NCBI RefSeq assembly: GCF_014218355.1
Contig: NZ_AP023368.1
Span: 872,001-936,000 of the forward strand
Direction of reading: 5' to 3'
DNA length: 64,000 bases
From: Anaerocolumna chitinilytica
GTDB lineage: Bacteria > Bacillota > Clostridia > Lachnospirales > Lachnospiraceae
A program made the translations under genes and the position numbers. Each line of letters starts with the position of its first letter. Position 1 is the stretch's first letter. The notes beneath the pieces are model-generated. The model worked only from the letters and a program-made list of their open reading frames with translations. It was not told where the DNA came from and did no database searches. Positions 1-64,000 of the stretch are shown piece after piece.

Positions 1-2
1 AG

Positions 3-383
3 GAGAATACGGTAAGACAGGCAGGCGGTTTTATCATTCAGCTTATGCCTTTCGCAGAAGAGGAAGTAATACAGAAACTGGAGGAAAGAATAGCTGCACT
101 GCCTTCTATCACTACTTTATTAGAGGCTGAAAACACACCGGAGAGTATCCTGACGCTGATTCTCGGGGACATGGGATTGACTTTCCATGATACAATGAAT
201 ACGAATTTCTATTGTAACTGTACCAAGGAAAGGGTAGAGAAAGCAATTGTAAGTATCGGAAAAAAAGAAATACAGGAAATGATCGATGAAAATGAAACGA
301 TAGAAGTAAACTGCCATTTCTGCAGTACAAAATATCATTTTTCAGTAGATGACTTGAAAGAAATCATGAAAAGAAGTAAATAA
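3..383 (+). CDS. hslO: Hsp33 redox chaperone, C-terminal part (5' end outside window)
   Basis: This is the C-terminal 126 residues of the redox-regulated holdase chaperone Hsp33, which protects unfolding proteins in the cytoplasm under oxidative stress. The reading frame is open to the left edge, so the start is missing. The redox switch is visible: a CxC pair (CNC, just after the NTNFY stretch) and a CxxC pair (CHFC) about 34 residues later, which in the family hold a zinc ion when reduced. The spacing and the surrounding residues match the family. A strong terminator follows at 397-436, so this gene ends its transcription unit. Confidence 0.93.
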   Translation, partial: ENTVRQAGGFIIQLMPFAEEEVIQKLEERIAALPSITTLLEAENTPESILTLILGDMGLTFHDTMNTNFYCNCTKERVEKAIVSIGKKEIQEMIDENETIEVNCHFCSTKYHFSVDDLKEIMKRSK

Positions 384-396
384 TTTTGATTATATG

Positions 397-436
397 AACC
401 GGCATTTGTATACAGCATACAGATGCCGGTTTTTTA
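397..436 (+). terminator. Rho-independent terminator of hslO
   Basis: A near-perfect stem pairs 397-411 with 417-431 (AACCGGCAT with ATGCCGGTT at its base) and is followed directly by TTTTTT. It begins 14 bases after the hslO stop. Confidence 0.88.
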
Positions 437-557
437 TAGTTTAATGGTACTAAAATTTCGTGATAAATTCTTACTAGTTACTATAATCAATGTGTTATCC
501 GGTGGTTTTTATTATAAAGTAATGATAGGCCCATTTGGGACATTGTAAAAGATGCAA

Positions 558-586
558 TTGATGAATTTGGATAAATATAGTAAAAT
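558..586 (+). promoter_or_regulatory. Possible sigma-A promoter of the GH94 gene
   Basis: TTGATG at 558-563 and TAAAAT at 581-586 are 17 bases apart, about 100 bases upstream of the chosen GH94 start. No operator-like palindrome was seen around it. This is pattern matching only. Confidence 0.4.
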
Positions 587-690
587 AAGAGTAGCTCGTA
601 TTATCCTACATAATATTATGATAATCTCTGTAAATATAGTAGAGAAATGGTTTGGATACTAAATATTTCGTAAAGAAAAGGAGCACAAAC

Positions 691-3084
691 ATGAATTACG
701 GTTATTTTGATGAAGCACAGAGAGAATACGTTATCACAAGACCGGATACTCCGGCACCCTGGGCTAATTATCTGGGATCTCCGGAATATGGAGCAATTAT
801 CTCCAATAATGCAGGGGGCTATAGCTTTGTAAAGAGCGGTGCCAATGGAAGAATTTTAAGATATCATTTTAACAGTGATGACACTCCGGGGAGATATCTC
901 TATCTAAGAGATGATGTATCCGGTGATTATTGGTCTGCTTCCTGGCAGCCCGTAGGAAAAGACCTGAATGTCTATAAGAATGAATGCCGTCATGGTATGT
1001 CTTATACTCGGATTACGGCAGAGTATGAAGATATTCAGAGTGAGGCCCTCTATTATGTACCCCTTCATAAAACTTATGAGGTATGGAGACTTAAGGTTAA
1101 GAATAATTCTGAAAAGGATAGAAAGATTTCAGCTTTTGGATACGCAGAATTTACCAATGACAGTAATTATGAGCAGGATCAGATTAATCTGCAATATACC
1201 TTATTCATTACAAGAACGTATTTTAAAAAGAATAAAATACTACAGACTATAAATCAGAATGTGGAGAAGAATGAGGAGGGTTCCAACGGACAAGAACGCT
1301 TCTTTGGCTGTGCAGGTGCAGAAGTAACCTCCTTTAACGGAGATAAAGCCGCTTTTCTTGGTGCTTATCGCAGTTATAGTAATCCTATTGCTGTAGAAAG
1401 AGGGCATTGTGATAATGTTTTGAATTATAATTCCAATGGCTGTGCTGCCCTTCAATCAAGCATTTGTTTAAAACCCGGCGAAACGAAAGAAATAGTATAT
1501 ATCCTAGGCAGGCACAACGACAAAGACTCGGATAAGATATTAGAAAGTTACCAAGACCTGAGTATTATAGAGAAGGAATTGCAGGAATTAAAGAATTACT
1601 GGCACGGAAAGCTGGAGCATTTCCAGGTCAACACTCCCAGCAAGGAATTTAATAGTATGATTAATACCTGGAATGCTTACCAGTGTTTCATTACCTTTAT
1701 CTGGTCGAGAGCAGCTTCTTTTGTATACTGCGGGCAAAGAAATGGTTATGGCTACCGGGATACAGTTCAGGATATACAAGGAATCATACATCTCGATGCC
1801 CCAATGGCAAAAGAACGAATCCGTTTCATGCTATCTGCCCAGGTAGATAACGGGGGAGGGCTGCCGCTGGTAAAATATGACCATAACCCGGGACATGAGG
1901 ATACGCCTGATGATTATTCCTATGTACAAGCTACAGGGCACCCCGCTTACAGGGCAGATGATGCCTTATGGCTCTTTCCTACGATATTAAAATATATCGG
2001 TGAGACAGGTGATTCCGGCTTTCTAGAAGAAGTGATTCCATATGCGAATAAAGAGGCGGATACTGTTTATGATCATCTAAAAAGAGCCATCCGGTTTTCT
2101 CTGGAAAGGCTTGGCGACCATAGGATGCCGGCAGGTCTCCATGCGGACTGGAATGACTGTTTAAGACTTGGCAAGAAAGGGGAATCCACCTTTGTTGCTC
2201 TACAGCTGTATTATGCTATGAGCATTATGATAAGCCTGGCAGAAAGCAGAAAGGACATCGAATATGCAGAACATATGAAAGGTGTTCAAAAGGAGCTGTA
2301 TGAAATCATCCAGAACCTTTGCTGGGAAGATGACCGGTTTATCCGTGGAATCAAGGAAGACGGGCAGGTGATAGGTTCCAAGCAGAACAAGGAAGCAAGT
2401 ATGTGGCTGAATCCTCAATCCTGGGCAGTCATCAGCGGTTTGGCGGATAAGCAGCAGGCAGAAGCAGCCTTGGAATCGGTGCATCGTGAATTAAATACAC
2501 CCTTTGGTGTTAGGCTAATGGCCCCTTCCTTTGCAGACCATGCTTTCCCGGGTGCACTTGCCATTCTTTTTAATCCGTCCACAAAAGAAAACGGCGGAAT
2601 ATTTTCACAGCCTCAGGGCTGGATAATTCTTGCTGAAAGCCTTATGGGGCATGGAAACCGTGCTTTTGAATATTTTAAAGAAAGTTCTCCGGCTATGTTA
2701 AATGACCGGGCAGAAATAAGGGTTCTGGAGCCTTATGTGCACGGTCAGTTTACGGAGAGTACGGAGAGCCCGTTTGAAGGCCGTTCCCATGTACACTGGC
2801 TTACAGGAACCGCCTCCACTGTTATGGTTGGTTGTGTGGAAGGAATTCTTGGAATGAGACCGGATCTGAATGGACTTCGAGTTGCTCCCTCCATTCCCTC
2901 TGAATGGAAGGAACTTACCATGAAAAAGATATTCCGCGGAAAATGTTTAAACATAAGGATTGAAAACAAAGACGGAGCAGAAAGCGGGTTCAGGGAAATG
3001 TATCTGAATGGAGAAAGGCTGACGGATAATTATATTTCAGAAGCAGAAATGAAAGAAGAGAATGAAATATTGCTGGTTATGTGA
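691..3084 (+). CDS. GH94 family disaccharide phosphorylase (cellobiose phosphorylase-like)
   Basis: Members of GH94 split a beta-linked disaccharide with inorganic phosphate, giving alpha-glucose 1-phosphate and a free sugar in the cytoplasm. The 797-residue protein has the family N-terminus (NYGYFDEAQREYVITRPD), the GYRDTVQD segment, the HADWNDC motif around residues 484-490 that carries the catalytic aspartate, and the late HWLTGTAS motif. It has no signal peptide. The start at 691 is chosen because AAAAGGAG lies at 676-683; an upstream in-frame start at 652 has no ribosome site and adds unrelated residues. The substrate (cellobiose, laminaribiose, chitobiose or other) cannot be decided by eye. 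The gene stands alone, with the hslO terminator before it and an inverted repeat after it. Confidence 0.88.
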   Translation: MNYGYFDEAQREYVITRPDTPAPWANYLGSPEYGAIISNNAGGYSFVKSGANGRILRYHFNSDDTPGRYLYLRDDVSGDYWSASWQPVGKDLNVYKNECRHGMSYTRITAEYEDIQSEALYYVPLHKTYEVWRLKVKNNSEKDRKISAFGYAEFTNDSNYEQDQINLQYTLFITRTYFKKNKILQTINQNVEKNEEGSNGQERFFGCAGAEVTSFNGDKAAFLGAYRSYSNPIAVERGHCDNVLNYNSNGCAALQSSICLKPGETKEIVYILGRHNDKDSDKILESYQDLSIIEKELQELKNYWHGKLEHFQVNTPSKEFNSMINTWNAYQCFITFIWSRAASFVYCGQRNGYGYRDTVQDIQGIIHLDAPMAKERIRFMLSAQVDNGGGLPLVKYDHNPGHEDTPDDYSYVQATGHPAYRADDALWLFPTILKYIGETGDSGFLEEVIPYANKEADTVYDHLKRAIRFSLERLGDHRMPAGLHADWNDCLRLGKKGESTFVALQLYYAMSIMISLAESRKDIEYAEHMKGVQKELYEIIQNLCWEDDRFIRGIKEDGQVIGSKQNKEASMWLNPQSWAVISGLADKQQAEAALESVHRELNTPFGVRLMAPSFADHAFPGALAILFNPSTKENGGIFSQPQGWIILAESLMGHGNRAFEYFKESSPAMLNDRAEIRVLEPYVHGQFTESTESPFEGRSHVHWLTGTASTVMVGCVEGILGMRPDLNGLRVAPSIPSEWKELTMKKIFRGKCLNIRIENKDGAESGFREMYLNGERLTDNYISEAEMKEENEILLVM

Positions 3085-3103
3085 TAATACTTTATAAATG
3101 AAA

Positions 3104-3180
3104 GAAAGTGTCTGTCAAACAGAAGGTAATGGAAGGTATATTCTTCATAACCGCTATTTGCATCAGACACTTTCATTTTT
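3104..3180. terminator. Convergent terminator-like inverted repeat between GH94 and xre
   Basis: GAAAGTGTCTG at 3104-3114 pairs perfectly with CAGACACTTTC at 3164-3174, followed on the plus strand by ATTTTT. The loop is long (about 49 bases). The right arm overlaps the last codons of the minus-strand xre gene, so it could terminate either side. Confidence 0.55.
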
Positions 3181-3603
3181 GGATAATAACTCCAAACGGT
3201 ATCGCTCAAGCTCCCTTGTGATTTCGCTGTCTATGGGCTGCTCTTTGTAGAGCTCTATCATTTTTCCTATAATAAGTTCTTTGTTTTCAGTACTTAATCT
3301 ATCAAAATAACGCAGTATCTTTCGGTGCTCGCTGGTCAGGGTGCTCGTCTGATAATTCGTTGCTTCATTCAGGTTGTTTTGTGAGAGAGTATCCGGAGAA
3401 TTACTTCCTTCGCTAAGCCCTAGCAAAAAGTCTGTGGAAACATAAAAGAATTTCGCCAGAGACAACAGAGTATCAACGGTCGGCAGTTTCTTGCCGCTTT
3501 CATAATATGCGATAGTACTCTGGGTAAGATTCAATTTATGTGCCAAATCCTTCTGGGTTAATCCTTTGAGTTCTCTTAGCTCCTTTAATCTTACATCGAA
3601 CAA
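3163..3603 (-). CDS. XRE-family transcriptional regulator
   Basis: A 146-residue DNA-binding protein with an N-terminal helix-turn-helix at about residues 6-60 (RLKELRELKGLTQKDLA, then STIAYYESGKKLPTVDTL), typical of phage-repressor-like regulators. The C-terminal half is polar and helical, without a recognised ligand domain. A GGGGGTG ribosome site lies just upstream of the start. A good promoter is at 3629-3657 on the same strand, and about 25 bases further out a second strong promoter faces the other way with a palindrome in its spacer. This regulator may therefore control itself and the divergent transcript. The target is not known. Confidence 0.88.
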   Translation of the reverse strand: MFDVRLKELRELKGLTQKDLAHKLNLTQSTIAYYESGKKLPTVDTLLSLAKFFYVSTDFLLGLSEGSNSPDTLSQNNLNEATNYQTSTLTSEHRKILRYFDRLSTENKELIIGKMIELYKEQPIDSEITRELERYRLELLSKNESV

Positions 3604-3628
3604 TTCTACACCCCCTAACGTTTGTTAT

Positions 3629-3657
3629 TATATAATAAGTTTTAGCAATTATGTAAA
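3629..3657 (-). promoter_or_regulatory. Promoter of the xre gene
   Basis: On the minus strand TTTACA (plus coordinates 3652-3657) and TATATA (3629-3634) are separated by 17 bases, placing transcription start a short distance before the xre ribosome site. Confidence 0.5.
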
Positions 3658-3682
3658 AATATAACTAAAGCAAATAATCATA

Positions 3683-3711
3683 TTGACAAATATGACTAAT
3701 AGTCATATAAT
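3683..3711 (+). promoter_or_regulatory. Consensus promoter with internal palindromic operator
   Basis: TTGACA at 3683-3688 and TATAAT at 3706-3711, both perfect consensus boxes, are 17 bases apart. The spacer contains the perfect palindrome TGACTAATAGTCA at 3693-3705, placed where a bound repressor would block RNA polymerase. It diverges from the xre promoter, so the XRE protein is the obvious candidate ligand, by inference only. Confidence 0.72.
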
Positions 3712-3716
3712 AATAA

Positions 3717-3919
3717 ATGTAACAAGCAACAAGCTGGATTTTTGTAGGAGAATTTAGCTTACAGGTTATCATACAAGGTACTATTGATAAAATACCGCAA
3801 TTATTAGATACTATTCCCCTCAAAGTAATTTTCTTTAATCGGATTTTATCGCTGGTACACAAAAGGTAAGCCTGATCAAGAAAGTCTGCAAGTATAAGAA
3901 ATTAACTTGCAGACTTTTT
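3717..3919 (+). ncRNA. Candidate small RNA or remnant transcript (about 200 nt)
   Basis: Between the consensus promoter at 3683-3711 and a 12-bp perfect hairpin terminator at 3882-3919 I found no open frame of useful length: ATG at 3717 is followed at once by a stop, and other start codons run only a few codons. The region is therefore best described as a short transcript without an evident protein. It could be a small regulatory RNA controlled by the adjacent XRE regulator, or the shell of a decayed gene. No known RNA family is recognised. Confidence 0.4.
3882..3919 (+). terminator. Rho-independent terminator closing the candidate small transcript
   Basis: AAGTCTGCAAGT at 3882-3893 pairs perfectly with ACTTGCAGACTT at 3905-3916, followed by further T residues to 3919. 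Confidence 0.88.
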
Positions 3920-4028
3920 GCTGTGTATCTTTCTGGAATTCATACAGCTTTCTATCATTCGAAAGAAAGGGAACTAAGCTAAAATTAACAAAGAAAAAAG
4001 CCTGGACTAATAAGAAAAACATAGTGGA

Positions 4029-4057
4029 TTGATAAATATATTAGATGAACTTATAAC
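4029..4057 (+). promoter_or_regulatory. Possible promoter of the purC region
   Basis: TTGATA at 4029-4034 and TATAAC at 4052-4057 are 17 bases apart, about 150 bases before purC. The leader also carries a direct repeat ATTGCGA at 4094-4100 and 4108-4114. I looked for the conserved core of a purine riboswitch and did not find it. Confidence 0.4.
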
Positions 4058-4214
4058 TATGATTAGTATAAAAATGCCTAATCAGGGCTTCAAATTGCGA
4101 TTTTTCTATTGCGAATCTAATTTTGTAAGTTATAATAAGAAGAGTAAGACAAGTTGACTTTCAATTTTTAAGTAGTAACGAACTATGTGATAAGAACACA
4201 GATAGGAGCCGTAT

Positions 4215-4922
4215 ATGGAAAAATTAGAAATGCTTTATGAAGGTAAAGCTAAGAAAGTTTATAAAACAGCACAGGAAGATGTTTATATTGTTGATTATAA
4301 AGACGATGCTACTGCATTTAATGGCTTAAAAAAAGGAACCATAGTCGGAAAAGGCGTTATTAATAACCGCATGTCCAACCATATGTTTAAACTGCTGGAA
4401 AATGAAGGTGTTCCAACTCACTATATCGAAGAATTAAGCGACAGGGAAACTGCTGTTAAGAAAGTTGAAATTGTTCCTTTGGAAGTTATTATACGTAATG
4501 TATCTGCAGGCAGTTTTTCAAAGAAGTTAGGAATGGAAGAAGGTATTAAATTACTTGCTCCCACCCTGGAATTCAGTTATAAAAATGATGATCTGGGTGA
4601 CCCTATGATTAATGATTATTATGCAATTGCTTTAGGTCTTGCTACAAGAGAAGAGATTGACAAGATTTCAAAGATGGCATTTAAGGTAAATGAAGTTCTT
4701 TGCAAGTATTTTGAGGAATGCGGCATTGAATTAATAGATTTTAAGATTGAGTTCGGCAGGAGCAAAGGGGAAGTTATCCTGGCTGATGAGATATCACCGG
4801 ATACTTGCAGACTTTGGGACATCAGAACCCATGAAAAACTGGATAAAGATCGTTTCAGAAGAGATATGGGCGGGGTAGAAGATGCCTATGCCGAAGTATT
4901 AAAGAGAATCGGTCTGGCGTAA
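4215..4922 (+). CDS. purC: Phosphoribosylaminoimidazole-succinocarboxamide synthase (SAICAR synthetase)
   Basis: The enzyme joins CAIR and aspartate using ATP in de novo purine synthesis. The 235-residue length is normal for bacterial PurC. Visible family features are the N-terminal [10 protein letters not shown], the [18 protein letters not shown] segment and the [12 protein letters not shown] motif that binds substrate and metal. A GGAG ribosome site precedes the ATG. It is the first of three purine genes in a row (purC, purF, purB), each separated by a hairpin-containing spacer. Confidence 0.97.
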
Positions 4923-4933
4923 GAGTAATCAAG

Positions 4934-4990
4934 GGTTGCTGCAGGAATAGTAATAAGTACATCTCGTACTGATTTTGCAGCAGCCTTTCT
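4934..4990 (+). terminator. Hairpin between purC and purF (weak terminator or attenuator)
   Basis: GGTTGCTGCA at 4934-4943 pairs with TGCAGCAGCC at 4976-4985 with one wobble, and the loop holds a smaller AGTAC/GTACT stem. It is followed by TTTCTTC rather than a clean T run, so termination is probably partial. Confidence 0.45.
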
Positions 4991-5046
4991 TCATTCGATG
5001 GAACAGATACTATAGGTATCTAAAGTGATAGTAGAAAGGATTATAG

Positions 5047-6489
5047 ATGGATAATAACACACAAATTGATACCTGGATATCGGACGAAATTCACGAGGAA
5101 TGTGGAGTTTTCGGAATCTATGATTTTGATGGTAATGATATTGCTTCTTCCATATATTACGGCTTGTTTGCCCTGCAGCACAGAGGGCAGGAGAGCTGTG
5201 GTATTGCTGTCAGCGATACCAGCGGACCAAAGGGAAGTGTAAAGTCCTATAAAGGAATGGGACTGGTAAATGAAGTTTTTACCCCGGAGAGTATAGAAAA
5301 TCTAACGGGTAATATCGGTGTGGGACATGTACGCTATTCTACCGCCGGAGCCAGTAACAGAGAGAATACCCAGCCTTTGGTATTAAATTATGTCAAGGGC
5401 ACCCTGGCGCTGGCACATAATGGGAATCTGGTCAATGCACCGGAATTAAAAGCAAAGCTGGCATATACCGGAGCTATTTTTCAGACTACCATTGACTCGG
5501 AAGTAATTGCCTATCTGATAGCGAGAGAGAGACTTCAGACCAGGAGTGTAGAGGAAGCGGTTAAGAATGCAATGTTAAAATTAAAGGGAGCCTACTCCCT
5601 TGTTATTATGAGCCCCAGAAAGCTTATCGGAGCCAGGGACCCCTTTGGATTCAGACCTCTTTGTATCGGCAAGAGAGGGAATTCCTACGTATTGGCTTCC
5701 GAAAGTGCGGCACTTGATACGGTTGGTGCAGATTTTGTAAGGGATGTTGAGCCCGGAGAAGTCGTTATGATAAATAAAGATGGTATTCATTCCGATATGT
5801 CCATGGTACAGCCAAGAAAGGCAAAGTGTATATTTGAATATATCTACTTTGCAAGACCGGACAGTTGCCTGGACTCCGTCAGCGTATACAATTCCAGAAT
5901 TATGGCAGGAAGAATATTAGCTCAGACCTACCCTGTGGAAGCAGACATTGTAGTCGGTGTACCGGATTCCGGTAATGCAGCAGCTTACGGATATTCTCTT
6001 GAATCAGGGATACAGCTTGCCACTGCCTTTGTAAAGAACAGCTATGTGGGCAGAACCTTTATCAAGCCCAAGCAGTCTATGAGAGAGTCCAGTGTAAAGA
6101 TAAAGCTCAATGTATTAAAGGACGTAGTTAAGGGAAAGCGCGTTATTATGATAGATGACTCTATTGTCCGGGGAACTACCAGTGAACGCATTGTACGAAT
6201 GTTAAAGAGTGCAGGGGCAAAAGAAGTTCATGTTAGAATAAGCTCACCTCCTTTTCTCTATCCCTGTTATTTTGGAACCGATGTACCCTCTGATGATCAG
6301 TTAATCGCTCACAATAATACGGTAGAAAAAATCAGAGATATGATAGGAGCAGATTCCTTGGGATATCTGGGAGTTGACAGGTTAAGTGAGTTAATAGAAG
6401 GAGACAAAGGCTATTGCGATGCCTGCTTTACCGGGAATTACCCGATCGAACCGCCAAAAGAGGATATTCGGGGCGATTATGAAAGATAA
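5047..6489 (+). CDS. purF: Amidophosphoribosyltransferase
   Basis: PurF catalyses the committed step of purine synthesis, making phosphoribosylamine from PRPP and glutamine. The 480-residue protein is of the Bacillus type: a short propeptide precedes the catalytic cysteine (Cys19 in HEECGVFGIYD), followed by the class II glutaminase domain (GHVRYSTAG, LAHNGNL) and a phosphoribosyltransferase domain with the PRPP motif VIMIDDSIVRGTTS. Cysteines in KAKCIFEY, LYPCYFG and GYCDAC fit the iron-sulfur cluster ligands of this subgroup. GAAAGGA precedes the start. It lies downstream of purC and upstream of purB. Confidence 0.97.
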   Translation: MDNNTQIDTWISDEIHEECGVFGIYDFDGNDIASSIYYGLFALQHRGQESCGIAVSDTSGPKGSVKSYKGMGLVNEVFTPESIENLTGNIGVGHVRYSTAGASNRENTQPLVLNYVKGTLALAHNGNLVNAPELKAKLAYTGAIFQTTIDSEVIAYLIARERLQTRSVEEAVKNAMLKLKGAYSLVIMSPRKLIGARDPFGFRPLCIGKRGNSYVLASESAALDTVGADFVRDVEPGEVVMINKDGIHSDMSMVQPRKAKCIFEYIYFARPDSCLDSVSVYNSRIMAGRILAQTYPVEADIVVGVPDSGNAAAYGYSLESGIQLATAFVKNSYVGRTFIKPKQSMRESSVKIKLNVLKDVVKGKRVIMIDDSIVRGTTSERIVRMLKSAGAKEVHVRISSPPFLYPCYFGTDVPSDDQLIAHNNTVEKIRDMIGADSLGYLGVDRLSELIEGDKGYCDACFTGNYPIEPPKEDIRGDYER

Positions 6490-6554
6490 AGAATAGCAAA
6501 AATCAGACTTGCTTTTCTGTCAGTTATTAAGGATAATAGGATAGGAAAGAAAAA

Positions 6555-6600
6555 GGGGAGTGCAGGAAGAAAAATAGAACTTTTATCCTGCAGTCCCTTG
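6555..6600 (+). terminator. Hairpin upstream of purB (possible attenuator)
   Basis: GGGGAGTGCAGGA at 6555-6567 pairs with TCCTGCAGTCCCT at 6586-6598 with two mismatches. Only a few T residues follow, so this may be a processing or partial attenuation site rather than a true end point. Confidence 0.35.
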
Positions 6601-6666
6601 TTTGGGGATAGAGAAATCCATATCACAATAGATACGTTAAAAACCGTACAGTTACAGGAGGCAGTA

Positions 6667-8100
6667 ATGAGTAATGATAAATATGTAAGCCCTATGTCAG
6701 AAAGATATGCCAGTAAAAGGATGCAGTATATTTTTTCTCCGGATATGAAGTTTCGAACCTGGAGAAAGTTATGGGTAGCACTTGCAGAAGCAGAGATGGA
6801 GCTGGGACTTCCCGTTACGAAAGAGCAGATAGATGAACTTAAAAAATATCAGGATGATATCAACTATGATGTAGCAAGAGAAAGAGAAGCACTGGTACGT
6901 CATGATGTTATGTCCCATGTCTATGCTTATGGTGTTCAGTGTGAGAAGGCGAAGGGAATTATTCATCTAGGAGCCACCTCCTGCTATGTCGGAGATAATA
7001 CCGATATAATTGTAATGACAGAGGCTTTGAAAGAAATCCGCACGAAGCTCTTAAATGTAATGGATAAGTTAAAGGATTTTGCCTATGAATACAGAGATTT
7101 ACCAACTCTTGCCTTTACTCATTTTCAGCCGGCTCAGCCTACTACCGTAGGAAAGAGAGCTGCCCTTTGGCTGATGGAATTAAAACTGGATTTTGATGAT
7201 GTGGAATATATAATCGATTCCATGAGATTACTTGGTTCCAAAGGCACAACCGGAACCCAGGCAAGCTTCTTGGAACTCTTTGAAGGTGATCATGAAAAAG
7301 TAAAAGAACTGGATAAAAGAATTGCAAGAAAGATGGGATATGTGGATTGTTATCCGGTGTCCGGACAGACTTATTCCAGAAAAGTGGACACGAGAGTGTT
7401 GAATATACTGGCAGGTATTGCCGCCAGTGCTCACAAGTTCTCCAATGATATCAGACTTTTACAGCATTTAAAGGAAATTGAGGAGCCTTTTGAAAAGAAC
7501 CAGATAGGATCTTCTGCAATGGCATATAAGAGAAATCCCATGAGAAGTGAGCGTATCGCTTCCCTTGCTAATTATGTTATCTGTGATGCCTTAAATCCTG
7601 CTATCACCTCTTCTACCCAGTGGTTTGAGAGAACGCTGGATGATTCTGCCAATAAACGTATCAGTGTACCGGAAGCCTTTCTGGCAGTGGATGGTATCCT
7701 GGATCTGTATTTGAATGTAGTAGACGGACTGGTGGTATATCCCAAGGTTATCGAAAAGCACTTGCTGGCAGAGCTTCCCTTTATGGCCACAGAAAATATC
7801 ATGATGGATGCCGTAAAAGCGGGCGGTGACAGACAGGAGCTGCATGAGAAGATTCGTACTCTGTCCATGGAAGCCGGAAGAAATGTAAAGGAAAAAGGGC
7901 TGGAGAATAATCTTCTGGAATTAATCGCAGCAGACCCTTCCTTTAATCTGACCTTGGAGGAGTTGAAGAACACCATGGAACCCAAGAAATATATCGGGCG
8001 TTCCAAAGAACAGGTAGAGGAATTTATAGAGGAAGTAATAAAACCGATACTGGATGAAAATAAAGAATATCTTGGAATTACAGCAGATATTAAAGTTTGA
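6667..8100 (+). CDS. purB: Adenylosuccinate lyase
   Basis: PurB acts twice in purine synthesis, splitting SAICAR and adenylosuccinate to release fumarate. The 477-residue protein belongs to the fumarase/aspartase superfamily; the signature loop is seen as SSAMAYKRNPMRSE, and the histidine regions as HDVMSHVYA and THFQPAQPTT. I chose the ATG at 6667 because AGGAGG lies at 6656-6661; a start at 6598 would add 23 residues that read through this ribosome site. It is followed by a strong terminator, closing the purine block. It works directly with purA at 15098 in making AMP. Confidence 0.96.
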   Translation: MSNDKYVSPMSERYASKRMQYIFSPDMKFRTWRKLWVALAEAEMELGLPVTKEQIDELKKYQDDINYDVAREREALVRHDVMSHVYAYGVQCEKAKGIIHLGATSCYVGDNTDIIVMTEALKEIRTKLLNVMDKLKDFAYEYRDLPTLAFTHFQPAQPTTVGKRAALWLMELKLDFDDVEYIIDSMRLLGSKGTTGTQASFLELFEGDHEKVKELDKRIARKMGYVDCYPVSGQTYSRKVDTRVLNILAGIAASAHKFSNDIRLLQHLKEIEEPFEKNQIGSSAMAYKRNPMRSERIASLANYVICDALNPAITSSTQWFERTLDDSANKRISVPEAFLAVDGILDLYLNVVDGLVVYPKVIEKHLLAELPFMATENIMMDAVKAGGDRQELHEKIRTLSMEAGRNVKEKGLENNLLELIAADPSFNLTLEELKNTMEPKKYIGRSKEQVEEFIEEVIKPILDENKEYLGITADIKV

Positions 8101-8140
8101 TGCAAATAAAAACAGAATTCTTATGATTTTACCATAAAAA

Positions 8141-8188
8141 GACACGGCAAGCTGGAAAAGAACTCTTCCTGCTTGTCGTGTCCTTTTT
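8141..8188 (+). terminator. Rho-independent terminator of purB
   Basis: GACACGGCAAGCTGGAA at 8141-8157 pairs with TTCCTGCTTGTCGTGTC at 8166-8182 with one mismatch and a wobble, followed by CTTTTT. Confidence 0.88.
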
Positions 8189-8645
8189 GATTGAAAGAGA
8201 ACTATATTGTTATTTAGTTCTAATAAATCCAAATTTAAACTGTCATACTTTAAATTATTAAAATAATGGATATAATTGGAACAATAACGGGAATTTCAAA
8301 AAGATAATTCGCAAATAAGTACCTTAAGACGCATTTTCTTACTTTTATTAATAATTACACTAAAAGTTAAAAAATTACAATTGCAGTAATGAAAAAACAA
8401 TGCTAAGATATGGAAAATATTATGGAGTGAATTGACAGCAAGGTGAGGCTGTTTTTGTTAAAAGGTATAGATAGTTTGATATAAACCTGGCACATTTTCC
8501 GATATGAGCCTGGCTTATATAAAGATTAACAGGGGGAGGGGAGAAGATGAATCATTGTCCAAATGATTCTTAATAAGTTGGACAAGCAGTTAATATACTT
8601 TGTTTAACTTATGGAAGCAAAAATAATGTAAAAGGGGTATTTACT
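8189..8645 (+). promoter_or_regulatory. Leader region of the GH5 gene with an 8-codon mini-ORF and an inverted repeat
   Basis: This 457-base AT-rich stretch has no gene of normal size. TTGTTA at 8455-8460 and GATATA at 8478-8483 with 17-base spacing are a weak promoter guess. A purine-rich AGGGGGAGGGGAG ribosome-like site precedes ATG at 8547, opening the 8-residue frame MNHCPNDS that stops at 8573. TTGTCCAA (8555-8562) and TTGGACAA (8578-8585) form a perfect inverted repeat overlapping that mini-ORF. It may be an operator, a leader hairpin or coincidence. Confidence 0.35.
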
Positions 8646-10376
8646 ATGAAAAGGATAATGAAAAACGTGTTTGCAAGACGATTTACAGCCATCTTTATGG
8701 CGGCCGTTTTGGTAGCAGGTATGTTAACAGCCGGACTGATTCCTGCGCAGAAGGCTCAGGCAGCTGCTATTAGTTCATCCAGTTTCTTAAAGGCAAACGG
8801 AAAGCAGCTTCGTAACAACTATGGTAACGGCGATGTTGTAACCTTAAGAGGAACCAATGCCGGCGGTTATTTACTGCAGGAGTTCTGGATGTGCCCAACC
8901 AGCTATAGTACCGGTACCTATACGGTGAATTGTGAAATGGACATATATAAGACCTTAACCTCCAGATTCGGCGAAGCTAAAATGAGGGATTTAATCAAGG
9001 TCTACCAGGATAACTATTGGACAACACAAGATTTTGACAACTGCCAGGCTTTAGGAATTAATTGCATTCGCTTGCCTATGTGGTTTATGAATTTTGTTGA
9101 TTTTAACGGCAATTATATAAGCAATGCTTTTGACCGTATTGATTGGTTCCTGCAGGAAGCCGGTAAGAGAGGCATCTATGTAATCTTAGATATGCATGGC
9201 GCTCCGGGTTCACAAAACGGAAGTGACCATAGTGGTATTGATGGTGGAAACAGTAAAGTTACAGCCTCCCAGTTCTTCTTTGGAAACAATGCTAACAGTA
9301 ATCAGCAGAAATATTATGATTTATGGTATAAGATAGCACAGCGTTATAAGGACAATCCTGTAGTTGCAGGCTATGATTTATTAAATGAGCCTTATTGCAC
9401 CTATCGTTATAACTCCGGTTATAGTGATGATTATCTGCATTCCTTATTGTGGGGGATTTATAACAATGCTTATAATGTAATCCGTTCTGTAGACACCAAT
9501 CATGTTGTTATCATGGAAGCTACCTGGAATCCTTCTGATTTACCGAATCCTTCTGATTATAACTGGTCCAATGTTATGTATGAATACCATAATTATCTTT
9601 ATGATGACTATGATAATGCAGCCGGCAAGCAGATTACTAATATGCAGGATAAGCTAAGTCTAATCAGCAGCAAGAATTACAATGTTCCCAGTTACATGGG
9701 AGAATTCTCATATTTTAACAGCGTATCAGCTTGGCAGCAAGGGCTTCAACTATTAAATGATGCAGGTATCAACTGGACTACCTGGACTTATAAAGTTACT
9801 GGAAGCAACAATAACTGGGGGCTTTATAACCAGAATGTTTCCGCTACGAATGTGGCAACAGATTCTGAGGCTAGCATTCGTTCAAAGTGGGCACAGGTTG
9901 GCAGTTCAACCATCAATAGTAATCTTGTAAATGGTATTAAGAGTTACTTTACCGCAAACCCATCACCCTCTACAATCCCTACAGGAGATTGTTACATTGT
10001 TGCAAATGCAAATAGTAAAGTGGTATGCGCTGACAATACAGGAAATGACCCTCTGATAGCTAACCGCAATGCAAACGGCGGAGCCTGGGAGACTTTCAAT
10101 ATTGTCGCTAACGGTGACGGAACTTACTCCTTCCTCTCAAGAGCGAATAATAAGTATGTGTGCGCAGTAATTGATGAAAGCAGTCAGCTCCTCGCCAGAA
10201 GTGCCACCATAAGCACCTGGGAGAAATTTTATATAACAAAAACAGCAAACGGCGCATATAATATCAAGGCCTATGCCAATAATCTCTATGTTATGGCTGA
10301 CTTAAATAACAATGGTGTACTAAAAGCAGTAACAGCAACACCAAGCACCTGGGAATCTTTTAACATTTTAAAATAA
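8646..10376 (+). CDS. Secreted GH5 family beta-glucanase with C-terminal beta-trefoil-like module
   Basis: An extracellular glycosidase of 576 residues that should hydrolyse a beta-glucan (cellulose or beta-1,3-type). A positively charged N-terminus and hydrophobic core (FTAIFMAAVLVAGMLTAGLIP) ending near AQAAA form a signal peptide. The GH5 barrel follows: acid/base Glu248 in YDLLNEPYC and nucleophile Glu353 in YMGEFS, with LGINCIRLPMW and VILDMHGAPG as expected strands. Residues of about 448-576 form three similar units, each ending in a WE(T/K/S)F motif, resembling a fascin/ricin-type beta-trefoil that could bind carbohydrate. There is no dockerin or S-layer domain. A terminator follows. 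The exact substrate is not determined. Confidence 0.88.
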   Translation: MKRIMKNVFARRFTAIFMAAVLVAGMLTAGLIPAQKAQAAAISSSSFLKANGKQLRNNYGNGDVVTLRGTNAGGYLLQEFWMCPTSYSTGTYTVNCEMDIYKTLTSRFGEAKMRDLIKVYQDNYWTTQDFDNCQALGINCIRLPMWFMNFVDFNGNYISNAFDRIDWFLQEAGKRGIYVILDMHGAPGSQNGSDHSGIDGGNSKVTASQFFFGNNANSNQQKYYDLWYKIAQRYKDNPVVAGYDLLNEPYCTYRYNSGYSDDYLHSLLWGIYNNAYNVIRSVDTNHVVIMEATWNPSDLPNPSDYNWSNVMYEYHNYLYDDYDNAAGKQITNMQDKLSLISSKNYNVPSYMGEFSYFNSVSAWQQGLQLLNDAGINWTTWTYKVTGSNNNWGLYNQNVSATNVATDSEASIRSKWAQVGSSTINSNLVNGIKSYFTANPSPSTIPTGDCYIVANANSKVVCADNTGNDPLIANRNANGGAWETFNIVANGDGTYSFLSRANNKYVCAVIDESSQLLARSATISTWEKFYITKTANGAYNIKAYANNLYVMADLNNNGVLKAVTATPSTWESFNILK

Positions 10377-10402
10377 TAGGAGCAAAATTGAAATAAAAGA
10401 AT

Positions 10403-10456
10403 AAAATAAGAGGCATCTGCTGCTTTATGTAAGCTGCAGATGCCTCTTATTTTCAC
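10403..10456 (+). terminator. Rho-independent terminator of the GH5 gene
   Basis: An 18-bp perfect stem pairs AAAATAAGAGGCATCTGC (10403-10420) with GCAGATGCCTCTTATTTT (10436-10453). Confidence 0.88.
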
Positions 10457-10589
10457 CAAATATGGCAAATAACGTCATAAAAATATTCTCAAATAGCCTT
10501 GCATTTAATCCTTCCCCATCTTACAATAGTAATGTATGCATAAATCATAATTGGAAATTAAAGTATATCAATAGAAAGGAGCAGGTTAT

Positions 10590-10865
10590 ATGGAATTTAA
10601 ACATGGAACAAACCGTATTTATCTGGAAGACGGTATGGGAAAGACAATAGCTGAGGTTACATTTCCTGACATTAACGAGAATTCAGTGGAGATTAATCAT
10701 ACCTTCGTGGATGACTCCCTAAGAGGACAAGGCATTGCAGGAAAGCTGATGGAAGAACTGGCAAAGAGGCTTCGTTCAGAGGGTAAGACTGCAGTACTTA
10801 CCTGTTCCTATGCAATAAGCTGGTTTGAAAAGAATAGTGAAAATGCAGATTTAATAAGCAGGTAG
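10590..10865 (+). CDS. Small GNAT-type N-acetyltransferase (YjdJ-like)
   Basis: A 91-residue protein of the short acetyltransferase group. The acetyl-CoA pyrophosphate-binding loop is seen as LRGQGIAGKLMEELAKRLRSEG at about residues 46-67, preceded by a beta strand with VEINHTFVDDSL and followed by VLTCSYAISWFEKN. Substrates in this group are unknown in most cases. AGAAAGGAG lies upstream of the ATG. Short relatives are often free-standing cytoplasmic enzymes, and nothing in the neighbourhood suggests a pathway. Confidence 0.85.
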   Translation: MEFKHGTNRIYLEDGMGKTIAEVTFPDINENSVEINHTFVDDSLRGQGIAGKLMEELAKRLRSEGKTAVLTCSYAISWFEKNSENADLISR

Positions 10866-10977
10866 AGTAAGATAGATGTCGTTAATTTGGGGATGTGCAG
10901 GTTTTAATCTGCAGATTATCTAATCTGCGGATGGAAGCCAGCATACCCAATTGTTGCAGGTAAGAAAAGAGGATGGG

Positions 10978-11319
10978 ATGAACATACAAATCTTTGGGAA
11001 ATCCAAATGTTTTGACACTAAAAAAGCAGAGAGATATTTCAAGGAAAGAAGGATCAAATACCAGATGATTGATTTAAGAAAACATGGCATGAGTCTGGGT
11101 GAATACAAAAGCGTGAAGGCAGCCATAGGCGGCATGAATAAGCTGATAGATGAACATTCCAAAGAATACGAAGACAATTATGTAAAATATTTGTCAGAGG
11201 AAATAGACAGGGAAGAAAAGCTTTTAGAAAATCAGGGGATGTTTCAGACTCCCATTGTTAGAAATGGCAGACAAGCAACCGTAGGCTATCAGCCGGATGT
11301 CTGGAAAGAGTGGGTTTAA
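10978..11319 (+). CDS. ArsC/Spx-family thioredoxin-fold protein
   Basis: A 113-residue member of the arsenate reductase/Spx superfamily. The N-terminal strand and active loop read IQIFGKSKCFDTKKAERYFKE, with one cysteine where Spx has CxxC, and the cis-proline region reads FQTPIVRNG near residue 88. The single cysteine is more like an ArsC-type protein than classical Spx, but true arsenate reduction is not shown, and no arsenic genes are near. The start at 10978 is chosen over one at 10951 because AAAGAGG lies just before it. It is followed after 3 bases by a LysR regulator, so the two are probably cotranscribed. Confidence 0.82.
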   Translation: MNIQIFGKSKCFDTKKAERYFKERRIKYQMIDLRKHGMSLGEYKSVKAAIGGMNKLIDEHSKEYEDNYVKYLSEEIDREEKLLENQGMFQTPIVRNGRQATVGYQPDVWKEWV

Positions 11320-11322
11320 ACC

Positions 11323-12207
11323 ATGGATATCAGCCTGGAATACTATAAGATATTTTATTATGTTGTGAAGACAGGAAGCTTTACTGCTGCGGCAGAGAAG
11401 CTTAATATATCACAGCCGGCGGTAAGTCAAGCTGTTAAATTACTGGAGAGGGAACTTGGAAGTAATATATTTTTACGTACCCAAAAAGGTGTGAGACTTA
11501 CACCGGAAGGAGATTTGCTTTATTCTTATATTTCATCAGGTTATGAGACTATTCTGAAAGGAGAAGAAAGCTTACGGAAAGTATTGGATATGGAAAACGG
11601 AGAGATTCGAATCGGTGCCAGCGATATGACTCTGCAATACTATCTGCTCCCTTTTCTTGAGGAGTTCCACAAGAAATATCCGGGTATCAAAGTCAGCGTT
11701 ACCAATGGTCCGACGCCGGAGACCTTGTCCTATCTTTATGAGGGTAAGATTGATTTTGGAATTGTAAGTGAACCTTTTACCGCGAAGACGGAAGTCACTT
11801 CCTGGAGAGTAAAAGAAATAAAGGATATCTTTGTAGCAGGAAGCAGTTTTCTTCCATTGGTACATAAAGAGCTTGAATATAAAGAACTGGAGGAACTTCC
11901 TATCATATGTCTGGAGGGTCTGACTAGTACCAGATCTTATGTGGATGGTATTCTTAAGAATAATGGAGTAGTGTTAAAACCGGAATTTGAACTGGCTACC
12001 AGCGACATGATCGTTCAGTTTTCTTTAAGAAATCTGGGAGTCGGTTCTGTAGTAAGGGATTTTGCAAAAGAATATCTGGATAGAGGGGAGCTCTTTGAGT
12101 TAAAGCTTAAAAGAGAGCTTCCGCCGCGACATTTTTGTATCGTTACAAGCTCAAAAAATCCAGTGGCAACGGCTGCAAAAAATCTCCTGTCTATGATGAA
12201 AGGCTAA
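11323..12207 (+). CDS. LysR-family transcriptional regulator
   Basis: A 294-residue regulator with the standard layout: winged helix-turn-helix at residues 1-60 (YYVVKTGSFTAAAEKLNISQPAVSQAVKLLE) and a periplasmic-binding-like effector domain from about residue 90 (IRIGASDMTLQYYLLPFLEEF). The effector and target are unknown. It starts only 3 bases after the ArsC-like gene, with a poor ribosome site of its own, which suggests translational coupling. The usual divergent target gene is absent, since both neighbours lie on the same strand. Confidence 0.92.
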   Translation: MDISLEYYKIFYYVVKTGSFTAAAEKLNISQPAVSQAVKLLERELGSNIFLRTQKGVRLTPEGDLLYSYISSGYETILKGEESLRKVLDMENGEIRIGASDMTLQYYLLPFLEEFHKKYPGIKVSVTNGPTPETLSYLYEGKIDFGIVSEPFTAKTEVTSWRVKEIKDIFVAGSSFLPLVHKELEYKELEELPIICLEGLTSTRSYVDGILKNNGVVLKPEFELATSDMIVQFSLRNLGVGSVVRDFAKEYLDRGELFELKLKRELPPRHFCIVTSSKNPVATAAKNLLSMMKG

Positions 12208-12294
12208 AATTGGAGTATAGAATCCACCTATCTGAAAAAGTGCAAAGAAATAGAAAGGAAATGCAGTTACTAAAAAGCTGCAAAAAATATACGT

Positions 12295-12828
12295 ATGAAG
12301 AGAATCGCAAAATTTGAAAAGATAAGTATAGAACAATTTATAAAAGATTGGGAAGATACGTTTCCTGAAAACGGGAAGACTTCCCTTGAAAGAAGAGAAG
12401 AGATAACTAGGATTTATGAAAGCATTGAACTGCCAAAACGTGCGACTGCAGGTTCTGCAGGCTATGATTTTTACAGTCCGTTAAGCTTTTCCCTTGCTCC
12501 CAGAGAAGGAATAAAGATACCGACCGGTATCAGAGTATCCATGGAAGAGGGGTGGGTGTTAAAGTGTTATCCCAGAAGCGGACTTGGTTTTAAATTCCGC
12601 CTTCAGATGAATAATACCGTCGGCATCATTGACAGCGATTATTATTACTCAGATAACGAAGGACACATCTTTGCCAAGGTTACGAATGATTCCAATGAAG
12701 GTAAGACGGCGGAAGTAAAGGCATGGACCGGTTTTATGCAGGGGATTTTTGTAGAATACGGAATTACTTTTGACGACGAATGCGAGGAGATACGTAACGG
12801 TGGTTTTGGCAGTACCTCAAAACAGTAA
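12295..12828 (+). CDS. dUTP diphosphatase-like protein
   Basis: The trimeric dUTPase family hydrolyses dUTP to dUMP and keeps uracil out of DNA. Conserved motifs are visible: motif 1 PKRATAGSAGYDFYS (about residues 46-60), motif 2 PRSGLGFK, motif 3 NTVGIIDSDYY and motif 5 RNGGFGSTSK at the C-terminus. At 177 residues it is longer than the usual 145-150 because of an N-terminal extension of about 40 residues and a longer motif-3 to motif-5 region. GAAGAGAATCGC upstream gives only a modest ribosome site. A dCTP deaminase-like activity is less likely given these motifs. Confidence 0.88.
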   Translation: MKRIAKFEKISIEQFIKDWEDTFPENGKTSLERREEITRIYESIELPKRATAGSAGYDFYSPLSFSLAPREGIKIPTGIRVSMEEGWVLKCYPRSGLGFKFRLQMNNTVGIIDSDYYYSDNEGHIFAKVTNDSNEGKTAEVKAWTGFMQGIFVEYGITFDDECEEIRNGGFGSTSKQ

Positions 12829-12853
12829 ATCTTGTAAGAAACGGAGATAGGTT

Positions 12854-13303
12854 ATGAACATTCTGGTTAGTGCTTGTCTTCTGGGGCTTAACTGCAGGTA
12901 TAGCGGGGACGGCAAATATATAAAGGAGCTGGAAGAATTAAAAGGGAAAGTTCATCTAATACCGGTATGTCCGGAGCAGCTTGGCGGACTTCCTACCCCC
13001 AGAAACCCAGTGGAACTTAAGCTAGGAAAGGCCTTTGATAAGGAGGGTAGGGATTGTACGGAACAGTTTTGCAAAGGCGCTGAAGAAGTCTGTAAGTTGG
13101 CTGAATACTTTGAATGCACGGCTGCAATCCTAAAAGCCAACAGCCCATCCTGCGGCTATGGACAGATTTATGACGGCAGCTTTCAGGGTAAGCTCATTCA
13201 GGGAAATGGAATGACCGCAGAAATCCTTGCGAAAAGAGGCGTGAAAATCTTCTCTGAAAAGAATCTGGAAGAGCTAAAAGTTTGTATTGATGAAGAATCA
13301 TAA
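12854..13303 (+). CDS. DUF523 domain protein
   Basis: A 149-residue protein of the DUF523 family, whose function is not established. Family traits are the N-terminal LVSACLLGLNCRYSG, the VCPEQLGGLPTPRNPVE block and a late SPSCGYGQIYDG motif; the conserved cysteines suggest metal or iron-sulfur binding. It begins 25 bases after the dUTPase-like gene, with GGAGATAGG upstream, and probably shares its transcript. A convergent terminator follows. Confidence 0.88.
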   Translation: MNILVSACLLGLNCRYSGDGKYIKELEELKGKVHLIPVCPEQLGGLPTPRNPVELKLGKAFDKEGRDCTEQFCKGAEEVCKLAEYFECTAAILKANSPSCGYGQIYDGSFQGKLIQGNGMTAEILAKRGVKIFSEKNLEELKVCIDEES

Positions 13304-13363
13304 TGTAAGTTGGCAGATTGAAAAAGGTAATGTAACCGATAACAACTAAACATCGATAAAATT

Positions 13364-13405
13364 AATGCCCCTGACTGCTGGAGACTCCGCGTACAGGGGC
13401 ATTTA
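13364..13405. terminator. Convergent terminator between the DUF523 gene and cheX
   Basis: AATGCCCCTG at 13364-13373 pairs perfectly with CAGGGGCATT at 13394-13403. It lies between two convergent genes and can serve both. Confidence 0.75.
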
Positions 13406-13413
13406 TAGTTGGA

Positions 13414-13875
13414 TTAATTTTCAATAGAAATATTAACTTCTATAGGTATGTCATCTGCAAAAAGCTGTATACACAGTACTTGTCCGGTGCCCATTTTGAG
13501 AGACATATTATTTCCATGCATTACAGTAGGTGTTGATATGTCTATGGAAATTCCCAGCCCTGCAAAATGGGTGGCAGCATTGGCGGTTAACATATTTGTT
13601 AATTCGCCTAAAGCACTTTGTGCCATATCATCTAATTCATTAACCGGCATGCCCATCATCATACAAGAGGCTACTTTTTTAGCATTCTCTGTATCCATGG
13701 TATATACCACGCTGCCTCTGATTGCTCCTACAATCCCTACAATTATTATTACCCCTGAACTTTGTAATTCTTTCCCCTTAACGCTTAATCCACCCTTGTT
13801 CACAGTCTGAAAACCCAACTGGGGGATTACAGATGCAAAAGCGCTTATAAAGGGATTAATATGATTTACGTCCAT
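13414..13875 (-). CDS. CheX-like chemotaxis phosphatase
   Basis: A 153-residue protein of the CheC/CheX/FliY phosphatase family, which removes phosphate from CheY in chemotaxis. The core reads MAQSALGELTNMLTANAATHFAGLG, matching the ExxN catalytic helix; only one such motif is present, as in CheX. No other motility genes are in the window, so its CheY partner is elsewhere. I place the start at 13875, with AGGTGAGG upstream; a GTG at 13884 would overlap this ribosome site. Confidence 0.82.
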   Translation of the reverse strand: MDVNHINPFISAFASVIPQLGFQTVNKGGLSVKGKELQSSGVIIIVGIVGAIRGSVVYTMDTENAKKVASCMMMGMPVNELDDMAQSALGELTNMLTANAATHFAGLGISIDISTPTVMHGNNMSLKMGTGQVLCIQLFADDIPIEVNISIEN

Positions 13876-14105
13876 TTTCCTCACCTCATGAAAGCCCGAT
13901 ACTAATCAAAATCTGCCGGAATTATTATGCTATGCTATAATTACTGCATACGGAAGTTGAACTTACTCAATCTTCCCTTAATAGAGTATACAACAATTAC
14001 AATTATAATGATAATATCATATAAATCGACAAAAGTCACTGTGAATATCTTTTTCCTTTTTGAAGCAGTATAATATATAAAATAATTTAAGTGAGAGGTG
14101 GAGTT

Positions 14106-14876
14106 TTGAGACGTATTGTTACTTTTGTTTTTCTTTTCTCGTTCTTAATGGTTCAGAATGGCTGCAGTATAAAGCAAAGTTCTGCCAAGGAATCTTACTT
14201 AGACGGAATTGTAATGGCAGACAAGGAAGGCAGCTTTATGATAGCATTCTCAGGAAAAGAAGGTATATTGTCTCCCTTTGAGCCTGTTTCGGTTTTTTAT
14301 AAGAATGTGAAGGAGAGCTTCCCCAGGGGTACACTAATTAGGATAACCTATGATGGTACGGTAAGAGAATCCTATCCGGTGCAAGTTACAGCGAAAGATA
14401 TTACTGTGATACAAGAAGTCAAGGATAACTGGCCGCCTACTATGCAGATTGATAGTACCTATTCACCCGAAGAAGCAATAGCTGACGGCTGCTATGTGGA
14501 AAATATAAACGGAAAAAATAATAATAATAAAAATCTGGAGGCAGCTGTACGCTTTTGGCAAAATGCAAGTCAAGGTATCTGTGCTTATCTAAGAAAGGTT
14601 ACCTATACAACCGAAGGCGATCCGATAATCGCAGATATTATTTATGACGGAACAAAGTTCTATGCAGTAACAGATTCAACCAGGGATAGCTTTTTGGGTA
14701 CCGGCAGTAGAATTTCCTCAAAGGAATATTCCTTTCTCAATACCTATGAAAAAGACGGTAAGAAGATTATTTACCTGGCAAATAAGGAGCAGGTAAGCCA
14801 GAAAGAATATGAGTCAGGATCTCTTGATACCTTACGGTTTATTTGGAGTAAGAAGTGGTATACTTTTCTCAGATAA
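14106..14876 (+). CDS. Putative lipoprotein with DUF4362-like C-terminal domain
   Basis: A 256-residue exported protein of unknown function. The N-terminus (RRIVTFVFLFSFLMVQNGC) is a signal peptide ending at a cysteine that may be lipidated, though the lipobox (VQNGC) is weak. Residues of about 28-110 form a beta-rich domain of the small DUF3221-like type. The C-terminal half (YSPEEAIADGCYVENINGK, then TTEGDPIIADIIYDG) resembles DUF4362 proteins. A TTG start at 14106 with AGAGGTGG at 14094-14101 is preferred; a GTG at 14091 would contain that ribosome site. The family assignment is from memory and moderate. Confidence 0.72.
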   Translation: MRRIVTFVFLFSFLMVQNGCSIKQSSAKESYLDGIVMADKEGSFMIAFSGKEGILSPFEPVSVFYKNVKESFPRGTLIRITYDGTVRESYPVQVTAKDITVIQEVKDNWPPTMQIDSTYSPEEAIADGCYVENINGKNNNNKNLEAAVRFWQNASQGICAYLRKVTYTTEGDPIIADIIYDGTKFYAVTDSTRDSFLGTGSRISSKEYSFLNTYEKDGKKIIYLANKEQVSQKEYESGSLDTLRFIWSKKWYTFLR

Positions 14877-14940
14877 ATCATTAACTATTTTCATAAAGGA
14901 AATATAACTATATATTATGGACAGTATAAATAATATTGAT

Positions 14941-15014
14941 TTTACTTATACCTTAACTATATGTATAATAAGAAAGTAATAAGGCATGGTAACTGGTTTG
15001 TTACATGCCTTATT
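14941..15014 (+). promoter_or_regulatory. purA promoter with a hairpin at the transcription start
   Basis: TTTACT at 14941-14946 and TATAAT at 14964-14969 are 17 bases apart. Starting about 10 bases later, AAGGCATGGTAAC and GTTACATGCCTT (14981-15012) form a stem with one bulge. The tail after it is TATTTATAT rather than a T run, so it may stabilise the leader or act as a partial attenuator. Confidence 0.5.
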
Positions 15015-15097
15015 TATATGTAATTTATAAACATGGACTGTGCTAAGGTTTAGGTATAGCAGAGCGAATTCACGGAGATATAAAGGAGGAAATTTAC

Positions 15098-16372
15098 ATG
15101 GTAAAAGCAATAGTAGGCGCTAATTGGGGCGACGAAGGCAAGGGAAAGATAACAGATATGCTGGGGCAGGAATCCGACATCATCGTAAGATTTCAGGGCG
15201 GCAGCAATGCAGGACATACCATTATTAACGAGTATGGTAAGTTTGCACTTCATCTCCTACCTTCAGGTGTTTTTTACAACCACACTACCTGTATTATCGG
15301 TAACGGAGTAGCTCTTAACATTCCATACCTTTTTAAAGAAGTAAAGTCCTTAACAGACAGGGGAGTACCGGAGCCAAAGCTTCTGGTATCAGACAGGGCG
15401 CAGATTATGATGCCTTATCATATCCTCTTTGATCAATATGAAGAAGAAAGACTGGGGGGTAAATCCTTTGGCTCCACCAAGTCAGGAATTGCTCCATTTT
15501 ATTCCGATAAATATGCTAAAATAGGCTTTCAGGTATCAGAACTCTTTGACGAAGAAGCCTTGAAAGAAAAGGTGGAGAGGGTATGTGAAGCAAAGAATGT
15601 GCTTTTAGAGTATATGTATCACAAACCGGCCATCAATACAGAAGAATTACTTAAGACTCTTTTAGAATACAGAGATATGGTAGCACCTTATGTTTGTGAT
15701 GTGTCTGCTTATCTATATGAAGCTATCAAAGCCGGAAAAAACATCTTATTAGAGGGGCAGCTGGGTGCTCTAAAAGACCCGGATTTTGGAATCTATCCTA
15801 TGGTAACTTCCTCCTCCACTTTGGCAGCCTACGGTGCTATCGGAGCTGGAATACCTCCTTATGAAATAAAGGAAATCATAGCAGTAGCCAAGGCTTACTC
15901 CAGTGCAGTAGGTGCAGGGGAGTTCGTCAGTGAAATCTTTGGTGAGGAAGCTGATGAGCTTAGAAGAAGAGGCGGTGACGGCGGCGAGTACGGTGCAACT
16001 ACCGGAAGACCCAGACGTATGGGCTGGTTTGATGCGGTTGCGACCAGATATGGCTGTAGAATGCAGGGAGCTACAGGGGTTGCTTTAACAGTACTTGATG
16101 TCCTTGGATACCTGGAAGAACTTCCGGTATGTGTAGGTTATGAAATAGACGGAGTGGTAACAAAGGATTTCCCTACCACTGTTAAGCTTGCCAAAGCAAA
16201 ACCGGTGTATGAGAAGCTTCCCGGTTGGAAACAGGAAATCAGGGGAATTAAGAAATACGAAGATTTGCCGGAAAATTGCAGAAAATACATTGAATTCATC
16301 GAGAAAGAAATTGGAGTTCCGATTACGATGGTATCCAACGGACCGGGTAGAGATGAGATTATCTACCGCTAA
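15098..16372 (+). CDS. purA: Adenylosuccinate synthase
   Basis: PurA couples IMP to aspartate with GTP, the first step from IMP to AMP. The 424-residue length is normal. The N-terminal GTP loop (NWGDEGKGK, residues 6-14), the FQGGSNAGHT motif with the catalytic histidine, GSTKSGIAP and the arginine-rich GATTGRPRRMGWFD block are all visible. AAAGGAGGA precedes the ATG. It is separated from purC-purF-purB by about 7 kb and has its own promoter. A DNA glycosylase gene follows after 24 bases and may be cotranscribed. Confidence 0.97.
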   Translation: MVKAIVGANWGDEGKGKITDMLGQESDIIVRFQGGSNAGHTIINEYGKFALHLLPSGVFYNHTTCIIGNGVALNIPYLFKEVKSLTDRGVPEPKLLVSDRAQIMMPYHILFDQYEEERLGGKSFGSTKSGIAPFYSDKYAKIGFQVSELFDEEALKEKVERVCEAKNVLLEYMYHKPAINTEELLKTLLEYRDMVAPYVCDVSAYLYEAIKAGKNILLEGQLGALKDPDFGIYPMVTSSSTLAAYGAIGAGIPPYEIKEIIAVAKAYSSAVGAGEFVSEIFGEEADELRRRGGDGGEYGATTGRPRRMGWFDAVATRYGCRMQGATGVALTVLDVLGYLEELPVCVGYEIDGVVTKDFPTTVKLAKAKPVYEKLPGWKQEIRGIKKYEDLPENCRKYIEFIEKEIGVPITMVSNGPGRDEIIYR

Positions 16373-16396
16373 ATAAGGATGGGGATTGGAGGAAGT

Positions 16397-17218
16397 ATGC
16401 TGGAAATACCGGAAAGCAGTACCATTGCCTTGCAGTTGAATGAAGCCGTTCAGGGTAAAGTTATCAAATTGGTGGAAGCGAATAAATCTCCTCATAAGTT
16501 TGCATGGTATTTTGGTGACCCGGAGGACTATAACAGTCTGCTTGCAGGAAAGAAAATCGGGACCTCCTTTGCCAGAGGAGGAATGGTTGAAATAGAAGCA
16601 GGGGATTGCAGGATTGTTCTTGGAGACGGAGCAGCACTCAGGTTCTACGGTGACAGCAGGGATGTGCCGAAAAAGAATCAGCTTTATATTGAATTTACAG
16701 ACAAATCAGCTCTTGCGGCAACCATTCAAATGTATGGAGGTCTATGGGCATTCAAGGAAGGTCAAAATGATAATCCTTATTACCTGGGTTCCTGTGAAAA
16801 GCCATCACCTCTAAGTCATGAATTTTCTTATGAGTATTTTAAAGGACTTAATAATGAAGCCTTACAGAATAAGTCAGTGAAAGCATTTCTTGCCACGGAG
16901 CAGAGAATTCCGGGGGTTGGAAATGGAGTAATCCAAGACATTCTATTTAAGGCAGGGTTTCACCCTAAGCGTAAAATGAATTCCCTTACGGAAGAAGATA
17001 TGAGTAATCTATATCAAACCTTAAAGGAAGTACTGAAAGAAATGACAGAGAACGGCGGCAGAGATACGGAAAAAGATTTGTATGGAAACAAAGGCGGTTA
17101 TATGACATACTTAAGTAAGAACACCTATGGTGAGCCTTGTACGAAGTGTGGTTACCTGATTCATAAAGAGAATTTTCTTGGAGGTACCATCTATTTTTGT
17201 GAGCATTGCCAAAGTTAA
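16397..17218 (+). CDS. Fpg/Nei-family DNA glycosylase, noncanonical N-terminus
   Basis: A 273-residue protein of the formamidopyrimidine glycosylase/endonuclease VIII family, which removes oxidised bases from DNA. The helix-two-turn-helix region (RIPGVGNGVIQDILFKAGFHP) and a C-terminal zinc finger (CTKC and CEHC) are clear. The N-terminus reads MLEIPES: the catalytic proline expected at position 2 is a leucine, with proline at position 5, and the zinc-finger arginine expected before the third cysteine is missing (GGTIYFC). The start at 16397 follows TTGGAGG at 16386-16392. Some clostridial relatives have this N-terminus, so activity may differ from classical enzymes. Confidence 0.85.
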   Translation: MLEIPESSTIALQLNEAVQGKVIKLVEANKSPHKFAWYFGDPEDYNSLLAGKKIGTSFARGGMVEIEAGDCRIVLGDGAALRFYGDSRDVPKKNQLYIEFTDKSALAATIQMYGGLWAFKEGQNDNPYYLGSCEKPSPLSHEFSYEYFKGLNNEALQNKSVKAFLATEQRIPGVGNGVIQDILFKAGFHPKRKMNSLTEEDMSNLYQTLKEVLKEMTENGGRDTEKDLYGNKGGYMTYLSKNTYGEPCTKCGYLIHKENFLGGTIYFCEHCQS

Positions 17219-17273
17219 GAATAATCCAATCTATAACCTAACCTATTATGATGAATGAAGGGTTGAATAAAAT

Positions 17274-17318
17274 AGCTCCGGGTGCATATGACAAGTCATA
17301 GTGCCCGGAGCTTTATTG
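17274..17318. terminator. Convergent terminator between the glycosylase gene and GH32
   Basis: AGCTCCGGG at 17274-17282 pairs with CCCGGAGCT ending at 17312, followed by TTATTGTT on the plus strand and A-rich sequence on the other side. It lies between convergent genes. Confidence 0.75.
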
Positions 17319-17325
17319 TTTTGTG

Positions 17326-18942
17326 TTATTGCTCCCAGATATTTTTCATTTGGTAACATTGACAGGAAACAGTGCAGCTTCCTTTTATGATTAAACTCAT
17401 GTGTTCAGATGACATAGCATAACTTGCCGTAACGCTGTCCTCAAAACATAATTCCACGGTTGTAGTATCGATTAATACAGTAAATTGCAGAGATTCCCTA
17501 TCTAACAACACACTGCGGCCATTTTCAAACAAAAGTTTTCGCTCCGATGCCTGGTAATGAATCGTATGTGCGCCGACCCGGATAGAAAGCATATCTGTGC
17601 AGGAGGATAAATCAATTACATATTGAGCAGGAGTAACAATTTCAATTGAAGTCTCAGCCGTCTGTTGAAAATTATTTTCAAAGAGCAGCTCTTGCCGTAA
17701 CTGCTCTATCTGCTGAATTGGAGCACGGCATACACGAAGGCCGTCTCTGCCCTTTCTTAAGGTGATTTCACAAGGTATTGTCATACACTGAGAGAAGGGC
17801 ATATTCTCGTAACCTAAGTCTTCTCCGGTACCACCCATTCCCCGTACCCAGCTGATATGTATGCGTTTACCCTCCGGCTGATGGCTCCAGGTCTGTCCAG
17901 CATAGGAGGCATTTCCATAGTCCAGAGGATTAAATTGTCCGGATTCAGTAAAGTGGTATCCATCAAAGTCTCCTACTCTTGCCATACAGTCAGCTCCGTA
18001 CAGCACCCATTTTACTTCATCGGTACCTTCAACGGTTAAGGGGAAAATATCAGGGCATTCGTACAGGTCATCATTTCTTGAAGTCAGTTTCCAATCATGA
18101 AAATTATCTGATACATAAAAAGATACACAATTCCTATTGTTTTCGTCGGTTTCATAAACTGCCATAACATAATGGTCATCATAGCGGAAAAGGCGGGGAT
18201 CTCTCCAGCCATAGCCGCTTTGTGTCGGGACAGTTGCTTCATGGGAAAATAAATAAAAAGTATAACCTCCATCGGTACTGGCTGCTAAAAATTGACCGCC
18301 TGAAGGGTAGTCCCGTCCGTTTTTAATGTTTTGTGTACCTAAAGCGGTAAATGCCGCAATAATAGCATCTTTACCATAGCCCGCCCGATTCTCTGTATCT
18401 ACAACAGCACTTCCGGAGGCTATGGACCAGTCCCTGCGCCAGGGCAGAATGGCATCATCTTTTTCCTCCCAATGCAGGAGGTCTTTGCTGATGGCATGCC
18501 CCCAGCAGATATTGACGCTGCCATGAGGAGTACCAAGGGGATTATGCTGGTAATACATATGATAAAGCCCGTCTTTGTAGAACAACCCGTTAGGATCGTT
18601 AAGCCAGCCTCTTTTACTGGAAAAGTGATACAAAGGACGAAGGGGTTCTCTGTATAGATTCGGATAAAGGGGATGTAGAGAACTGGCTTTTCCCCCGCTA
18701 ACAATACGATTCAGTGCGGTTTCGGTTATTCCTTCCGGATCGGCTACCAGCAGCGTAAGTGTTTTATCTTTGTGCTGACTGACCTTTAAGTAGAAATATT
18801 CGCCTCCTTCGTCTGTCAGAGCCAGGCAGAAGCTGCGAACCAGCTCACCACCAGCCCAGATTTGCATATCGTTTCTCTTACCGCCTGGAATAATGGGAAT
18901 GTGTAGATAATCATGTTCGCATAAGATGTCTCTTTTAATCAT
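17326..18942 (-). CDS. GH32 family beta-fructosidase (sucrose/fructan hydrolase)
   Basis: GH32 enzymes release fructose from sucrose, sucrose phosphate or fructans. The 538-residue protein has all three catalytic blocks: WLNDPNG with nucleophile Asp116, WRDPRLF (transition-state Asp) and ECPDIFPL (acid/base Glu). About 100 residues precede the catalytic propeller and a beta-sandwich follows, as in many levanase-like members. No signal peptide is present, so it acts in the cytoplasm. AAGGAG lies upstream. It is the second gene of a lacI-GH32 operon, 27 bases after lacI, so control by that repressor is likely. No sugar transporter is adjacent. Confidence 0.92.
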   Translation of the reverse strand: MIKRDILCEHDYLHIPIIPGGKRNDMQIWAGGELVRSFCLALTDEGGEYFYLKVSQHKDKTLTLLVADPEGITETALNRIVSGGKASSLHPLYPNLYREPLRPLYHFSSKRGWLNDPNGLFYKDGLYHMYYQHNPLGTPHGSVNICWGHAISKDLLHWEEKDDAILPWRRDWSIASGSAVVDTENRAGYGKDAIIAAFTALGTQNIKNGRDYPSGGQFLAASTDGGYTFYLFSHEATVPTQSGYGWRDPRLFRYDDHYVMAVYETDENNRNCVSFYVSDNFHDWKLTSRNDDLYECPDIFPLTVEGTDEVKWVLYGADCMARVGDFDGYHFTESGQFNPLDYGNASYAGQTWSHQPEGKRIHISWVRGMGGTGEDLGYENMPFSQCMTIPCEITLRKGRDGLRVCRAPIQQIEQLRQELLFENNFQQTAETSIEIVTPAQYVIDLSSCTDMLSIRVGAHTIHYQASERKLLFENGRSVLLDRESLQFTVLIDTTTVELCFEDSVTASYAMSSEHMSLIIKGSCTVSCQCYQMKNIWEQ

Positions 18943-18969
18943 AAATTCTAACTCCTTTATATTTATTAT

Positions 18970-19959
18970 TTATTGCTTATTATTAGGCAGGACTGAATTT
19001 CTCTCAATTAAAAATGGCTTAAAGCTGGTGGATGAAGGATATACCTCACTGTCAGAGGTTTCGTAAGACAAAATTTCCCTTACGATTACATTGGACAGTG
19101 CCTGAACGGGATGGCCGATGGCTGAGATATGGAGGAGCTGCAGCCAACGTTCATCATCAAAGGATAAGAAAGAGATATCTGAAGGTATCTGCATGGCCAG
19201 ATCGGAAAGTACCTGATAAGTGATATAGCTTAAAGGCTCAGACACCGAGAAAACAGCGGTTGGTTTCTCTTTTAATAGTGCTTCCTTGATATTATGGTAG
19301 CTTGCCTCCTCTGTACTGCCGGTCAGGTCACTAAATTTTATGGGGGGAGTTAACTCTGATTCCTGATAAGCCTTTTCATAACCCTCCACACGGTTAATAC
19401 CGCCAATCATGAGTATACGATTATGCCCATTAGAGAGCAGATGGCGGGTACCTAAATAGGAACCATAATTATCGTCAAAATAAAAGCTTGTAATATCCTC
19501 AAATGGATTAGAGATTAATTGAATAAACCGTATTGGTGAATGCTGTATTAAGGAATATAAGCGATTATGGTCAGCCGTTGAATGGATTAATGGTGTAAAT
19601 ATTATTACGTTTACTTGACCAGCTGCCAGAGATTGAATTATATTCCATTGTTTATCCGAATCACCGTCATCAAAGGAGATTAGAAGGTGATACCCATGAA
19701 TGGCCAGCTCTGTTTCAATCCTGTGAGTAATCTTTAAAAACAGAGGATTGAATCCATGGGAAATAATTAAGCCGATAGTTTTCGTGTTTTTTTGGCGGAG
19801 ACTGGATGCAATCCTATTCGGAGAATATCCCAGCTCTTTTGAAACATTCATGATTCGTTGGTAGGTTTCCGGTTTTATTTTGGCATCTCCACGAAAGGCT
19901 CTGGATACGGTTGTATGTGATACTCCTGCTAATTTAGCGACATCCTTACTGGTTATCAT
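18970..19959 (-). CDS. LacI-family repressor of the GH32 operon
   Basis: A 329-residue regulator with the LacI helix-turn-helix and hinge at residues 1-55 (SKDVAKLAGVSHTTVSRAF, then GYSPNRIASSLR) and a sugar-binding domain from about residue 60 (KTIGLIISHGFNPLFL). It lies directly upstream of the GH32 gene on the same strand. A matching pair of palindromic sites at 20036-20051 and 20175-20190 lies before it, one overlapping its own -35 box, so it probably represses itself and GH32 until sucrose or a fructose-containing sugar is present. The inducer is inferred from the operon partner. Confidence 0.93.
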   Translation of the reverse strand: MITSKDVAKLAGVSHTTVSRAFRGDAKIKPETYQRIMNVSKELGYSPNRIASSLRQKNTKTIGLIISHGFNPLFLKITHRIETELAIHGYHLLISFDDGDSDKQWNIIQSLAAGQVNVIIFTPLIHSTADHNRLYSLIQHSPIRFIQLISNPFEDITSFYFDDNYGSYLGTRHLLSNGHNRILMIGGINRVEGYEKAYQESELTPPIKFSDLTGSTEEASYHNIKEALLKEKPTAVFSVSEPLSYITYQVLSDLAMQIPSDISFLSFDDERWLQLLHISAIGHPVQALSNVIVREILSYETSDSEVYPSSTSFKPFLIERNSVLPNNKQ

Positions 19960-20013
19960 AAAAACTCCTGTTCTTTTAATAAAGTGGAAATTGATTGTTC
20001 TGGTAATAATTAG

Positions 20014-20042
20014 AGTATATACGTATATGAATTAAATGTCAA
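20014..20042 (-). promoter_or_regulatory. Promoter of the lacI-GH32 operon
   Basis: On the minus strand a consensus TTGACA (plus coordinates 20037-20042) and TATACT (20014-20019) are separated by exactly 17 bases. The -35 box lies within the proximal operator. Confidence 0.75.
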
Positions 20043-20051
20043 CGTTGTCAT
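20036..20051. promoter_or_regulatory. Proximal LacI-type operator
   Basis: ATGTCAACGTTGTCAT has the central CAACGTTG palindrome typical of LacI-family sites and overlaps the -35 box of the lacI promoter. Its reverse complement shares ATGACAACGTT and the following ACA with the distal site. Confidence 0.7.
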
Positions 20052-20174
20052 AAAAAGAAGTAAATATCTATCATATAAATAAGTAAAAATGTTAAGCAGT
20101 ATATTTTATTATATATTTTTAAGTAAAATTCATTTATATAAGTAATGAAAATATTTTTTAATATACTTCTATCA

Positions 20175-20190
20175 ATGACAACGTTAACAA
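20175..20190. promoter_or_regulatory. Distal LacI-type operator
   Basis: ATGACAACGTTAACAA repeats the proximal site almost exactly in the opposite orientation, about 139 bases away, a distance compatible with DNA looping. The intervening sequence is very AT-rich and holds no gene. Confidence 0.6.
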
Positions 20191-20374
20191 ATATAGAACA
20201 TTATCAAGTGTTAAAAAAGGATAGTTTAATGAATTTGTTTTCCTTATAGATAGATTCATTATAGAAGAATAATAGAAATGAATAATAGAGAAGTATCTAA
20301 ATGAAAGAAGATTAACAGGCAGAAGATGATTTGAATTAGTGGTGCTTTGAAAGGTAAGAAGAGCTGCCTATAGA

Positions 20375-20421
20375 GAAAAGGCAGTTTCTCAGGAATTATG
20401 ATTCACGCCGGAGGAACTGCC
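20375..20421 (-). terminator. Rho-independent terminator of the aminotransferase gene
   Basis: Read on the minus strand, GGCAGTTCCTC and GAGAAACTGCC form a stem (plus coordinates 20380-20390 and 20411-20421), followed by TTTTTCTC. Confidence 0.78.
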
Positions 20422-20444
20422 GATCTATATAGGATTTATGAAAT

Positions 20445-21569
20445 TTAAGAGTGCAGGGTTTGGTATAGATATTCTAATAACCGGTTATTGGCTTCCTTTG
20501 ACTGAAAGCAAAATCTTATAAAGCGATTACCAAGGCCTGGAAAGCTTGAACAATCTCTGATCATCATTCCTTTCTTGATAGCACCTTCAAATACCTCATA
20601 GGAGTCAGGATGCTCATCGGTAAGCTTTAACAGAATAAAGTTCCCGTTAGGTTCGTAATACTTTATGGTATTTATTTTACTTAATTCGGTCTTAATTCTT
20701 TCTCTTTCATTGTTTATAAAGCTTCTGGTTTCTTGAATATAATTTTCATCAGAAAACATGATTTCACCTGCTATCGAAGCCAGAATATTTATCGTCCAGG
20801 GGTTCTTATTTTCGTTGACCAATTGAAGCAATGCTTCGTCACTGGTCATAGCATAGCCCAGACGGAGACCGGGAGCTGCAAAGAACTTGGAGATACCCCG
20901 GAGGATGATAAGGTTTTGAAAGGCAGAAAGAAGAGATACCGAGGTTGCAGAGGAAATATCCGGGGCAAATTCTACATAAGTCTCATCCACCATACAATAT
21001 ATATTTCTATCCCTGCAAAAGGTAAGAATTTCTGCCATGGTCTCTGTCCGAATCACAGTAGAGGTAGGATTGTTCGGATTACAGATTATAAGGAGGTTAT
21101 AGGGAGCTTCCAGGGTTTCTTTTAGTGCAGAGATATTTACCTGAAAGTTCTCCTCTTCCTTTAAAGGAAAATAATCAATCATACTTCCTGCAAGCTTTAG
21201 TTCTCTTTCGTATTCAGAATAGGTAGGACTTAGAATCAGAGCTTTTTTAGGCTTTATAAATTTTATAAACAATGAGATAAGTTCCGTTGAACCATTTCCT
21301 ACCAGGATATGGTCGATATTGCATTTATTATCACTTGGAGTATCCTTATCAATATAAGCGGCAATATTTCTTCGCAAAGCTGTATATTCTCTGTCGGGAT
21401 AATCTGTTATGGCGTCAAGATGGCTTGCAAGCGCGGATCTTAACACCGGTGATATACCAAGGGGATTGACATTCCCTGCAAAGTTAATGATATCCTCTTT
21501 TTTTATTCCATAATATTTTTCTATTTTTTCTAAATCACTTCCGTGAAAATGTTCCTTTGACGTTATCAT
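20445..21569 (-). CDS. PLP-dependent class I/II aminotransferase, CobD/HisC-like
   Basis: A 374-residue fold-type I enzyme. The N-terminus (HGSDLEKIEKYYGI, then NFAGNVNPLGISP) and the DYPDREYTALRRNIAAY segment resemble threonine-phosphate decarboxylase (CobD) and histidinol-phosphate aminotransferase. PLP-binding features include CNPNNPTS, MVDETYVEF and the lysine in LRGISKFFAAPGLRLGY. No cobalamin or histidine genes are near, so the pathway cannot be set from context. GGAAAGGATAGG precedes the start. It is divergent from the large gene at 21671 and ends at its own terminator. Confidence 0.85.
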   Translation of the reverse strand: MITSKEHFHGSDLEKIEKYYGIKKEDIINFAGNVNPLGISPVLRSALASHLDAITDYPDREYTALRRNIAAYIDKDTPSDNKCNIDHILVGNGSTELISLFIKFIKPKKALILSPTYSEYERELKLAGSMIDYFPLKEEENFQVNISALKETLEAPYNLLIICNPNNPTSTVIRTETMAEILTFCRDRNIYCMVDETYVEFAPDISSATSVSLLSAFQNLIILRGISKFFAAPGLRLGYAMTSDEALLQLVNENKNPWTINILASIAGEIMFSDENYIQETRSFINNERERIKTELSKINTIKYYEPNGNFILLKLTDEHPDSYEVFEGAIKKGMMIRDCSSFPGLGNRFIRFCFQSKEANNRLLEYLYQTLHS

Positions 21570-21584
21570 AGCCTATCCTTTCCC

Positions 21585-21614
21585 TTGCGAAATCCTGTCG
21601 TTTAGTGTTATAAT
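21585..21614 (+). promoter_or_regulatory. Possible promoter of the four-gene unknown operon
   Basis: TTGCGA at 21585-21590 and TATAAT at 21609-21614 are 18 bases apart, about 60 bases before the first gene. The same spacer must also hold the divergent aminotransferase promoter. Confidence 0.4.
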
Positions 21615-21670
21615 AATTATAATGTAAAGAAAAAAAATTGCAATATATACATAAATAATCCAGGTCTGGG

Positions 21671-24600
21671 GTGAAGTTGTTGAAGGAGAAGATAAAACAA
21701 TTAGCAGGCGGATGCTTTGAATATGAATCTCCCGCTTTATTATTATCAGAGGAAGAACTTATTATAACGGTGGATGCAGGCGGTTGCTATGAGGGTACAC
21801 TTACCGTCTCGAATACTCTTCGCACGAAAATTACAGGACAAATTTATACTTCCAGCACCTTTTTTCATATCAAAGAAAAGGAACTGCATGGTGAAAACCC
21901 TACAATAACCTATACCGTAGAGGCAAAGAACCTTGCCCCGGGAGATGTTATCCGGGGGTTTCTTGATATTGTAAGTGATAGCGGTGAGGTAAAAGTACCT
22001 TACATCATTACAGCAGAACCACCTTTCTTAAACTCTTCCCTTGGCAAAATAAAAGACTTTTTTCATTTTACCAATCTCGCAAAATCTGACTGGGGGGAAG
22101 CAGTAAAATTCTTTAAAGCAGAAGAATTCAGGGAATTCCTGAGCTACCGGGATAGAAAGTATCTTACATTATATGATGCTTTGAGAAAAAGCAGATCGGC
22201 AAACCTGGCTTTAGAGGAATTTCTCGTTTCGGTTCATAAAAAAAATCCCATTAGTTTTATTGTAGACAAGAATATCCTGGAATATGAAGTTGATACCGAA
22301 AGCTTTATGGACAAGGTTATCTTAATGAAGGATAACTGGGGATATGAAGAGATAAGAGTAAGCTGCGAAGGGGAGTTTATTATACCGGAGCATAAGATTA
22401 TATGGTCAGATTATTTTGTGGGGAATACATATCCGTTAGAATTTGTAATCCAGCCTCTAAAGATGCGAAAAGGCAGGAATTACGGCAGGATAGTATTGTC
22501 CACTGTTCATGATACAGTTGTAGTAGAGGTGACAGCCCTGCGTAAGGGTGCGAAGGATACAGAGAGGCTTAAACAAAGGCATATCAGGGGAAAAGTCATT
22601 TCCTGTGTGAGAAATTACCTGAACTTCAGAGAAAACCGTATCAGTTCTGAGGAGTATATTCAAAACACAGAAGTAGAATTAAAAGGTTTAAAGAGCGGTA
22701 ACAAAGAGAAACGGCTCTGGCATAAGCTTTTAGAAATCCATCTGCTGCAGATTGCTGACAGGGAGACTTCAAATATAGGAGTCTCAAATGACACAGAGAC
22801 TGTTGATACCAAAGCTTCCGACCTGGAAGCCAGAACCGCTCTGAAGGCTGTCAAAAATGAAATTATGGATGAAAAGCAAAAGGATATGGCGCTTATCTGC
22901 GGCTACTGGTACCTTCATGCACTGATAGAAAAAACCGAGGAAGCAGTAGAGACAGCCGTCAGGGAAGTCAGAAATATCTTTCACATGAATTCAAATGATT
23001 ACAGAATACTCTGGTTCCTGCTATATACGGATAAACGTTTTGACAATAATAAACCACAGGCATTGGAGCTTTTAAAAGAACAGTATATGAGCGGCTGCCG
23101 CAGTCCATATCTATATTTTGAAGCCCTTATAATCTATAAGGAGAATCCGGTCCTTTTAACAGATTTGACGGACTTTGAGATACAAGTATTGCTCTTTGGG
23201 ACGAAGGAAGGATTTCTGGAGGATGAATTAGTAAGGCAGTTTACATATCTGGCAGCCAAGAGAAAGGAATTCTCAAGAGGTATTTATTTTGGCCTTACAC
23301 GGATATACAAGGAGTATTCAGAAAAGGGTAAAAAGGAAGATCAGACCCTTCTAACCAGTATATTAACCGCTCTGATCAGTCTTTTAATAAAAGGCCATAA
23401 AAGAGGGAAGAAGTATTATGTCTGGTATCAGGAAGGAGTAAAGGAACAGCTTCGCATAACAGAGCTTTATGAGAATTACCTTTATTCCTGCGACGAAGAG
23501 GGCCAGGAGAAACTGCCTATGCAGGTACTGCTTTATTTTATCTATAACAGCAGTCTCCAGGACAAAAAACGAGCCTTTCTCTATGCATACATTATTAAGA
23601 ACAAGGAAGAGCTTTCTTCTATTTACCGAAGTTATAATAAAAAGATTGAGAATTTCGGAAAGAAGATGTTAAAACTGGGGGCAATTGACAGAAACTTGTC
23701 TGTTATCTATGAGGAATTGGTTCGGATGGACGGGTTTTCAGAAGAGATTTTTAAAGACTTATCTAATGTCGGCTTTAAGCAGGAGTTGTATTGCAATAAC
23801 AGCAATATAAAAGGTGTAATCACGCTTCATCAGGAGACCGGCGATGAAATCTATTCCCCTTTGGTTTCAGGCTGTGCTTTCATTGACCTGTATACGGAAA
23901 ACCACGAGATTCTCCTTGTGGATAACCAGGATAACCGGTATGCTAAGACGATTCCCTATACTTTATATCCTTTTCTTGGAAAGGATAGTTATCTGACGGA
24001 TTATCTGAAGTATGAAAACAGTAATCCCATGGTACTTTTGAATTTTGCACAGAAGATAGAAGCCTACCAAAAATTTGATGAAGAATCTGTTCGAATTCGG
24101 AGAAAGCTTCTTGAGCTTCCTTTTCTGGTAGATAGCTATAGAAGCAAACTTCAAATGGAGTTAATTTCTTATTATTATGATAATTTTCAGGCAGATATTT
24201 TAGAGGATTACCTGAGAGAAATTCACCTGGAAGGGTTAAACAAAGCTGACAGGATTAAGATTATTGAATTATATATCAACAGGAATTTCTATGAGGAAGC
24301 GAAAGCTGCATTAATAGAGTATGGCTTTGAAGGTGTTCAGCTTGGCAGATTGCTGAAGCTATGTAACTGGCTGTTATTGGCTTCTGAGGAAGCAGTGCAG
24401 GACTCATACGAGGAACAAAAGACTTCCAGTGAAACTAGGATGACCTATAATGATGTTTTAGGGAAAGAACTGGCGTCAAACTTAAGCTTTTATATCTTTA
24501 AAGCAGGAAAATACAATGAAGAGATATTGTCATACCTGGTAAAGACATACGAGGGTTCTACCCGAGAATTATATGGTCTGTGGGAAGCCGCTTGTGGCTT

Positions 24601-25378
24601 TGAAATTGATACCTGTATTTTGGAAGAGAGACTTCTTATGCAGATGCTCACCACCCGTGAATATCTTATAAATTCACCTCAGGTGTTCCTAAAATACTAC
24701 AAAAAAGGCTGCAATAGGCAATTAATCAAGGCTTTCTTGTCCTATCATGCATATAAATACCTTGTTAACGGAAGAATTCTTGGAGCGGAAATCTTTCAGG
24801 TAATGCGAAGGGAACTGATTTATGAAGAGAATGAGGTCTGTATGCTGGCGCTTTTAAAGAAACTTTCCAAGGAGGATTGTTTTGATGAGAGTGAGAAAGA
24901 ATTTATTGATTATAATCTTCAACGCTTTTTACGAAGGGGTATCGTGATGCCCTTTTTCAAAGATTTTAAAGGAGTTCTGCCTCTGAACGGAAAGCTTCTT
25001 AGCAGCAGCTTCGTAGAATACATATCGAATCCAAAGGGAAGAGTATTTATCCACTACAGATTGGAAGACTCGGAGGAGTTTACAGAAGAAGAAATGCGAG
25101 ACATGTTTCAAGGGATTCATGTTAAGGACTTTATCCTTTTTGCTGACGAGACCTTGCAGTATTATATAACGGAGGGCGAGGGGCCGGATGCGGCTATCAC
25201 CGAGAGCGGAAGCATAAAAGCCGAACAGGAGATGTCACAAGATGAGGGTACCCCCTATGAAGGGATAAATTTTATGGTGACCGCTTTGGACATGGGTGAT
25301 TACGAAAGCATTCAGGAAGGTATCAGAAATTACTCGATGAACAGACATCTTATGAAGGATTTATTCAAAGCCCTTTAA
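21671..25378 (+). CDS. Large protein of unknown function, DUF5717-like (1235 residues)
   Basis: A 1235-residue protein that looks like the DUF5717 family of Lachnospiraceae; no function is known. No signal peptide or convincing membrane segment is seen. Residues of about 25-120 look like an immunoglobulin-type beta-sandwich (TLTVSNTLRTKITGQIY, then GDVIRGFLDIVSDSGEVKVPYII), and a second such unit spans about 190-290. The rest is largely helical, rich in Glu, Lys, Tyr and Leu, and resembles TPR-like solenoids. Start choice is uncertain: GTG at 21671, or TTG at 21677 or 21680. It is first of four tandem genes, with an Hsp70-like ATPase beginning 29 bases after it, which suggests a large scaffold or client-binding partner. 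Confidence 0.72.
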   Translation: MKLLKEKIKQLAGGCFEYESPALLLSEEELIITVDAGGCYEGTLTVSNTLRTKITGQIYTSSTFFHIKEKELHGENPTITYTVEAKNLAPGDVIRGFLDIVSDSGEVKVPYIITAEPPFLNSSLGKIKDFFHFTNLAKSDWGEAVKFFKAEEFREFLSYRDRKYLTLYDALRKSRSANLALEEFLVSVHKKNPISFIVDKNILEYEVDTESFMDKVILMKDNWGYEEIRVSCEGEFIIPEHKIIWSDYFVGNTYPLEFVIQPLKMRKGRNYGRIVLSTVHDTVVVEVTALRKGAKDTERLKQRHIRGKVISCVRNYLNFRENRISSEEYIQNTEVELKGLKSGNKEKRLWHKLLEIHLLQIADRETSNIGVSNDTETVDTKASDLEARTALKAVKNEIMDEKQKDMALICGYWYLHALIEKTEEAVETAVREVRNIFHMNSNDYRILWFLLYTDKRFDNNKPQALELLKEQYMSGCRSPYLYFEALIIYKENPVLLTDLTDFEIQVLLFGTKEGFLEDELVRQFTYLAAKRKEFSRGIYFGLTRIYKEYSEKGKKEDQTLLTSILTALISLLIKGHKRGKKYYVWYQEGVKEQLRITELYENYLYSCDEEGQEKLPMQVLLYFIYNSSLQDKKRAFLYAYIIKNKEELSSIYRSYNKKIENFGKKMLKLGAIDRNLSVIYEELVRMDGFSEEIFKDLSNVGFKQELYCNNSNIKGVITLHQETGDEIYSPLVSGCAFIDLYTENHEILLVDNQDNRYAKTIPYTLYPFLGKDSYLTDYLKYENSNPMVLLNFAQKIEAYQKFDEESVRIRRKLLELPFLVDSYRSKLQMELISYYYDNFQADILEDYLREIHLEGLNKADRIKIIELYINRNFYEEAKAALIEYGFEGVQLGRLLKLCNWLLLASEEAVQDSYEEQKTSSETRMTYNDVLGKELASNLSFYIFKAGKYNEEILSYLVKTYEGSTRELYGLWEAACGFEIDTCILEERLLMQMLTTREYLINSPQVFLKYYKKGCNRQLIKAFLSYHAYKYLVNGRILGAEIFQVMRRELIYEENEVCMLALLKKLSKEDCFDESEKEFIDYNLQRFLRRGIVMPFFKDFKGVLPLNGKLLSSSFVEYISNPKGRVFIHYRLEDSEEFTEEEMRDMFQGIHVKDFILFADETLQYYITEGEGPDAAITESGSIKAEQEMSQDEGTPYEGINFMVTALDMGDYESIQEGIRNYSMNRHLMKDLFKAL

Positions 25379-25407
25379 AGGTATTTCGTTTAGTCAGGAG
25401 GTTTATT

Positions 25408-26679
25408 GTGGCTGATAATAAGAGCTTGATATTAGGACTTGATTTTGGTGATCAGGATATACAGATATGCTGTTTTAATTCAAAAGCCCTTGAACCGGAA
25501 TCGGTTTCCTTATGTACAGGTAATAATCCATACTTCTTTCCGGCAGTGATTGGTGTAAAGCCAGGGGGCAAAGAGTGGGTATTTGGGGAAGAGGCCTTGG
25601 AATTACAGAAGAAGGGCATGTGCCAGGCAGCAGGCAATTTATATCAGATAGCAGTACAGGGCACTGAGACGGTATTCTATGACAAAGCTTATACCGCAGC
25701 TTATCTGCTGGAAAAGCTTTTTCGCAAGTGCCTTACCTGCGTAACGTTAAAATTTCCGGGAGAAGGAATATCCAAGCTTAATGTCACTGTCAAAGAGCTA
25801 AATGATTCAGTAAGAGCAGTATTACAAGAAGCTTTCGCTAACCTTGGGCTAAAAGAGGATAGATTATCCCTTCAAAGTCATTCATTAAGTTACGAATACT
25901 ATGCTCTGAATCAGAAAAAAGAGCTTTGGAGCAATGATATCGGATTATTTCATATGGACGAAGAGGAATTTCAATACAAGCAGATTAGTATCAGCCGTAA
26001 GTTTACACCGATACCTGTTTGTGTGAGCCAGAAAGATTTTAATGATGTATTAAGTTATGAAGAGGTATTAAAGGGAGATAAGGAACGGTTGGAGTACTGC
26101 TTTTTAAATCTTGCGAAAAGTATTTTGCATAAACAGCTAGTTACGACTATCTATGTTACCGGATGCGGATTTGAAGGGGATTGGGCTGATAATGCATTAA
26201 AAGAATTATGCGTGGGCCGAAGGGTGTTCAAAGGACAGAACCTGTATGCAAAGGGAGCATGCTATGCGGCAAAAGAAAAGAAAAATATAGAAGAAGGGAA
26301 AAGCGGAGAGTTTCTTTTCCTGGACTCCGACCAGATTACTTCTTCAATATCGCTGGAAGCTATAAAAGGAGAGACGTCTTGTCAGATACCTCTATGGGAT
26401 GGATATAAACCCTGGTTTGATGGAGGTCTGACCCGGGAATTTATTCTGACAGAAGATAATAAGCTGACAATACTGGCAAAGGACTTATTTACCCTAAAAA
26501 AGGAGTATCATGAAATTACCCTGGATGGGCTGGAAGTCAGATCGGACAAAACCACCAGGATTGAAATTTCAGTTTCCTTTAAAGATAGCAAGACAGCTCT
26601 CGTTCATATAAGAGAAAAAGGCTTCGGTCAGATGATTCCTTCTCTGGGACTGAGCTGGGAGAGTGAAATAAAGCTATAG
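25408..26679 (+). CDS. Hsp70/actin-fold ATPase-like protein, DUF5716-like
   Basis: A 423-residue protein with a divergent Hsp70/actin-type nucleotide fold. The phosphate-1 loop reads LILGLDFGDQDIQICCF (residues 7-23), compared with the GIDLGTT pattern of DnaK; near residue 250 IYVTGCGFEGDWADNALKE, followed by NLYAKGACYAA, corresponds to the adenosine-binding and final helices. The last 100 residues are beta-rich (EITLDGLEVRSDKTTRIEISVSF), like a small substrate-binding unit. It is far from DnaK in sequence and has no DnaJ or GrpE nearby. An AGGAGG site precedes the GTG start. It is the second gene of the unknown operon. Confidence 0.72.
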   Translation: MADNKSLILGLDFGDQDIQICCFNSKALEPESVSLCTGNNPYFFPAVIGVKPGGKEWVFGEEALELQKKGMCQAAGNLYQIAVQGTETVFYDKAYTAAYLLEKLFRKCLTCVTLKFPGEGISKLNVTVKELNDSVRAVLQEAFANLGLKEDRLSLQSHSLSYEYYALNQKKELWSNDIGLFHMDEEEFQYKQISISRKFTPIPVCVSQKDFNDVLSYEEVLKGDKERLEYCFLNLAKSILHKQLVTTIYVTGCGFEGDWADNALKELCVGRRVFKGQNLYAKGACYAAKEKKNIEEGKSGEFLFLDSDQITSSISLEAIKGETSCQIPLWDGYKPWFDGGLTREFILTEDNKLTILAKDLFTLKKEYHEITLDGLEVRSDKTTRIEISVSFKDSKTALVHIREKGFGQMIPSLGLSWESEIKL

Positions 26680-26698
26680 GAAGGGGCATAACTATTTT

Positions 26699-27532
26699 AT
26701 GGGAATACTATTCGTTTGTGAAGAAAATAAAGCAAAGCTTCCTTACCGCTTTATGGTAACTGATACTAGTATTTTTACAGCGGAAGAACTTTTTTATTAT
26801 ATCTATCATAATTTTTTTCTTTTAACCGATGAATTATATGATGAGATTTTTTTGACTTGGCTGGAACAAGAATTACAACTAAGTGAGAAAGCAGCTGGAA
26901 TAAGAGAAATTAAAAAAAGCTTTTCCGGATATGATGCATTAATAGAAGCAGCTTCCATTCTTCTTTCAGAGGTTAATATATATACCCCTGATGAAGTGAA
27001 GGAGTTTTTGATACGACAGAGAGAAAGAAAGAATGTATCTCCTTCAGAATTAGCCTTAAAAAGAGCAGAATCTTTTCTTGACCATAACAGATACTATGAA
27101 GCAGGAAGAATTTATGAAACCTTGTTAGCGGGAGATGTAATGAATGCTGTTGTAAAAGAAGAAGCCGGAAGGCTCTGGCATAACCTGGGTGTCTGCAAGC
27201 TTTATACGGAAGGCTTCAAGGAAGCCGCGAAGCATTTTAAACGAGCTTACGAGATGACGGGAGAGGAAGTGTCGAAAAGGCAGTATTTGATTTGCTGTAT
27301 TCTTTGCGAAGAAGAATCTTCCCTGCAGAGCGAGGAAGGAATAGAGGAAGCTTATATAGAGGATATTAGAAAAGATATTCAAAATAGTATAATACAGTAT
27401 AACTCTTCAACAGAGTATCAGAGACTTGAAGAATTAAAGGAAGTTAAAAGCAGTGGTAATTTAGTAGAGTTCGTGCAGGGAGTCAAGGAATTGATAGAGG
27501 CTTATAAAAAAGAATTCCGGTCGGAATTTTAG
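26699..27532 (+). CDS. TPR-containing protein of the unknown operon
   Basis: A 277-residue, mainly helical soluble protein with no recognised catalytic domain. Residues of about 120-200 contain TPR-like helices (ESFLDHNRYYEAGRIYETLL, then LWHNLGVCKLYTEGFKEAAKHF). The N-terminal third (GILFVCEENKAKLPYRFM, FTAEELFYYIYHNFFLL) recurs in proteins next to DUF5716-like genes in related genomes, as far as I recall. It begins 19 bases after the Hsp70-like gene and ends 27 bases before the coiled-coil gene. It is probably an adaptor binding the ATPase or the large partner, by inference only. Confidence 0.7.
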   Translation: MGILFVCEENKAKLPYRFMVTDTSIFTAEELFYYIYHNFFLLTDELYDEIFLTWLEQELQLSEKAAGIREIKKSFSGYDALIEAASILLSEVNIYTPDEVKEFLIRQRERKNVSPSELALKRAESFLDHNRYYEAGRIYETLLAGDVMNAVVKEEAGRLWHNLGVCKLYTEGFKEAAKHFKRAYEMTGEEVSKRQYLICCILCEEESSLQSEEGIEEAYIEDIRKDIQNSIIQYNSSTEYQRLEELKEVKSSGNLVEFVQGVKELIEAYKKEFRSEF

Positions 27533-27559
27533 GCAGCACAAGCACAGAGGAGAACAGGC

Positions 27560-28735
27560 ATGGCGTTTTGGAAGCGTAAAAATAAAGGTAAGGACAACCT
27601 AAATAAGGATGAGAATCTTTCGGGGCCAGCGGGACTTACTGCCCAGTTAACGGAAGCAGACTACCGGACATTAAAGAGAAGCTTTATTGAAGAAAGCTGT
27701 GACCAGGTTGTGGAAAGTACACTTCAGGGTCAGGAGTTGAAGGCAGAATTTCAAGCGGTAACAGCCTATATCAGCGATATTCAAAAAATCGAAGGCCTTA
27801 ATCGCGAGGATAGGGAACTGGTGAATGACCTTGCCAGAAAAATAATCACCCTGTCAAAAGACCGGGAAAGATATAAGAAGGGTATCAGGAAGATTAAAGA
27901 TACTCATTATCTGAACATGGCAAAGTTTGAAGAGAGCGTGCCAAGAGATTTAAAGAAGATGAAATACTGGGAAGAATACAGCGTCAATATTCAAAATGAC
28001 TTTAAGTATCTGGAGAGTGAAAAAACCGCTCTTCACCACCAGATATTGGAGGTGGAATCAAACCAGAAGACCCTTGGTACCATAGGAATTACCACCTGTA
28101 TACTTTCTGTACTGCTATTCCTGGTGTTCATATGGATAAATAGGAAGGCTGGCGCTAATATGCAGCTGCCCTTTATGCTGACCATAGCCATGGATGCCGC
28201 CGCAGCCGCTTATATTTTTCTGCGTTCTAAGGAAAACAAAAAAGAAATGGCAGAAACAGAAAAGAAATTAAACCGGGCCATTCTTTTATTAAATAAAGTA
28301 CGTATCAAATATGTTAATAATACCAATGCTCTGGATTATTGCTACGCAAAGTATTTGGTAGACAGTCAGGCTAAACTTGAAATAATGTGGGAACAATACC
28401 AAAAAGAAAAAGAAGATGAAAATCAGTATAAATTAAGCAAAGATCAGTTGGAGTATTATAAAAAGGAATTAATTGCCCGTTTAAAGGAGGCCAGAGTAAC
28501 CGACGCGAAAATATGGATCCACCAGTTGGAAGCGCTTCTTACCCCGGCAGAAATGGAAACAGTAAATACAGCACTCATTGAGAGAAGGCATAAGGTTAAG
28601 GAACAGATCGATCAGAACAGTACTCTGAAAGATAAATGTATAGAAGAAATAGAAAAATTTACAAAAGAAAATGAAGAAAACAAGATTTATGTAGCTGAGC
28701 TTCTAAAAAAGAAGGGAATCGCTCTTGACATATAG
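27560..28735 (+). CDS. Membrane-anchored coiled-coil protein of the unknown operon
   Basis: A 391-residue protein with two long charged helical stretches around a central pair of membrane segments at about residues 172-215 (IGITTCILSVLLFLVFIWI and FMLTIAMDAAAAAYIFL). The flanking regions are rich in Lys and Glu with heptad-like spacing, indicating coiled coils on both sides, probably both cytoplasmic. No enzyme motif is seen. It is the last gene of the unknown operon; its final codons contain the -35 box of the valS promoter. It could tether the Hsp70-like/TPR complex to the membrane. Confidence 0.72.
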   Translation: MAFWKRKNKGKDNLNKDENLSGPAGLTAQLTEADYRTLKRSFIEESCDQVVESTLQGQELKAEFQAVTAYISDIQKIEGLNREDRELVNDLARKIITLSKDRERYKKGIRKIKDTHYLNMAKFEESVPRDLKKMKYWEEYSVNIQNDFKYLESEKTALHHQILEVESNQKTLGTIGITTCILSVLLFLVFIWINRKAGANMQLPFMLTIAMDAAAAAYIFLRSKENKKEMAETEKKLNRAILLLNKVRIKYVNNTNALDYCYAKYLVDSQAKLEIMWEQYQKEKEDENQYKLSKDQLEYYKKELIARLKEARVTDAKIWIHQLEALLTPAEMETVNTALIERRHKVKEQIDQNSTLKDKCIEEIEKFTKENEENKIYVAELLKKKGIALDI

Positions 28736-28753
28736 ACAAAGTTTTCATATGAT
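28725..28753 (+). promoter_or_regulatory. valS promoter
   Basis: Consensus TTGACA at 28725-28730, inside the last codons of the preceding gene, and TATGAT at 28748-28753 are 17 bases apart, just before the T-box leader. A TATAAT at 28769-28774 without a good -35 is an alternative. Confidence 0.68.
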
Positions 28754-28789
28754 ATTCATAGTTGTTGTATAATCGAATAATGCAAATGT

Positions 28790-29014
28790 TATGATGGAGA
28801 GGATTAGATAGGTAAGTGTACCAGAGAGGACAGTTCATAGGCTGAAAGACTGTTTTACTTACTGCTTGTTGAAGGTAGCTCCTAAACTGTGTCTTTGAAG
28901 AAGAGTAGGAGATACCGGGAAATCCCGTTACAGAGTAAAAGGCAGCTTATTTATTTTGCTGTAAATAAAGGTGGTACCACGGTTCTTCGTCCTTTTTGGC
29001 GGGGAACTTTTTTT
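28790..29014 (+). promoter_or_regulatory. T-box riboswitch leader of valS
   Basis: The leader has the T-box parts in order: AGAGAG and GGCTGAAAG stem I motifs (about 28822-28848), a specifier region GAAGGTAGC at 28871-28879, and the T-box core AAAGGTGGTACCAC at 28967-28980. The core is followed by a terminator stem (GTTCTTCGTC with GGCGGGGAAC, about 28982-29005) and a seven-T run. Uncharged tRNA binding should favour the antiterminator and let valS be made. A valine GTA specifier fits at 28875-28877; a GGT reading directly after GAA is possible by position alone. Confidence 0.9.
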
Positions 29015-29177
29015 ATTGTCCGGAATGAACAGGAAAGGGCAGTTAAAATAGCAAAATCAGCTTGGTTAATCCCATAAACAGATGGATAAGAATATCGAGA
29101 ATCAGAAAGATTAACACCCATTAAGCAAATTCTATAGGTTAACAAAAATAGTATGAAGTAAAATCAGGAGGAAGAAA

Positions 29178-31835
29178 ATGAAGAAAGAATTGGAAAAAAC
29201 CTATAATCCTGCGGACATTGAGGATAGACTCTATTCCAAGTGGATAAATAAGAAATATTTTAAGGCGGAAGTGGATAGATCAAAAAAACCTTTCACAATC
29301 GTAATGCCTCCCCCAAATATTACAGGACAGCTTCATATGGGGCATGCACTGGATAATACCATGCAGGACATCCTTACCAGATTTAAAAGAATGCAAGGCT
29401 TCAATGCGCTTTGGCAGCCGGGAACGGACCATGCCAGCATTGCTACAGAAGTAAAAATTATAGAACAGTTAAAAAAAGAAGGAATTGACAAAAAAGACCT
29501 TGGCCGAGATGGTTTCTTAGAGAGAGCCTGGCAGTGGAAAGAGGAGTACGGCGGACGTATCATCAGTCAGTTAAAGAAAATGGGCTCTTCCTGTGACTGG
29601 GACAGAGAACGTTTTACAATGGATGAAGGATGTTCCGAGGCAGTAGAAGAGGTATTTTTAAGACTTTATGAAAAAGGCTTGATTTATAAGGGCTCCCGTA
29701 TAATTAACTGGTGTCCGGTATGCAAGACCAGTATCTCTGATGCTGAGGTGGAGCATGAGGAACAGGCAGGTCATTTCTGGCATATTCTCTACCCCATAGC
29801 AGGAACAGAAGATTTTCTGGAAGTTGCCACTACCAGACCGGAGACCATGCTGGGAGATGTTGCGGTTGCAGTACATCCCGATGATGAACGTTATAAAGCT
29901 TTAATTGGAAAGAATGTTATTCTGCCCTTCTTAAACAAAGAAATTCCTATAATTGCGGATACCTATGTAGATAAGGAATTCGGAACAGGTGTTGTAAAAA
30001 TAACTCCCGCTCATGACCCCAACGATTTTGAAGTTGGCAAGAGACATGGTCTGGAACAGATTAATATTATGAATGATGACGCCACTATCAACGAAAAAGG
30101 CGGTAAATTCGCTGGTATGGACCGTTATGCAGCCAGAAAGCTTATGGTAAAAGAGCTGGAGGAAATGGGCCTTTTAAAGAAAGTGGAAGACCATACCCAT
30201 AATGTTGGTATCCATGACAGATGTAATACAACAGTAGAACCGCTGATAAAACAGCAGTGGTTTGTTAAGATGGATGAGCTGATTAAGCCTGCAGTGGAGG
30301 CGGTTAAGAGCGGTGAAATTGCTTTTGTACCGGAGCGTTTTGATAAGATCTATTTTAACTGGACGGATAATATCAGAGACTGGTGTATTTCCAGACAGCT
30401 TTGGTGGGGACACAGAATACCTGCCTACTATTGCAAGGAATGCGGTGAGGTAATCGTAGCAAGAGAAATGCCGGATGTGTGCCCGAAATGCGGTCATACC
30501 CACTTCAGGCAGGATGAGGATACGCTGGATACCTGGTTTAGTTCCGCCCTCTGGCCTTTTTCCACCCTGGGCTGGCCAAAGAAGACGGAGGACCTTGATT
30601 ATTTCTATCCTACCAACGTATTGGTAACCGGCTATGACATTATCTTCTTCTGGGTAATCCGTATGGTATTTTCCGGCTATGAGTATACCGGAAAAGCTCC
30701 TTTTCAGAAGGTGCTTATCCACGGACTTGTAAGGGATTCCTTAGGCAGAAAGATGAGCAAGTCCTTAGGAAATGGTATTGATCCTCTTGAAATTATTGAT
30801 AAATATGGAGCAGATGCGCTGCGTCTAACTTTGATAACCGGAAATGCTCCCGGTAATGACATGCGTTTTTATTTGGAAAGAGTGGAAGCCAGCAGAAATT
30901 TTGCCAATAAGGTATGGAATGCCTCCCGCTTTATTATGATGAATCTGGAAAAGGCGGAAAGCGAAGGAAAAGAAGAAATTCACCTGACTCAAGCAGATAA
31001 ATGGATACTTTCAAAATGCAATACGTTAGTAAAAGAAGTAACCGAGAATATGGAGAATTTTGAGCTTGGTATTGCAGTTCAGAAGATATATGACTTTATC
31101 TGGGAGGAATTCTGCGATTGGTATATAGAGATGGTAAAACCCAGACTTTACAGTGATACCGATGAGACAAAGAGTGCGGCAATTCATACTTTAAAACAAG
31201 TGCTTATAACCTCCTTGAAGCTGCTTCATCCTTATATGCCCTTTATCACGGAAGAAATCTATTGTACCCTGAAAGAAGCAGAAGGAAAAGACGGAGAAGA
31301 TGTCTCCATTATGATAGCTGACTGGCCTGTTTTTGATGAAAAGCTTGGCTTTACCCAGGAGGAAGAAGCCGTAGAATTAATAAAAGCAGCCGTAAAGGGC
31401 ATTCGTACCGTTCGTACCGGAATGAATGTTCCGCCGTCAAAGAAAGCATCTGTTATTATAGTGACAGAGAGCGGCAGAATTGCCGAAATCTTTGAGAACA
31501 GTAAAGCTTTCTTTGCAACCCTTGCCTTTGCTTCAGAAGTTAAGATTCAAAAGGATACCGATGGAATTCCATCTGATGCGGTAACAGCACTTATACCGGA
31601 AGCAGTTATATATATGCCTTTTGCTGAACTTGTAGATATCGAGAAGGAGATCGAAAGATTAACCCAGGAGAGAGAACGTCTTAAAGGGGAATTAAACCGT
31701 GTTACCGGAATGTTATCCAATGAGAAATTTGTAAGTAAAGCACCGGAAGCAAAGATTCTGGAAGAAAAGGAAAAGCTGGCTAAATATACTCAGCTTATGG
31801 AACAGGTAGAGGAACGCCTTAAAACTCTGAAATAA
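29178..31835 (+). CDS. valS: Valine--tRNA ligase
   Basis: A class I aminoacyl-tRNA synthetase of 885 residues, the normal length. It charges tRNA(Val) and edits threonine. Seen motifs: the HIGH-type sequence GQLHMGHAL near residue 52, CP1 editing-domain segments ([23 protein letters not shown]), zinc-type cysteine pairs CPVC, CKEC and CPKC, KMSKS at residues 525-529, an anticodon-binding domain, and the C-terminal coiled-coil arm typical of ValRS ([17 protein letters not shown]). AGGAGGAAG precedes the ATG. Expression is governed by the T-box leader. Confidence 0.98.
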
Positions 31836-31857
31836 ATAGCAGCAAACCCACTAAAAT

Positions 31858-31974
31858 GGCAGCAGTTATTCCTAGAAGGTAAAATTACGCCAAACTCGCA
31901 TCAAAGTTATGGAATATGTAACACTGTGCGCTCAAAGATGGTATAATTTAACCTAGTCATAACTGCTGCCTTTT
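31858..31974 (+). terminator. Long stem-loop downstream of valS
   Basis: GGCAGCAGTTAT at 31858-31869 pairs perfectly with ATAACTGCTGCC at 31959-31970, followed by TTTT, and partial complementarity extends inward on both arms. The enclosed 89 bases hold no gene. It probably ends the valS transcript. From 31975 to 32260 I see no further feature. Confidence 0.5.
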
Positions 31975-32260
31975 CAATGTCGTAGATTTTTATTATATAA
32001 ATATACTTGATTTTTAGCCATATTATGGGTAAGATAATGTTAATAGAGAAGTAAACAGGAGGATGTTTTTCAACATCTTGATTTAAGTACGTTTCAGGTT
32101 GAGTGTAACTTATAGAGCGCATCACACAATTTTCACTTTGATTTTAGTATACACGAAAGCACATTACATGGAAGGTTAGGTTGAAAAGACAAAAGACAGT
32201 TTTCAACTGCGGATTCAGGAATATAAAATCGAAGATTTAATATTCACGAAAGGGGTTAAT

Positions 32261-32404
32261 ATGATTAATTTTGATGAAGAAATCGCCAAATTCCAGCCAA
32301 GCCTTGAGGTCGATCAGGCGGAAGAGGTAATACACAGCAATGACTTATCTGATATAACAGATATTATTAAAACGATGCTGAAGGAAATTAAGGATAGAAA
32401 ATAA
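32261..32404 (+). CDS. Small acidic protein (47 residues), unknown
   Basis: An ATG preceded by AAAGGGG opens a 47-codon frame that starts MINFDEEIAKFQPSLE and ends KTMLKEIKDRK. The product is acidic and helical, with no membrane segment. It ends 75 bases before the zinc-ribbon/TPR gene on the same strand and is probably cotranscribed with it. Coding status rests on the good ribosome site, protein-like composition and position. Confidence 0.6.
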   Translation: MINFDEEIAKFQPSLEVDQAEEVIHSNDLSDITDIIKTMLKEIKDRK

Positions 32405-32479
32405 AGGAAAGGAAGCCACGAAAAGCAAATCCACTTTTGATTCAATGAACATTGTTCGGGATAGTGGCGGGAAAAAAAC

Positions 32480-33883
32480 ATGATATGTCCTGCATGTAAC
32501 AAGAGCATACAGAGTAAGAATAACCGCTGTGAACACTGCGGTGAAGATATCACGGTTTATAAAAAAGTGAATATGATATCAAACAGGTATTACAATGAGG
32601 GGCTTGCGAAGTCAAAGGTGAGAGATCTATCCGGAGCTGCCGTTCTGCTTAAGAAAAGCCTTGAATTAAATAAAAGAAATACCGAAGCCAGAAATCTGCT
32701 GGGCTTAATTTACTATGAGATGGGTGAATCGGTAGCTGCTTTAAGTGAGTGGGTTATCAGTAAACATTTTCAGCAGGAGAGTAATGATGCAGACCGTTAT
32801 ATGGAGCTGGTACAGGCTAATCCAACAAGACTTGAGAACCTGAATCAGACTACTAAGAGATATAATGCTGCTCTTTTATCGGCAAAACAAGGAAACGAAG
32901 ATTTGGCTATTATTCAATTAAAAAAAGTAACCAGTTTAAATCCTCATTTCGTTAAGGCACTTCAATTATTAGCACTTTTATATATGAAGACCGGTGAGAT
33001 GGAGAAGGCACTAAAGAATCTGACGAAGGCAAGTAAGATTGATGTTTCCAATACTACCACCCTTCGTTACCTGAAAGAAATTAATTCCCTCATGAATACC
33101 TCAGAGGAAGAGGGAAAAACAGAAACGAAAGAAGAGCGTAAGGTCAGAACGGAACCAGTTGCCTTTTCTCACGCGCCTTATAAAGAAGATAAACCTAATA
33201 TATGGCCTTTTGTAAATCTGATTATCGGAATTGCGGTTGGTATTCTTGGTGCAGTATTCTTAGTTCTGCCAACGGCAAGAGACAATGTCCAGCGTGAATA
33301 TGAAGCTAAGATCAAAACGAACAGTGCAACAGTCAATGAGCTGCAGCAGAATTACGATTCACTTCAAAAAGATAAAGAAACCCAGGATGCAACCATAGCA
33401 GATTTAAATAAGCAGATTGATGAGTTAAAGGGGAGTCAGGTGGATGATTCTATCTACGACCAGTTATTTAAGACAGCATCCCTTTATGTCAGTGAATTGC
33501 AAAAGGGGAATGGGGCAGAGATTGATTATCTTTCTGTTGCCAATGAACTTGCCAAGACACAAAGTGATAAATTTGATAAACCCCAGGCATTGGACTTGTA
33601 CAATGAGATTAAGCAGGCAGTAGGAAGCAACGCTTCAGCAGCACTCTACGACAAAGGTCATGACCAGTATTCCTCAAGAAAATATGAGGATGCCTTAAAG
33701 AGCCTCTTAAGCGCTTATGAGTTAGATGATAAGAATGTTGATGCGGTATACTTTATTGCCAGAAGTTATCACCAGCTTGGTGATTATGAAAATGCAAAGA
33801 AATACTATAATCTCGTTGTTGATAAGTTCCCGGATTCCTGGCGTGTTAGTGATGCGAAGGAACGTCTGTCGAGTATTCAATAA
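32480..33883 (+). CDS. Zinc-ribbon, TPR-repeat membrane protein
   Basis: A 467-residue protein with a zinc ribbon at residues 2-21 (CPAC and CEHC), a first TPR block at about 30-200 (GLIYYEMGESVAALSEW, LLALLYMKTGEMEKALKNL), one membrane segment near residues 245-265 (PFVNLIIGIAVGILGAVFLVL), a coiled coil (VNELQQNYDSLQKDKE) and a second TPR block at the C-terminus (KYEDALKSLLSAYELDD, YFIARSYHQLGDYENAKKYY). This places TPR domains on both sides of the membrane, suggesting a scaffold joining cytoplasmic and external partners. No enzyme motif is seen. It is upstream of spoIIA but separated by a terminator. Confidence 0.82.
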   Translation: MICPACNKSIQSKNNRCEHCGEDITVYKKVNMISNRYYNEGLAKSKVRDLSGAAVLLKKSLELNKRNTEARNLLGLIYYEMGESVAALSEWVISKHFQQESNDADRYMELVQANPTRLENLNQTTKRYNAALLSAKQGNEDLAIIQLKKVTSLNPHFVKALQLLALLYMKTGEMEKALKNLTKASKIDVSNTTTLRYLKEINSLMNTSEEEGKTETKEERKVRTEPVAFSHAPYKEDKPNIWPFVNLIIGIAVGILGAVFLVLPTARDNVQREYEAKIKTNSATVNELQQNYDSLQKDKETQDATIADLNKQIDELKGSQVDDSIYDQLFKTASLYVSELQKGNGAEIDYLSVANELAKTQSDKFDKPQALDLYNEIKQAVGSNASAALYDKGHDQYSSRKYEDALKSLLSAYELDDKNVDAVYFIARSYHQLGDYENAKKYYNLVVDKFPDSWRVSDAKERLSSIQ

Positions 33884-33920
33884 AGATTATAGCTTAACTG
33901 AATAGAATAATGAATCAAAA

Positions 33921-33963
33921 GAAAAGACAATTCCAAAAATTAGCAGGAATTGTCTTTTCTCAT
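33921..33963 (+). terminator. Rho-independent terminator before the spoIIA operon
   Basis: GAAAAGACAATTCC at 33921-33934 pairs perfectly with GGAATTGTCTTTTC at 33946-33959. Confidence 0.82.
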
Positions 33964-34127
33964 ATAGACGAAATGAAAAATATATGTTAAAATATGTAAA
34001 TGTAAACTTTTGGATTTTTGTAACGGTAAATCCGGCAAAAGAAAAGGTTTTTACAGAGAATGAAATATGGAACGGGTAAAGTTTTATTTCAAAAAGCGTA
34101 TGGTGTTTATCCGGAAAAGAGGTATGC

Positions 34128-34514
34128 ATGGAAAAAAAAGAGCCCTTAAAGAAGACAAGCATTACAAGCAGAAAGGAGGCTGCGGAATATCATATAAAGG
34201 ATAGGTGTCTTATTATTGAGGTAAAACAGGATTTAGACCATCATAATACTTTGTCTATCAGGGAACAGTCGGACAAGCTGCTTGATAGAGGACAGATAAA
34301 AAGTATTGTATTTGACTTCTCTGGGACTGATTTTATGGACAGTTCAGGAATTGGAGTCATAATGGGACGTTACAAGAGACTTACACTTTCCGGGGGGAAG
34401 ATATTTGTAACAGGAATTAACCACAATCTTGACAGAATATTCAGAATGTCCGGATTATATCGGATCGTTCCGAAATTCGATTCCATAGAAGAGGCGGTTG
34501 CCAGAGCCAGATAA
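34128..34514 (+). CDS. spoIIAA: Anti-sigma F factor antagonist
   Basis: SpoIIAA is the STAS-domain partner that, when unphosphorylated, frees sigma F from SpoIIAB in the forespore. The phosphorylated serine corresponds to Ser72 in TDFMDSSGIGVIMGRY. The protein has 128 residues, with about 14 more at the N-terminus than the Bacillus protein (rich in Lys, Ser and Thr). The ATG at 34128 is supported by AAAGAGG just upstream, so the extension seems real. It heads the spoIIAA-spoIIAB-sigF operon. Confidence 0.94.
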   Translation: MEKKEPLKKTSITSRKEAAEYHIKDRCLIIEVKQDLDHHNTLSIREQSDKLLDRGQIKSIVFDFSGTDFMDSSGIGVIMGRYKRLTLSGGKIFVTGINHNLDRIFRMSGLYRIVPKFDSIEEAVARAR

Positions 34515-34634
34515 TATAAATTTTCCACTTTTGATTGTCGAACATTCTGTTGCTGGCAGATATCTGATTGCTGGTGATAAACATGTTCACAGGGAGGTTT
34601 AATCGGGGAAAGGGATTTGAACAGGAGGATAAGT

Positions 34635-35054
34635 ATGGATACCAACGAAATGTTATTAGAATTTGACAGCAGGTCTGAAAATGAAAGCTTTGCAAGGTCC
34701 GTAGTAGCAAGCTTTGTAGCAAAGCTGGACCCGACACTGGAGGAGATTTCCGATATAAAAACTGCTGTATCAGAAGCTGTGACCAATGCAATTATTCATG
34801 GCTATGAAGGAACAAAAGGAAAAGTAGTTGTAGTATGCAGAATATTTGAGCATGAAGTTTATGTAGAGGTCCATGACCAGGGTAAGGGCATAAAGGATAT
34901 CAAGCAAGCTATGGTGCCGCTATTTACGACTAAGCCGGAGGAAGAAAGATCCGGTATGGGATTTTCATTTATGGAAGCCTTTATGGATGGTTTGGAAGTT
35001 GAGTCAGAAATGGGCAAGGGAACCATTGTTAAGATGAAGAAAAAAATCCATTAA
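34635..35054 (+). CDS. spoIIAB: Anti-sigma F factor (serine kinase)
   Basis: SpoIIAB binds and inhibits sigma F and phosphorylates SpoIIAA. This GHKL-type kinase of 139 residues shows the N box (SEAVTNAIIHGYEG), the G1 box (HDQGKGI) and the G2 box (ERSGMGFSFMEAF). The ATG at 34635 has AGGAGG at 34622-34627; a TTG at 34617 would read through that site. A gap of 120 bases separates it from spoIIAA, longer than usual, with no clear hairpin. Confidence 0.96.
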   Translation: MDTNEMLLEFDSRSENESFARSVVASFVAKLDPTLEEISDIKTAVSEAVTNAIIHGYEGTKGKVVVVCRIFEHEVYVEVHDQGKGIKDIKQAMVPLFTTKPEEERSGMGFSFMEAFMDGLEVESEMGKGTIVKMKKKIH

Positions 35055-35115
35055 GGTGCCAAGGCACTCATGGCGGTTATCCTGATAAAAAAGACGTCAG
35101 GAAGGAAGTGAAACG

Positions 35116-35829
35116 TTGGATACAATCGAACTAATCCGTTTATCACAAGCAGGTGATAAGGAGGCTAGAGATAGGGTAATAACGGAGAATATTGGATTGG
35201 TATGGAGTATAGTAAGAAGATTTATGTCAAGAGGCCATGAAACAGAGGATTTATTCCAGATAGGGAGCATAGGACTTATAAAAGCAATTGATAAATTTGA
35301 TATGTCCTATGATGTAAAGTTCTCCACCTATGCAGTACCAATGATAATGGGTGAAATAAAGAGATTTTTAAGGGATGATGGCGCCATTAAGGTTAGTCGT
35401 TCCATGAAGGAGACAGCCGGTAAGATACGTATCACCAGAGAAAAACTGGGAACTCTGTATGGGAGAGAACCAACCTTGGAAGAAATCAGTAAGGAGCTTA
35501 ATCTGGCAAAAGAAGAAGTGTTAATGGCTTTAGAATCAGGTGCAGAAGTAGAATCATTATACAAAACAATTTATCAAGGAGATGGTAATGCTATTTTTCT
35601 GATTGATAAATTAGAGCAGACAAATGATGAGAGCGAAAATATGATTGACAAGCTTGCATTGAAGGAAACAATAGCATCCCTGGATGAAAAGGATCAGGAA
35701 CTAATCAGGCTTCGATACTTTATGAATAGAACCCAGACAGATATCGCAAAAGAAATGGGAATATCCCAAGTGCAGGTATCCCGGCTGGAAAAGAAGATAC
35801 TTATGAAAATGAGAGAAAAAATGTCTTAA
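35116..35829 (+). CDS. sigF: RNA polymerase sigma-F factor
   Basis: Forespore-specific sigma factor of 237 residues that switches on early forespore genes. Region 2 reads NIGLVWSIVRRFMSRGHETEDLFQIGSIGLIKAIDKFD, with the -10 reading helix at KFSTYAVPMIMGEIKRFLRDDG; region 4 ends with TQTDIAKEMGISQVQVSRLEK. The start is a TTG at 35116 preceded by AGGAAGG. It closes the spoIIA operon, and a terminator follows before the spoVA genes. Confidence 0.97.
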   Translation: MDTIELIRLSQAGDKEARDRVITENIGLVWSIVRRFMSRGHETEDLFQIGSIGLIKAIDKFDMSYDVKFSTYAVPMIMGEIKRFLRDDGAIKVSRSMKETAGKIRITREKLGTLYGREPTLEEISKELNLAKEEVLMALESGAEVESLYKTIYQGDGNAIFLIDKLEQTNDESENMIDKLALKETIASLDEKDQELIRLRYFMNRTQTDIAKEMGISQVQVSRLEKKILMKMREKMS

Positions 35830-35922
35830 ACTGGATTACATTACCAGTATAGAATGCAGGAGTAAACAGATAATATCAGAGTAGATAGAAAATTCTACAA
35901 GTCAATCCACAAAAAATCGTAG

Positions 35923-35957
35923 AAAACAGCATCGCTGAAAAAGAGATGCTGTTTTTT
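35923..35957 (+). terminator. Rho-independent terminator of the spoIIA operon
   Basis: AAAACAGCATC at 35923-35933 pairs perfectly with GATGCTGTTTT at 35945-35955, with more T residues after it. Confidence 0.85.
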
Positions 35958-35989
35958 ATTTACAGTAAATTCGAAAGAGGATGAAAAGT

Positions 35990-36205
35990 ATGGCATTAAG
36001 ACAGAAGAGTTTATGGATATTTGCCGCTCTGCTCCTACTGATTGCAGCAGGTATCGTAATAGCTTATTTCACACAGGATACACAAAAGAATTTTCATAAA
36101 GGTACCTTTGTCTATGAAAGGGAATATGTAGAAACTGCACAAGCAATGTATGATTTTGAGGGGAAGGTGCAAAATGAAAAATACACGCCTGTATATAAAG
36201 ATTGA
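35990..36205 (+). CDS. Small single-pass membrane protein preceding spoVAA
   Basis: A 71-residue protein with one N-terminal membrane segment (LWIFAALLLLIAAGIVIAYF) and an outward-facing polar tail. AAAGAGG at 35974-35980 fits the ATG at 35990 better than the one at 35981. Its end overlaps spoVAA by 32 bases in another frame, so the two are translationally coupled and it belongs to the spoVA operon. It has no counterpart in the Bacillus operon that I recognise. Confidence 0.72.
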   Translation: MALRQKSLWIFAALLLLIAAGIVIAYFTQDTQKNFHKGTFVYEREYVETAQAMYDFEGKVQNEKYTPVYKD

Positions 36206-36803
36206 AAAAAGCAGTCTGCTGCATTACAAAGTAGTACGCTTAAAAGATGTGGCAAAGCTCTACTCACCAGAAAAAAAGATAACGGAAGAGCTTTACCAAC
36301 AGGTTGTTTTCATTATAAAAGAAGATAAAAAGAAAGACTATATTTTTTCTGTATTAAAACTGATGGAGCTTATCCATCGCATGTATCCGGACATAGATAT
36401 TATAAATCTTGGAGAAGCTGATTTTATTATACAGTATGAACCTGCTGTTAAAGAGAAAAAACTATGGGAGTATTTCAAAGTAGCTTTTGTATGCTGCATT
36501 GTATTTTTTGGAGGGGCTTTTACGATTATGACCTTTAATGAAGACGCAAATGTATCCACCATATTTGAGATAATATATAAATCTGCGCTTGGTACAAAGG
36601 AGGCAAAAGCCTCAGTTCTTGAAATATCTTATGCTGTAGGATTACCATTGGGTATTGTCATCTTCTTTAATCACTTTAGTAAGTTGAAGGTGGGGAAAGA
36701 TCCTACACCAATGCAGGTTCAGCTGCGCCTATATGAATCAGATATGGATGATACATTAATTGAGAACAGTTCCAGAGAGGGGAAATCCATAGATGTTCAT
36801 TAG
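36174..36803 (+). CDS. spoVAA: Stage V sporulation protein AA
   Basis: SpoVAA is a component of the inner-membrane channel that moves dipicolinic acid into the forespore and out at germination. The 209-residue protein has an N-terminal soluble domain (KNTRLYIKIEKSS, VRLKDVAKLYSP) and two membrane segments at the C-terminal end (VAFVCCIVFFGGAFTIMTF and SYAVGLPLGIVIFF). The ATG at 36174 follows GAAGGTG; it overlaps the gene before it and the start of spoVAB. Confidence 0.9.
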   Translation: MKNTRLYIKIEKSSLLHYKVVRLKDVAKLYSPEKKITEELYQQVVFIIKEDKKKDYIFSVLKLMELIHRMYPDIDIINLGEADFIIQYEPAVKEKKLWEYFKVAFVCCIVFFGGAFTIMTFNEDANVSTIFEIIYKSALGTKEAKASVLEISYAVGLPLGIVIFFNHFSKLKVGKDPTPMQVQLRLYESDMDDTLIENSSREGKSIDVH

Positions 36804-37215
36804 ATATGTATTACTAAGCCTTTTAGGACTTACTGCAGGTTTTCTAATTGCAGCCGGAACAGTAGCTTTTATTACAATTGTAGGTGTTCTTACAAGACTT
36901 GCTATACGTACGGATACAGCCAAGAGAATACTACTTTATGAAGATATTGTTGTACTAGGCGCTGCTTTTGGAAATATTCTGGATTTATTTAAAATACCTA
37001 TTCCTTTGGGAACAATAGGGCTTATAATATTTGGTCTGTTTATGGGCTGCTTTGTTGGGTGCCTCTCTGTTGCACTGGAAGAGGTAATTCAGATTTATCC
37101 CATTATGATACACCGTTTAAAGCTTAAAATGGGTATTCCTATTATTGTATTGTTTCTCGCACTGGGAAAAGGAGCGGGAGCCTTATTCCATCTTTTTATC
37201 CATTATAAAAAGTAA
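36793..37215 (+). CDS. spoVAB: Stage V sporulation protein AB
   Basis: A 140-residue membrane protein with about four hydrophobic helices (LLGLTAGFLIAAGTVAFITIVG, ILDLFKIPIPLGTIGLIIFGLFMGCFVGCL, IPIIVLFLALGKGAGALFHL). The VAB family typically carries the GxGxG-like LGKGAGAL segment near the C-terminus. Its start overlaps the spoVAA end by 11 bases, indicating translational coupling. It belongs to the dipicolinate channel set. Confidence 0.9.
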   Translation: MFIRYVLLSLLGLTAGFLIAAGTVAFITIVGVLTRLAIRTDTAKRILLYEDIVVLGAAFGNILDLFKIPIPLGTIGLIIFGLFMGCFVGCLSVALEEVIQIYPIMIHRLKLKMGIPIIVLFLALGKGAGALFHLFIHYKK

Positions 37216-37289
37216 AGAATAAATTTTGCGATTTTATATAAAAATATAAAGTAGTTAGACAGGCATTCCAGTGTAAGGAGGTTCTTTAG

Positions 37290-37793
37290 ATGGAGAATAA
37301 AAAGAAAGTTACTGCTGCTGATGTGGTGAAAGAGCAGGATAAAACCAAGAAAGCCGAAAAATACAATCAATATGTAAAAGACAAGACACCTACCCATAAT
37401 AAGATCATTAATCTCATTAATGCCTTCTGGGTAGGAGGAGCTATTTGTGTTATCGGTCAAGCATTTAATAACTATTATACACACCTGGGTTGTAACAAGG
37501 ATCAGGCATCGGGTTATACAGCGTTGTCTCTCATATTTTTATCAGTACTTTTTACCGGTTTAAATCTATATCCTAAACTTGCCAAATTTGCAGGTGCGGG
37601 AACGGTTGTACCGATTACAGGATTTGCAAATTCCGTTGCAGCCCCGGCAGTTGAGTTTAAGAAAGAAGGACAGGTTTTTGGTATTGGGTGCAAGATATTT
37701 ACCATTGCAGGGCCGGTAATATTATATGGTGTATTTTCCTCCTGGGTATTGGGAATTATCTACTATATTTTGATGAAAATGGGCGTAGTATGA
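37290..37793 (+). CDS. spoVAC: Stage V sporulation protein AC
   Basis: SpoVAC acts as a mechanosensitive channel component for dipicolinate release. The 167-residue protein has a charged N-terminal tail and several membrane helices (INAFWVGGAICVIGQAF, LSLIFLSVLFTGLNLYP, IVLYGVFSSWVLGIIYYILM-like end); the GAGTVVPITGFANSVAAPAVEFKKEG loop is characteristic. GTAAGGAGG precedes the ATG. Its last codons are part of a 35-base sequence repeated 93 bases downstream. Confidence 0.95.
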   Translation: MENKKKVTAADVVKEQDKTKKAEKYNQYVKDKTPTHNKIINLINAFWVGGAICVIGQAFNNYYTHLGCNKDQASGYTALSLIFLSVLFTGLNLYPKLAKFAGAGTVVPITGFANSVAAPAVEFKKEGQVFGIGCKIFTIAGPVILYGVFSSWVLGIIYYILMKMGVV

Positions 37794-37910
37794 ATTATTA
37801 AAAGTATAATTCATACACAAGTACGCGCCTGCGAAATCCTCGGCACGAACTTGAGGCGTGTTGGAAAAGGTATAGGCGTAGTATGAATTATTGAAAAACA
37901 TAATTCATAC
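37782..37910 (+). repeat. Duplicated hairpin element between spoVAC and spoVAD
   Basis: GGCGTAGTATGAATTATT occurs at 37782-37799 (covering the spoVAC stop) and again at 37875-37892, each followed by a matching ATAATTCATAC arm, so each 35-36 base copy can form an 11-bp hairpin. The segment between the copies contains CAAGT (37818-37822) complementary to ACTTG (37849-37853), and ACGCGCCT (37823-37830) complementary to AGGCGTGT (37854-37861), an order that permits an H-type pseudoknot. It looks like a small inserted or duplicated structured element. Confidence 0.65.
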
Positions 37911-37942
37911 TTGATAGATTGTTGATTTAGATTGGAGGTATT

Positions 37943-38989
37943 ATGGAGAATAGCAAAATGAGCGGAAAGCAAAGTATCCTATTTGCTAATCCGCCTTATA
38001 TTATAGCAGGTTCCTCGGTTGCAGGTAAGAAGGAAGGGGAAGGACCTCTTGGAAAACATTTTGATGAAATCCAGGAAGATCCGATGTTTGGCGGGAAAAC
38101 CTGGGAAGAGGCAGAGAGCAGAATGATGCGAAGAGCGGCTGACCTAGTAATAGAACATGCCGGACTTAAGAATACAGATATTCGTTATATGGTAGGCGGT
38201 GACTTACTGGGACAGTTAATTGCTACATCCTTTGGAATTATGGAACTGGAGATTCCGCTATTCGGAGTTTACGGGGCCTGTTCAACTATGGGTGAGTCCA
38301 TTGCGGTTGGTTCCGTCTTGGTGGATGGAGGATTTTCTGATAAGGTCATGGCAATTACGTCCAGTCACTTCGCAGGAGCTGAGAAACAATTTCGTTTTCC
38401 TCTGGCCTATGGAAGCCAGAGACCTTTAGCTACCAGCTGGACCGTGACAGGAAGCGGAGCTGTTATTATAGATAAAGAGGATAAAAGGAGCGAAGAACAG
38501 CTTCAGTCAGAAGCACCGGTCTGTGTGAAGGGTGTAACCATTGGCCGTATTGTTGATTATGGAATAAAAGATTCCATGAATATGGGGGCTTGTATGGCAC
38601 CTTCTGCCTATAAGACCATTTCTGCTAATTTTAATGATCTTGGTGTAAAGCCAGAGTACTATGATAAAATTATTACCGGTGATTTAGGATATATCGGTAA
38701 AGATATCTTGATTGATCTTTTGAAACAGGATGGTTTTGATATAACCAAAAACCATATGGATTGTGGTATTGAAATGTTTGATAAAGAAACGCAGGATACC
38801 CATTCAGGAGGAAGCGGCTGCGGCTGCAGTGCAATCACCTTAACAGGTTATGTTCTGCCAAAGCTTCGCAGGAGGGAGTGGAAGAGGGTTCTCTTTGTTC
38901 CTACCGGTGCCTTACTGTCTACGGTTAGTTTTAATGAGGGAAACCCTGTTCCGGGCATTGCGCATGCAGTTGTAATTGAAGGGTTATAA
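37943..38989 (+). CDS. spoVAD: Stage V sporulation protein AD
   Basis: SpoVAD is the dipicolinic-acid-binding protein of the SpoVA channel, with a thiolase-like fold. The 348-residue length is typical. Features include the N-terminal SILFANPPYIIAGSSVAGKKEGEGPLG, the GVYGACSTMGESIAVG region at the thiolase active-site position and the C-terminal TGALLSTVSFNEGNPVPGIAHAV. TTGGAGG precedes the ATG. The 149-base spacer upstream holds the duplicated hairpin element, which could affect the ratio of AC to AD. Confidence 0.96.
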   Translation: MENSKMSGKQSILFANPPYIIAGSSVAGKKEGEGPLGKHFDEIQEDPMFGGKTWEEAESRMMRRAADLVIEHAGLKNTDIRYMVGGDLLGQLIATSFGIMELEIPLFGVYGACSTMGESIAVGSVLVDGGFSDKVMAITSSHFAGAEKQFRFPLAYGSQRPLATSWTVTGSGAVIIDKEDKRSEEQLQSEAPVCVKGVTIGRIVDYGIKDSMNMGACMAPSAYKTISANFNDLGVKPEYYDKIITGDLGYIGKDILIDLLKQDGFDITKNHMDCGIEMFDKETQDTHSGGSGCGCSAITLTGYVLPKLRRREWKRVLFVPTGALLSTVSFNEGNPVPGIAHAVVIEGL

Positions 38990-39102
38990 ATTTGGTTATA
39001 AAATTATTTTTACATCAGGGATTTAACGATACAAAATGATATAAAGTTAAGAATCTTAGATAACTATTTATGGGCTTATTTAAGATTGCAGAAAGGATTC
39101 CT

Positions 39103-39459
39103 ATGGACTATTTGAAAGCTTTTTTGATTGGCGGAGCAATTTGTTTTATTGTACAGATATTTATGGACAATACGAAACTCATGCCGGGACGTATCATGGT
39201 TATTCTGGTTTGTCTGGGAGCTGTGTTAGGCGCAGTGGGACTCTATGAACCCTTTGCAAAGTGGGCTGGTGCAGGAGCCACTGTTCCCCTCAGCGGCTTT
39301 GGTAATTCTCTATTTCAGGGGATTAAGGATGGTATAGATAAAGATGGATTTTTAGGAATATTTAAAGGCGGTCTGACAGCCACCTCTGCAGGTATTGCAG
39401 GAGCATTGATATTCAGCTATATTGCTTCGTTAATATTTGAACCTAAGATGAAAGAGTAA
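39103..39459 (+). CDS. spoVAE: Stage V sporulation protein AE
   Basis: A 118-residue membrane protein of the SpoVAC/SpoVAEb group, essential for dipicolinate transport. Membrane helices: YLKAFLIGGAICFIVQIFM, IMVILVCLGAVLGAVGL and a last helix near AGIAGALIFSYIASLIF; the loop GAGATVPLSGFGNSLFQG matches that of SpoVAC. I chose the ATG at 39103 with GAAAGGA at 39091-39097; an ATG at 39070 has no ribosome site and would add 11 residues. Confidence 0.92.
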   Translation: MDYLKAFLIGGAICFIVQIFMDNTKLMPGRIMVILVCLGAVLGAVGLYEPFAKWAGAGATVPLSGFGNSLFQGIKDGIDKDGFLGIFKGGLTATSAGIAGALIFSYIASLIFEPKMKE

Positions 39460-39537
39460 AAGCAATCATGATTTGATTTGGATTTCTGATAAGTATTAAA
39501 TTGTGTATGTATTGTTTGATAATACAGTAAGAATAGT

Positions 39538-39585
39538 AAAACAGCAGGTGCCATTTTGTTAGAACAAGTGACATCTGCTGTTTTT
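39538..39585. terminator. Convergent terminator between spoVAE and the PBP gene
   Basis: AAAACAGCAGGTG at 39538-39550 pairs with ACATCTGCTGTTTT at 39571-39584 with one wobble and a small mismatch. T and A tracts lie on both sides. Confidence 0.75.
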
Positions 39586-39600
39586 ATTTATAAGAGCTAT

Positions 39601-42327
39601 TTAATTTCCATAATCGTAGTTAAATTCCGAATCAGTAGTATCTTCATCAGTACCATTATCACCAGTGTTTTCGGTATCTGCTCCATTATTTACTCCTCCG
39701 GTATTGCCGGCATCCGCCGGTGGAGTAGTCACAGGCGGCGTTATACTTGGAGTAGTTGTAGTTCCAGGAGGTGGAATAAGGTTCTGCAGCCCTGAGTTTT
39801 TAGCGTTGTGTATCTTACAGGTATCCTTTGGCAGTATATAAGGAGTATCCTTTGTTTTATCGGTTTCCTCTTTGACCAGCAATACCTTTTCAACTACTTT
39901 AGCTTTGGGACAGAAATCATTTGCAATATCGCCTGAAATTGTACAGATAGGAACTTTTACATGAACATCACATTTTTCAGTAGGTTCTGTGTTTTTTGCG
40001 AAATATTCGCTGATTACGGTGGAACCGCCTTCGTATTTGTCACATAGTCCATCCACAGCCAGTTTACCGCTCTGTGTACAGATGTTACGTTGAACAATGG
40101 AATCCGGCATGGTAAAGGGAACTGATTCAAGCTTGTATTCTTTGTGAATCTTTTCCATAACATCCCGCCAGATAATCTTTTGATAGCTTGTATTTGTCTG
40201 TGTTTTGTTGTTATCGAAGCCAGACCAGATACCGGCGGTATAATAAGGAGTGAAACCTGCGAACCATAAGTCATTTTCATCAGAAGTCGTACCGGTCTTA
40301 CCTGCAATTGGCATATTATAGTTCTGGAACTTCACTAAAGTACCGGTTCCCTTCTTTACAACATCCTCCATTGCGTTGGTTAGGAGGAAAGCGGTAGACT
40401 CCATCATAACCTGACGTACCGTTGACTTGTTTTTCAATAATACCTTGTTATCATGGTCTAATATCTTTGTATAGAATATAGGCTTTGAATATACACCACC
40501 ATTGGCAATAGCAGCATAAGCAGCTGTCAGTTCGAGGTTGGAAACACCTTTTGTAATACCACCTAATGCCAGGGAAAGGTTAATATCAGAATAAGTCTTA
40601 CCGGTGTCAGAGGTCATATTGTCTACAAGTGTGGTAAAACCAAGCTTCTGAAGGTAGTCAAAACCAACTTTTGGAGTTACTTTTTCCAGGGTTTTAACAG
40701 TAACAACATTCATTGACCTGGTAATAGCTTTTCGAAGAGTAGTTAACCCTTCATAATTCTCACCATACCAGTTGTTAACGTACTTATCTGTGCCCGGATA
40801 TTTATAAGGAGCATCATCTACTACCGTTGCCAATGTCATACCGGCTGAGTCAAGGGCAGGCAGGTAAGTTGAGAGAACCTTAAAGGTGGAACCTGGCTGT
40901 CTGGTAGTATTTGTAGCACGGTTTAAAGTACGGTTGCCGGTCTTTTCTCCACGTCCGCCGATGAGACCTACAACATATCCCGTATGCTGATCCATGATTA
41001 CCATAGAAGATTGAGGCTGGATGATAAGGCTGTTTTTTTCACCGAGAATCGTATCGCCGGCTTCAACTTTTGCAGCTTTGAAGTCATCAATGAGTTTAAG
41101 TGCTTTATCCTTTGAGGAAAAATACGCGTTAGTCATATGCCCATAAGCTAATAAATCATTTGTGTGATAATGTACGGTTTTTCCGCTCTTTTTCTCAATA
41201 GAAAGAGCATAGGTTAATTCCCAGAAAGAGTCCGTACCCAATTTAGGAAAATAACTTTCATCGGTATAAACATCGTCAAGAACAGATTGGACCTTGGAAT
41301 CTAGGGTTGTATAAATGTTTAATCCGCCGCTATAGAGGGTATTGCTGGCCTGCGTATAAGTATAACCCTTCTCTTCCTGTAAGTCAGCGATAACCTGTTC
41401 GATCAGCTCATCGACAAAATAACTGTTATAGGAGGACGACTCAACCTGTTCTTCATTTACAGACTGTATACGGGAATAAACATCATCAGCTACAGCTTCC
41501 TTATATTCTTCTTCCGTACATTTGTCCAGACGCTTCATGTTATCAAGAATCTGTAAACGTCGCTGGGAATTGTTTTCCGGATGAGAGATAGGATTCATAT
41601 TGGTAGGTGACTGGGCGATTGCAGCAATAACGGCTGCTTCCGATAAGGTAAGGTCAGCCACGTCTTTATCAAAGTAACGCTTAGAGGCAGTCTGCACACC
41701 ATAAGTTCCGGCACCTAGATTAATCGTATTCATATAGTATTCCAGTATCTGCTCTTTACTAAGTTTTTGCTCCAACTGAATAGCCAGATACTGTTCTTGT
41801 ATCTTACGGACCGCACGGTCCATAAAGTTATCCTCAGCACCGCCGTTAAATACTTGATTTTTTATTAACTGCTGGGTTATAGTACTGGCACCCTGGTCAA
41901 AATCACCTGTTTTGACACCAAGCAGAAAGGCTCGGAAGATACCTTGCATATCAATTCCGTTATGCTGATAAAAACGCTCGTCCTCAATACTGATAAAGCA
42001 ATTCTGTAATACGGTAGGTATTTTGTCTATCGTAACATATACACGATTCGATTCAGCACCAATTAAAGTATCAATTAAATTTCCGTCTTTGTCATATATA
42101 TTGGTAGTAAAGCCTTTTGGTGCCAAATTAATCTGATCTACGCTGGGGGCACTGTCTGCAAGTCCCTTTAGAACACCGAATCCTAAATAAGAGCCGATAA
42201 TTATAATAGAAACCAAGCCTACCAGAATCAACCTGAATGCGGTAACGCTTATCTTAGTTGATATCTTTCTGGAAGCAGATCTGATATATTGCTGCTTTTT
42301 GGCGGTTCCCTTCTTGCTAAAATCCAT
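39601..42327 (-). CDS. Class A penicillin-binding protein 1A (glycosyltransferase/transpeptidase)
   Basis: A bifunctional peptidoglycan synthase of 908 residues. A cytoplasmic basic tail and one membrane anchor (FRLILVGLVSIIIIGSYLGFG, about residues 30-50) precede the GT51 domain (catalytic Glu in EDERFYQHNGID; QGASTITQQL) and the transpeptidase domain with SxxK (PGSTFK), SxN (SMN) and KTG (GKTGT). The C-terminus is a low-complexity Thr/Pro- then Asp/Gly-rich tail of about 60 residues. The ATG at 42327 follows GGAGG; an ATG at 42372 lies upstream of that site. The leader carries two related hairpin/palindrome modules. Confidence 0.95.
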   Translation of the reverse strand: MDFSKKGTAKKQQYIRSASRKISTKISVTAFRLILVGLVSIIIIGSYLGFGVLKGLADSAPSVDQINLAPKGFTTNIYDKDGNLIDTLIGAESNRVYVTIDKIPTVLQNCFISIEDERFYQHNGIDMQGIFRAFLLGVKTGDFDQGASTITQQLIKNQVFNGGAEDNFMDRAVRKIQEQYLAIQLEQKLSKEQILEYYMNTINLGAGTYGVQTASKRYFDKDVADLTLSEAAVIAAIAQSPTNMNPISHPENNSQRRLQILDNMKRLDKCTEEEYKEAVADDVYSRIQSVNEEQVESSSYNSYFVDELIEQVIADLQEEKGYTYTQASNTLYSGGLNIYTTLDSKVQSVLDDVYTDESYFPKLGTDSFWELTYALSIEKKSGKTVHYHTNDLLAYGHMTNAYFSSKDKALKLIDDFKAAKVEAGDTILGEKNSLIIQPQSSMVIMDQHTGYVVGLIGGRGEKTGNRTLNRATNTTRQPGSTFKVLSTYLPALDSAGMTLATVVDDAPYKYPGTDKYVNNWYGENYEGLTTLRKAITRSMNVVTVKTLEKVTPKVGFDYLQKLGFTTLVDNMTSDTGKTYSDINLSLALGGITKGVSNLELTAAYAAIANGGVYSKPIFYTKILDHDNKVLLKNKSTVRQVMMESTAFLLTNAMEDVVKKGTGTLVKFQNYNMPIAGKTGTTSDENDLWFAGFTPYYTAGIWSGFDNNKTQTNTSYQKIIWRDVMEKIHKEYKLESVPFTMPDSIVQRNICTQSGKLAVDGLCDKYEGGSTVISEYFAKNTEPTEKCDVHVKVPICTISGDIANDFCPKAKVVEKVLLVKEETDKTKDTPYILPKDTCKIHNAKNSGLQNLIPPPGTTTTPSITPPVTTPPADAGNTGGVNNGADTENTGDNGTDEDTTDSEFNYDYGN

Positions 42328-42369
42328 ATTAAACCTCCATGTTGCCAACACCGTTGATATTGGTGTTAA

Positions 42370-42408
42370 CACAAATTTGTATAGGAATATGTTCTATCTA
42401 ATTCCTAC
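42370..42408 (-). repeat. Leader module copy 1 upstream of the PBP gene
   Basis: The palindrome ACAAATTTGT (42371-42380) is joined to a TAGGAAT/ATTCCTA stem (about 42382-42407) around a loop containing TGTTCTATC. It matches copy 2 at 42473-42514 in order, orientation and much of its sequence. Both lie in the expected 5' untranslated region of the minus-strand PBP gene. Confidence 0.6.
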
Positions 42409-42472
42409 GAATCAACATATTGTTAATGTCCCAAAATCTTTCTCAGCCAACGGCCGCAAATCTGGGCATCAG

Positions 42473-42514
42473 CACAAATTTGTGTAGGAAAAAATGTCTT
42501 CTATTTTTTCCTAC
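42473..42514 (-). repeat. Leader module copy 2 upstream of the PBP gene
   Basis: CACAAATTTGT is followed by GTAGGAAAAAAT, which pairs perfectly with ATTTTTTCCTAC, around a loop with TCTTCT. It repeats copy 1 about 103 bases away and begins right after the expected transcription start of the PBP gene. Confidence 0.6.
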
Positions 42515-42523
42515 TATTTCGTT

Positions 42524-42552
42524 ATTATATCAAATACAGCCTTTAAAATAAA
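42524..42552 (-). promoter_or_regulatory. Possible promoter of the PBP gene
   Basis: On the minus strand TATAAT (plus coordinates 42524-42529) has a poor TTTATT 17 bases upstream (42547-42552). It would start the transcript at about 42517, at the edge of leader module copy 2. Confidence 0.4.
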
Positions 42553-43032
42553 GAAATATTTTGTTTATACAGTATAGGTACTAAATGTGCAGCACTTGAT
42601 AAATGCCGTCATTTATATTTTAACAAGGAACTTTAGGAAGAAATTTTGAAATTTTATGTTTCCATTATTGACTAACAATTTCTGACTATACAACACAAGA
42701 TATATTATATAACTTTCATTCAAATATGTTAAGTATACACAAAGTTGGTGGTTTCATATGTTGAAACCAGGTAGTTATGCACACATGCTACAAAGTGTAG
42801 CGCAAGAAAAAACTCTAAAAATGTTAAAAATATCACAGAACATGTTGTAAAAATATAGTTATTCACACAAAAATTTACAATATGTGAAATTTGACTATTT
42901 TAGATTCTTAAAATGTGAATAATCCGAAAATTATAGCTTTATTTTATATTGTGTTAAAGATATAATAGCCATAGTTTATTATTTCTATTATTGCAATATT
43001 ATTTAATAATTTTCAGATATTTTGGAGGGGCA
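42553..43032. other. AT-rich intergenic region with DnaA-box-like sites
   Basis: This 480-base, very AT-rich stretch has no gene. It holds perfect inverted repeats GGTTTCA/TGAAACC and GCTACA-type/TGTAGC (about 42750-42800), and three sequences one base from the DnaA box TTATCCACA: TTATGCACA at 42775-42783, TTATTCACA at 42859-42867 and the reverse complement of TTATTCACA at 42914-42922. dnaA and dnaN are not nearby, so an origin is not claimed. Confidence 0.35.
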
Positions 43033-43326
43033 ATGGAAAAATTATTTTTAGAAGGAACAAAGAAGATAATGCTGGAAAATGAGCAGGAACTTATTTTTGA
43101 CTATTATTTAGTAGAAGAAAGCAGGGGAAGTCAGAATGAGGAAAAGCTTTATGGAATTAAGGTATTCCAGCATATGAGGGATCATCTTTTGGTAGAGTAT
43201 TCGGAACCTATCTCTGATTCAAGAGAAGTAGTAAAGGATATGATACATAAGCTCTGGAGAAATGATGTTACACTTATTACAATGCTAGAAATAGTAGATG
43301 ACTTAGTTACAGAATGTATGCAGTAG
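43033..43326 (+). CDS. Small protein of unknown function, DUF6514-like
   Basis: A 97-residue soluble protein. A beta-rich first half (ELIFDYYLVEESRG, LYGIKVFQHM) and a helical second half (SREVVKDMIHKLWRNDVTLITMLEIVDDLV) match the pattern of short clostridial DUF6514 proteins, as I recall them; function unknown. The ATG at 43033 is preceded by TTGGAGGGG; an upstream in-frame start at 42991 lacks a site. It ends at a convergent terminator shared with yigZ. Confidence 0.72.
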   Translation: MEKLFLEGTKKIMLENEQELIFDYYLVEESRGSQNEEKLYGIKVFQHMRDHLLVEYSEPISDSREVVKDMIHKLWRNDVTLITMLEIVDDLVTECMQ

Positions 43327-43393
43327 TTTTACCGAGGGAAACAAATGGAATGTAATATCAGATAATAGAATAATAAAACTAAGGGAAACAGTT

Positions 43394-43444
43394 AAGAAAG
43401 GAACTATGCCAAACAAAAACAGATTTGGATATAGTTCCTTTCTT
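43394..43444. terminator. Convergent terminator between the DUF6514-like gene and yigZ
   Basis: AAGAAAGGAACTAT at 43394-43407 pairs perfectly with ATAGTTCCTTTCTT at 43431-43444; a smaller stem may form in the loop (CCAAA/TTTGG). The right arm touches the last base pairs of the yigZ stop. Confidence 0.85.
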
Positions 43445-44102
43445 AATTATCAATAAAAGTAATGATGTTACCATTTACTACAGAGAATAAAAGCTTCTCG
43501 CCCTCAGCTAAGTTAAGTTTACCGGCAGTAAGCTCTACAAGACTTTGCTGAAAGGCAGTAAAGGCATCAACAGGAATTAAAAGTGTAAGGGTTACCTTAT
43601 CCAGATATTCCTCCTTAAGCAAGAAAATACCCATTTTAGCTATAGTATACTTTAGCTTTCCTGTTAAAGTATAATCAATCTGCAGCTCTGATTTAATACA
43701 TGGTGACTTCTCTATAATCTGTGCATTAAGAAGGCCTTCTTTCGCCGCACTTTGATAAGCATGAACCAGTCCGCCTGTACCAAGCAGTGTTCCGCCAAAA
43801 TAGCGTGTAACTACTATAAGTATGTTGCGAAGATTTTCTTGTATAAGTAAATCCATGATGGGCATTCCGGCAGTTTTAGCCGGTTCCCCATCATCACTTA
43901 ATCGTTTCAGCTCATTCTTGCGGCCAATCACATAGGCAAAGCAGTTATGCCTGGCAGCAGGATGTTCCTTTTTTACCTGATCAATATACCGAAGGGCTTC
44001 TTCTTCAGTAGAAATTGGGTAGATGGAAGCAATAAATCGGGACTTTTTAACGGATACTTCACCTGTAGCGTAATCGTATACCGTTCGGAAACTTTCGTTC
44101 AT
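43443..44102 (-). CDS. YigZ/IMPACT family protein
   Basis: A 219-residue protein of the UPF0029/IMPACT family. The N-terminal domain shows KKSRFIASIYPISTEEEA, ARHNCFAYVIG, RLSDDGEPAKTAGMPI and VVTRYFGGTLLGTGGLVHAYQ; the C-terminal domain is a short ferredoxin-like fold. Eukaryotic relatives regulate the Gcn2 kinase; the bacterial role is unclear and may be ribosome-linked. GGAGAGG precedes the start. It begins 11 bases after the DUF4250 gene, so they form a two-gene operon. Confidence 0.92.
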   Translation of the reverse strand: MNESFRTVYDYATGEVSVKKSRFIASIYPISTEEEALRYIDQVKKEHPAARHNCFAYVIGRKNELKRLSDDGEPAKTAGMPIMDLLIQENLRNILIVVTRYFGGTLLGTGGLVHAYQSAAKEGLLNAQIIEKSPCIKSELQIDYTLTGKLKYTIAKMGIFLLKEEYLDKVTLTLLIPVDAFTAFQQSLVELTAGKLNLAEGEKLLFSVVNGNIITFIDN

Positions 44103-44112
44103 TGCCCTCTCC

Positions 44113-44289
44113 TTATCTGAATTGATTGAGTTCGGAAATATATTCGTAGTGAATGATATTTAACTTCTCTTTTAAATCCTGCTCATTAATTTCCAGTGTT
44201 TCGCATAATTCTGCTAAGTTCTTAAATGTATCTCTCAATTGGGTATTGACATAACTTAACAGTATAAACGGGTCTTTGGGCAGTGTCAT
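44113..44289 (-). CDS. DUF4250 domain protein (58 residues)
   Basis: A short frame with an AGGAGG site and ATG start (at 44289 on the minus strand) encodes a 58-residue helical protein: TLPKDPFILLSYVNTQLRD at the start and HYEYISELNQFR at the end. This matches the pattern of DUF4250, a small family common in Firmicutes with no known function. It precedes yigZ by 11 bases on the same strand. Confidence 0.82.
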   Translation of the reverse strand: MTLPKDPFILLSYVNTQLRDTFKNLAELCETLEINEQDLKEKLNIIHYEYISELNQFR

Positions 44290-44516
44290 GATGTCCTCCT
44301 AAGCAGTATTTTTCATTATTATATCATAAGGTTACATAAAACAAAATAGTGAAATCTATAGCAAAAAGCAGATATTATTTATTTCAATATAAAAAATAAC
44401 TGAATTACTTAAAACTGATTATATGTACAAGTACTTTAATTTCTATAAAAATAAATCCGAAAGGACTAAAGTATTTAGAGAATATTAATAAAAATGTTAT
44501 ATTAATAGAAAAAGTA

Positions 44517-44544
44517 TTGTAATCCCAAATTAGTGTGATATAAT
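44517..44544 (+). promoter_or_regulatory. Promoter upstream of the first amt gene
   Basis: TTGTAA at 44517-44522 and a consensus TATAAT at 44539-44544 are 16 bases apart. Transcripts starting near 44551 meet two terminators before amt. The stretch from 44290 to this point shows nothing else. Confidence 0.55.
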
Positions 44545-44650
44545 ATCTTCATTCTAAGAAAAATTTAACAGGTTCTAATAATTCTTGGAAAGTCATGAGC
44601 AGATAAGTATTATGATATAAATTAATATGTTAATAATAGGTGGCAATGTA

Positions 44651-44678
44651 GTCAAAGCTTTTTAGCTTTGACTTTTTT
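44651..44678 (+). terminator. Leader terminator 1 upstream of the first amt gene
   Basis: GTCAAAGCT at 44651-44659 pairs perfectly with AGCTTTGAC at 44664-44672 across a 4-base loop, followed by TTTTTT. Confidence 0.82.
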
Positions 44679-44724
44679 GATTTCTGGTGAAGAATATTAT
44701 CAATACCTTTAATAGCAGGACATT

Positions 44725-44759
44725 GGAGTCAGGGAAGCAATCCTTGACTCCATTTTTTT
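44725..44759 (+). terminator. Leader terminator 2 upstream of the first amt gene
   Basis: GGAGTCAGGGA at 44725-44735 pairs with TCCTTGACTCC at 44741-44751 with one wobble, followed by a seven-T run, 98 bases before the amt start. Confidence 0.82.
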
Positions 44760-44857
44760 ATCATTTGCAAGAGGGAAGGTTCGAAAGAAATATACACTTC
44801 TAATGAAGAACTTTTGTTAGAAATGGATATAAAAAGAAATAGGAAAGGAAGTTTAAT

Positions 44858-46162
44858 ATGGAGATAGGAGATTTGAAGGTAGGATTGGACACAGTCTGGG
44901 TTTTAGTTACAGCATTTCTGGTATTTTTTATGAATCTGGGATTTGCATCGGTAGAAAGTGGATTTGCAAGGTCAAAAAATGCAGTCAACATTCTATCCAA
45001 AAATTTTATTGTTTTTGCTGTCTCATCCTTAGGGTTCCTTTTGCTGGGATGGGGTCTCATGTTTGGCGACGGCAATGGTTTCATTGGGCTGAAAGGTTTA
45101 TTTTTCGTAGGAGGAGCGGATAACTCACCTGCTATCGGAGATGCCTATTCAGGAGTTTATTCTGCAATATCCTGGACAGGAGTACCGTTATGGGCGAAAT
45201 TTTTCTTCCAACTTGTATTTTGTGGGACTGCTGCTACGATTGTTTCCGGAGCAGTAGCAGAAAGAATTAAGTATATTTCTTTTATTGTATTTTCTTTCGC
45301 TCTTACCTTAGTTATATATCCAATCGTAGGCCATTGGATTTGGGGTGGCGGTTGGCTTGCAGGACTTGGATTTTGGGATTTCGCTGGTTCAACAGTTGTT
45401 CACAGCGTAGGTGGATGGGCAGCGTTAACCGGTGCAATAATCCTTGGTCCCAGAATCGGAAAATACACCAATGGGAAAGCAAATACCATTCCGGGGCATA
45501 ATATGTCACTGGCTACAATCGGTGCATTAGTTCTTTGGCTTGGATGGTTTGGATTCAATCCCGGCTCCACCATGGCAGCAGATCCAAACTCAATTTCTCA
45601 TATTGTTGTAACTACCAATACAGCAGGTATTGTGGCAGTTCTTACAGCAACGGCAACTTCCTGGATAGTTATTGGAAAACCGGATCTTGGTATGAGTATA
45701 AATGGTCTGCTGGCAGGACTGGTTGCTATTACAGCACCTTGTGCTTTTGTCAGTGTTCCCGCTTCTTTGCTTATCGGTGCAATAGCCGGAGTTATTGTGG
45801 TATTTGCCGTATTGTTCTTTGATAAGATTAAGGTGGATGACCCGGTAGGTGCTCTTTCCGTACATCTGGTGAATGGTATATTCGGTACGATCTGTGTGGG
45901 ATTATTTGCACAAGATGGCATTACCGGAGCTTCAACAGGTAATGGACTATTCTATGGAGGCGGTTTTAAGCTTCTTGGAACGCAGCTTTTAGGTATTATA
46001 GTTGTAGGAGCATTTGTTGTCGCCTCGACCTCTATTGTTTGGTTTATTATTAAAGCAACTCTTGGTCTGCGTGTTAGCCAGGAAGAAGAAATTCAAGGAC
46101 TTGATATAGGTGAACATGGCAGTCAGGCATATCCTGACTTTGCCCCAAATGTAAAGGAATAG
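44858..46162 (+). CDS. amt: Ammonium transporter (first copy)
   Basis: A 434-residue Amt/Rh-family channel protein with about eleven membrane helices, importing ammonium. Family signatures: FMNLGFASVESGFARSKN near the N-terminus, FDFAGSTVVHSVGG-like DFAGSTVVHSVGGWAALTGAIILGPR and WLGWFGFNPGS, with the paired pore histidines in VVHSVGG and VHLVNGIFGT. AAAGGAAG precedes the ATG. Unlike the second copy there is no PII gene after it; a small membrane protein and an OadB-like gene follow. Confidence 0.95.
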   Translation: MEIGDLKVGLDTVWVLVTAFLVFFMNLGFASVESGFARSKNAVNILSKNFIVFAVSSLGFLLLGWGLMFGDGNGFIGLKGLFFVGGADNSPAIGDAYSGVYSAISWTGVPLWAKFFFQLVFCGTAATIVSGAVAERIKYISFIVFSFALTLVIYPIVGHWIWGGGWLAGLGFWDFAGSTVVHSVGGWAALTGAIILGPRIGKYTNGKANTIPGHNMSLATIGALVLWLGWFGFNPGSTMAADPNSISHIVVTTNTAGIVAVLTATATSWIVIGKPDLGMSINGLLAGLVAITAPCAFVSVPASLLIGAIAGVIVVFAVLFFDKIKVDDPVGALSVHLVNGIFGTICVGLFAQDGITGASTGNGLFYGGGFKLLGTQLLGIIVVGAFVVASTSIVWFIIKATLGLRVSQEEEIQGLDIGEHGSQAYPDFAPNVKE

Positions 46163-46207
46163 TAGGAATATCCAATCAGGGGTTAGATATTCAGGAAAGA
46201 GGTTAAT

Positions 46208-46342
46208 ATGAGTGATTTATTTTATATACCATTTGAGGTATTTGGTTTAGGTTTCGTTATGGCAATGAGCATTTCTGTTTTTATGAAGTTATTAATGAAT
46301 TCCATCAGACATTTTTCAAGAAATAAGAAAGCTAATATATAA
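46208..46342 (+). CDS. Small membrane protein (44 residues) before the OadB-like gene
   Basis: An AGGAAAGAGG site precedes an ATG that opens a 44-codon frame beginning MSDLFYIPFEVFGLGF. It has one hydrophobic segment (FGLGFVMAMSISVFMKLLM) and a basic tail (RHFSRNKKANI). It lies 36 bases before the sodium-pump beta-subunit gene and could be a gamma/OadG-like partner, although the usual alpha and biotin subunits are not present. Confidence 0.62.
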   Translation: MSDLFYIPFEVFGLGFVMAMSISVFMKLLMNSIRHFSRNKKANI

Positions 46343-46378
46343 CGTTAAATTTAGAAGTAATCGTAAATAGAAAGTAAG

Positions 46379-47605
46379 GTGCTTATTATCAATATTTTTG
46401 AATTGTTTCAGGGAATAGGCTCCATGTTTCAGCAGGAACCGGCTATTGTTATTGCAAGAGTATTACTCATATTTCTTGGGTTTTTATTGGTTTATTTAGG
46501 GGCAAAACGTGTTTTAGAACCGCTTATTATGATTCCTATGGGATTTGGCATGTCGGCTATTAATGCAGGTGTCTTGATTATAAAGGCATCGGGAGATTTA
46601 AGTAATCTTTTTATTTCTCCCATGACAACGGATACCAATGGGCTAATGAATGTTATGCAGATTGATTTTTTGCAGCCTATCTATACGTTTACTTTCAGCA
46701 ATGGCTTAATAGCCTGTCTGGTATTTATGGGAATCGGAATTATTTGTGATGTGGGTATGGTACTTTCCCATCCGTTCATTGGTATGTTTATTGCCATGTG
46801 CGCAGAGCTTGGAACAGTAGCTACCTATCCGGTGGCAAGGTTACTGGGATTAGAACCCGGAGCAGCTGCCGCAGTATCTATAATAGGCGGTGCTGACGGA
46901 CCAATGGTATTATTTGCTTCCTTGAAACTGGCACCGGATTTATTTGTTCCAATTACTATTGTAGCTTATCTGTATTTAAGCTTGACTTATGGCGGTTATC
47001 CTTTTCTGATTCGCTTACTGATACCCAAGAGACTCAGAGGGTGTGTAATCATTACAAAAAATAAAAGTGCGGCTAATATACCTTCCAAAGATAAGTTAAT
47101 CTTTGCGGTTATTGCAAATGCAGTATTTTGCTTGTTGTTTCCTGTAGCAGCACCGTTGTTTATTAGCTTTTTTCTTGGAATTGCAATCAGAGAAGCTGGG
47201 ATTCCACAATATACTAAGTTAATTGAAGAAGGGTTCTTGTATACGGCGACCTTTTTTCTTGGTTTAATTCTTGGAGTGTTATGTGATGCACAGACAATAA
47301 TGAATCCAAAGATTTTATTATTATTATTGCTTGGAATGCTTGCACTTCTTCTTTCGGGAATAGGAGGAATTATCGGGGGATATATAGTATATCTGGTTTC
47401 AGGTAAGAATTTTAATCCTGTCGTTGGAATAGCCGGTGTTTCTTGTGTTCCTACCACAGCAAAAGTTGCGCAAAAAGAAGTTTCTAAAATCAATAAAATG
47501 AGTTTTATTCTAGAGTATGCTTTAAGTGCAAATATCTGTGGGGTGATTACCACAGCAATTCTTACAGGAATTTATATTACCTTAGTATCACCTCTGTTGA
47601 AATAA
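46379..47605 (+). CDS. Sodium ion-translocating decarboxylase beta subunit (OadB/GcdB-type)
   Basis: The beta subunit is the membrane part of biotin-dependent decarboxylases that pump sodium. The 408-residue protein has about nine membrane helices and the signature GAAAAVSIIGGADGPMVLF, plus FNPVVGIAGVSCVPTTAKVAQKE near the C-terminus. Translation probably begins at the GTG at 46379, with AAAGTAAGG just upstream. No carboxyltransferase (alpha) or biotin carrier gene is in the window, so it is an orphan here: its partners are elsewhere, or it has a different job. A terminator follows. Confidence 0.9.
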   Translation: MLIINIFELFQGIGSMFQQEPAIVIARVLLIFLGFLLVYLGAKRVLEPLIMIPMGFGMSAINAGVLIIKASGDLSNLFISPMTTDTNGLMNVMQIDFLQPIYTFTFSNGLIACLVFMGIGIICDVGMVLSHPFIGMFIAMCAELGTVATYPVARLLGLEPGAAAAVSIIGGADGPMVLFASLKLAPDLFVPITIVAYLYLSLTYGGYPFLIRLLIPKRLRGCVIITKNKSAANIPSKDKLIFAVIANAVFCLLFPVAAPLFISFFLGIAIREAGIPQYTKLIEEGFLYTATFFLGLILGVLCDAQTIMNPKILLLLLLGMLALLLSGIGGIIGGYIVYLVSGKNFNPVVGIAGVSCVPTTAKVAQKEVSKINKMSFILEYALSANICGVITTAILTGIYITLVSPLLK

Positions 47606-47620
47606 GATATTTCGATTTGC

Positions 47621-47667
47621 AAAAAAATCTCAGTCTGCCATAATAATGTGCAGGCTGGGATTTTTTT
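47621..47667 (+). terminator. Rho-independent terminator of the OadB-like gene
   Basis: AAAAAAATCTCAGTCTGC at 47621-47638 pairs with GCAGGCTGGGATTTTTTT at 47650-47667 with wobble pairs. Confidence 0.85.
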
Positions 47668-47829
47668 AATTGTGGGCTATTTTAGAAGTTAAGATATTGT
47701 GTATTCTCACTATAAATTGGGAGGGAAAATGTTTATTTGAGTTGACTCGAATACAAATATTCTATAAAATAAAAGAACAAAGGTTTGTATGGTATTAGTG
47801 ACATATACCGTACAGAAATGGAGCGGGTT

Positions 47830-49158
47830 ATGGATTTATTTGAATATATGAGGGAAACAAATAAAGAGAAAGAGGCACCACTGGCTAACAGGCTGCGTCC
47901 CAGGACATTGGATGAGGTTGTAGGGCAGGAGCATATTATTGGAAAGGACAAGCTGCTGTACAGGGCGATTAAAGCAGATAAGATAAGCTCTATCATATTT
48001 TATGGTCCCCCAGGGACGGGTAAGACTACTCTGGCCAAGGTGATTGCAGGTACCACCAGTGCGGCTTTTCTCCAATTGAACGCTACGGTAGCAGGAAAAA
48101 AAGATATGGAAGAAGTGATTGCCCAGGCGAAAGATAATATGGGTATGTATGGAAAGAGAACCATATTGTTTGTAGACGAGATACATCGTTTTAATAAAGG
48201 GCAGCAGGATTATCTGTTACCTTTTGTGGAGGACGGAACAATTGTCTTAATCGGTGCAACCACAGAAAATCCCTATTTTGAGGTAAATGGGGCTCTAATT
48301 TCCAGGTCTTCTATTTTTGAATTAAAGTCCTTGGAGAAAAAGGATATCAGGGAGTTAATACGAAGAGCCGTCTATGATAAAGAAAGAGGAATGGGGAATT
48401 ATAACGGAGACATCGAGGAAGAGGCATTGGAATTTCTTTCTAATATTGCAGGCGGTGATGCAAGAACGGCATTGAATGCCATTGAGCTTGGTATTCTTAC
48501 CACAGAGCGTTCAGCGGATGGTAAGATACACATTACACTTGAAGTGGCACAGGACTGTGTGCAAAAAAGAGCTATTCGATATGATAAGGCCGGAGACAAC
48601 CATTATGATACGATTTCTGCTTTTATAAAGAGTATGCGAGGGTCGGATGCGGATGCCGCCATCTATTATCTTGCCAGAATGCTTTATGCAGGAGAAAGTG
48701 TATCTTTTATTGCCAGACGTATAGTGATTTGTGCATCTGAGGATGTTTCCAATGCTGATCCCAATGCATTAGTAGTCGCCAATGCAGCGGCAGAAGCGGT
48801 AGAAAGGTTAGGAATGCCGGAAGCACGAATCGTTCTGGCTCAGGCAGCTGCTTATGTAGCCTGTGCGCCTAAGAGTAATTCTGCCATCATGGCAATTGAT
48901 GAAGCTATGGAAGCAGTAAAAAATGAGCACACTCCTGCCATACCGCCGCACCTTATGGATGCTCATTATAAAGGAGCAGGAAAGTTAGGACACGGACTGG
49001 ACTATAAGTATGCTCATTCCTATAAGAATCATTATGTGAAACAGCAGTATCTGCCCGATGAATATCAGGGACGCACCTTTTATCACTTATCTGAACAGGG
49101 ATATGAAAAAAATCTAAAGGAATATCAGGAGCGTATAAAAAGGGAGGCAGAAGAGTAG
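47830..49158 (+). CDS. rarA: Replication-associated recombination protein A (RarA/MgsA)
   Basis: A clamp-loader-like AAA+ ATPase of 442 residues that works at stalled replication forks. Walker A is FYGPPGTGKTTLAK, Walker B ILFVDEIHRF, sensor 1 IGATTENPYFEVN, and the N-terminus has the family motif LANRLRPRTLDEVVGQEHI; the C-terminal tetramerisation domain includes RMLYAGESVSFIARRIVICASEDV. The ATG at 47830 with GGAGCGG upstream is preferred over starts at 47785 and 47818, which lack sites. Confidence 0.96.
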   Translation: MDLFEYMRETNKEKEAPLANRLRPRTLDEVVGQEHIIGKDKLLYRAIKADKISSIIFYGPPGTGKTTLAKVIAGTTSAAFLQLNATVAGKKDMEEVIAQAKDNMGMYGKRTILFVDEIHRFNKGQQDYLLPFVEDGTIVLIGATTENPYFEVNGALISRSSIFELKSLEKKDIRELIRRAVYDKERGMGNYNGDIEEEALEFLSNIAGGDARTALNAIELGILTTERSADGKIHITLEVAQDCVQKRAIRYDKAGDNHYDTISAFIKSMRGSDADAAIYYLARMLYAGESVSFIARRIVICASEDVSNADPNALVVANAAAEAVERLGMPEARIVLAQAAAYVACAPKSNSAIMAIDEAMEAVKNEHTPAIPPHLMDAHYKGAGKLGHGLDYKYAHSYKNHYVKQQYLPDEYQGRTFYHLSEQGYEKNLKEYQERIKREAEE

Positions 49159-49169
49159 ACGGTCTGTTT

Positions 49170-49403
49170 CTATTGGTTTTCTTTTCTCTTCTTCGCTTCT
49201 TCCTCACCATGTCTTTTAAGCAGTTTGTATACAAACATGTATACGTAGAGCATAATTGGAATCATGATGGTAGAGTATATGCTGGCCATAAGAAGACCTT
49301 TTGAGTTTGGGGATGCTGTAAGACCTGCGTAGAAACTAATGCCATATAAGGAAAGCAATAGAATTACGGCGATTAAAGCACCAATACGTTTTATTTTCTT
49401 CAT
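49170..49403 (-). CDS. Small two-helix membrane protein
   Basis: A 77-residue protein with two membrane helices (IGALIAVILLLSLYGISFYAG and MASIYSTIMIPIMLYVYMFVY) and a charged C-terminal tail (RHGEEEAKKRKENQ). Such proteins are widespread in Lachnospiraceae without known function. The ATG at 49403 follows AAAAGAGG; a start at 49496 would add 31 residues without a ribosome site. It converges with rarA across an 11-base gap with no terminator. The region from 49404 to 49757 contains no further feature that I can support. Confidence 0.78.
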   Translation of the reverse strand: MKKIKRIGALIAVILLLSLYGISFYAGLTASPNSKGLLMASIYSTIMIPIMLYVYMFVYKLLKRHGEEEAKKRKENQ

Positions 49404-49757
49404 TAAACCTCTTTTCTGCATATCGTATCTTTGATGGATATGCGTTGATAAGTAGCTGAAACATTTTTTTGTAAACCACATTATTTTTTGTAGCATTATT
49501 TTGTAAAAATCATATTATAAAAAAATATTCCTATAAACAATAACGATGATTGAACACCGTTTTCTTATCAAAGATATGGATATAAACTTCGAATAAGATT
49601 ACTATATAGTATAAGGGAAATGCACTGGAAAAGCAAGCAAGTGCGAAGAGACGGGCTCATTAAAGTTATTTTTTGTGCAAATTGCAGTAGAGACAAGAGA
49701 AAGAATAGAAATTACTACTGCATTATATGGGATTTATAGGTAATTTAAACTTTCTAT

Positions 49758-49785
49758 TTGACAATTATAAAATATCATGTATAAT
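49758..49785 (+). promoter_or_regulatory. Promoter of the second amt-PII operon
   Basis: Consensus TTGACA at 49758-49763 and TATAAT at 49780-49785 are 16 bases apart. The expected start near 49792 lies only a few bases before a terminator. Confidence 0.72.
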
Positions 49786-49797
49786 ACATTTAAAGTC

Positions 49798-49837
49798 AAA
49801 GGCGATTATCTCATTTTATGGGATAGTTGCCTTTTTT
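49798..49837 (+). terminator. Promoter-proximal terminator of the second amt leader
   Basis: AAAGGCGATTATC at 49798-49810 pairs with GATAGTTGCCTTT (about 49822-49834) with two wobble pairs, followed by TTTT. A transcript from the promoter at 49758-49785 would be only about 45 bases unless it reads through to amt at 50013. Confidence 0.75.
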
Positions 49838-50012
49838 ATTTACTTCGACAGCCAATGGATAAGGTATTAAACGGCCGTATACCTGTGATTTCATAAGCTG
49901 TACCTTCACTGTTTGATGCTTTAATAAGATAACGCAATACCCGGGAGAAGCAGAATTCAGAACTGTATTAACACTATCTATCAAGAAATCATAAAAAGGA
50001 AGGTTAGAGTCT

Positions 50013-51260
50013 ATGGAAATTAACAATGGAAACACCGCATATGTACTTGTGAGCAGTGCATTAGTACTCTTAATGACTCCGGGGTTGGCATTCTTCTATG
50101 CAGGTATGGAGAGAAGAAAAAATGCCCTTAATACATTAATGTCATGTTTTTTTATTTTAGGTCTGGGTTCATTATTATGGGTTACAGTAGGTTATTCTCT
50201 TAGCTTTGGTTCTGATCATGGCGGAATTATTGGAGATTTCAGCAAAGCGTTCTTTAACGGAGTCGGCTTTGAACCGAATGGAGATTATGCCGGTTCAATA
50301 CCTGAAACGGTATTTGCTGCATTTCAAATGATGTTTGCGATTATTACTCCTGCTCTTATTTGCGGAGCAATTGCAGGCAGAATGAAATTCTCTGCTTTAT
50401 TTGTTTTTGTAACTGCCTGGTCTTTAATAGTATATTACCCGTTAGCACACATGGTTTGGGGTGTTGGCGGTTTTATCAGAGAATTAGGTGCTGTTGACTT
50501 TGCAGGTGGTAATGTAGTTCACATCAGTTCCGGTATATCCGGGTTGGTAGCCTGTATCCTTCTTGGAAAGCGCAGGGAATATGGAGTGGTATCCTATAAA
50601 CCTCACAATATTCCTTTTGTAATACTAGGAGCAGCTCTTTTATGGTTTGGATGGTTTGGTTTTAACAGTGGCAGCGCCTTGGCAGCTGATGGTCTGGCAG
50701 CCCATGCCTTTATGACTACTAATACTTCAGCAGCAGCAGCTCTTCTTTCCTGGATGCTGATAGAAAAGTTACTTCATGGCAAGGCTACAGTCCTAGGCGC
50801 AGCCACTGGTGCGGTTGTTGGTCTTGTAGCAATTACTCCCGGTGCTGGATTTGTTCCTATCTGGGCTTCCATTATTATTGGTTTACTAGTAAGCCCTATC
50901 TGCTACTTCGGTATGACAAAGATTAAGGGCAGATTTGGTTATGATGATGCATTAGATGCATTTGGATGCCATGGTCTTGGTGGTATTTGGGGTGGTATTG
51001 CAACTGGTTTATTTGCAAAGACTTCTATTAACTCCGGTGCACAGTGGAACGGGCTTGTATTCGGTGATGTGAAACTGTTCGTAGCACAGATTCTCAGTAT
51101 TGTAATTACAATTGCATTTGCAGGAATTGCTACCTTTATTATTGTTTCTGTTATCAAGCTGGTAATGCCTATTAAGGTAACACAGGAAGAAGAAGCACAG
51201 GGGCTTGATTTGGTGGAACATGGTGAAGTTGCATATCCTTCTTTTAACGGTTTAGATTAA
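50013..51260 (+). CDS. amt: Ammonium transporter (second copy)
   Basis: A 415-residue Amt-family ammonium channel with about eleven membrane helices. Signatures: LMTPGLAFFYAGMERRKNALN, VDFAGGNVVHISSGISGLVACILLGKR, WFGWFGFNSGSALAADG and FGCHGLGGIWGGIATGLF with the pore histidines. GGAAGG precedes the ATG. A PII gene follows after 36 bases, the classic amtB-glnK arrangement, so PII should bind and close this channel when nitrogen is plentiful. It is distinct in sequence from the copy at 44858 rather than a recent duplicate. Confidence 0.96.
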   Translation: MEINNGNTAYVLVSSALVLLMTPGLAFFYAGMERRKNALNTLMSCFFILGLGSLLWVTVGYSLSFGSDHGGIIGDFSKAFFNGVGFEPNGDYAGSIPETVFAAFQMMFAIITPALICGAIAGRMKFSALFVFVTAWSLIVYYPLAHMVWGVGGFIRELGAVDFAGGNVVHISSGISGLVACILLGKRREYGVVSYKPHNIPFVILGAALLWFGWFGFNSGSALAADGLAAHAFMTTNTSAAAALLSWMLIEKLLHGKATVLGAATGAVVGLVAITPGAGFVPIWASIIIGLLVSPICYFGMTKIKGRFGYDDALDAFGCHGLGGIWGGIATGLFAKTSINSGAQWNGLVFGDVKLFVAQILSIVITIAFAGIATFIIVSVIKLVMPIKVTQEEEAQGLDLVEHGEVAYPSFNGLD

Positions 51261-51296
51261 GACTATTTTATGATTGAATAGAAAGGAAGACTGTAT

Positions 51297-51635
51297 ATGA
51301 AGAAAATCGAAGCGATTGTAAGGCCGGAGAAACTTGAACCTCTAAAGGATGCCTTATTAAAGCAGCAGGTCAACGGACTCACCATTAACCAGGTTTTAGG
51401 ATGTGGGAAACAATATGGTTTTACAGAGTATGTCAGAGGTAATACCATCATAATGAATACACTTCCAAAGATTGAGATTATGCTGGTGGTACCGGATGAA
51501 CGTCTGGAGGAAATCATTGAAACGATAATAAGCATCGCTCAAACCGGTAAATTCGGCGATGGTAAGATATTTGTCACAGAAGTTACAGATTGCATCAGAA
51601 TCCGTACGAAAGAACGCGGTGAAAAAGCGTTATAA
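51297..51635 (+). CDS. PII nitrogen regulatory protein (GlnB/GlnK family)
   Basis: A 112-residue trimeric signal protein that senses ATP/ADP and 2-oxoglutarate. Start MKKIEAIVRPEKLEPLKDALLKQQVNG, T-loop region GCGKQYGFTEYVRGNTIIMNTLPKIEIMLVVPDE and the C-terminal TGKFGDGKIFV motif are visible. The T-loop sequence is unlike the classic GRG/YRGAEY pattern, with tyrosines at YGFTEY. GAAAGGAAG precedes the ATG. It is cotranscribed with the upstream amt and followed by a strong terminator. Confidence 0.95.
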   Translation: MKKIEAIVRPEKLEPLKDALLKQQVNGLTINQVLGCGKQYGFTEYVRGNTIIMNTLPKIEIMLVVPDERLEEIIETIISIAQTGKFGDGKIFVTEVTDCIRIRTKERGEKAL

Positions 51636-51652
51636 TAGGAATTAGAAGCAGG

Positions 51653-51685
51653 CTCCCCCGAGGTATTTTTTCGGGGGAGTTTTTT
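51653..51685 (+). terminator. Rho-independent terminator of the amt-PII operon
   Basis: CTCCCCCGA at 51653-51661 pairs perfectly with TCGGGGGAG at 51671-51679, followed by TTTTTT. Confidence 0.93.
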
Positions 51686-51752
51686 GCATTAAAGAAGGAA
51701 TAAATCTGTTGAAGGTATTTTATATGGAAGTAAGGGTATCTTGTGGATTAAC

Positions 51753-51780
51753 TATTGATTCGTTAAGTTTATAAGATATA
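51753..51780 (+). promoter_or_regulatory. Promoter before the LytTR remnant
   Basis: TTGATT at 51753-51758 and a consensus TATAAT at 51775-51780 are 16 bases apart, 70 bases before the truncated LytTR gene. Confidence 0.5.
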
Positions 51781-51850
51781 ATCAATTCAGATAATAGAAT
51801 TGTCTAACTGCATTAAAGGAGTAAGGCAGGATAGCAGAACAGGGGGGGAA

Positions 51851-52054
51851 ATGAAGGTAACAATAAACCAGAATATGGAGATATCAGAAGATGAAATAAT
51901 CATTAATTGCAGTTATCTGGATGACAGACTAAAACAGCTGATTGAATTGATACGCCAATATTCTTTTTCAATAATACTCTATAAAGGAAATGAAAGCTAC
52001 CATGTACCATTGGAAAGTATTTTCTATTTAAAAATTACTTTTCCTTCATGTTAA
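51851..52054 (+). pseudogene. Truncated LytTR-family regulator (N-terminal part only)
   Basis: The 67 residues from ATG at 51851 (AGGGGGGG ribosome site) match the start of the small stand-alone LytTR regulators: KVTINQNMEISEDEIIINC, then a helix LDDRLKQLIELIRQY and the strands leading to HVPLESIFYL, where normal proteins continue with about 80 residues of DNA-binding domain. Here the frame runs into KITFPSC and stops. The lost part includes the DNA-contacting strands, so the regulator is presumably inactive. It overlaps a DUF3021-like C-terminal fragment by 7 bases. Confidence 0.65.
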
Positions 52055-52242
52055 CAGAAGCAATAATTTCATATCCTATTTATTTAGTTTCAGCTTATTT
52101 CTTTCATTGGTTTGATCTTACGGATATAAAAATGCTTCTTATCATGACGCTGTGTTTTGCAGGTATATTTGTTCTGATTGCAGGGCACTTTTATAGAAGA
52201 GACCGAGAAGATGCAGATGATATTAATAACCTGATTCCATGA
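52048..52242 (+). pseudogene. C-terminal fragment of a DUF3021-like membrane protein
   Basis: A 64-residue frame with two membrane segments (AIISYPIYLVSAYFF and IKMLLIMTLCFAGIFVLIAGHFY) and a charged end resembles the C-terminal half of DUF3021 proteins, which normally sit directly after LytTR regulators. The frame is open upstream of the ATG into the LytTR remnant. The simplest explanation is one internal deletion that joined the middle of the LytTR gene to the middle of its DUF3021 partner. The family match is moderate, so an intact small protein is the alternative. Confidence 0.5.
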
Positions 52243-52289
52243 TTAATATATTTGCCAGTAAAAGCCTCTGTACTATTTTATTACATAAA

Positions 52290-52317
52290 TTGACTTTATT
52301 CTCATTTATGTTATAAT
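52290..52317 (+). promoter_or_regulatory. Promoter of the DUF975 gene
   Basis: TTGACT at 52290-52295 and consensus TATAAT at 52312-52317 are 16 bases apart, 87 bases before the gene. Confidence 0.6.
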
Positions 52318-52403
52318 AGCTTTGTTCTTTGCATATTCTTATAGTTGGGAGACCTTTCCCAATATAAGAAAATACAAGATTACTTATAATAGGGAGGACA
52401 TTT

Positions 52404-53108
52404 ATGTTAAGAGCAAGAGATTACAGAGCCAGAGCAAGGGAAGCTCTGAAAGGGAACTGGGGACTGGCAGTCGGTACCGGATTTGCAGTGGAAGCAATAA
52501 GTATGGCACTAATTTATATTGTGCAGTTTGCATTGGTGCTAACGGGACTATTAAGTTTTAATGCGTTAGCTTATTTAGATGAGAATGCATTTCCGTCACC
52601 TATAGGTGTGCTGGCATACTTTATATTGACAATATTGGTGAATTTTGTGATATTAGCAATTAGTGTAGGTTATTATTATTTTAATATCAATCTTGTAAAG
52701 GGAAGCGAATTCCGCTTTGAGAATATTTTTGCAAGAGTTGGTAAGCTGTTTAAAATCTTTGGTTTATTTTTTATGATAGGTTTATTCACGTTTTTATGGA
52801 CATTGTTATTTATTATTCCTGGTATAATAGCAAGCTTCCGTTACGTAATGGCTCCTTATATTATGGCTGAAAATCCTGAAATTGGCATTATGGAAGCTAT
52901 CAGACAGTCAAAGGAAATGATGAAGGGCTATAAATGGAAGTATTTTTGCCTTCAAATTAGTTTCCTTGGATGGATCCTCTTAGGTATGGTTACCTTCTTT
53001 ATTGGTTTACTTTGGGTGGCTCCTTATATTCAAGCTGCTACAGCTGCATTTTACCTGCATGTTTCCAGAAGAAATGAGCAATCCGGATACGATTTTAATG
53101 ATGAATAA
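52404..53108 (+). CDS. DUF975 family membrane protein
   Basis: A 234-residue integral membrane protein of the DUF975 family, function unknown. The N-terminus is short and basic (RARDYRARAREALKGNWG), followed by four to six membrane helices. The family block LFTFLWTLLFIIPGIIASFRYVMAPYIMAENPE, then AIRQSKEMMKGYKWKYFCLQISFLGW and LLWVAPYIQAATAAFYLHV, is clear. GGGAGGA precedes the ATG. It stands alone between its own promoter and a terminator. Confidence 0.92.
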   Translation: MLRARDYRARAREALKGNWGLAVGTGFAVEAISMALIYIVQFALVLTGLLSFNALAYLDENAFPSPIGVLAYFILTILVNFVILAISVGYYYFNINLVKGSEFRFENIFARVGKLFKIFGLFFMIGLFTFLWTLLFIIPGIIASFRYVMAPYIMAENPEIGIMEAIRQSKEMMKGYKWKYFCLQISFLGWILLGMVTFFIGLLWVAPYIQAATAAFYLHVSRRNEQSGYDFNDE

Positions 53109-53130
53109 AATGAAATAAATGTTATACGAA

Positions 53131-53180
53131 GAAAGCTGTAATCTTGATGCCAACGATCCTCAAGATTACAGCTTTTCTTT
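53131..53180 (+). terminator. Rho-independent terminator of the DUF975 gene
   Basis: AAAGCTGTAATCTTGA (53132-53147) pairs perfectly with TCAAGATTACAGCTTT (53160-53175), followed by TCTTTT. Confidence 0.85.
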
Positions 53181-53182
53181 TA

Positions 53183-53211
53183 TTGACCTTCAACTTATCA
53201 TGGAATATAAT
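53183..53211 (+). promoter_or_regulatory. Promoter of the rubredoxin-like oxidoreductase gene
   Basis: TTGACC at 53183-53188 and consensus TATAAT at 53206-53211 are 17 bases apart, 59 bases before the chosen start. Confidence 0.65.
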
Positions 53212-53270
53212 GATAGAAATTGGGGAATAAGGGTATTATATCCATAAACATAAGAACAGGAGGCTATGTG

Positions 53271-54602
53271 ATGCCAAAAGGGAAGAGGAAACTGGTAAAA
53301 TGTATTGTTTGCGGAGAAATCTTTGATTCGGAGCTGGATATTTGTCCGGTTTGTGGTGTAGGAAGGGATTATTTTATCCCGTATGATGAGGAAGATGTAA
53401 GTTTCAAAAAGGATACAAGCGAGACCTTTGTTATTCTTGGTAATGGTGCAGCAGGCGTCAGTGCAGCCGAAGCAATACGAGAGCGGAACGGAACCTGTTC
53501 TATCATAATGATATCAAAGGAAGGAGAACTTAGTTATAATCGGCCTATGCTGACCAAAAGTTTAAGTTCCCTTATTTCAGCACAGGAAATCCTAATTCAT
53601 CAGCCTGATTGGTATGAGGAAAACAATATAACAAATATACTGAATGCCGAAATTGTAAAGCTTGATATAGAAAATAAAACTGTCTGTTTAAAAGACGGCA
53701 GAGATATTGCTTTTGATAAATGTATTTATGCTCTAGGTGCAGAAAGCTTTGTCCCCCCGATGAAAGGGAGTGACAAGCCGGAAGTAATCGCTATCCGTAA
53801 TATGGAAGATGTTAAGAGAGCCAGTGAAATTGGCAGAACTGCTAAAAGAGCTGTTGTAATAGGCGGTGGAGTCCTTGGCCTTGAAGCTGCATGGGAGTTA
53901 AGTAAATTATGTACTGTGACTGTTCTGGAGGTTGCAGACAAGCTAATGGTAAGGCAGTTGGATGATAAAGCAAGCGAAGTACTTGGGAAGCTGATTCAAA
54001 AGGCAGGCATTGAATTCCGGGTAAATGCTTCTATCAGCGAGATTACAGGAGAGGATAAAGTAACAGGCGTAATGTTGCAGAACGGTGAGATCTTTGAAGC
54101 TGATCTTGTTATTATATCCTGTGGTATCCGAGCAAACACAGACATAGCAAAAGTATGCGGAATTCCTGTCAATCGGGCGATAGTGGTGAATGAGAAAATG
54201 GAAACCGGTGTGGAAGGTATCTATGCTTGTGGTGATTGTGCAGAATATGGCGGTGTTAATTACGCTGTGTGGTCTCAGGCTGTCCAGATGGGCAAAACAG
54301 CAGGCTGCAATGCAGCCGGCGAGGAGACAGAGTATGAGTTAAATCCCCCCGCACTAACCTTTGAAGGTATGAGGACAGCTCTCTTTGCAGGCGGAGATAA
54401 TGGTAAAAATGCAGAGCTTGATTACCAAATGCTTGAGTATATTGACAAAGAAGAGATGAATTATGAGAAATATTATTTTATAGATAATAAACTGGTAGGG
54501 GCCATATTAATAGGGGATACAAGGAAGATGGTTAAATTAACAGAAGGACTGAATGTGGGATGTTCTATTAATTATATCAGAAATAATATCATCCATTCAT
54601 AA
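53271..54602 (+). CDS. NAD(P)H-dependent FAD oxidoreductase with N-terminal rubredoxin-like domain
   Basis: A 443-residue flavoprotein. Residues 1-40 form a rubredoxin-like metal site (CIVC and CPVC). A pyridine-nucleotide-disulfide-type oxidoreductase follows: FAD loop VILGNGAAGVSAAEAIRE, NAD loop AVVIGGGVLGLEAAWELSKL and FAD-binding GIYACGDCAEY. This fits the NADH:rubredoxin oxidoreductase and high-molecular-weight rubredoxin group that handles oxygen and peroxide in anaerobes. There is no redox-active CxxxxC pair typical of thiol reductases. The ATG at 53271 follows ACAGGAGG. It lies alone, before the first Csp-like protease. Confidence 0.9.
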   Translation: MPKGKRKLVKCIVCGEIFDSELDICPVCGVGRDYFIPYDEEDVSFKKDTSETFVILGNGAAGVSAAEAIRERNGTCSIIMISKEGELSYNRPMLTKSLSSLISAQEILIHQPDWYEENNITNILNAEIVKLDIENKTVCLKDGRDIAFDKCIYALGAESFVPPMKGSDKPEVIAIRNMEDVKRASEIGRTAKRAVVIGGGVLGLEAAWELSKLCTVTVLEVADKLMVRQLDDKASEVLGKLIQKAGIEFRVNASISEITGEDKVTGVMLQNGEIFEADLVIISCGIRANTDIAKVCGIPVNRAIVVNEKMETGVEGIYACGDCAEYGGVNYAVWSQAVQMGKTAGCNAAGEETEYELNPPALTFEGMRTALFAGGDNGKNAELDYQMLEYIDKEEMNYEKYYFIDNKLVGAILIGDTRKMVKLTEGLNVGCSINYIRNNIIHS

Positions 54603-54659
54603 GTCATACTTTCTGATAGCAGTCATATAGATAATTAACCACTTTTTTTGGTAGACATT

Positions 54660-56363
54660 ATGAATGAGGCTGACAGATACAAGATTACCAGTGAAGATTA
54701 TGCTGATATTATATTGGATAATTGGAATGACCCTGAGGTAATGCAGAAATTTGCCAATGATGTTGTAAATAAAATCAATGACAATATTGCATTTGCTTAT
54801 ATACCGATTGATAGGGTTCCGTTAAGCAGTTTTAATCAATTTGGTTATTATTCCATTCCCGGCTGTTTCGGACTATTAGGTTCGGATAATGGCAACGAAG
54901 CAGCTGCTAATCCTATGCCGTATAATCTGGAAGAGAGCAGCGGAAAAGGGGTATTAATCGGATTTGTTGATACTGGAATAGATTACCGGCACCCGGCTTT
55001 TCGGAAAAGCGATAATACAACTAAGATTATTTCTATATGGGATCAGAATATAAAAAGTCTGGAGAGGTATCCGGATGGACTTTATTATGGAACGGAATAT
55101 AACAGTGAGGAGATTAATTTTGCATTGCAAAAGGAAGATCCTCTTTCTGTTATTCCTAGTACAGACGATATCGGTCACGGTACTATGATGGCCGGGATAG
55201 CCTGTGGCACCCGTAATGATGAAAATAATTTTAGAGGTATTGCACCGGAGGCAGAACTAGTTATTGTCAAACTTAAACCAGCAAAGCAATACTTGAAAGA
55301 AATCTTATTAATACCCGACGGGATTCCATGTTACCAGGAAAATGATATCATGGCAGGGGTTGAATATCTGAATCGTATTGCGGCAAAGCATAACAAACCT
55401 ATTGTTATATGCTTAGGCGTTGGTAATAACATTGTGGACCATGCGGGCCTTCGTATCGGCAGCAAATTCTATGCAAGAATCGGCGAAAAGCCGGGGTGTG
55501 TGTTTTTGGCGGCAGCCGGAAATGAAGCCAACCGTCAAAATCATTATTACGGCAATATTACAGGTAATTCTATTTCAGATTTTGTAGAGCTGCAGATAGC
55601 GAAAGAAGATCCGGGGTTTATGATTCAATTCTGGGGAGTCTCTCCTAATTTCTTTTGGATTGATATTTATTTGCCATCGGGAGAGTTCTTGGTACGTATT
55701 CCACCCATTGACGGGCAGACCACTATAAGGCAGTATGATAAGATGTTAGTAATAGCAGACAGTATCGTTGGGATACCATCTTTTCATAATCAGTCGATAA
55801 TTTTTAGGGTTTATAAGCCGGTGGAAGGAAATTGGACCTTTATGGTGTTTGGTTCCATGGGGGATTTACCGAGAGAATTCCATTTATGGCTTACAATGCA
55901 TAATTATCTCCATGAAGGTACTTATTTTTTGAAACCAAATATCTATACAACAATAGTAGGTCCTGGAAATAATACCGGAATTATAACTGTTTCCTGTTAT
56001 AATACAAGTACGGGAGAGCTTAATGATTACTCCAGCAGAGGATTTAATGTGGATGAGATGCCGAAGCCGGATATAGCGGCACCGGGCGTTAATATACCTG
56101 CCCCCTTCTTGAATAATTCCTATGTATCAGCCAGCGGAAGCAGTATTGCAGCAGCCTTTACCGCCGGTGTTTCCGCTCATGTATTACAATGGGGAATTGT
56201 AGAAGGCAGAGCTGATTTCCTAAATACTCCTCATGTAAAACACATATTTCAGTTAAGTGCCCAAAGGCAGAAGGACATGAAATATCCGAATGGAGACTGG
56301 GGTTATGGGATATTGAATCCGTCAGGTATCATTAATACATTAAAGGATTTTATGAATATATAA
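54660..56363 (+). CDS. Csp-like S8 family subtilase with intact catalytic triad
   Basis: A 567-residue subtilisin-family protease without a signal peptide, with the layout of the clostridial germination proteases CspA/B/C that process the spore cortex hydrolase SleC. A pro-region of about 80 residues precedes the catalytic domain. The triad is present: Asp104 in GFVDTGIDYRHP, His173 in GHGTMMAG and Ser495 in SGSSIAAAF, with the oxyanion Asn in AAAGNEAN. A long insertion before the serine (about residues 300-440) is the jelly-roll seen in Csp proteins. The ATG at 54660 has only a weak ribosome site; a TTG at 54648 is possible. It is followed by a hydrolase gene and a mutated paralogue. Confidence 0.9.
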   Translation: MNEADRYKITSEDYADIILDNWNDPEVMQKFANDVVNKINDNIAFAYIPIDRVPLSSFNQFGYYSIPGCFGLLGSDNGNEAAANPMPYNLEESSGKGVLIGFVDTGIDYRHPAFRKSDNTTKIISIWDQNIKSLERYPDGLYYGTEYNSEEINFALQKEDPLSVIPSTDDIGHGTMMAGIACGTRNDENNFRGIAPEAELVIVKLKPAKQYLKEILLIPDGIPCYQENDIMAGVEYLNRIAAKHNKPIVICLGVGNNIVDHAGLRIGSKFYARIGEKPGCVFLAAAGNEANRQNHYYGNITGNSISDFVELQIAKEDPGFMIQFWGVSPNFFWIDIYLPSGEFLVRIPPIDGQTTIRQYDKMLVIADSIVGIPSFHNQSIIFRVYKPVEGNWTFMVFGSMGDLPREFHLWLTMHNYLHEGTYFLKPNIYTTIVGPGNNTGIITVSCYNTSTGELNDYSSRGFNVDEMPKPDIAAPGVNIPAPFLNNSYVSASGSSIAAAFTAGVSAHVLQWGIVEGRADFLNTPHVKHIFQLSAQRQKDMKYPNGDWGYGILNPSGIINTLKDFMNI

Positions 56364-56433
56364 TTTGGTTTGCAGTGGCAAAAATATTTTATTGGAATAT
56401 TCTATTACTAAACTAAAAATAATGGTGCAGTTT

Positions 56434-57243
56434 ATGGAATATTATATTACGGTAGAACCCGGCGTAAGGATATATGTGAATGACATAAATCCTCAGGGGG
56501 ATAAACCCATCCTGTTTATGCATGGGTGGCCTGCAAACCATCATTTATTCGAGTATCAATATGATGAACTGATTCAAAAAGGATATCGTTGTATCGGCAT
56601 GGATGTCAGAGGATTCGGAAAATCTGATAAACCGGTATATGGGTATGATTACGATACCTCAGCAGATGATATCCGCTGCGTAATCGAAACTTTGAAGCTG
56701 TGCAATCTTACACTGCTGGGGCATTCTACCGCAGGGGCTGTAGCAATACGTTATATGGCAAGACATAAAGGATTCGGTGTATCAAAATTGGTTTTATGTG
56801 CAGCAGCAGCTCCCAGTCTTATAGAAAGACCGGATTTCCCTTTTGGTTTGAAAGAGGATGATGTACTTCAGATTATTTATAACACATACCAAGACCGCCC
56901 TCAGATGTTAGCAGACTTTGGTAAGATGTTCTTCTATCAGCCTATAACAGAAGCTTTCTCCAGCTGGTTCCTCTCTCTGGGATTAGAAGCTGCAAGCTGG
57001 GCTACCGCTTATGTGGCATGTGCCTGGTTATATGAAACCTTATTTGATGATATGAAGTGTGTCAATGTACCAACATTAATTATGCACGGAATCCATGATC
57101 AAGTATGTAAATACCCTTTAGGAGTAGCGCAGCATAAAGGAATAAAGGGTTCTAAATTTGTTACCTTTGAAGATAGCGGACATGGGCTCTTTTATGATGA
57201 GAAAGATAAATTTAACTGTGAATTAATGAATTTTGTTGGATAA
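56434..57243 (+). CDS. Alpha/beta hydrolase
   Basis: A 269-residue cytoplasmic hydrolase of the epoxide hydrolase/haloperoxidase-like type. The oxyanion motif HGWPANHHLFEYQ, nucleophile Ser in LLGHSTAGAVAI, acid in HGIHDQVCKY and His in EDSGHGLFYDE make a complete triad. The substrate is unknown. The start is uncertain: ATG at 56434 gives the typical N-terminus (EYYITVEPGVRIYVND) and one at 56422 is close. It lies between an active and a mutated Csp-like protease on the same strand, and 70 bases separate it from the first. A terminator at 57256-57282 follows. Confidence 0.88.
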   Translation: MEYYITVEPGVRIYVNDINPQGDKPILFMHGWPANHHLFEYQYDELIQKGYRCIGMDVRGFGKSDKPVYGYDYDTSADDIRCVIETLKLCNLTLLGHSTAGAVAIRYMARHKGFGVSKLVLCAAAAPSLIERPDFPFGLKEDDVLQIIYNTYQDRPQMLADFGKMFFYQPITEAFSSWFLSLGLEAASWATAYVACAWLYETLFDDMKCVNVPTLIMHGIHDQVCKYPLGVAQHKGIKGSKFVTFEDSGHGLFYDEKDKFNCELMNFVG

Positions 57244-57255
57244 GACCTAGATGAA

Positions 57256-57282
57256 AGAAGGAGGATTGTTCTCCTTCTTTTT
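57256..57282 (+). terminator. Rho-independent terminator of the hydrolase gene
   Basis: AGAAGGAG at 57256-57263 pairs perfectly with CTCCTTCT at 57271-57278, followed by more T residues. Confidence 0.8.
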
Positions 57283-57373
57283 ATTTGCTTAAAAGAGCTT
57301 TCCTGTGTAAGAAGAATAATCAATTTATATATAGCATAGATATAACTAACCATACTAGGATTGTAAAATATTT

Positions 57374-59041
57374 ATGATCGACGAAACACAAAATGCAGTT
57401 ACGGATGAAAGGTATGCTGATTTGATAGTGGATTTGACCAGAACGGACGGGATAGAGCTGGATAATCGGAGTCCTTTCTTACAGAAAATAAATGAACAGT
57501 TTGCAGTGCTTCAAATACCGGTAGAGGAGATTACTCCGGATATTATGCAAAAATATGGATACTCTGCTATGCCTAAGTGTTATGGGATCACTACCTATCG
57601 TAATGAAATAATTGAATACTCTTATATCGTACAAAAATTCGATCTGGAAGATATCAAGGGAAGCGGCATACTAATCGGAATTGTGGATACGGGCATTGAT
57701 TATTTGAACCCCGCATTCATAAATGTGGGAGGCACCACGAAAATAAGAGCTCTTTGGGATCAGACCATAGATAATATCGGCAAAGAACCGGTAGGCTTCT
57801 TATATGGTTCAGAATATACAGCGGAAGACATTAATATCGCGCTTCATGCACAAAATCCCCTGGAAACGCTGCCAAGCAGAGATGATGTTGGAGAAGGGAC
57901 AGCTATGGCTGCCATTGCAGCAGGCAATCAATCGGAATCCTCCGCATTTACAGGGATTGTCGTGAATGCGGAACTGGCAGTTGTGAAACTGAAACCTGCA
58001 AAAAAATACTTAACTGAATTCTATGGCATTCCGGAAAAAGCGATTTGCTATCAGCAAAATGATATTATGATGGGAATTAAGTATCTATTACAAAAAGCGG
58101 AGCAGTTTGGTATGCCCATTATTATAGGTTTGGGGTTAAGCTCTTCCCAGGGAGCCCATGACGGTAAGGACATTATGAGCATATACCTGGAAGAGTGCGG
58201 AAAACGAAACAATGTCGGTATAGCAGTTGCTGTGGGAAATGAAGGAAATCAGGAGTTGCATTATTATGGATTAAAGCAGGCGGATGAAAGTACCAGTATA
58301 GCTGAATTGAATGTCAGTGAAGGCAATCCTAACTTTACCATGGAGTTGTGGACCAATATCCAAAGTACATTAAGTGTTTCCGTTCTATCACCGGAGGGTG
58401 ATACCATTTATAGGTTGGACTCTTCCTTGCCGCCCAGTCGTAATGAAGTAGTTACCTATGAAAATATGAGTTTGTATGTGGACTTGTTTATGAATGAAAC
58501 ATATTCTCAGAAGAAACTGATCGTATTTCGTTTTCAGAATATAAGAGAAGGAGTTTGGCGCTTTCTAATTGAGGAACCAGGAGGTGTAATTTCCTTTTGC
58601 CATATATGGCTTCCCATAAGGAACTTTCTTTCAAATGATACCTACTTTTTAAATTCAAATCAATATACTACCATATCAATACCGGGTAATGCAGATCAGA
58701 TAGTTACAGTGACCTCCTATGATGCAATTACCAGTAACCTTGCACCAAGTGCCGGAAGAGGCTATACCTCTGAAAATAAGCCCAAGCCCGATATTGCCGC
58801 ACCAGGGGTAAATATCGTTGTACCAATACTTGACGGCGGGTTCTATCCGCTGTCCGGGAGCGGATTGGCGGTGGCCTTTACTGCAGGAACTATGGCGGCC
58901 ATTATGGAAGGTGGTACAATAATTAATCCAACACAGGTAGTTAATACACAGTTGCTGAGGCTTATTCTTACCTATCTGGCTAGGAGAAGTACGGATTTAG
59001 AATATCCTAATCCGGACTGGGGATATGGTTATATTGTATAA
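57374..59041 (+). CDS. Csp-like subtilase pseudoprotease (catalytic His and Ser replaced)
   Basis: A 555-residue paralogue of the protease at 54660, with the same pro-region, subtilase and jelly-roll layout. Only Asp105 of the triad remains (GIVDTGIDYLNP). The expected His is Glu174 (DVGEGTAMAA instead of GHGT) and the expected Ser is Gly497 (LSGSGLAVAF instead of SGSS). The frame is intact over its full length, and other conserved parts such as KPDIAAPGVNI and AVGNEGN remain, so it looks maintained rather than decaying. In Clostridioides difficile the pseudoproteases CspC and CspA regulate germination; this protein may act likewise. No strong ribosome site is seen upstream of the ATG. Confidence 0.9.
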   Translation: MIDETQNAVTDERYADLIVDLTRTDGIELDNRSPFLQKINEQFAVLQIPVEEITPDIMQKYGYSAMPKCYGITTYRNEIIEYSYIVQKFDLEDIKGSGILIGIVDTGIDYLNPAFINVGGTTKIRALWDQTIDNIGKEPVGFLYGSEYTAEDINIALHAQNPLETLPSRDDVGEGTAMAAIAAGNQSESSAFTGIVVNAELAVVKLKPAKKYLTEFYGIPEKAICYQQNDIMMGIKYLLQKAEQFGMPIIIGLGLSSSQGAHDGKDIMSIYLEECGKRNNVGIAVAVGNEGNQELHYYGLKQADESTSIAELNVSEGNPNFTMELWTNIQSTLSVSVLSPEGDTIYRLDSSLPPSRNEVVTYENMSLYVDLFMNETYSQKKLIVFRFQNIREGVWRFLIEEPGGVISFCHIWLPIRNFLSNDTYFLNSNQYTTISIPGNADQIVTVTSYDAITSNLAPSAGRGYTSENKPKPDIAAPGVNIVVPILDGGFYPLSGSGLAVAFTAGTMAAIMEGGTIINPTQVVNTQLLRLILTYLARRSTDLEYPNPDWGYGYIV

Positions 59042-59309
59042 AGTAAATATACGGCAGCATGCTATGGGGCAGTATGGATATTCGTATTGAGTAAGAAACT
59101 CAATAGAGAAAGTCAGTACTGCTCACTTGTTTTAAATATATTCTATTTTATTCTATTAGCTAAAATTAAAGTCCTTTGAGATCTAATGTAAAAAAGATAG
59201 AATTTTTGCTGAGTTTAGGGTATATTTAAATATGGAAAATTTAGGACAAGCTTATAATAGCATAATGAAAAAAGGTCCGGTGGAGCAGTATTAGGGAGGG
59301 TAAATAAAC

Positions 59310-59615
59310 ATGTATATTTTATGGCCGTTACTAATAGGTTTGATAATTGGAATAACAGTATACGGGATTATAAATGCAAGTAATAATAATCCGAAAGTTA
59401 TTAAGGTGCTGACACTTATAGGATTAATTATTGCAATAATATATAAATCGTGTTCCGATGAAAGCCTATATCCATATGATCAATCTTACAACTTATCATG
59501 TGGTGCAATTCAGGGAGGAATTATAGAGATTTCTAATAACGCCGAAAGGTATGCTGCTTATTTTAATAATCAGGAATTTCCAATTGAGGTATTAAATGAG
59601 ATAGTTAATTCTTAG
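59310..59615 (+). CDS. Small membrane protein, unknown
   Basis: A 101-residue protein with two hydrophobic helices (ILWPLLIGLIIGITVYGII and VIKVLTLIGLIIAIIY) and a polar C-terminal half (YPYDQSYNLSCGAIQGGI). I recognise no family. GGGAGGG precedes the ATG at a good distance. The preceding 268 bases contain only a weak nested inverted repeat around 59068-59139. It is the first gene of an accessory-looking stretch to 62.7 kb. Confidence 0.62.
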   Translation: MYILWPLLIGLIIGITVYGIINASNNNPKVIKVLTLIGLIIAIIYKSCSDESLYPYDQSYNLSCGAIQGGIIEISNNAERYAAYFNNQEFPIEVLNEIVNS

Positions 59616-59675
59616 TGAAAATAAAAGGTTAATATCATTTTTATTTATAGTTGTCATATAAAAGGAGTCGAATAT

Positions 59676-60236
59676 ATGGAGAAGCCATATTTGTTAGTGG
59701 TTACCGGGAGACCTGGTGCAGGGAAAACAACCTTTGCTAAAAATCTTGGCAATGAGATTTTTATGCCGGTAATCAGCCGGGACCAGATAAAGGAAGGTTA
59801 TGTCCATACTTTTGGTAAAAAGCATACAGAACTTCCGGAAGAAACCAATGGGATAGCTACGGATATCTTCTTTGATACAGTTATGGGGTTAATAACCAAT
59901 AAAGTATCTGTAATTGTTGAAGCTGCATTTCAGCATAAGCTATGGTCAAACAGGCTGGAAGCATTCACGGACAAAGCTCGTATCGTTCTGTTAATATGTA
60001 AAGTAGATGAAAAAATCGCTCTTGACAGATTTCTGCAGCGGGGTTTAAACAATTCAAGGAGAGAATATTTTCATGGTGACAAAGGCGTTGATTTGGCTAG
60101 AAAGGGAATGGAACTGAAAGTGAGTCCTTACGAGGAACCTAAGCTTGATGTACCGACATTCTATATCGATACTACAGGAGATTATAATCCAGCCCTAAAA
60201 GAACTTGGAAGAAAGATTCTAGATGAACTCAAATAA
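59676..60236 (+). CDS. P-loop AAA_33-type kinase
   Basis: A 186-residue soluble ATP-binding protein. Walker A is VVTGRPGAGKTTFAK (residues 6-20), a DQIKEGYVHTFG region corresponds to the acceptor-binding part, and a CKVDEKIALDRFLQRG helix carries lid arginines. It resembles small zeta-toxin/chloramphenicol-phosphotransferase-like and polynucleotide-kinase-like enzymes; the substrate is not clear. AAAGGAG precedes the ATG. An ANT(6)-like gene follows after 29 bases, so the two are likely cotranscribed; together they could modify a small molecule or antibiotic. Confidence 0.78.
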   Translation: MEKPYLLVVTGRPGAGKTTFAKNLGNEIFMPVISRDQIKEGYVHTFGKKHTELPEETNGIATDIFFDTVMGLITNKVSVIVEAAFQHKLWSNRLEAFTDKARIVLLICKVDEKIALDRFLQRGLNNSRREYFHGDKGVDLARKGMELKVSPYEEPKLDVPTFYIDTTGDYNPALKELGRKILDELK

Positions 60237-60265
60237 TTATAATTGCATTGGGAATAGGAGATAAC

Positions 60266-61135
60266 ATGCGTAAAGAATCCGAAATGATGGAATTAATTAT
60301 GAAAAAAGCCAGGGAAGATGATAGAATACGCGCTGTTGCAATGGATGGCTCAAGAGCGAATAAAAATGCTGTCCACGACCAATACAGTGATTTCGATATT
60401 GTATATTTTGTAACTGATGTGCGTGAATTTACGAAAGATAAAAGCTGGGTGAATTATTTTGGCGAAATCCTTATTCTTCAGTGCCCAATGGATTGGTACT
60501 TGCATCCCTATGATTATTCCAGTAGTGATTCCTTCACATATCTGATTCAATTTTCAGATGGTAACCGTATTGATCTCACACTGATTGATGTAAAGAACAT
60601 CGAAGCAGAAAGGAGCAAAAACGAGCCAAGAATCATATTGCTCAATAAGGACAATTTTACAGCATTAAGATTAATAGAGAATGAGGAGGCATTCTTTATT
60701 CAGCCCCCCTCAAAGATGGAATTCCATAACACCACCAACGAATTTCGGTGGTTGTCTTTGTACATAGCTAAGGGGTTGTGCCGGGAAGAATTCTATTATG
60801 CTAAATACTGTTTTGATGTTCTTATAATGAAAATGTTTTTGAAGATGCTAAATTGGACCATAGGATTACATCATGATTTTAAAGTAACCACTGGAGCTCA
60901 CAGTAAATATTTGAAGAGGTATCTTTCAGATACAGATATGAAACACGTACAGGAGATTTTTCCGGATGGAAGTTATAAAAATATTTGGGATAAGCTTTTT
61001 CTAATGTATGATTATTTTCATGAACTGGAAGGGGAGGTAGCAGAGTACTTTCATTTTATATGTGACAAAGAAGAAAGTAAAAGGGTTAGAGAATTCCTGT
61101 TAAATCGGAAATGGAATAGTGAGGGTGAGAAATGA
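60266..61135 (+). CDS. ANT(6)-like aminoglycoside nucleotidyltransferase
   Basis: A 289-residue protein of the streptomycin 6-adenylyltransferase family (AadE/AadK type), which inactivates streptomycin by adding AMP. The nucleotidyltransferase core is MDGSRANKN followed by YSDFDIVYFVTD (metal-binding aspartates), then RIDLTLID; downstream WLSLYIAKGLCREEFYYAK and TTGAHSKYLKRYL fit the family. I chose the ATG at 60266 with ATAGGAG upstream; a TTG at 60248 reads through it. Chromosomal relatives may have other substrates, so resistance is not shown. Confidence 0.85.
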   Translation: MRKESEMMELIMKKAREDDRIRAVAMDGSRANKNAVHDQYSDFDIVYFVTDVREFTKDKSWVNYFGEILILQCPMDWYLHPYDYSSSDSFTYLIQFSDGNRIDLTLIDVKNIEAERSKNEPRIILLNKDNFTALRLIENEEAFFIQPPSKMEFHNTTNEFRWLSLYIAKGLCREEFYYAKYCFDVLIMKMFLKMLNWTIGLHHDFKVTTGAHSKYLKRYLSDTDMKHVQEIFPDGSYKNIWDKLFLMYDYFHELEGEVAEYFHFICDKEESKRVREFLLNRKWNSEGEK

Positions 61136-61246
61136 AAACAGGGCTTCTTACCAGTCATTTTTCATGGTAAAAGAGATGATTAAGAAAATGAATATAATAA
61201 AATAAAAAAATGTAGTCAATAACTATAAACTGGAGAAAAATTCCCA

Positions 61247-61408
61247 ATGGAAACTTTAGAAGCAATCTTTAACCGGAGAAGTATTAGAGACTTTACAGAC
61301 GAACCGGTTGTACAGGGTTTCCTAATATTAAAAGGATTTTATAGTAAGAACCTGAATACAGGAAGATTATTACAAAACCCTGGAAAATCATCCATGTATA
61401 AGCTATAA
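61247..61408 (+). pseudogene. Nitroreductase-family remnant
   Basis: The first 21 residues (METLEAIFNRRSIRDFTDEP) are the conserved start of nitroreductase-family flavoproteins, including the FMN-binding RRSIR. After about residue 22 the sequence is unrelated and the frame stops at 53 codons, where normal proteins have 165-200. A CTGGAG site precedes the ATG. This is a 5' fragment left by deletion or insertion. Confidence 0.6.
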
Positions 61409-61447
61409 TAGAATCTGGTGAATTTTTATTTCTTTTGGAGGTGTATA

Positions 61448-61783
61448 ATGGTAAATATAGGGTTTGGATTATTATTTTTTGCGCTTTCTCTCTTTTTATA
61501 TTTCATTTCTCCAATATATAAAAAGAATATACTAGGCTACAAATCAATGCAGCAAGGGATGTATAAGGATGTCTGGATGTTGTCTAATAAATGCTTTGGA
61601 TTATTAGTAATGATTGGTTCTATAATTTACCTTACTATGGCTATTACATTTAAAATTTCTGATATTAAACATTACGATGCTCTGTTAAATCAATGTGGGA
61701 CATTTTATATTTTTCTAAGTATACTTGTAACGGAAGTATATACTTTTATAAGTTCCCAGAAACGCAAAAAAATAGAGAAATAA
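61448..61783 (+). CDS. SdpI-like small membrane protein
   Basis: A 111-residue protein with three hydrophobic helices (FGLLFFALSLFLYFISPIY, CFGLLVMIGSIIYLTMAI, CGTFYIFLSILVTEVYTFI) and an intervening GYKSMQQGMYKDVWMLSNKCFG segment like the GYR(T/S) block of the SdpI immunity-protein family. SdpI protects Bacillus from its own killing factor; most relatives have no known role. The ATG at 61448 follows TTGGAGG. It precedes a Nudix gene by 24 bases. Confidence 0.72.
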   Translation: MVNIGFGLLFFALSLFLYFISPIYKKNILGYKSMQQGMYKDVWMLSNKCFGLLVMIGSIIYLTMAITFKISDIKHYDALLNQCGTFYIFLSILVTEVYTFISSQKRKKIEK

Positions 61784-61807
61784 TATTTTACAGTTAGGAG
61801 ATTGTAT

Positions 61808-62290
61808 ATGGGCTGGCCAACACATATTGTAGCAGCAGGAGGATATGTATTTGATAAGAACGGGAATATCCTTATCGTAAAAACTTATAATAGGGGATGG
61901 GATTGCACCGGAGGACAAATTGAAGTAGGAGAGAACCTGGAAGAAGGAGTGCTGCGGGAGATTCTTGAAGAAAGCGGGGTAAGGGCTTCTGTCAGATGTC
62001 TATGCGGTATCTATTCCAATGTAAGCATGAATACTTATTACGACGGGGTTACACCGGTTCCTACGAAAGTGATGTTTGATTTTATATGTGATTATGAGGA
62101 CGGAAACCTGACACCATCCGATGAAACAAGCGATGTTATATGGGTACCCAAGGAAAATGTATTAGATTATATTACTGCGCCTGCTCCTCGATTAAGATTT
62201 CAGCAGATACTGGATTTTAGCGGAAAAGTTCATTATTGTTCCTACGTAACCCAACCTGATTTTAAAGTGTTATCATCAAGGTATCTATAA
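61808..62290 (+). CDS. Nudix hydrolase
   Basis: A 160-residue member of the Nudix superfamily, which cleaves nucleoside diphosphates linked to another moiety. The Nudix box is complete: GGQIEVGENLEEGVLREILE followed by ESGV, at about residues 37-60. The specific substrate cannot be told. TTAGGAG precedes the ATG at 61808; a TTG at 61802 is less likely. It is probably cotranscribed with the SdpI-like gene. Confidence 0.9.
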   Translation: MGWPTHIVAAGGYVFDKNGNILIVKTYNRGWDCTGGQIEVGENLEEGVLREILEESGVRASVRCLCGIYSNVSMNTYYDGVTPVPTKVMFDFICDYEDGNLTPSDETSDVIWVPKENVLDYITAPAPRLRFQQILDFSGKVHYCSYVTQPDFKVLSSRYL

Positions 62291-62352
62291 GTATTAATAA
62301 TGGAGCAGCATAAGATCATAACTTGTAATGAGTAATATGGGGGGGAGGTAGG

Positions 62353-62709
62353 ATGAGAAAGTTTAAAAGAATGATTCAAGTTATTTTAATCAGTGTGCTG
62401 ATTCTATGTATACTCATTCATTTCCTGCCTGTCCGCCTGGAAGCAATAGCTTATGGAAATAACTATAAAACATATATTTACTATAAATATGTTGGTGAAG
62501 TAGTATCACTCTATGCAGACAATCACAAAGAATATAGGGGAGTATCAGCACAGACATTAAGCAATTATAAGATATCTTATAAAGGCAGGCGTATGTATCT
62601 GGACCTTGAATTAAAGGTAACGAAAGATGATAAGAACCTTGATACTATTACTGGCGAATTTGTGGGAAAGCGGATTTGGATAGGAGTATTTTCATGGAAA
62701 GAGCGATAG
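62353..62709 (+). CDS. Small exported or membrane-anchored protein, unknown
   Basis: A 118-residue protein with a basic start and one hydrophobic segment (IQVILISVLILCILIHFLPV) followed by a beta-rich external domain (YIYYKYVGEVVSLYADN, MYLDLELKVTKDDK). No family is recognised. A very strong GGGGGGAGG site precedes the ATG at 62353. It stands alone before the gdhA leader. Confidence 0.65.
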   Translation: MRKFKRMIQVILISVLILCILIHFLPVRLEAIAYGNNYKTYIYYKYVGEVVSLYADNHKEYRGVSAQTLSNYKISYKGRRMYLDLELKVTKDDKNLDTITGEFVGKRIWIGVFSWKER

Positions 62710-62838
62710 TTTAAAACTTAAAAACAGGTTTTGTAATGAATTGATATAAATTAATTAATATTGTATGATAATAAATGAGCGAGGCAGGGGCTATAATTCT
62801 GCCATAATAAAATTAGTAAAACAGCTTTAGGTGTATGA

Positions 62839-64000
<1,162 letters not shown>

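What the first reader, a model, noticed from the sequence alone, without database searches (positions are those of the whole stretch)
54660..59041. Adjacent active and catalytically dead Csp-like subtilases flanking a hydrolase
Two paralogous subtilases share layout, but the first keeps Asp104/His173/Ser495 while the second has Glu174 for His and Gly497 for Ser, with a full-length open frame. This parallels the protease/pseudoprotease logic of CspB and CspC in C. difficile germination, but in a different gene arrangement, separated by an alpha/beta hydrolase and without sleC alongside. A maintained dead enzyme suggests a sensing role.
Basis: partly seen in the sequence, partly recalled or inferred. 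Interest (0 to 1): 0.78.

Follow-up and report, generated by a model that had tools for sequence, protein, structure and literature searches.

The report
Independently evolved dead spore-germination protease
A bacterium of the Anaerocolumna group (family Lachnospiraceae) keeps a spore-germination-type protease that has lost two of its three catalytic residues but is still under strong selection, so the use of dead proteases known from Clostridioides difficile spores has probably evolved more than once.

Summary
In detail: the first Csp-type subtilase keeps Asp104/His173/Ser495; the second has Asp105/Glu174/Gly497 in a full-length frame. The genome groups with Anaerocolumna (Lachnospiraceae); of its 11 Csp-type genes fetched, 3 lack a triad residue. 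The dead gene is not decaying. It belongs to one clade of 19 Csps from 10 of 15 genus genomes, all with Glu or Gln for His; close pairs in the clade show dN/dS 0.03-0.12, near active paralogues. The clade is not sister to C. difficile CspA/CspC (AU p 1.2e-33). Two papers say Lachnospiraceae Csps have intact triads; these sequences say otherwise, and Ser-to-Gly Csps recur outside the genus (18 of 61 distinct genes). Likely role: non-catalytic regulator of the Csp-SleC germination cascade; sensing is inferred. In passing: sleC is split by a serine-recombinase element here and in at least four related genomes.

The parts
57374..59041 (+). Csp-type pseudoprotease (D105, E174 for His, G497 for Ser), 555 aa
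   Evidence: orthologues with E/G in G012 and G014, and E plus an in-frame loss of 23 residues at the Ser loop in G011
54660..56363 (+). Csp-type subtilase with intact D-H-S triad; belongs to another Csp lineage; of the four genomes with this locus only this one has it here
56434..57243 (+). alpha/beta hydrolase, 90-92% identical in G011, G012 and G014; positional neighbour, probably not part of the system
57253..57281 (+). intrinsic-terminator-like hairpin (13 pairs, 4 of them G-C, T tail) between hydrolase and pseudoprotease
   Evidence: consensus scan; 10 such sites in 5 kb against 3.1 in shuffles
57335..57344 (+). CATAGATATA, a -10-like element of the sigma-E/sigma-K type about 30 bases before the pseudoprotease start (consensus recalled; the stricter sigma-E pattern is absent)
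53220..54602 (+). pyridine-nucleotide-disulphide oxidoreductase with rubredoxin-like parts, conserved left neighbour of hydrolase and pseudoprotease in three relatives

Best explanation
The second gene encodes a soluble Csp-family protein that has given up proteolysis and works by binding. It is made during sporulation, stored in the spore, keeps its prodomain uncleaved because it cannot self-process, and controls (as partner, scaffold or sensor) an active Csp that cuts pro-SleC and so starts cortex breakdown. Shown here: loss of His and Ser, Csp family and fold assignment, purifying selection, one origin of the Glu/Gln state within the genus, independence from CspA/CspC. Inferred: sporulation timing and separate transcription (sequence patterns only), uncleaved prodomain, location, partner and any ligand. 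The first gene is an ordinary active-type Csp; nothing shows that the two are partners. A tandem active/dead pair elsewhere in the same genome (C1:1871185-1872708 intact triad, 1869438-1871072 Ser to Gly) is the better candidate for a protease/pseudoprotease operon.
For: Triad reading. One clade of 19 with E (13) or Q (6) at the His site, support 99, 99 and 100. dN/dS of the six dead pairs with dS under 1: 0.030-0.116; of seven active pairs: 0.033-0.101; neutral rate rejected in each. Clade-specific residues, e.g. Met178 and Asp266 in 19 of 19. CATA -10-like element in the last 90 bases before 16 of 19 dead and 75 of 109 genus Csp genes versus 45 of 217 control genes (pattern chosen after seeing the upstream sequences). 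Top 11 structure matches are all Csp chains, including the CspC:CspA heterodimer (model mean pLDDT 67, pTM 0.76). A SleC-like match in 15 of 15 genus genomes. Precedent: CspA and CspC act in germination without catalysis (PMC6636752 passages; PMC12880746 passages and discussion).
Against: No expression, localisation or phenotype data. C. difficile interface residues are not conserved: the window protein happens to match CspC at D429 and Q516 but not at Y361, R456, G457 or T520, and its orthologues match at none of these, so the known heterodimer cannot be carried over. 14 of 15 genus genomes keep one GerA-type gene and 11 of 15 a GerB-GerC frame, so a soluble sensor is not needed to explain germination. 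Five of 15 genus genomes lack the His-lost clade in my set (G002 is 99% complete; the others 63-91%). The strict sigma-E pattern precedes only 4 of 19 dead genes and not this one; the control genes include genes inside operons, which inflates the enrichment.
Confidence: 0.62

Rival explanations
1. A decaying gene copy: catalysis was lost because the gene is no longer needed, and the frame is open only because the loss is recent.
For: In G011 (a metagenome assembly) the orthologue has lost 23 residues around the Ser loop between two EGG repeats. Damaged Csps do occur in the genus: matches with an internal stop or truncation in G001 and G006.
Against: dN/dS 0.085-0.101 within the orthologue group and 0.030-0.116 across the clade's close pairs; no stop inside any of the 19 matches; only Glu or Gln at the site; the G011 deletion is in frame and the rest is 92% identical to G012 over 494 aligned codons.
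Confidence: 0.04
2. The His-lost clade is not dead as a whole: copies that keep Ser work as a Ser-Glu-Asp type peptidase (as recalled for sedolisins, which also carry Asp at the oxyanion position), and only branches that lost Ser too, such as the window's, are inert.
For: Ser is kept in 12 of 19; Glu stands at the His site in 6 of these 12 and Gln in 6; in 5 of the 6 Gln sequences (one whole branch) the oxyanion Asn is Glu or Asp, an odd match to the recalled sedolisin oxyanion Asp.
Against: Where Glu and Ser coexist the oxyanion residue is still Asn, and where it changed the base is Gln, so no sequence has the full sedolisin set. In sedolisins the acidic pair is arranged differently (recalled). 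The window protein has Gly for Ser and cannot use this chemistry.
Confidence: 0.07
3. The protein is a maintained pseudoprotease but acts outside germination, for example as a protease inhibitor, chaperone or spore structural protein, or in vegetative cells.
For: The Csp copy number (11 in this genome) seems more than one SleC cascade needs; sister genes lie beside glycine-cleavage genes or a SPOR-domain amidase rather than spore genes; no conserved partner gene was seen.
Against: The best solved relatives are all germination Csps; the promoter type before Csp genes fits sporulation sigma factors (with its caveats).
Confidence: 0.25

Closest known systems
C. difficile CspC (pseudoprotease, D105/T170/G485)
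   Same: Csp fold, Asp kept, His and Ser both lost, Gly at the Ser site, full-length maintained protein
   Different: Glu not Thr at the His site; separate branch; NCBIfam CspC model 239.6 bits against a cut-off of 675; no cspBA beside it; interface residues mostly different
C. difficile CspA (pseudoprotease part of CspBA)
   Same: Csp fold, His and Ser both lost; sister members here also use Gln at the His site
   Different: Not fused to an active Csp; Gly not Ala at the Ser site; independent origin
CspB of C. perfringens/C. difficile (active SleC-processing protease)
   Same: Same family and domain order; 4i0w is the best structure match; the first gene has its triad
   Different: The second gene lacks two triad residues; the G338 CspB part falls on a distant branch used here as outgroup
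Ser-to-Gly Csps outside the genus
   Same: Predicted inactive Csps kept as full-length genes, some in tandem with active copies
   Different: His is kept; a 15-member Ser-to-Gly clade and several smaller groups lie apart from the window's clade

Membership tests
Csp subtilase family | S8 subtilase matching solved Csp structures over nearly its whole length | tested here: met
   (top 11 chains all Csp)
Csp subtilase family | Made during sporulation and present in the spore | tested here: inconclusive
   only -10-type enrichment before Csp genes; no expression data
Csp subtilase family | SleC substrate encoded in the same genome | tested here: met
   an intact orthologue in G014 matches the solved pre-pro spore cortex-lytic enzyme at 6.5e-125. 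Here one copy is interrupted, one is not
Active Csp protease (CspB-like) | Asp-His-Ser triad | tested here: not met
   D105/E174/G497
CspC (bile acid germinant receptor, NF040808) | score over the curated cut-off of 675 bits | tested here: not met
   239.6 bits; only 2 of 391 class genomes have a match over the cut-off
CspC/CspA of Peptostreptococcaceae | common descent with those pseudoproteases as one clade | tested here: not met
   AU p 1.2e-33 with 10 of the 19 plus 4 CspA/CspC rows, 34 rows, model without mixture, group named after the tree was seen; trees. The 79-row test did not finish
CspC/CspA of Peptostreptococcaceae | cspBA-cspC gene order | tested here: not met
CspC/CspA of Peptostreptococcaceae | CspC:CspA interface residues | tested here: not met
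   window protein matches at D429 and Q516 only, its orthologues at none of the six columns; the loop is gapped in the alignment
Germinant receptor (by function) | ligand-dependent control of germination | not testable with these tools
   needs genetics or binding assays

The most novel reading that the evidence does not exclude
Soluble pseudoprotease control of spore germination has evolved repeatedly from active Csp proteases in Lachnospiraceae. In Anaerocolumna an old His-lost clade, plus recurrent Ser-to-Gly copies in tandem with active ones, forms a species-specific set of soluble germination sensors, parallel to but unrelated by descent to C. difficile CspA/CspC.
Probability: 0.3. Interest if true: 0.82.

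Novelty: new variant of a known kind. Interest (0 to 1): 0.6.

Why it matters
A 2019 paper says pseudoprotease Csps appear unique to C. difficile and the Peptostreptococcaceae, and a 2026 paper that Lachnospiraceae Csps are all predicted to be active (passages seen). The sequences here contradict that and show several separate changes, some with an intact-triad copy at the same tandem position in related species (Ser in G003 and G005, Gly in G000, G008 and G009; direction of change assumed). That gives a natural series in which to ask what a Csp does once catalysis is gone, and whether dead Csps are germinant sensors in general or a C. difficile speciality.

Tried and rejected
Rejected: one clade with CspA/CspC; decay; a displaced catalytic His or Ser (by alignment); a conserved active/dead pair at this locus and a shared transcript with the hydrolase; absence of Ger-type receptors as an argument for Csp sensing. 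Led nowhere: search of the large protein database (switched off); AU test with 79 rows (unfinished; a 34-row set with the simpler model finished); two older Csp papers not held. The AlphaFold model is weak after residue 430, so the geometry at Gly497 was not interpreted. Dropped rows: two truncated ORFs without a place (the loci overlap genes held in full), domains under 400 aa and contained duplicates (187 found, 185 kept, 180 aligned), L174 (18 stops in the frame named). One search gave 64 ORFs from 32 names, but one search showed that L175 and G468 are one organism, so three rows are repeats: 61 distinct genes from 31 genomes or records; the 244-row tree holds these three repeats. The match list was cut by the tool and counts 12 matches for G000 where I hold 11 Csp-type genes, so genus counts are of the genes fetched.

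Full report
OBSERVATION. The sequence at 54648-59041 is as described. Read from ATG 54660, protein 1 has D104/H173/S495; protein 2 (57374-59041) has D105/E174/G497, codons GAA and GGA. Both are Csp-type subtilases: Pfam S8, NCBIfam CspBA and CspC models as best matches but far under their cut-offs, PDB Csp chains by sequence and, for protein 2, by fold. Between them lies an alpha/beta hydrolase.

GENOME. The window lies in a 5.62-Mb single contig. I hold 11 Csp-type genes of this genome: 8 with D-H-S, one D-H-G, one D-E-S and the window's D-E-G (one search counts 12 matches).

THE DEAD CLADE. I read the catalytic residues in 180 Csp domains, 109 of them from the 15 genus genomes. The His site is neither His nor a gap in 23: CspA of G338, three CspC of G338 and G410, and 19 from the window's genus. 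These 19 come from 10 of 15 genus genomes and form one clade (support 99, 100), with Glu in 13 and Gln in 6. Within it the Ser site is Ser in 12, Cys in 3, Gly in 3 and deleted in 1; the window gene and its orthologues in G012 and G014 are D-E-G, and G011 lacks 23 residues around the Ser loop. Counting S-to-Gly copies too, 14 of 15 genus genomes have at least one Csp lacking a triad residue (G005, 75% complete, has none). The fewest changes at the His site are three on the 180-, 79- and 244-row trees, and 13, 11 and 17 at the Ser site; such counts do not give direction. G338 shows D105, T170, G485, D429 and R456 at the numbers given for C. difficile CspC (paper passages). Forcing ten of the 19 together with four CspA/CspC sequences costs 121 log-likelihood units, p-AU 1.2e-33, 34 rows, simpler model, group chosen after seeing the tree; the 79-row test did not finish.

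SELECTION. Pairwise codon maximum likelihood with a script of my own, pairs with dS under 1: window orthologue group 0.101 and 0.085; D-E-C group 0.030 and 0.033; D-E-S group of G006/G008 0.116; D-Q group 0.099. Seven active pairs: 0.033-0.101. Twice the log-likelihood difference from neutrality was 179 or more in all 21 pairs run. The eight pairs with dS above 1 (all six that involve G000 and two with G007) were not used for the range.

BEYOND THE GENUS. One search read 64 ORFs from other genomes or records; three are repeats of one organism. Of the 61 distinct genes from 31 genomes or records, 41 have D-H-S, 18 D-H-G, one D-H-C and one has no residue at the Ser site; none has lost the His. 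Two of the 18 are from a MAG titled only Clostridiales (L171); the other 16 are from seven genomes of the family search. Earlier rows add three D-H-G in G281 and one in G020, same family. A 15-member D-H-G clade and several smaller groups appear on the tree. These loci are mostly the best matches to the window protein or genomes with many copies, not a random sample.

LOCUS. In G011, G012 and G014 the order is ammonium transporter, PII, DUF975 protein, oxidoreductase, hydrolase, dead Csp, with small extra genes. The first Csp of the finding sits between oxidoreductase and hydrolase only in G000; on the tree it falls in an 11-member intact-triad lineage. The hydrolase is 90-92% identical between G000 and the others, the dead Csp 60-64%. 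A terminator-like hairpin at 57253-57281 lies between hydrolase and dead Csp. Sister branches sit elsewhere. The D-E-S gene of G000 lies between a SPOR-domain amidase and gcvT-gcvH-gcvPA; the D-E-S genes of G006, G007, G008 and G010 precede genes I read by eye as the same glycine-cleavage genes; the D-E-C gene of G011 keeps the amidase but is followed by other genes, and so is the D-Q-S gene of G009. The D-Q genes stand in other surroundings: next to another alpha/beta hydrolase in G006 and near a homologous one in G008, and about 3 kb from a second SleC-like gene in G007. In G008 an intact Csp, a Ser-to-Gly Csp and a D-Q Csp stand in tandem, which resembles the one-active, two-dead set of C. 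difficile in content, not descent.

PROMOTERS. A CATA -10-like element in the last 90 bases precedes 75 of 109 genus Csp genes, 16 of 19 dead ones and 45 of 217 control genes. The stricter sigma-E pattern precedes 36 of 109, 4 of 19 and 9 of 217; the window gene lacks it. The consensus is recalled, the looser pattern was picked after looking at upstream sequences, and the controls are mechanical ORFs that include genes inside operons, so the enrichment is suggestive only.

GERMINATION PARTS. Genus genomes have SleB/CwlJ-type hydrolases in 14 of 15, one GerA-type gene in 14 of 15, and one frame with both GerB- and GerC-type domains in 11 of 15. SleC-like matches occur in 15 of 15; the intact G014 protein matches the solved pre-pro cortex-lytic enzyme 9h68 at 6.5e-125. 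So the Csp route is available, but it is not the only possible germinant route.

MECHANISM AND LIMITS. The best reading is a non-catalytic germination regulator. Shown: dead site, family and fold, selection, origin. Inferred: spore location, timing, partner, ligand. The C. difficile interface residues are not conserved in the orthologue group, so a partner cannot be named.

LITERATURE. Passages of PMC6636752 and outline, passages and discussion of PMC12880746 state that Lachnospiraceae Csps have intact triads or are predicted active. I also saw passages of PMC11878537, PMC6199464, PMC10747680 and PMC7490687. Four text searches (9 of 9 papers listed; 15 of 56; 5 of 5; 4 of 4) showed no title or abstract start that reports dead Csps in this family; the other papers were not opened, the library lacks most subscription papers, the 2017 and 2020 Csp papers are not held and the 2016 one was not tried.

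Noticed in passing
G000:C1:1325419-1326312 and 1369705-1370100 (outside the window; L242, L055): sleC is split after about codon 300 by a 43.4-kb insert that begins with a large serine recombinase. The same codon is interrupted in G008 and G010 (2.6 kb), G006 (3.3 kb) and G004 (5.7 kb, holding a Csp gene; its recombinase seen only in part), with recombinases 46-76% identical; in G002 the N part ends there too but the C part was not found in the DNA fetched. sleC is uninterrupted in G014, G012, G011, G009, G001, G007 and G013, and G006 has a second uninterrupted copy. It looks like a skin-type element in a germination gene. Two text searches (2 of 2 and 10 of 44 papers listed) and passages of one of these papers showed no sleC case; the rest was not opened.
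   Followed up: partly
G000:C1:1869438-1872708 (L056): Tandem intact-triad (D-H-S) and Ser-to-Gly Csp genes; at the same tandem position the second copy is Gly in G008 and G009 but Ser in G003 and G005. Anaeromicropila populeti (L175) has a similar intact/Ser-to-Gly tandem.
   Followed up: partly
G008:C1:4920952-4926489 (L135): Three Csps in a row: intact triad, Ser to Gly, and His to Gln with oxyanion Asn to Asp.
   Followed up: partly
L052 7086-8744 and neighbours; L063, L065, L066, L068: Sister pseudoproteases stand directly before glycine-cleavage genes in G000 and, read by eye, in G006, G007, G008 and G010; glycine is a C. difficile co-germinant (PMC6199464 passage), so the neighbourhood is suggestive but may be chance.
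   Followed up: no
G000:C1:3360688-3362892: GerB-type (Spore_permease) and GerC-type domains are read in one 747-aa open frame next to gerA; frames of 747-762 aa with both domains occur in 11 of 15 genus genomes.
   Followed up: no
L066-type genomes G006-G010, D-Q branch (G006 5470183, G007 C60, G008 4924804, G009 3926716, G010 1564110): All five Csps of one branch have Gln at the His site and Glu or Asp at the oxyanion Asn while keeping Ser; unexplained.
   Followed up: no
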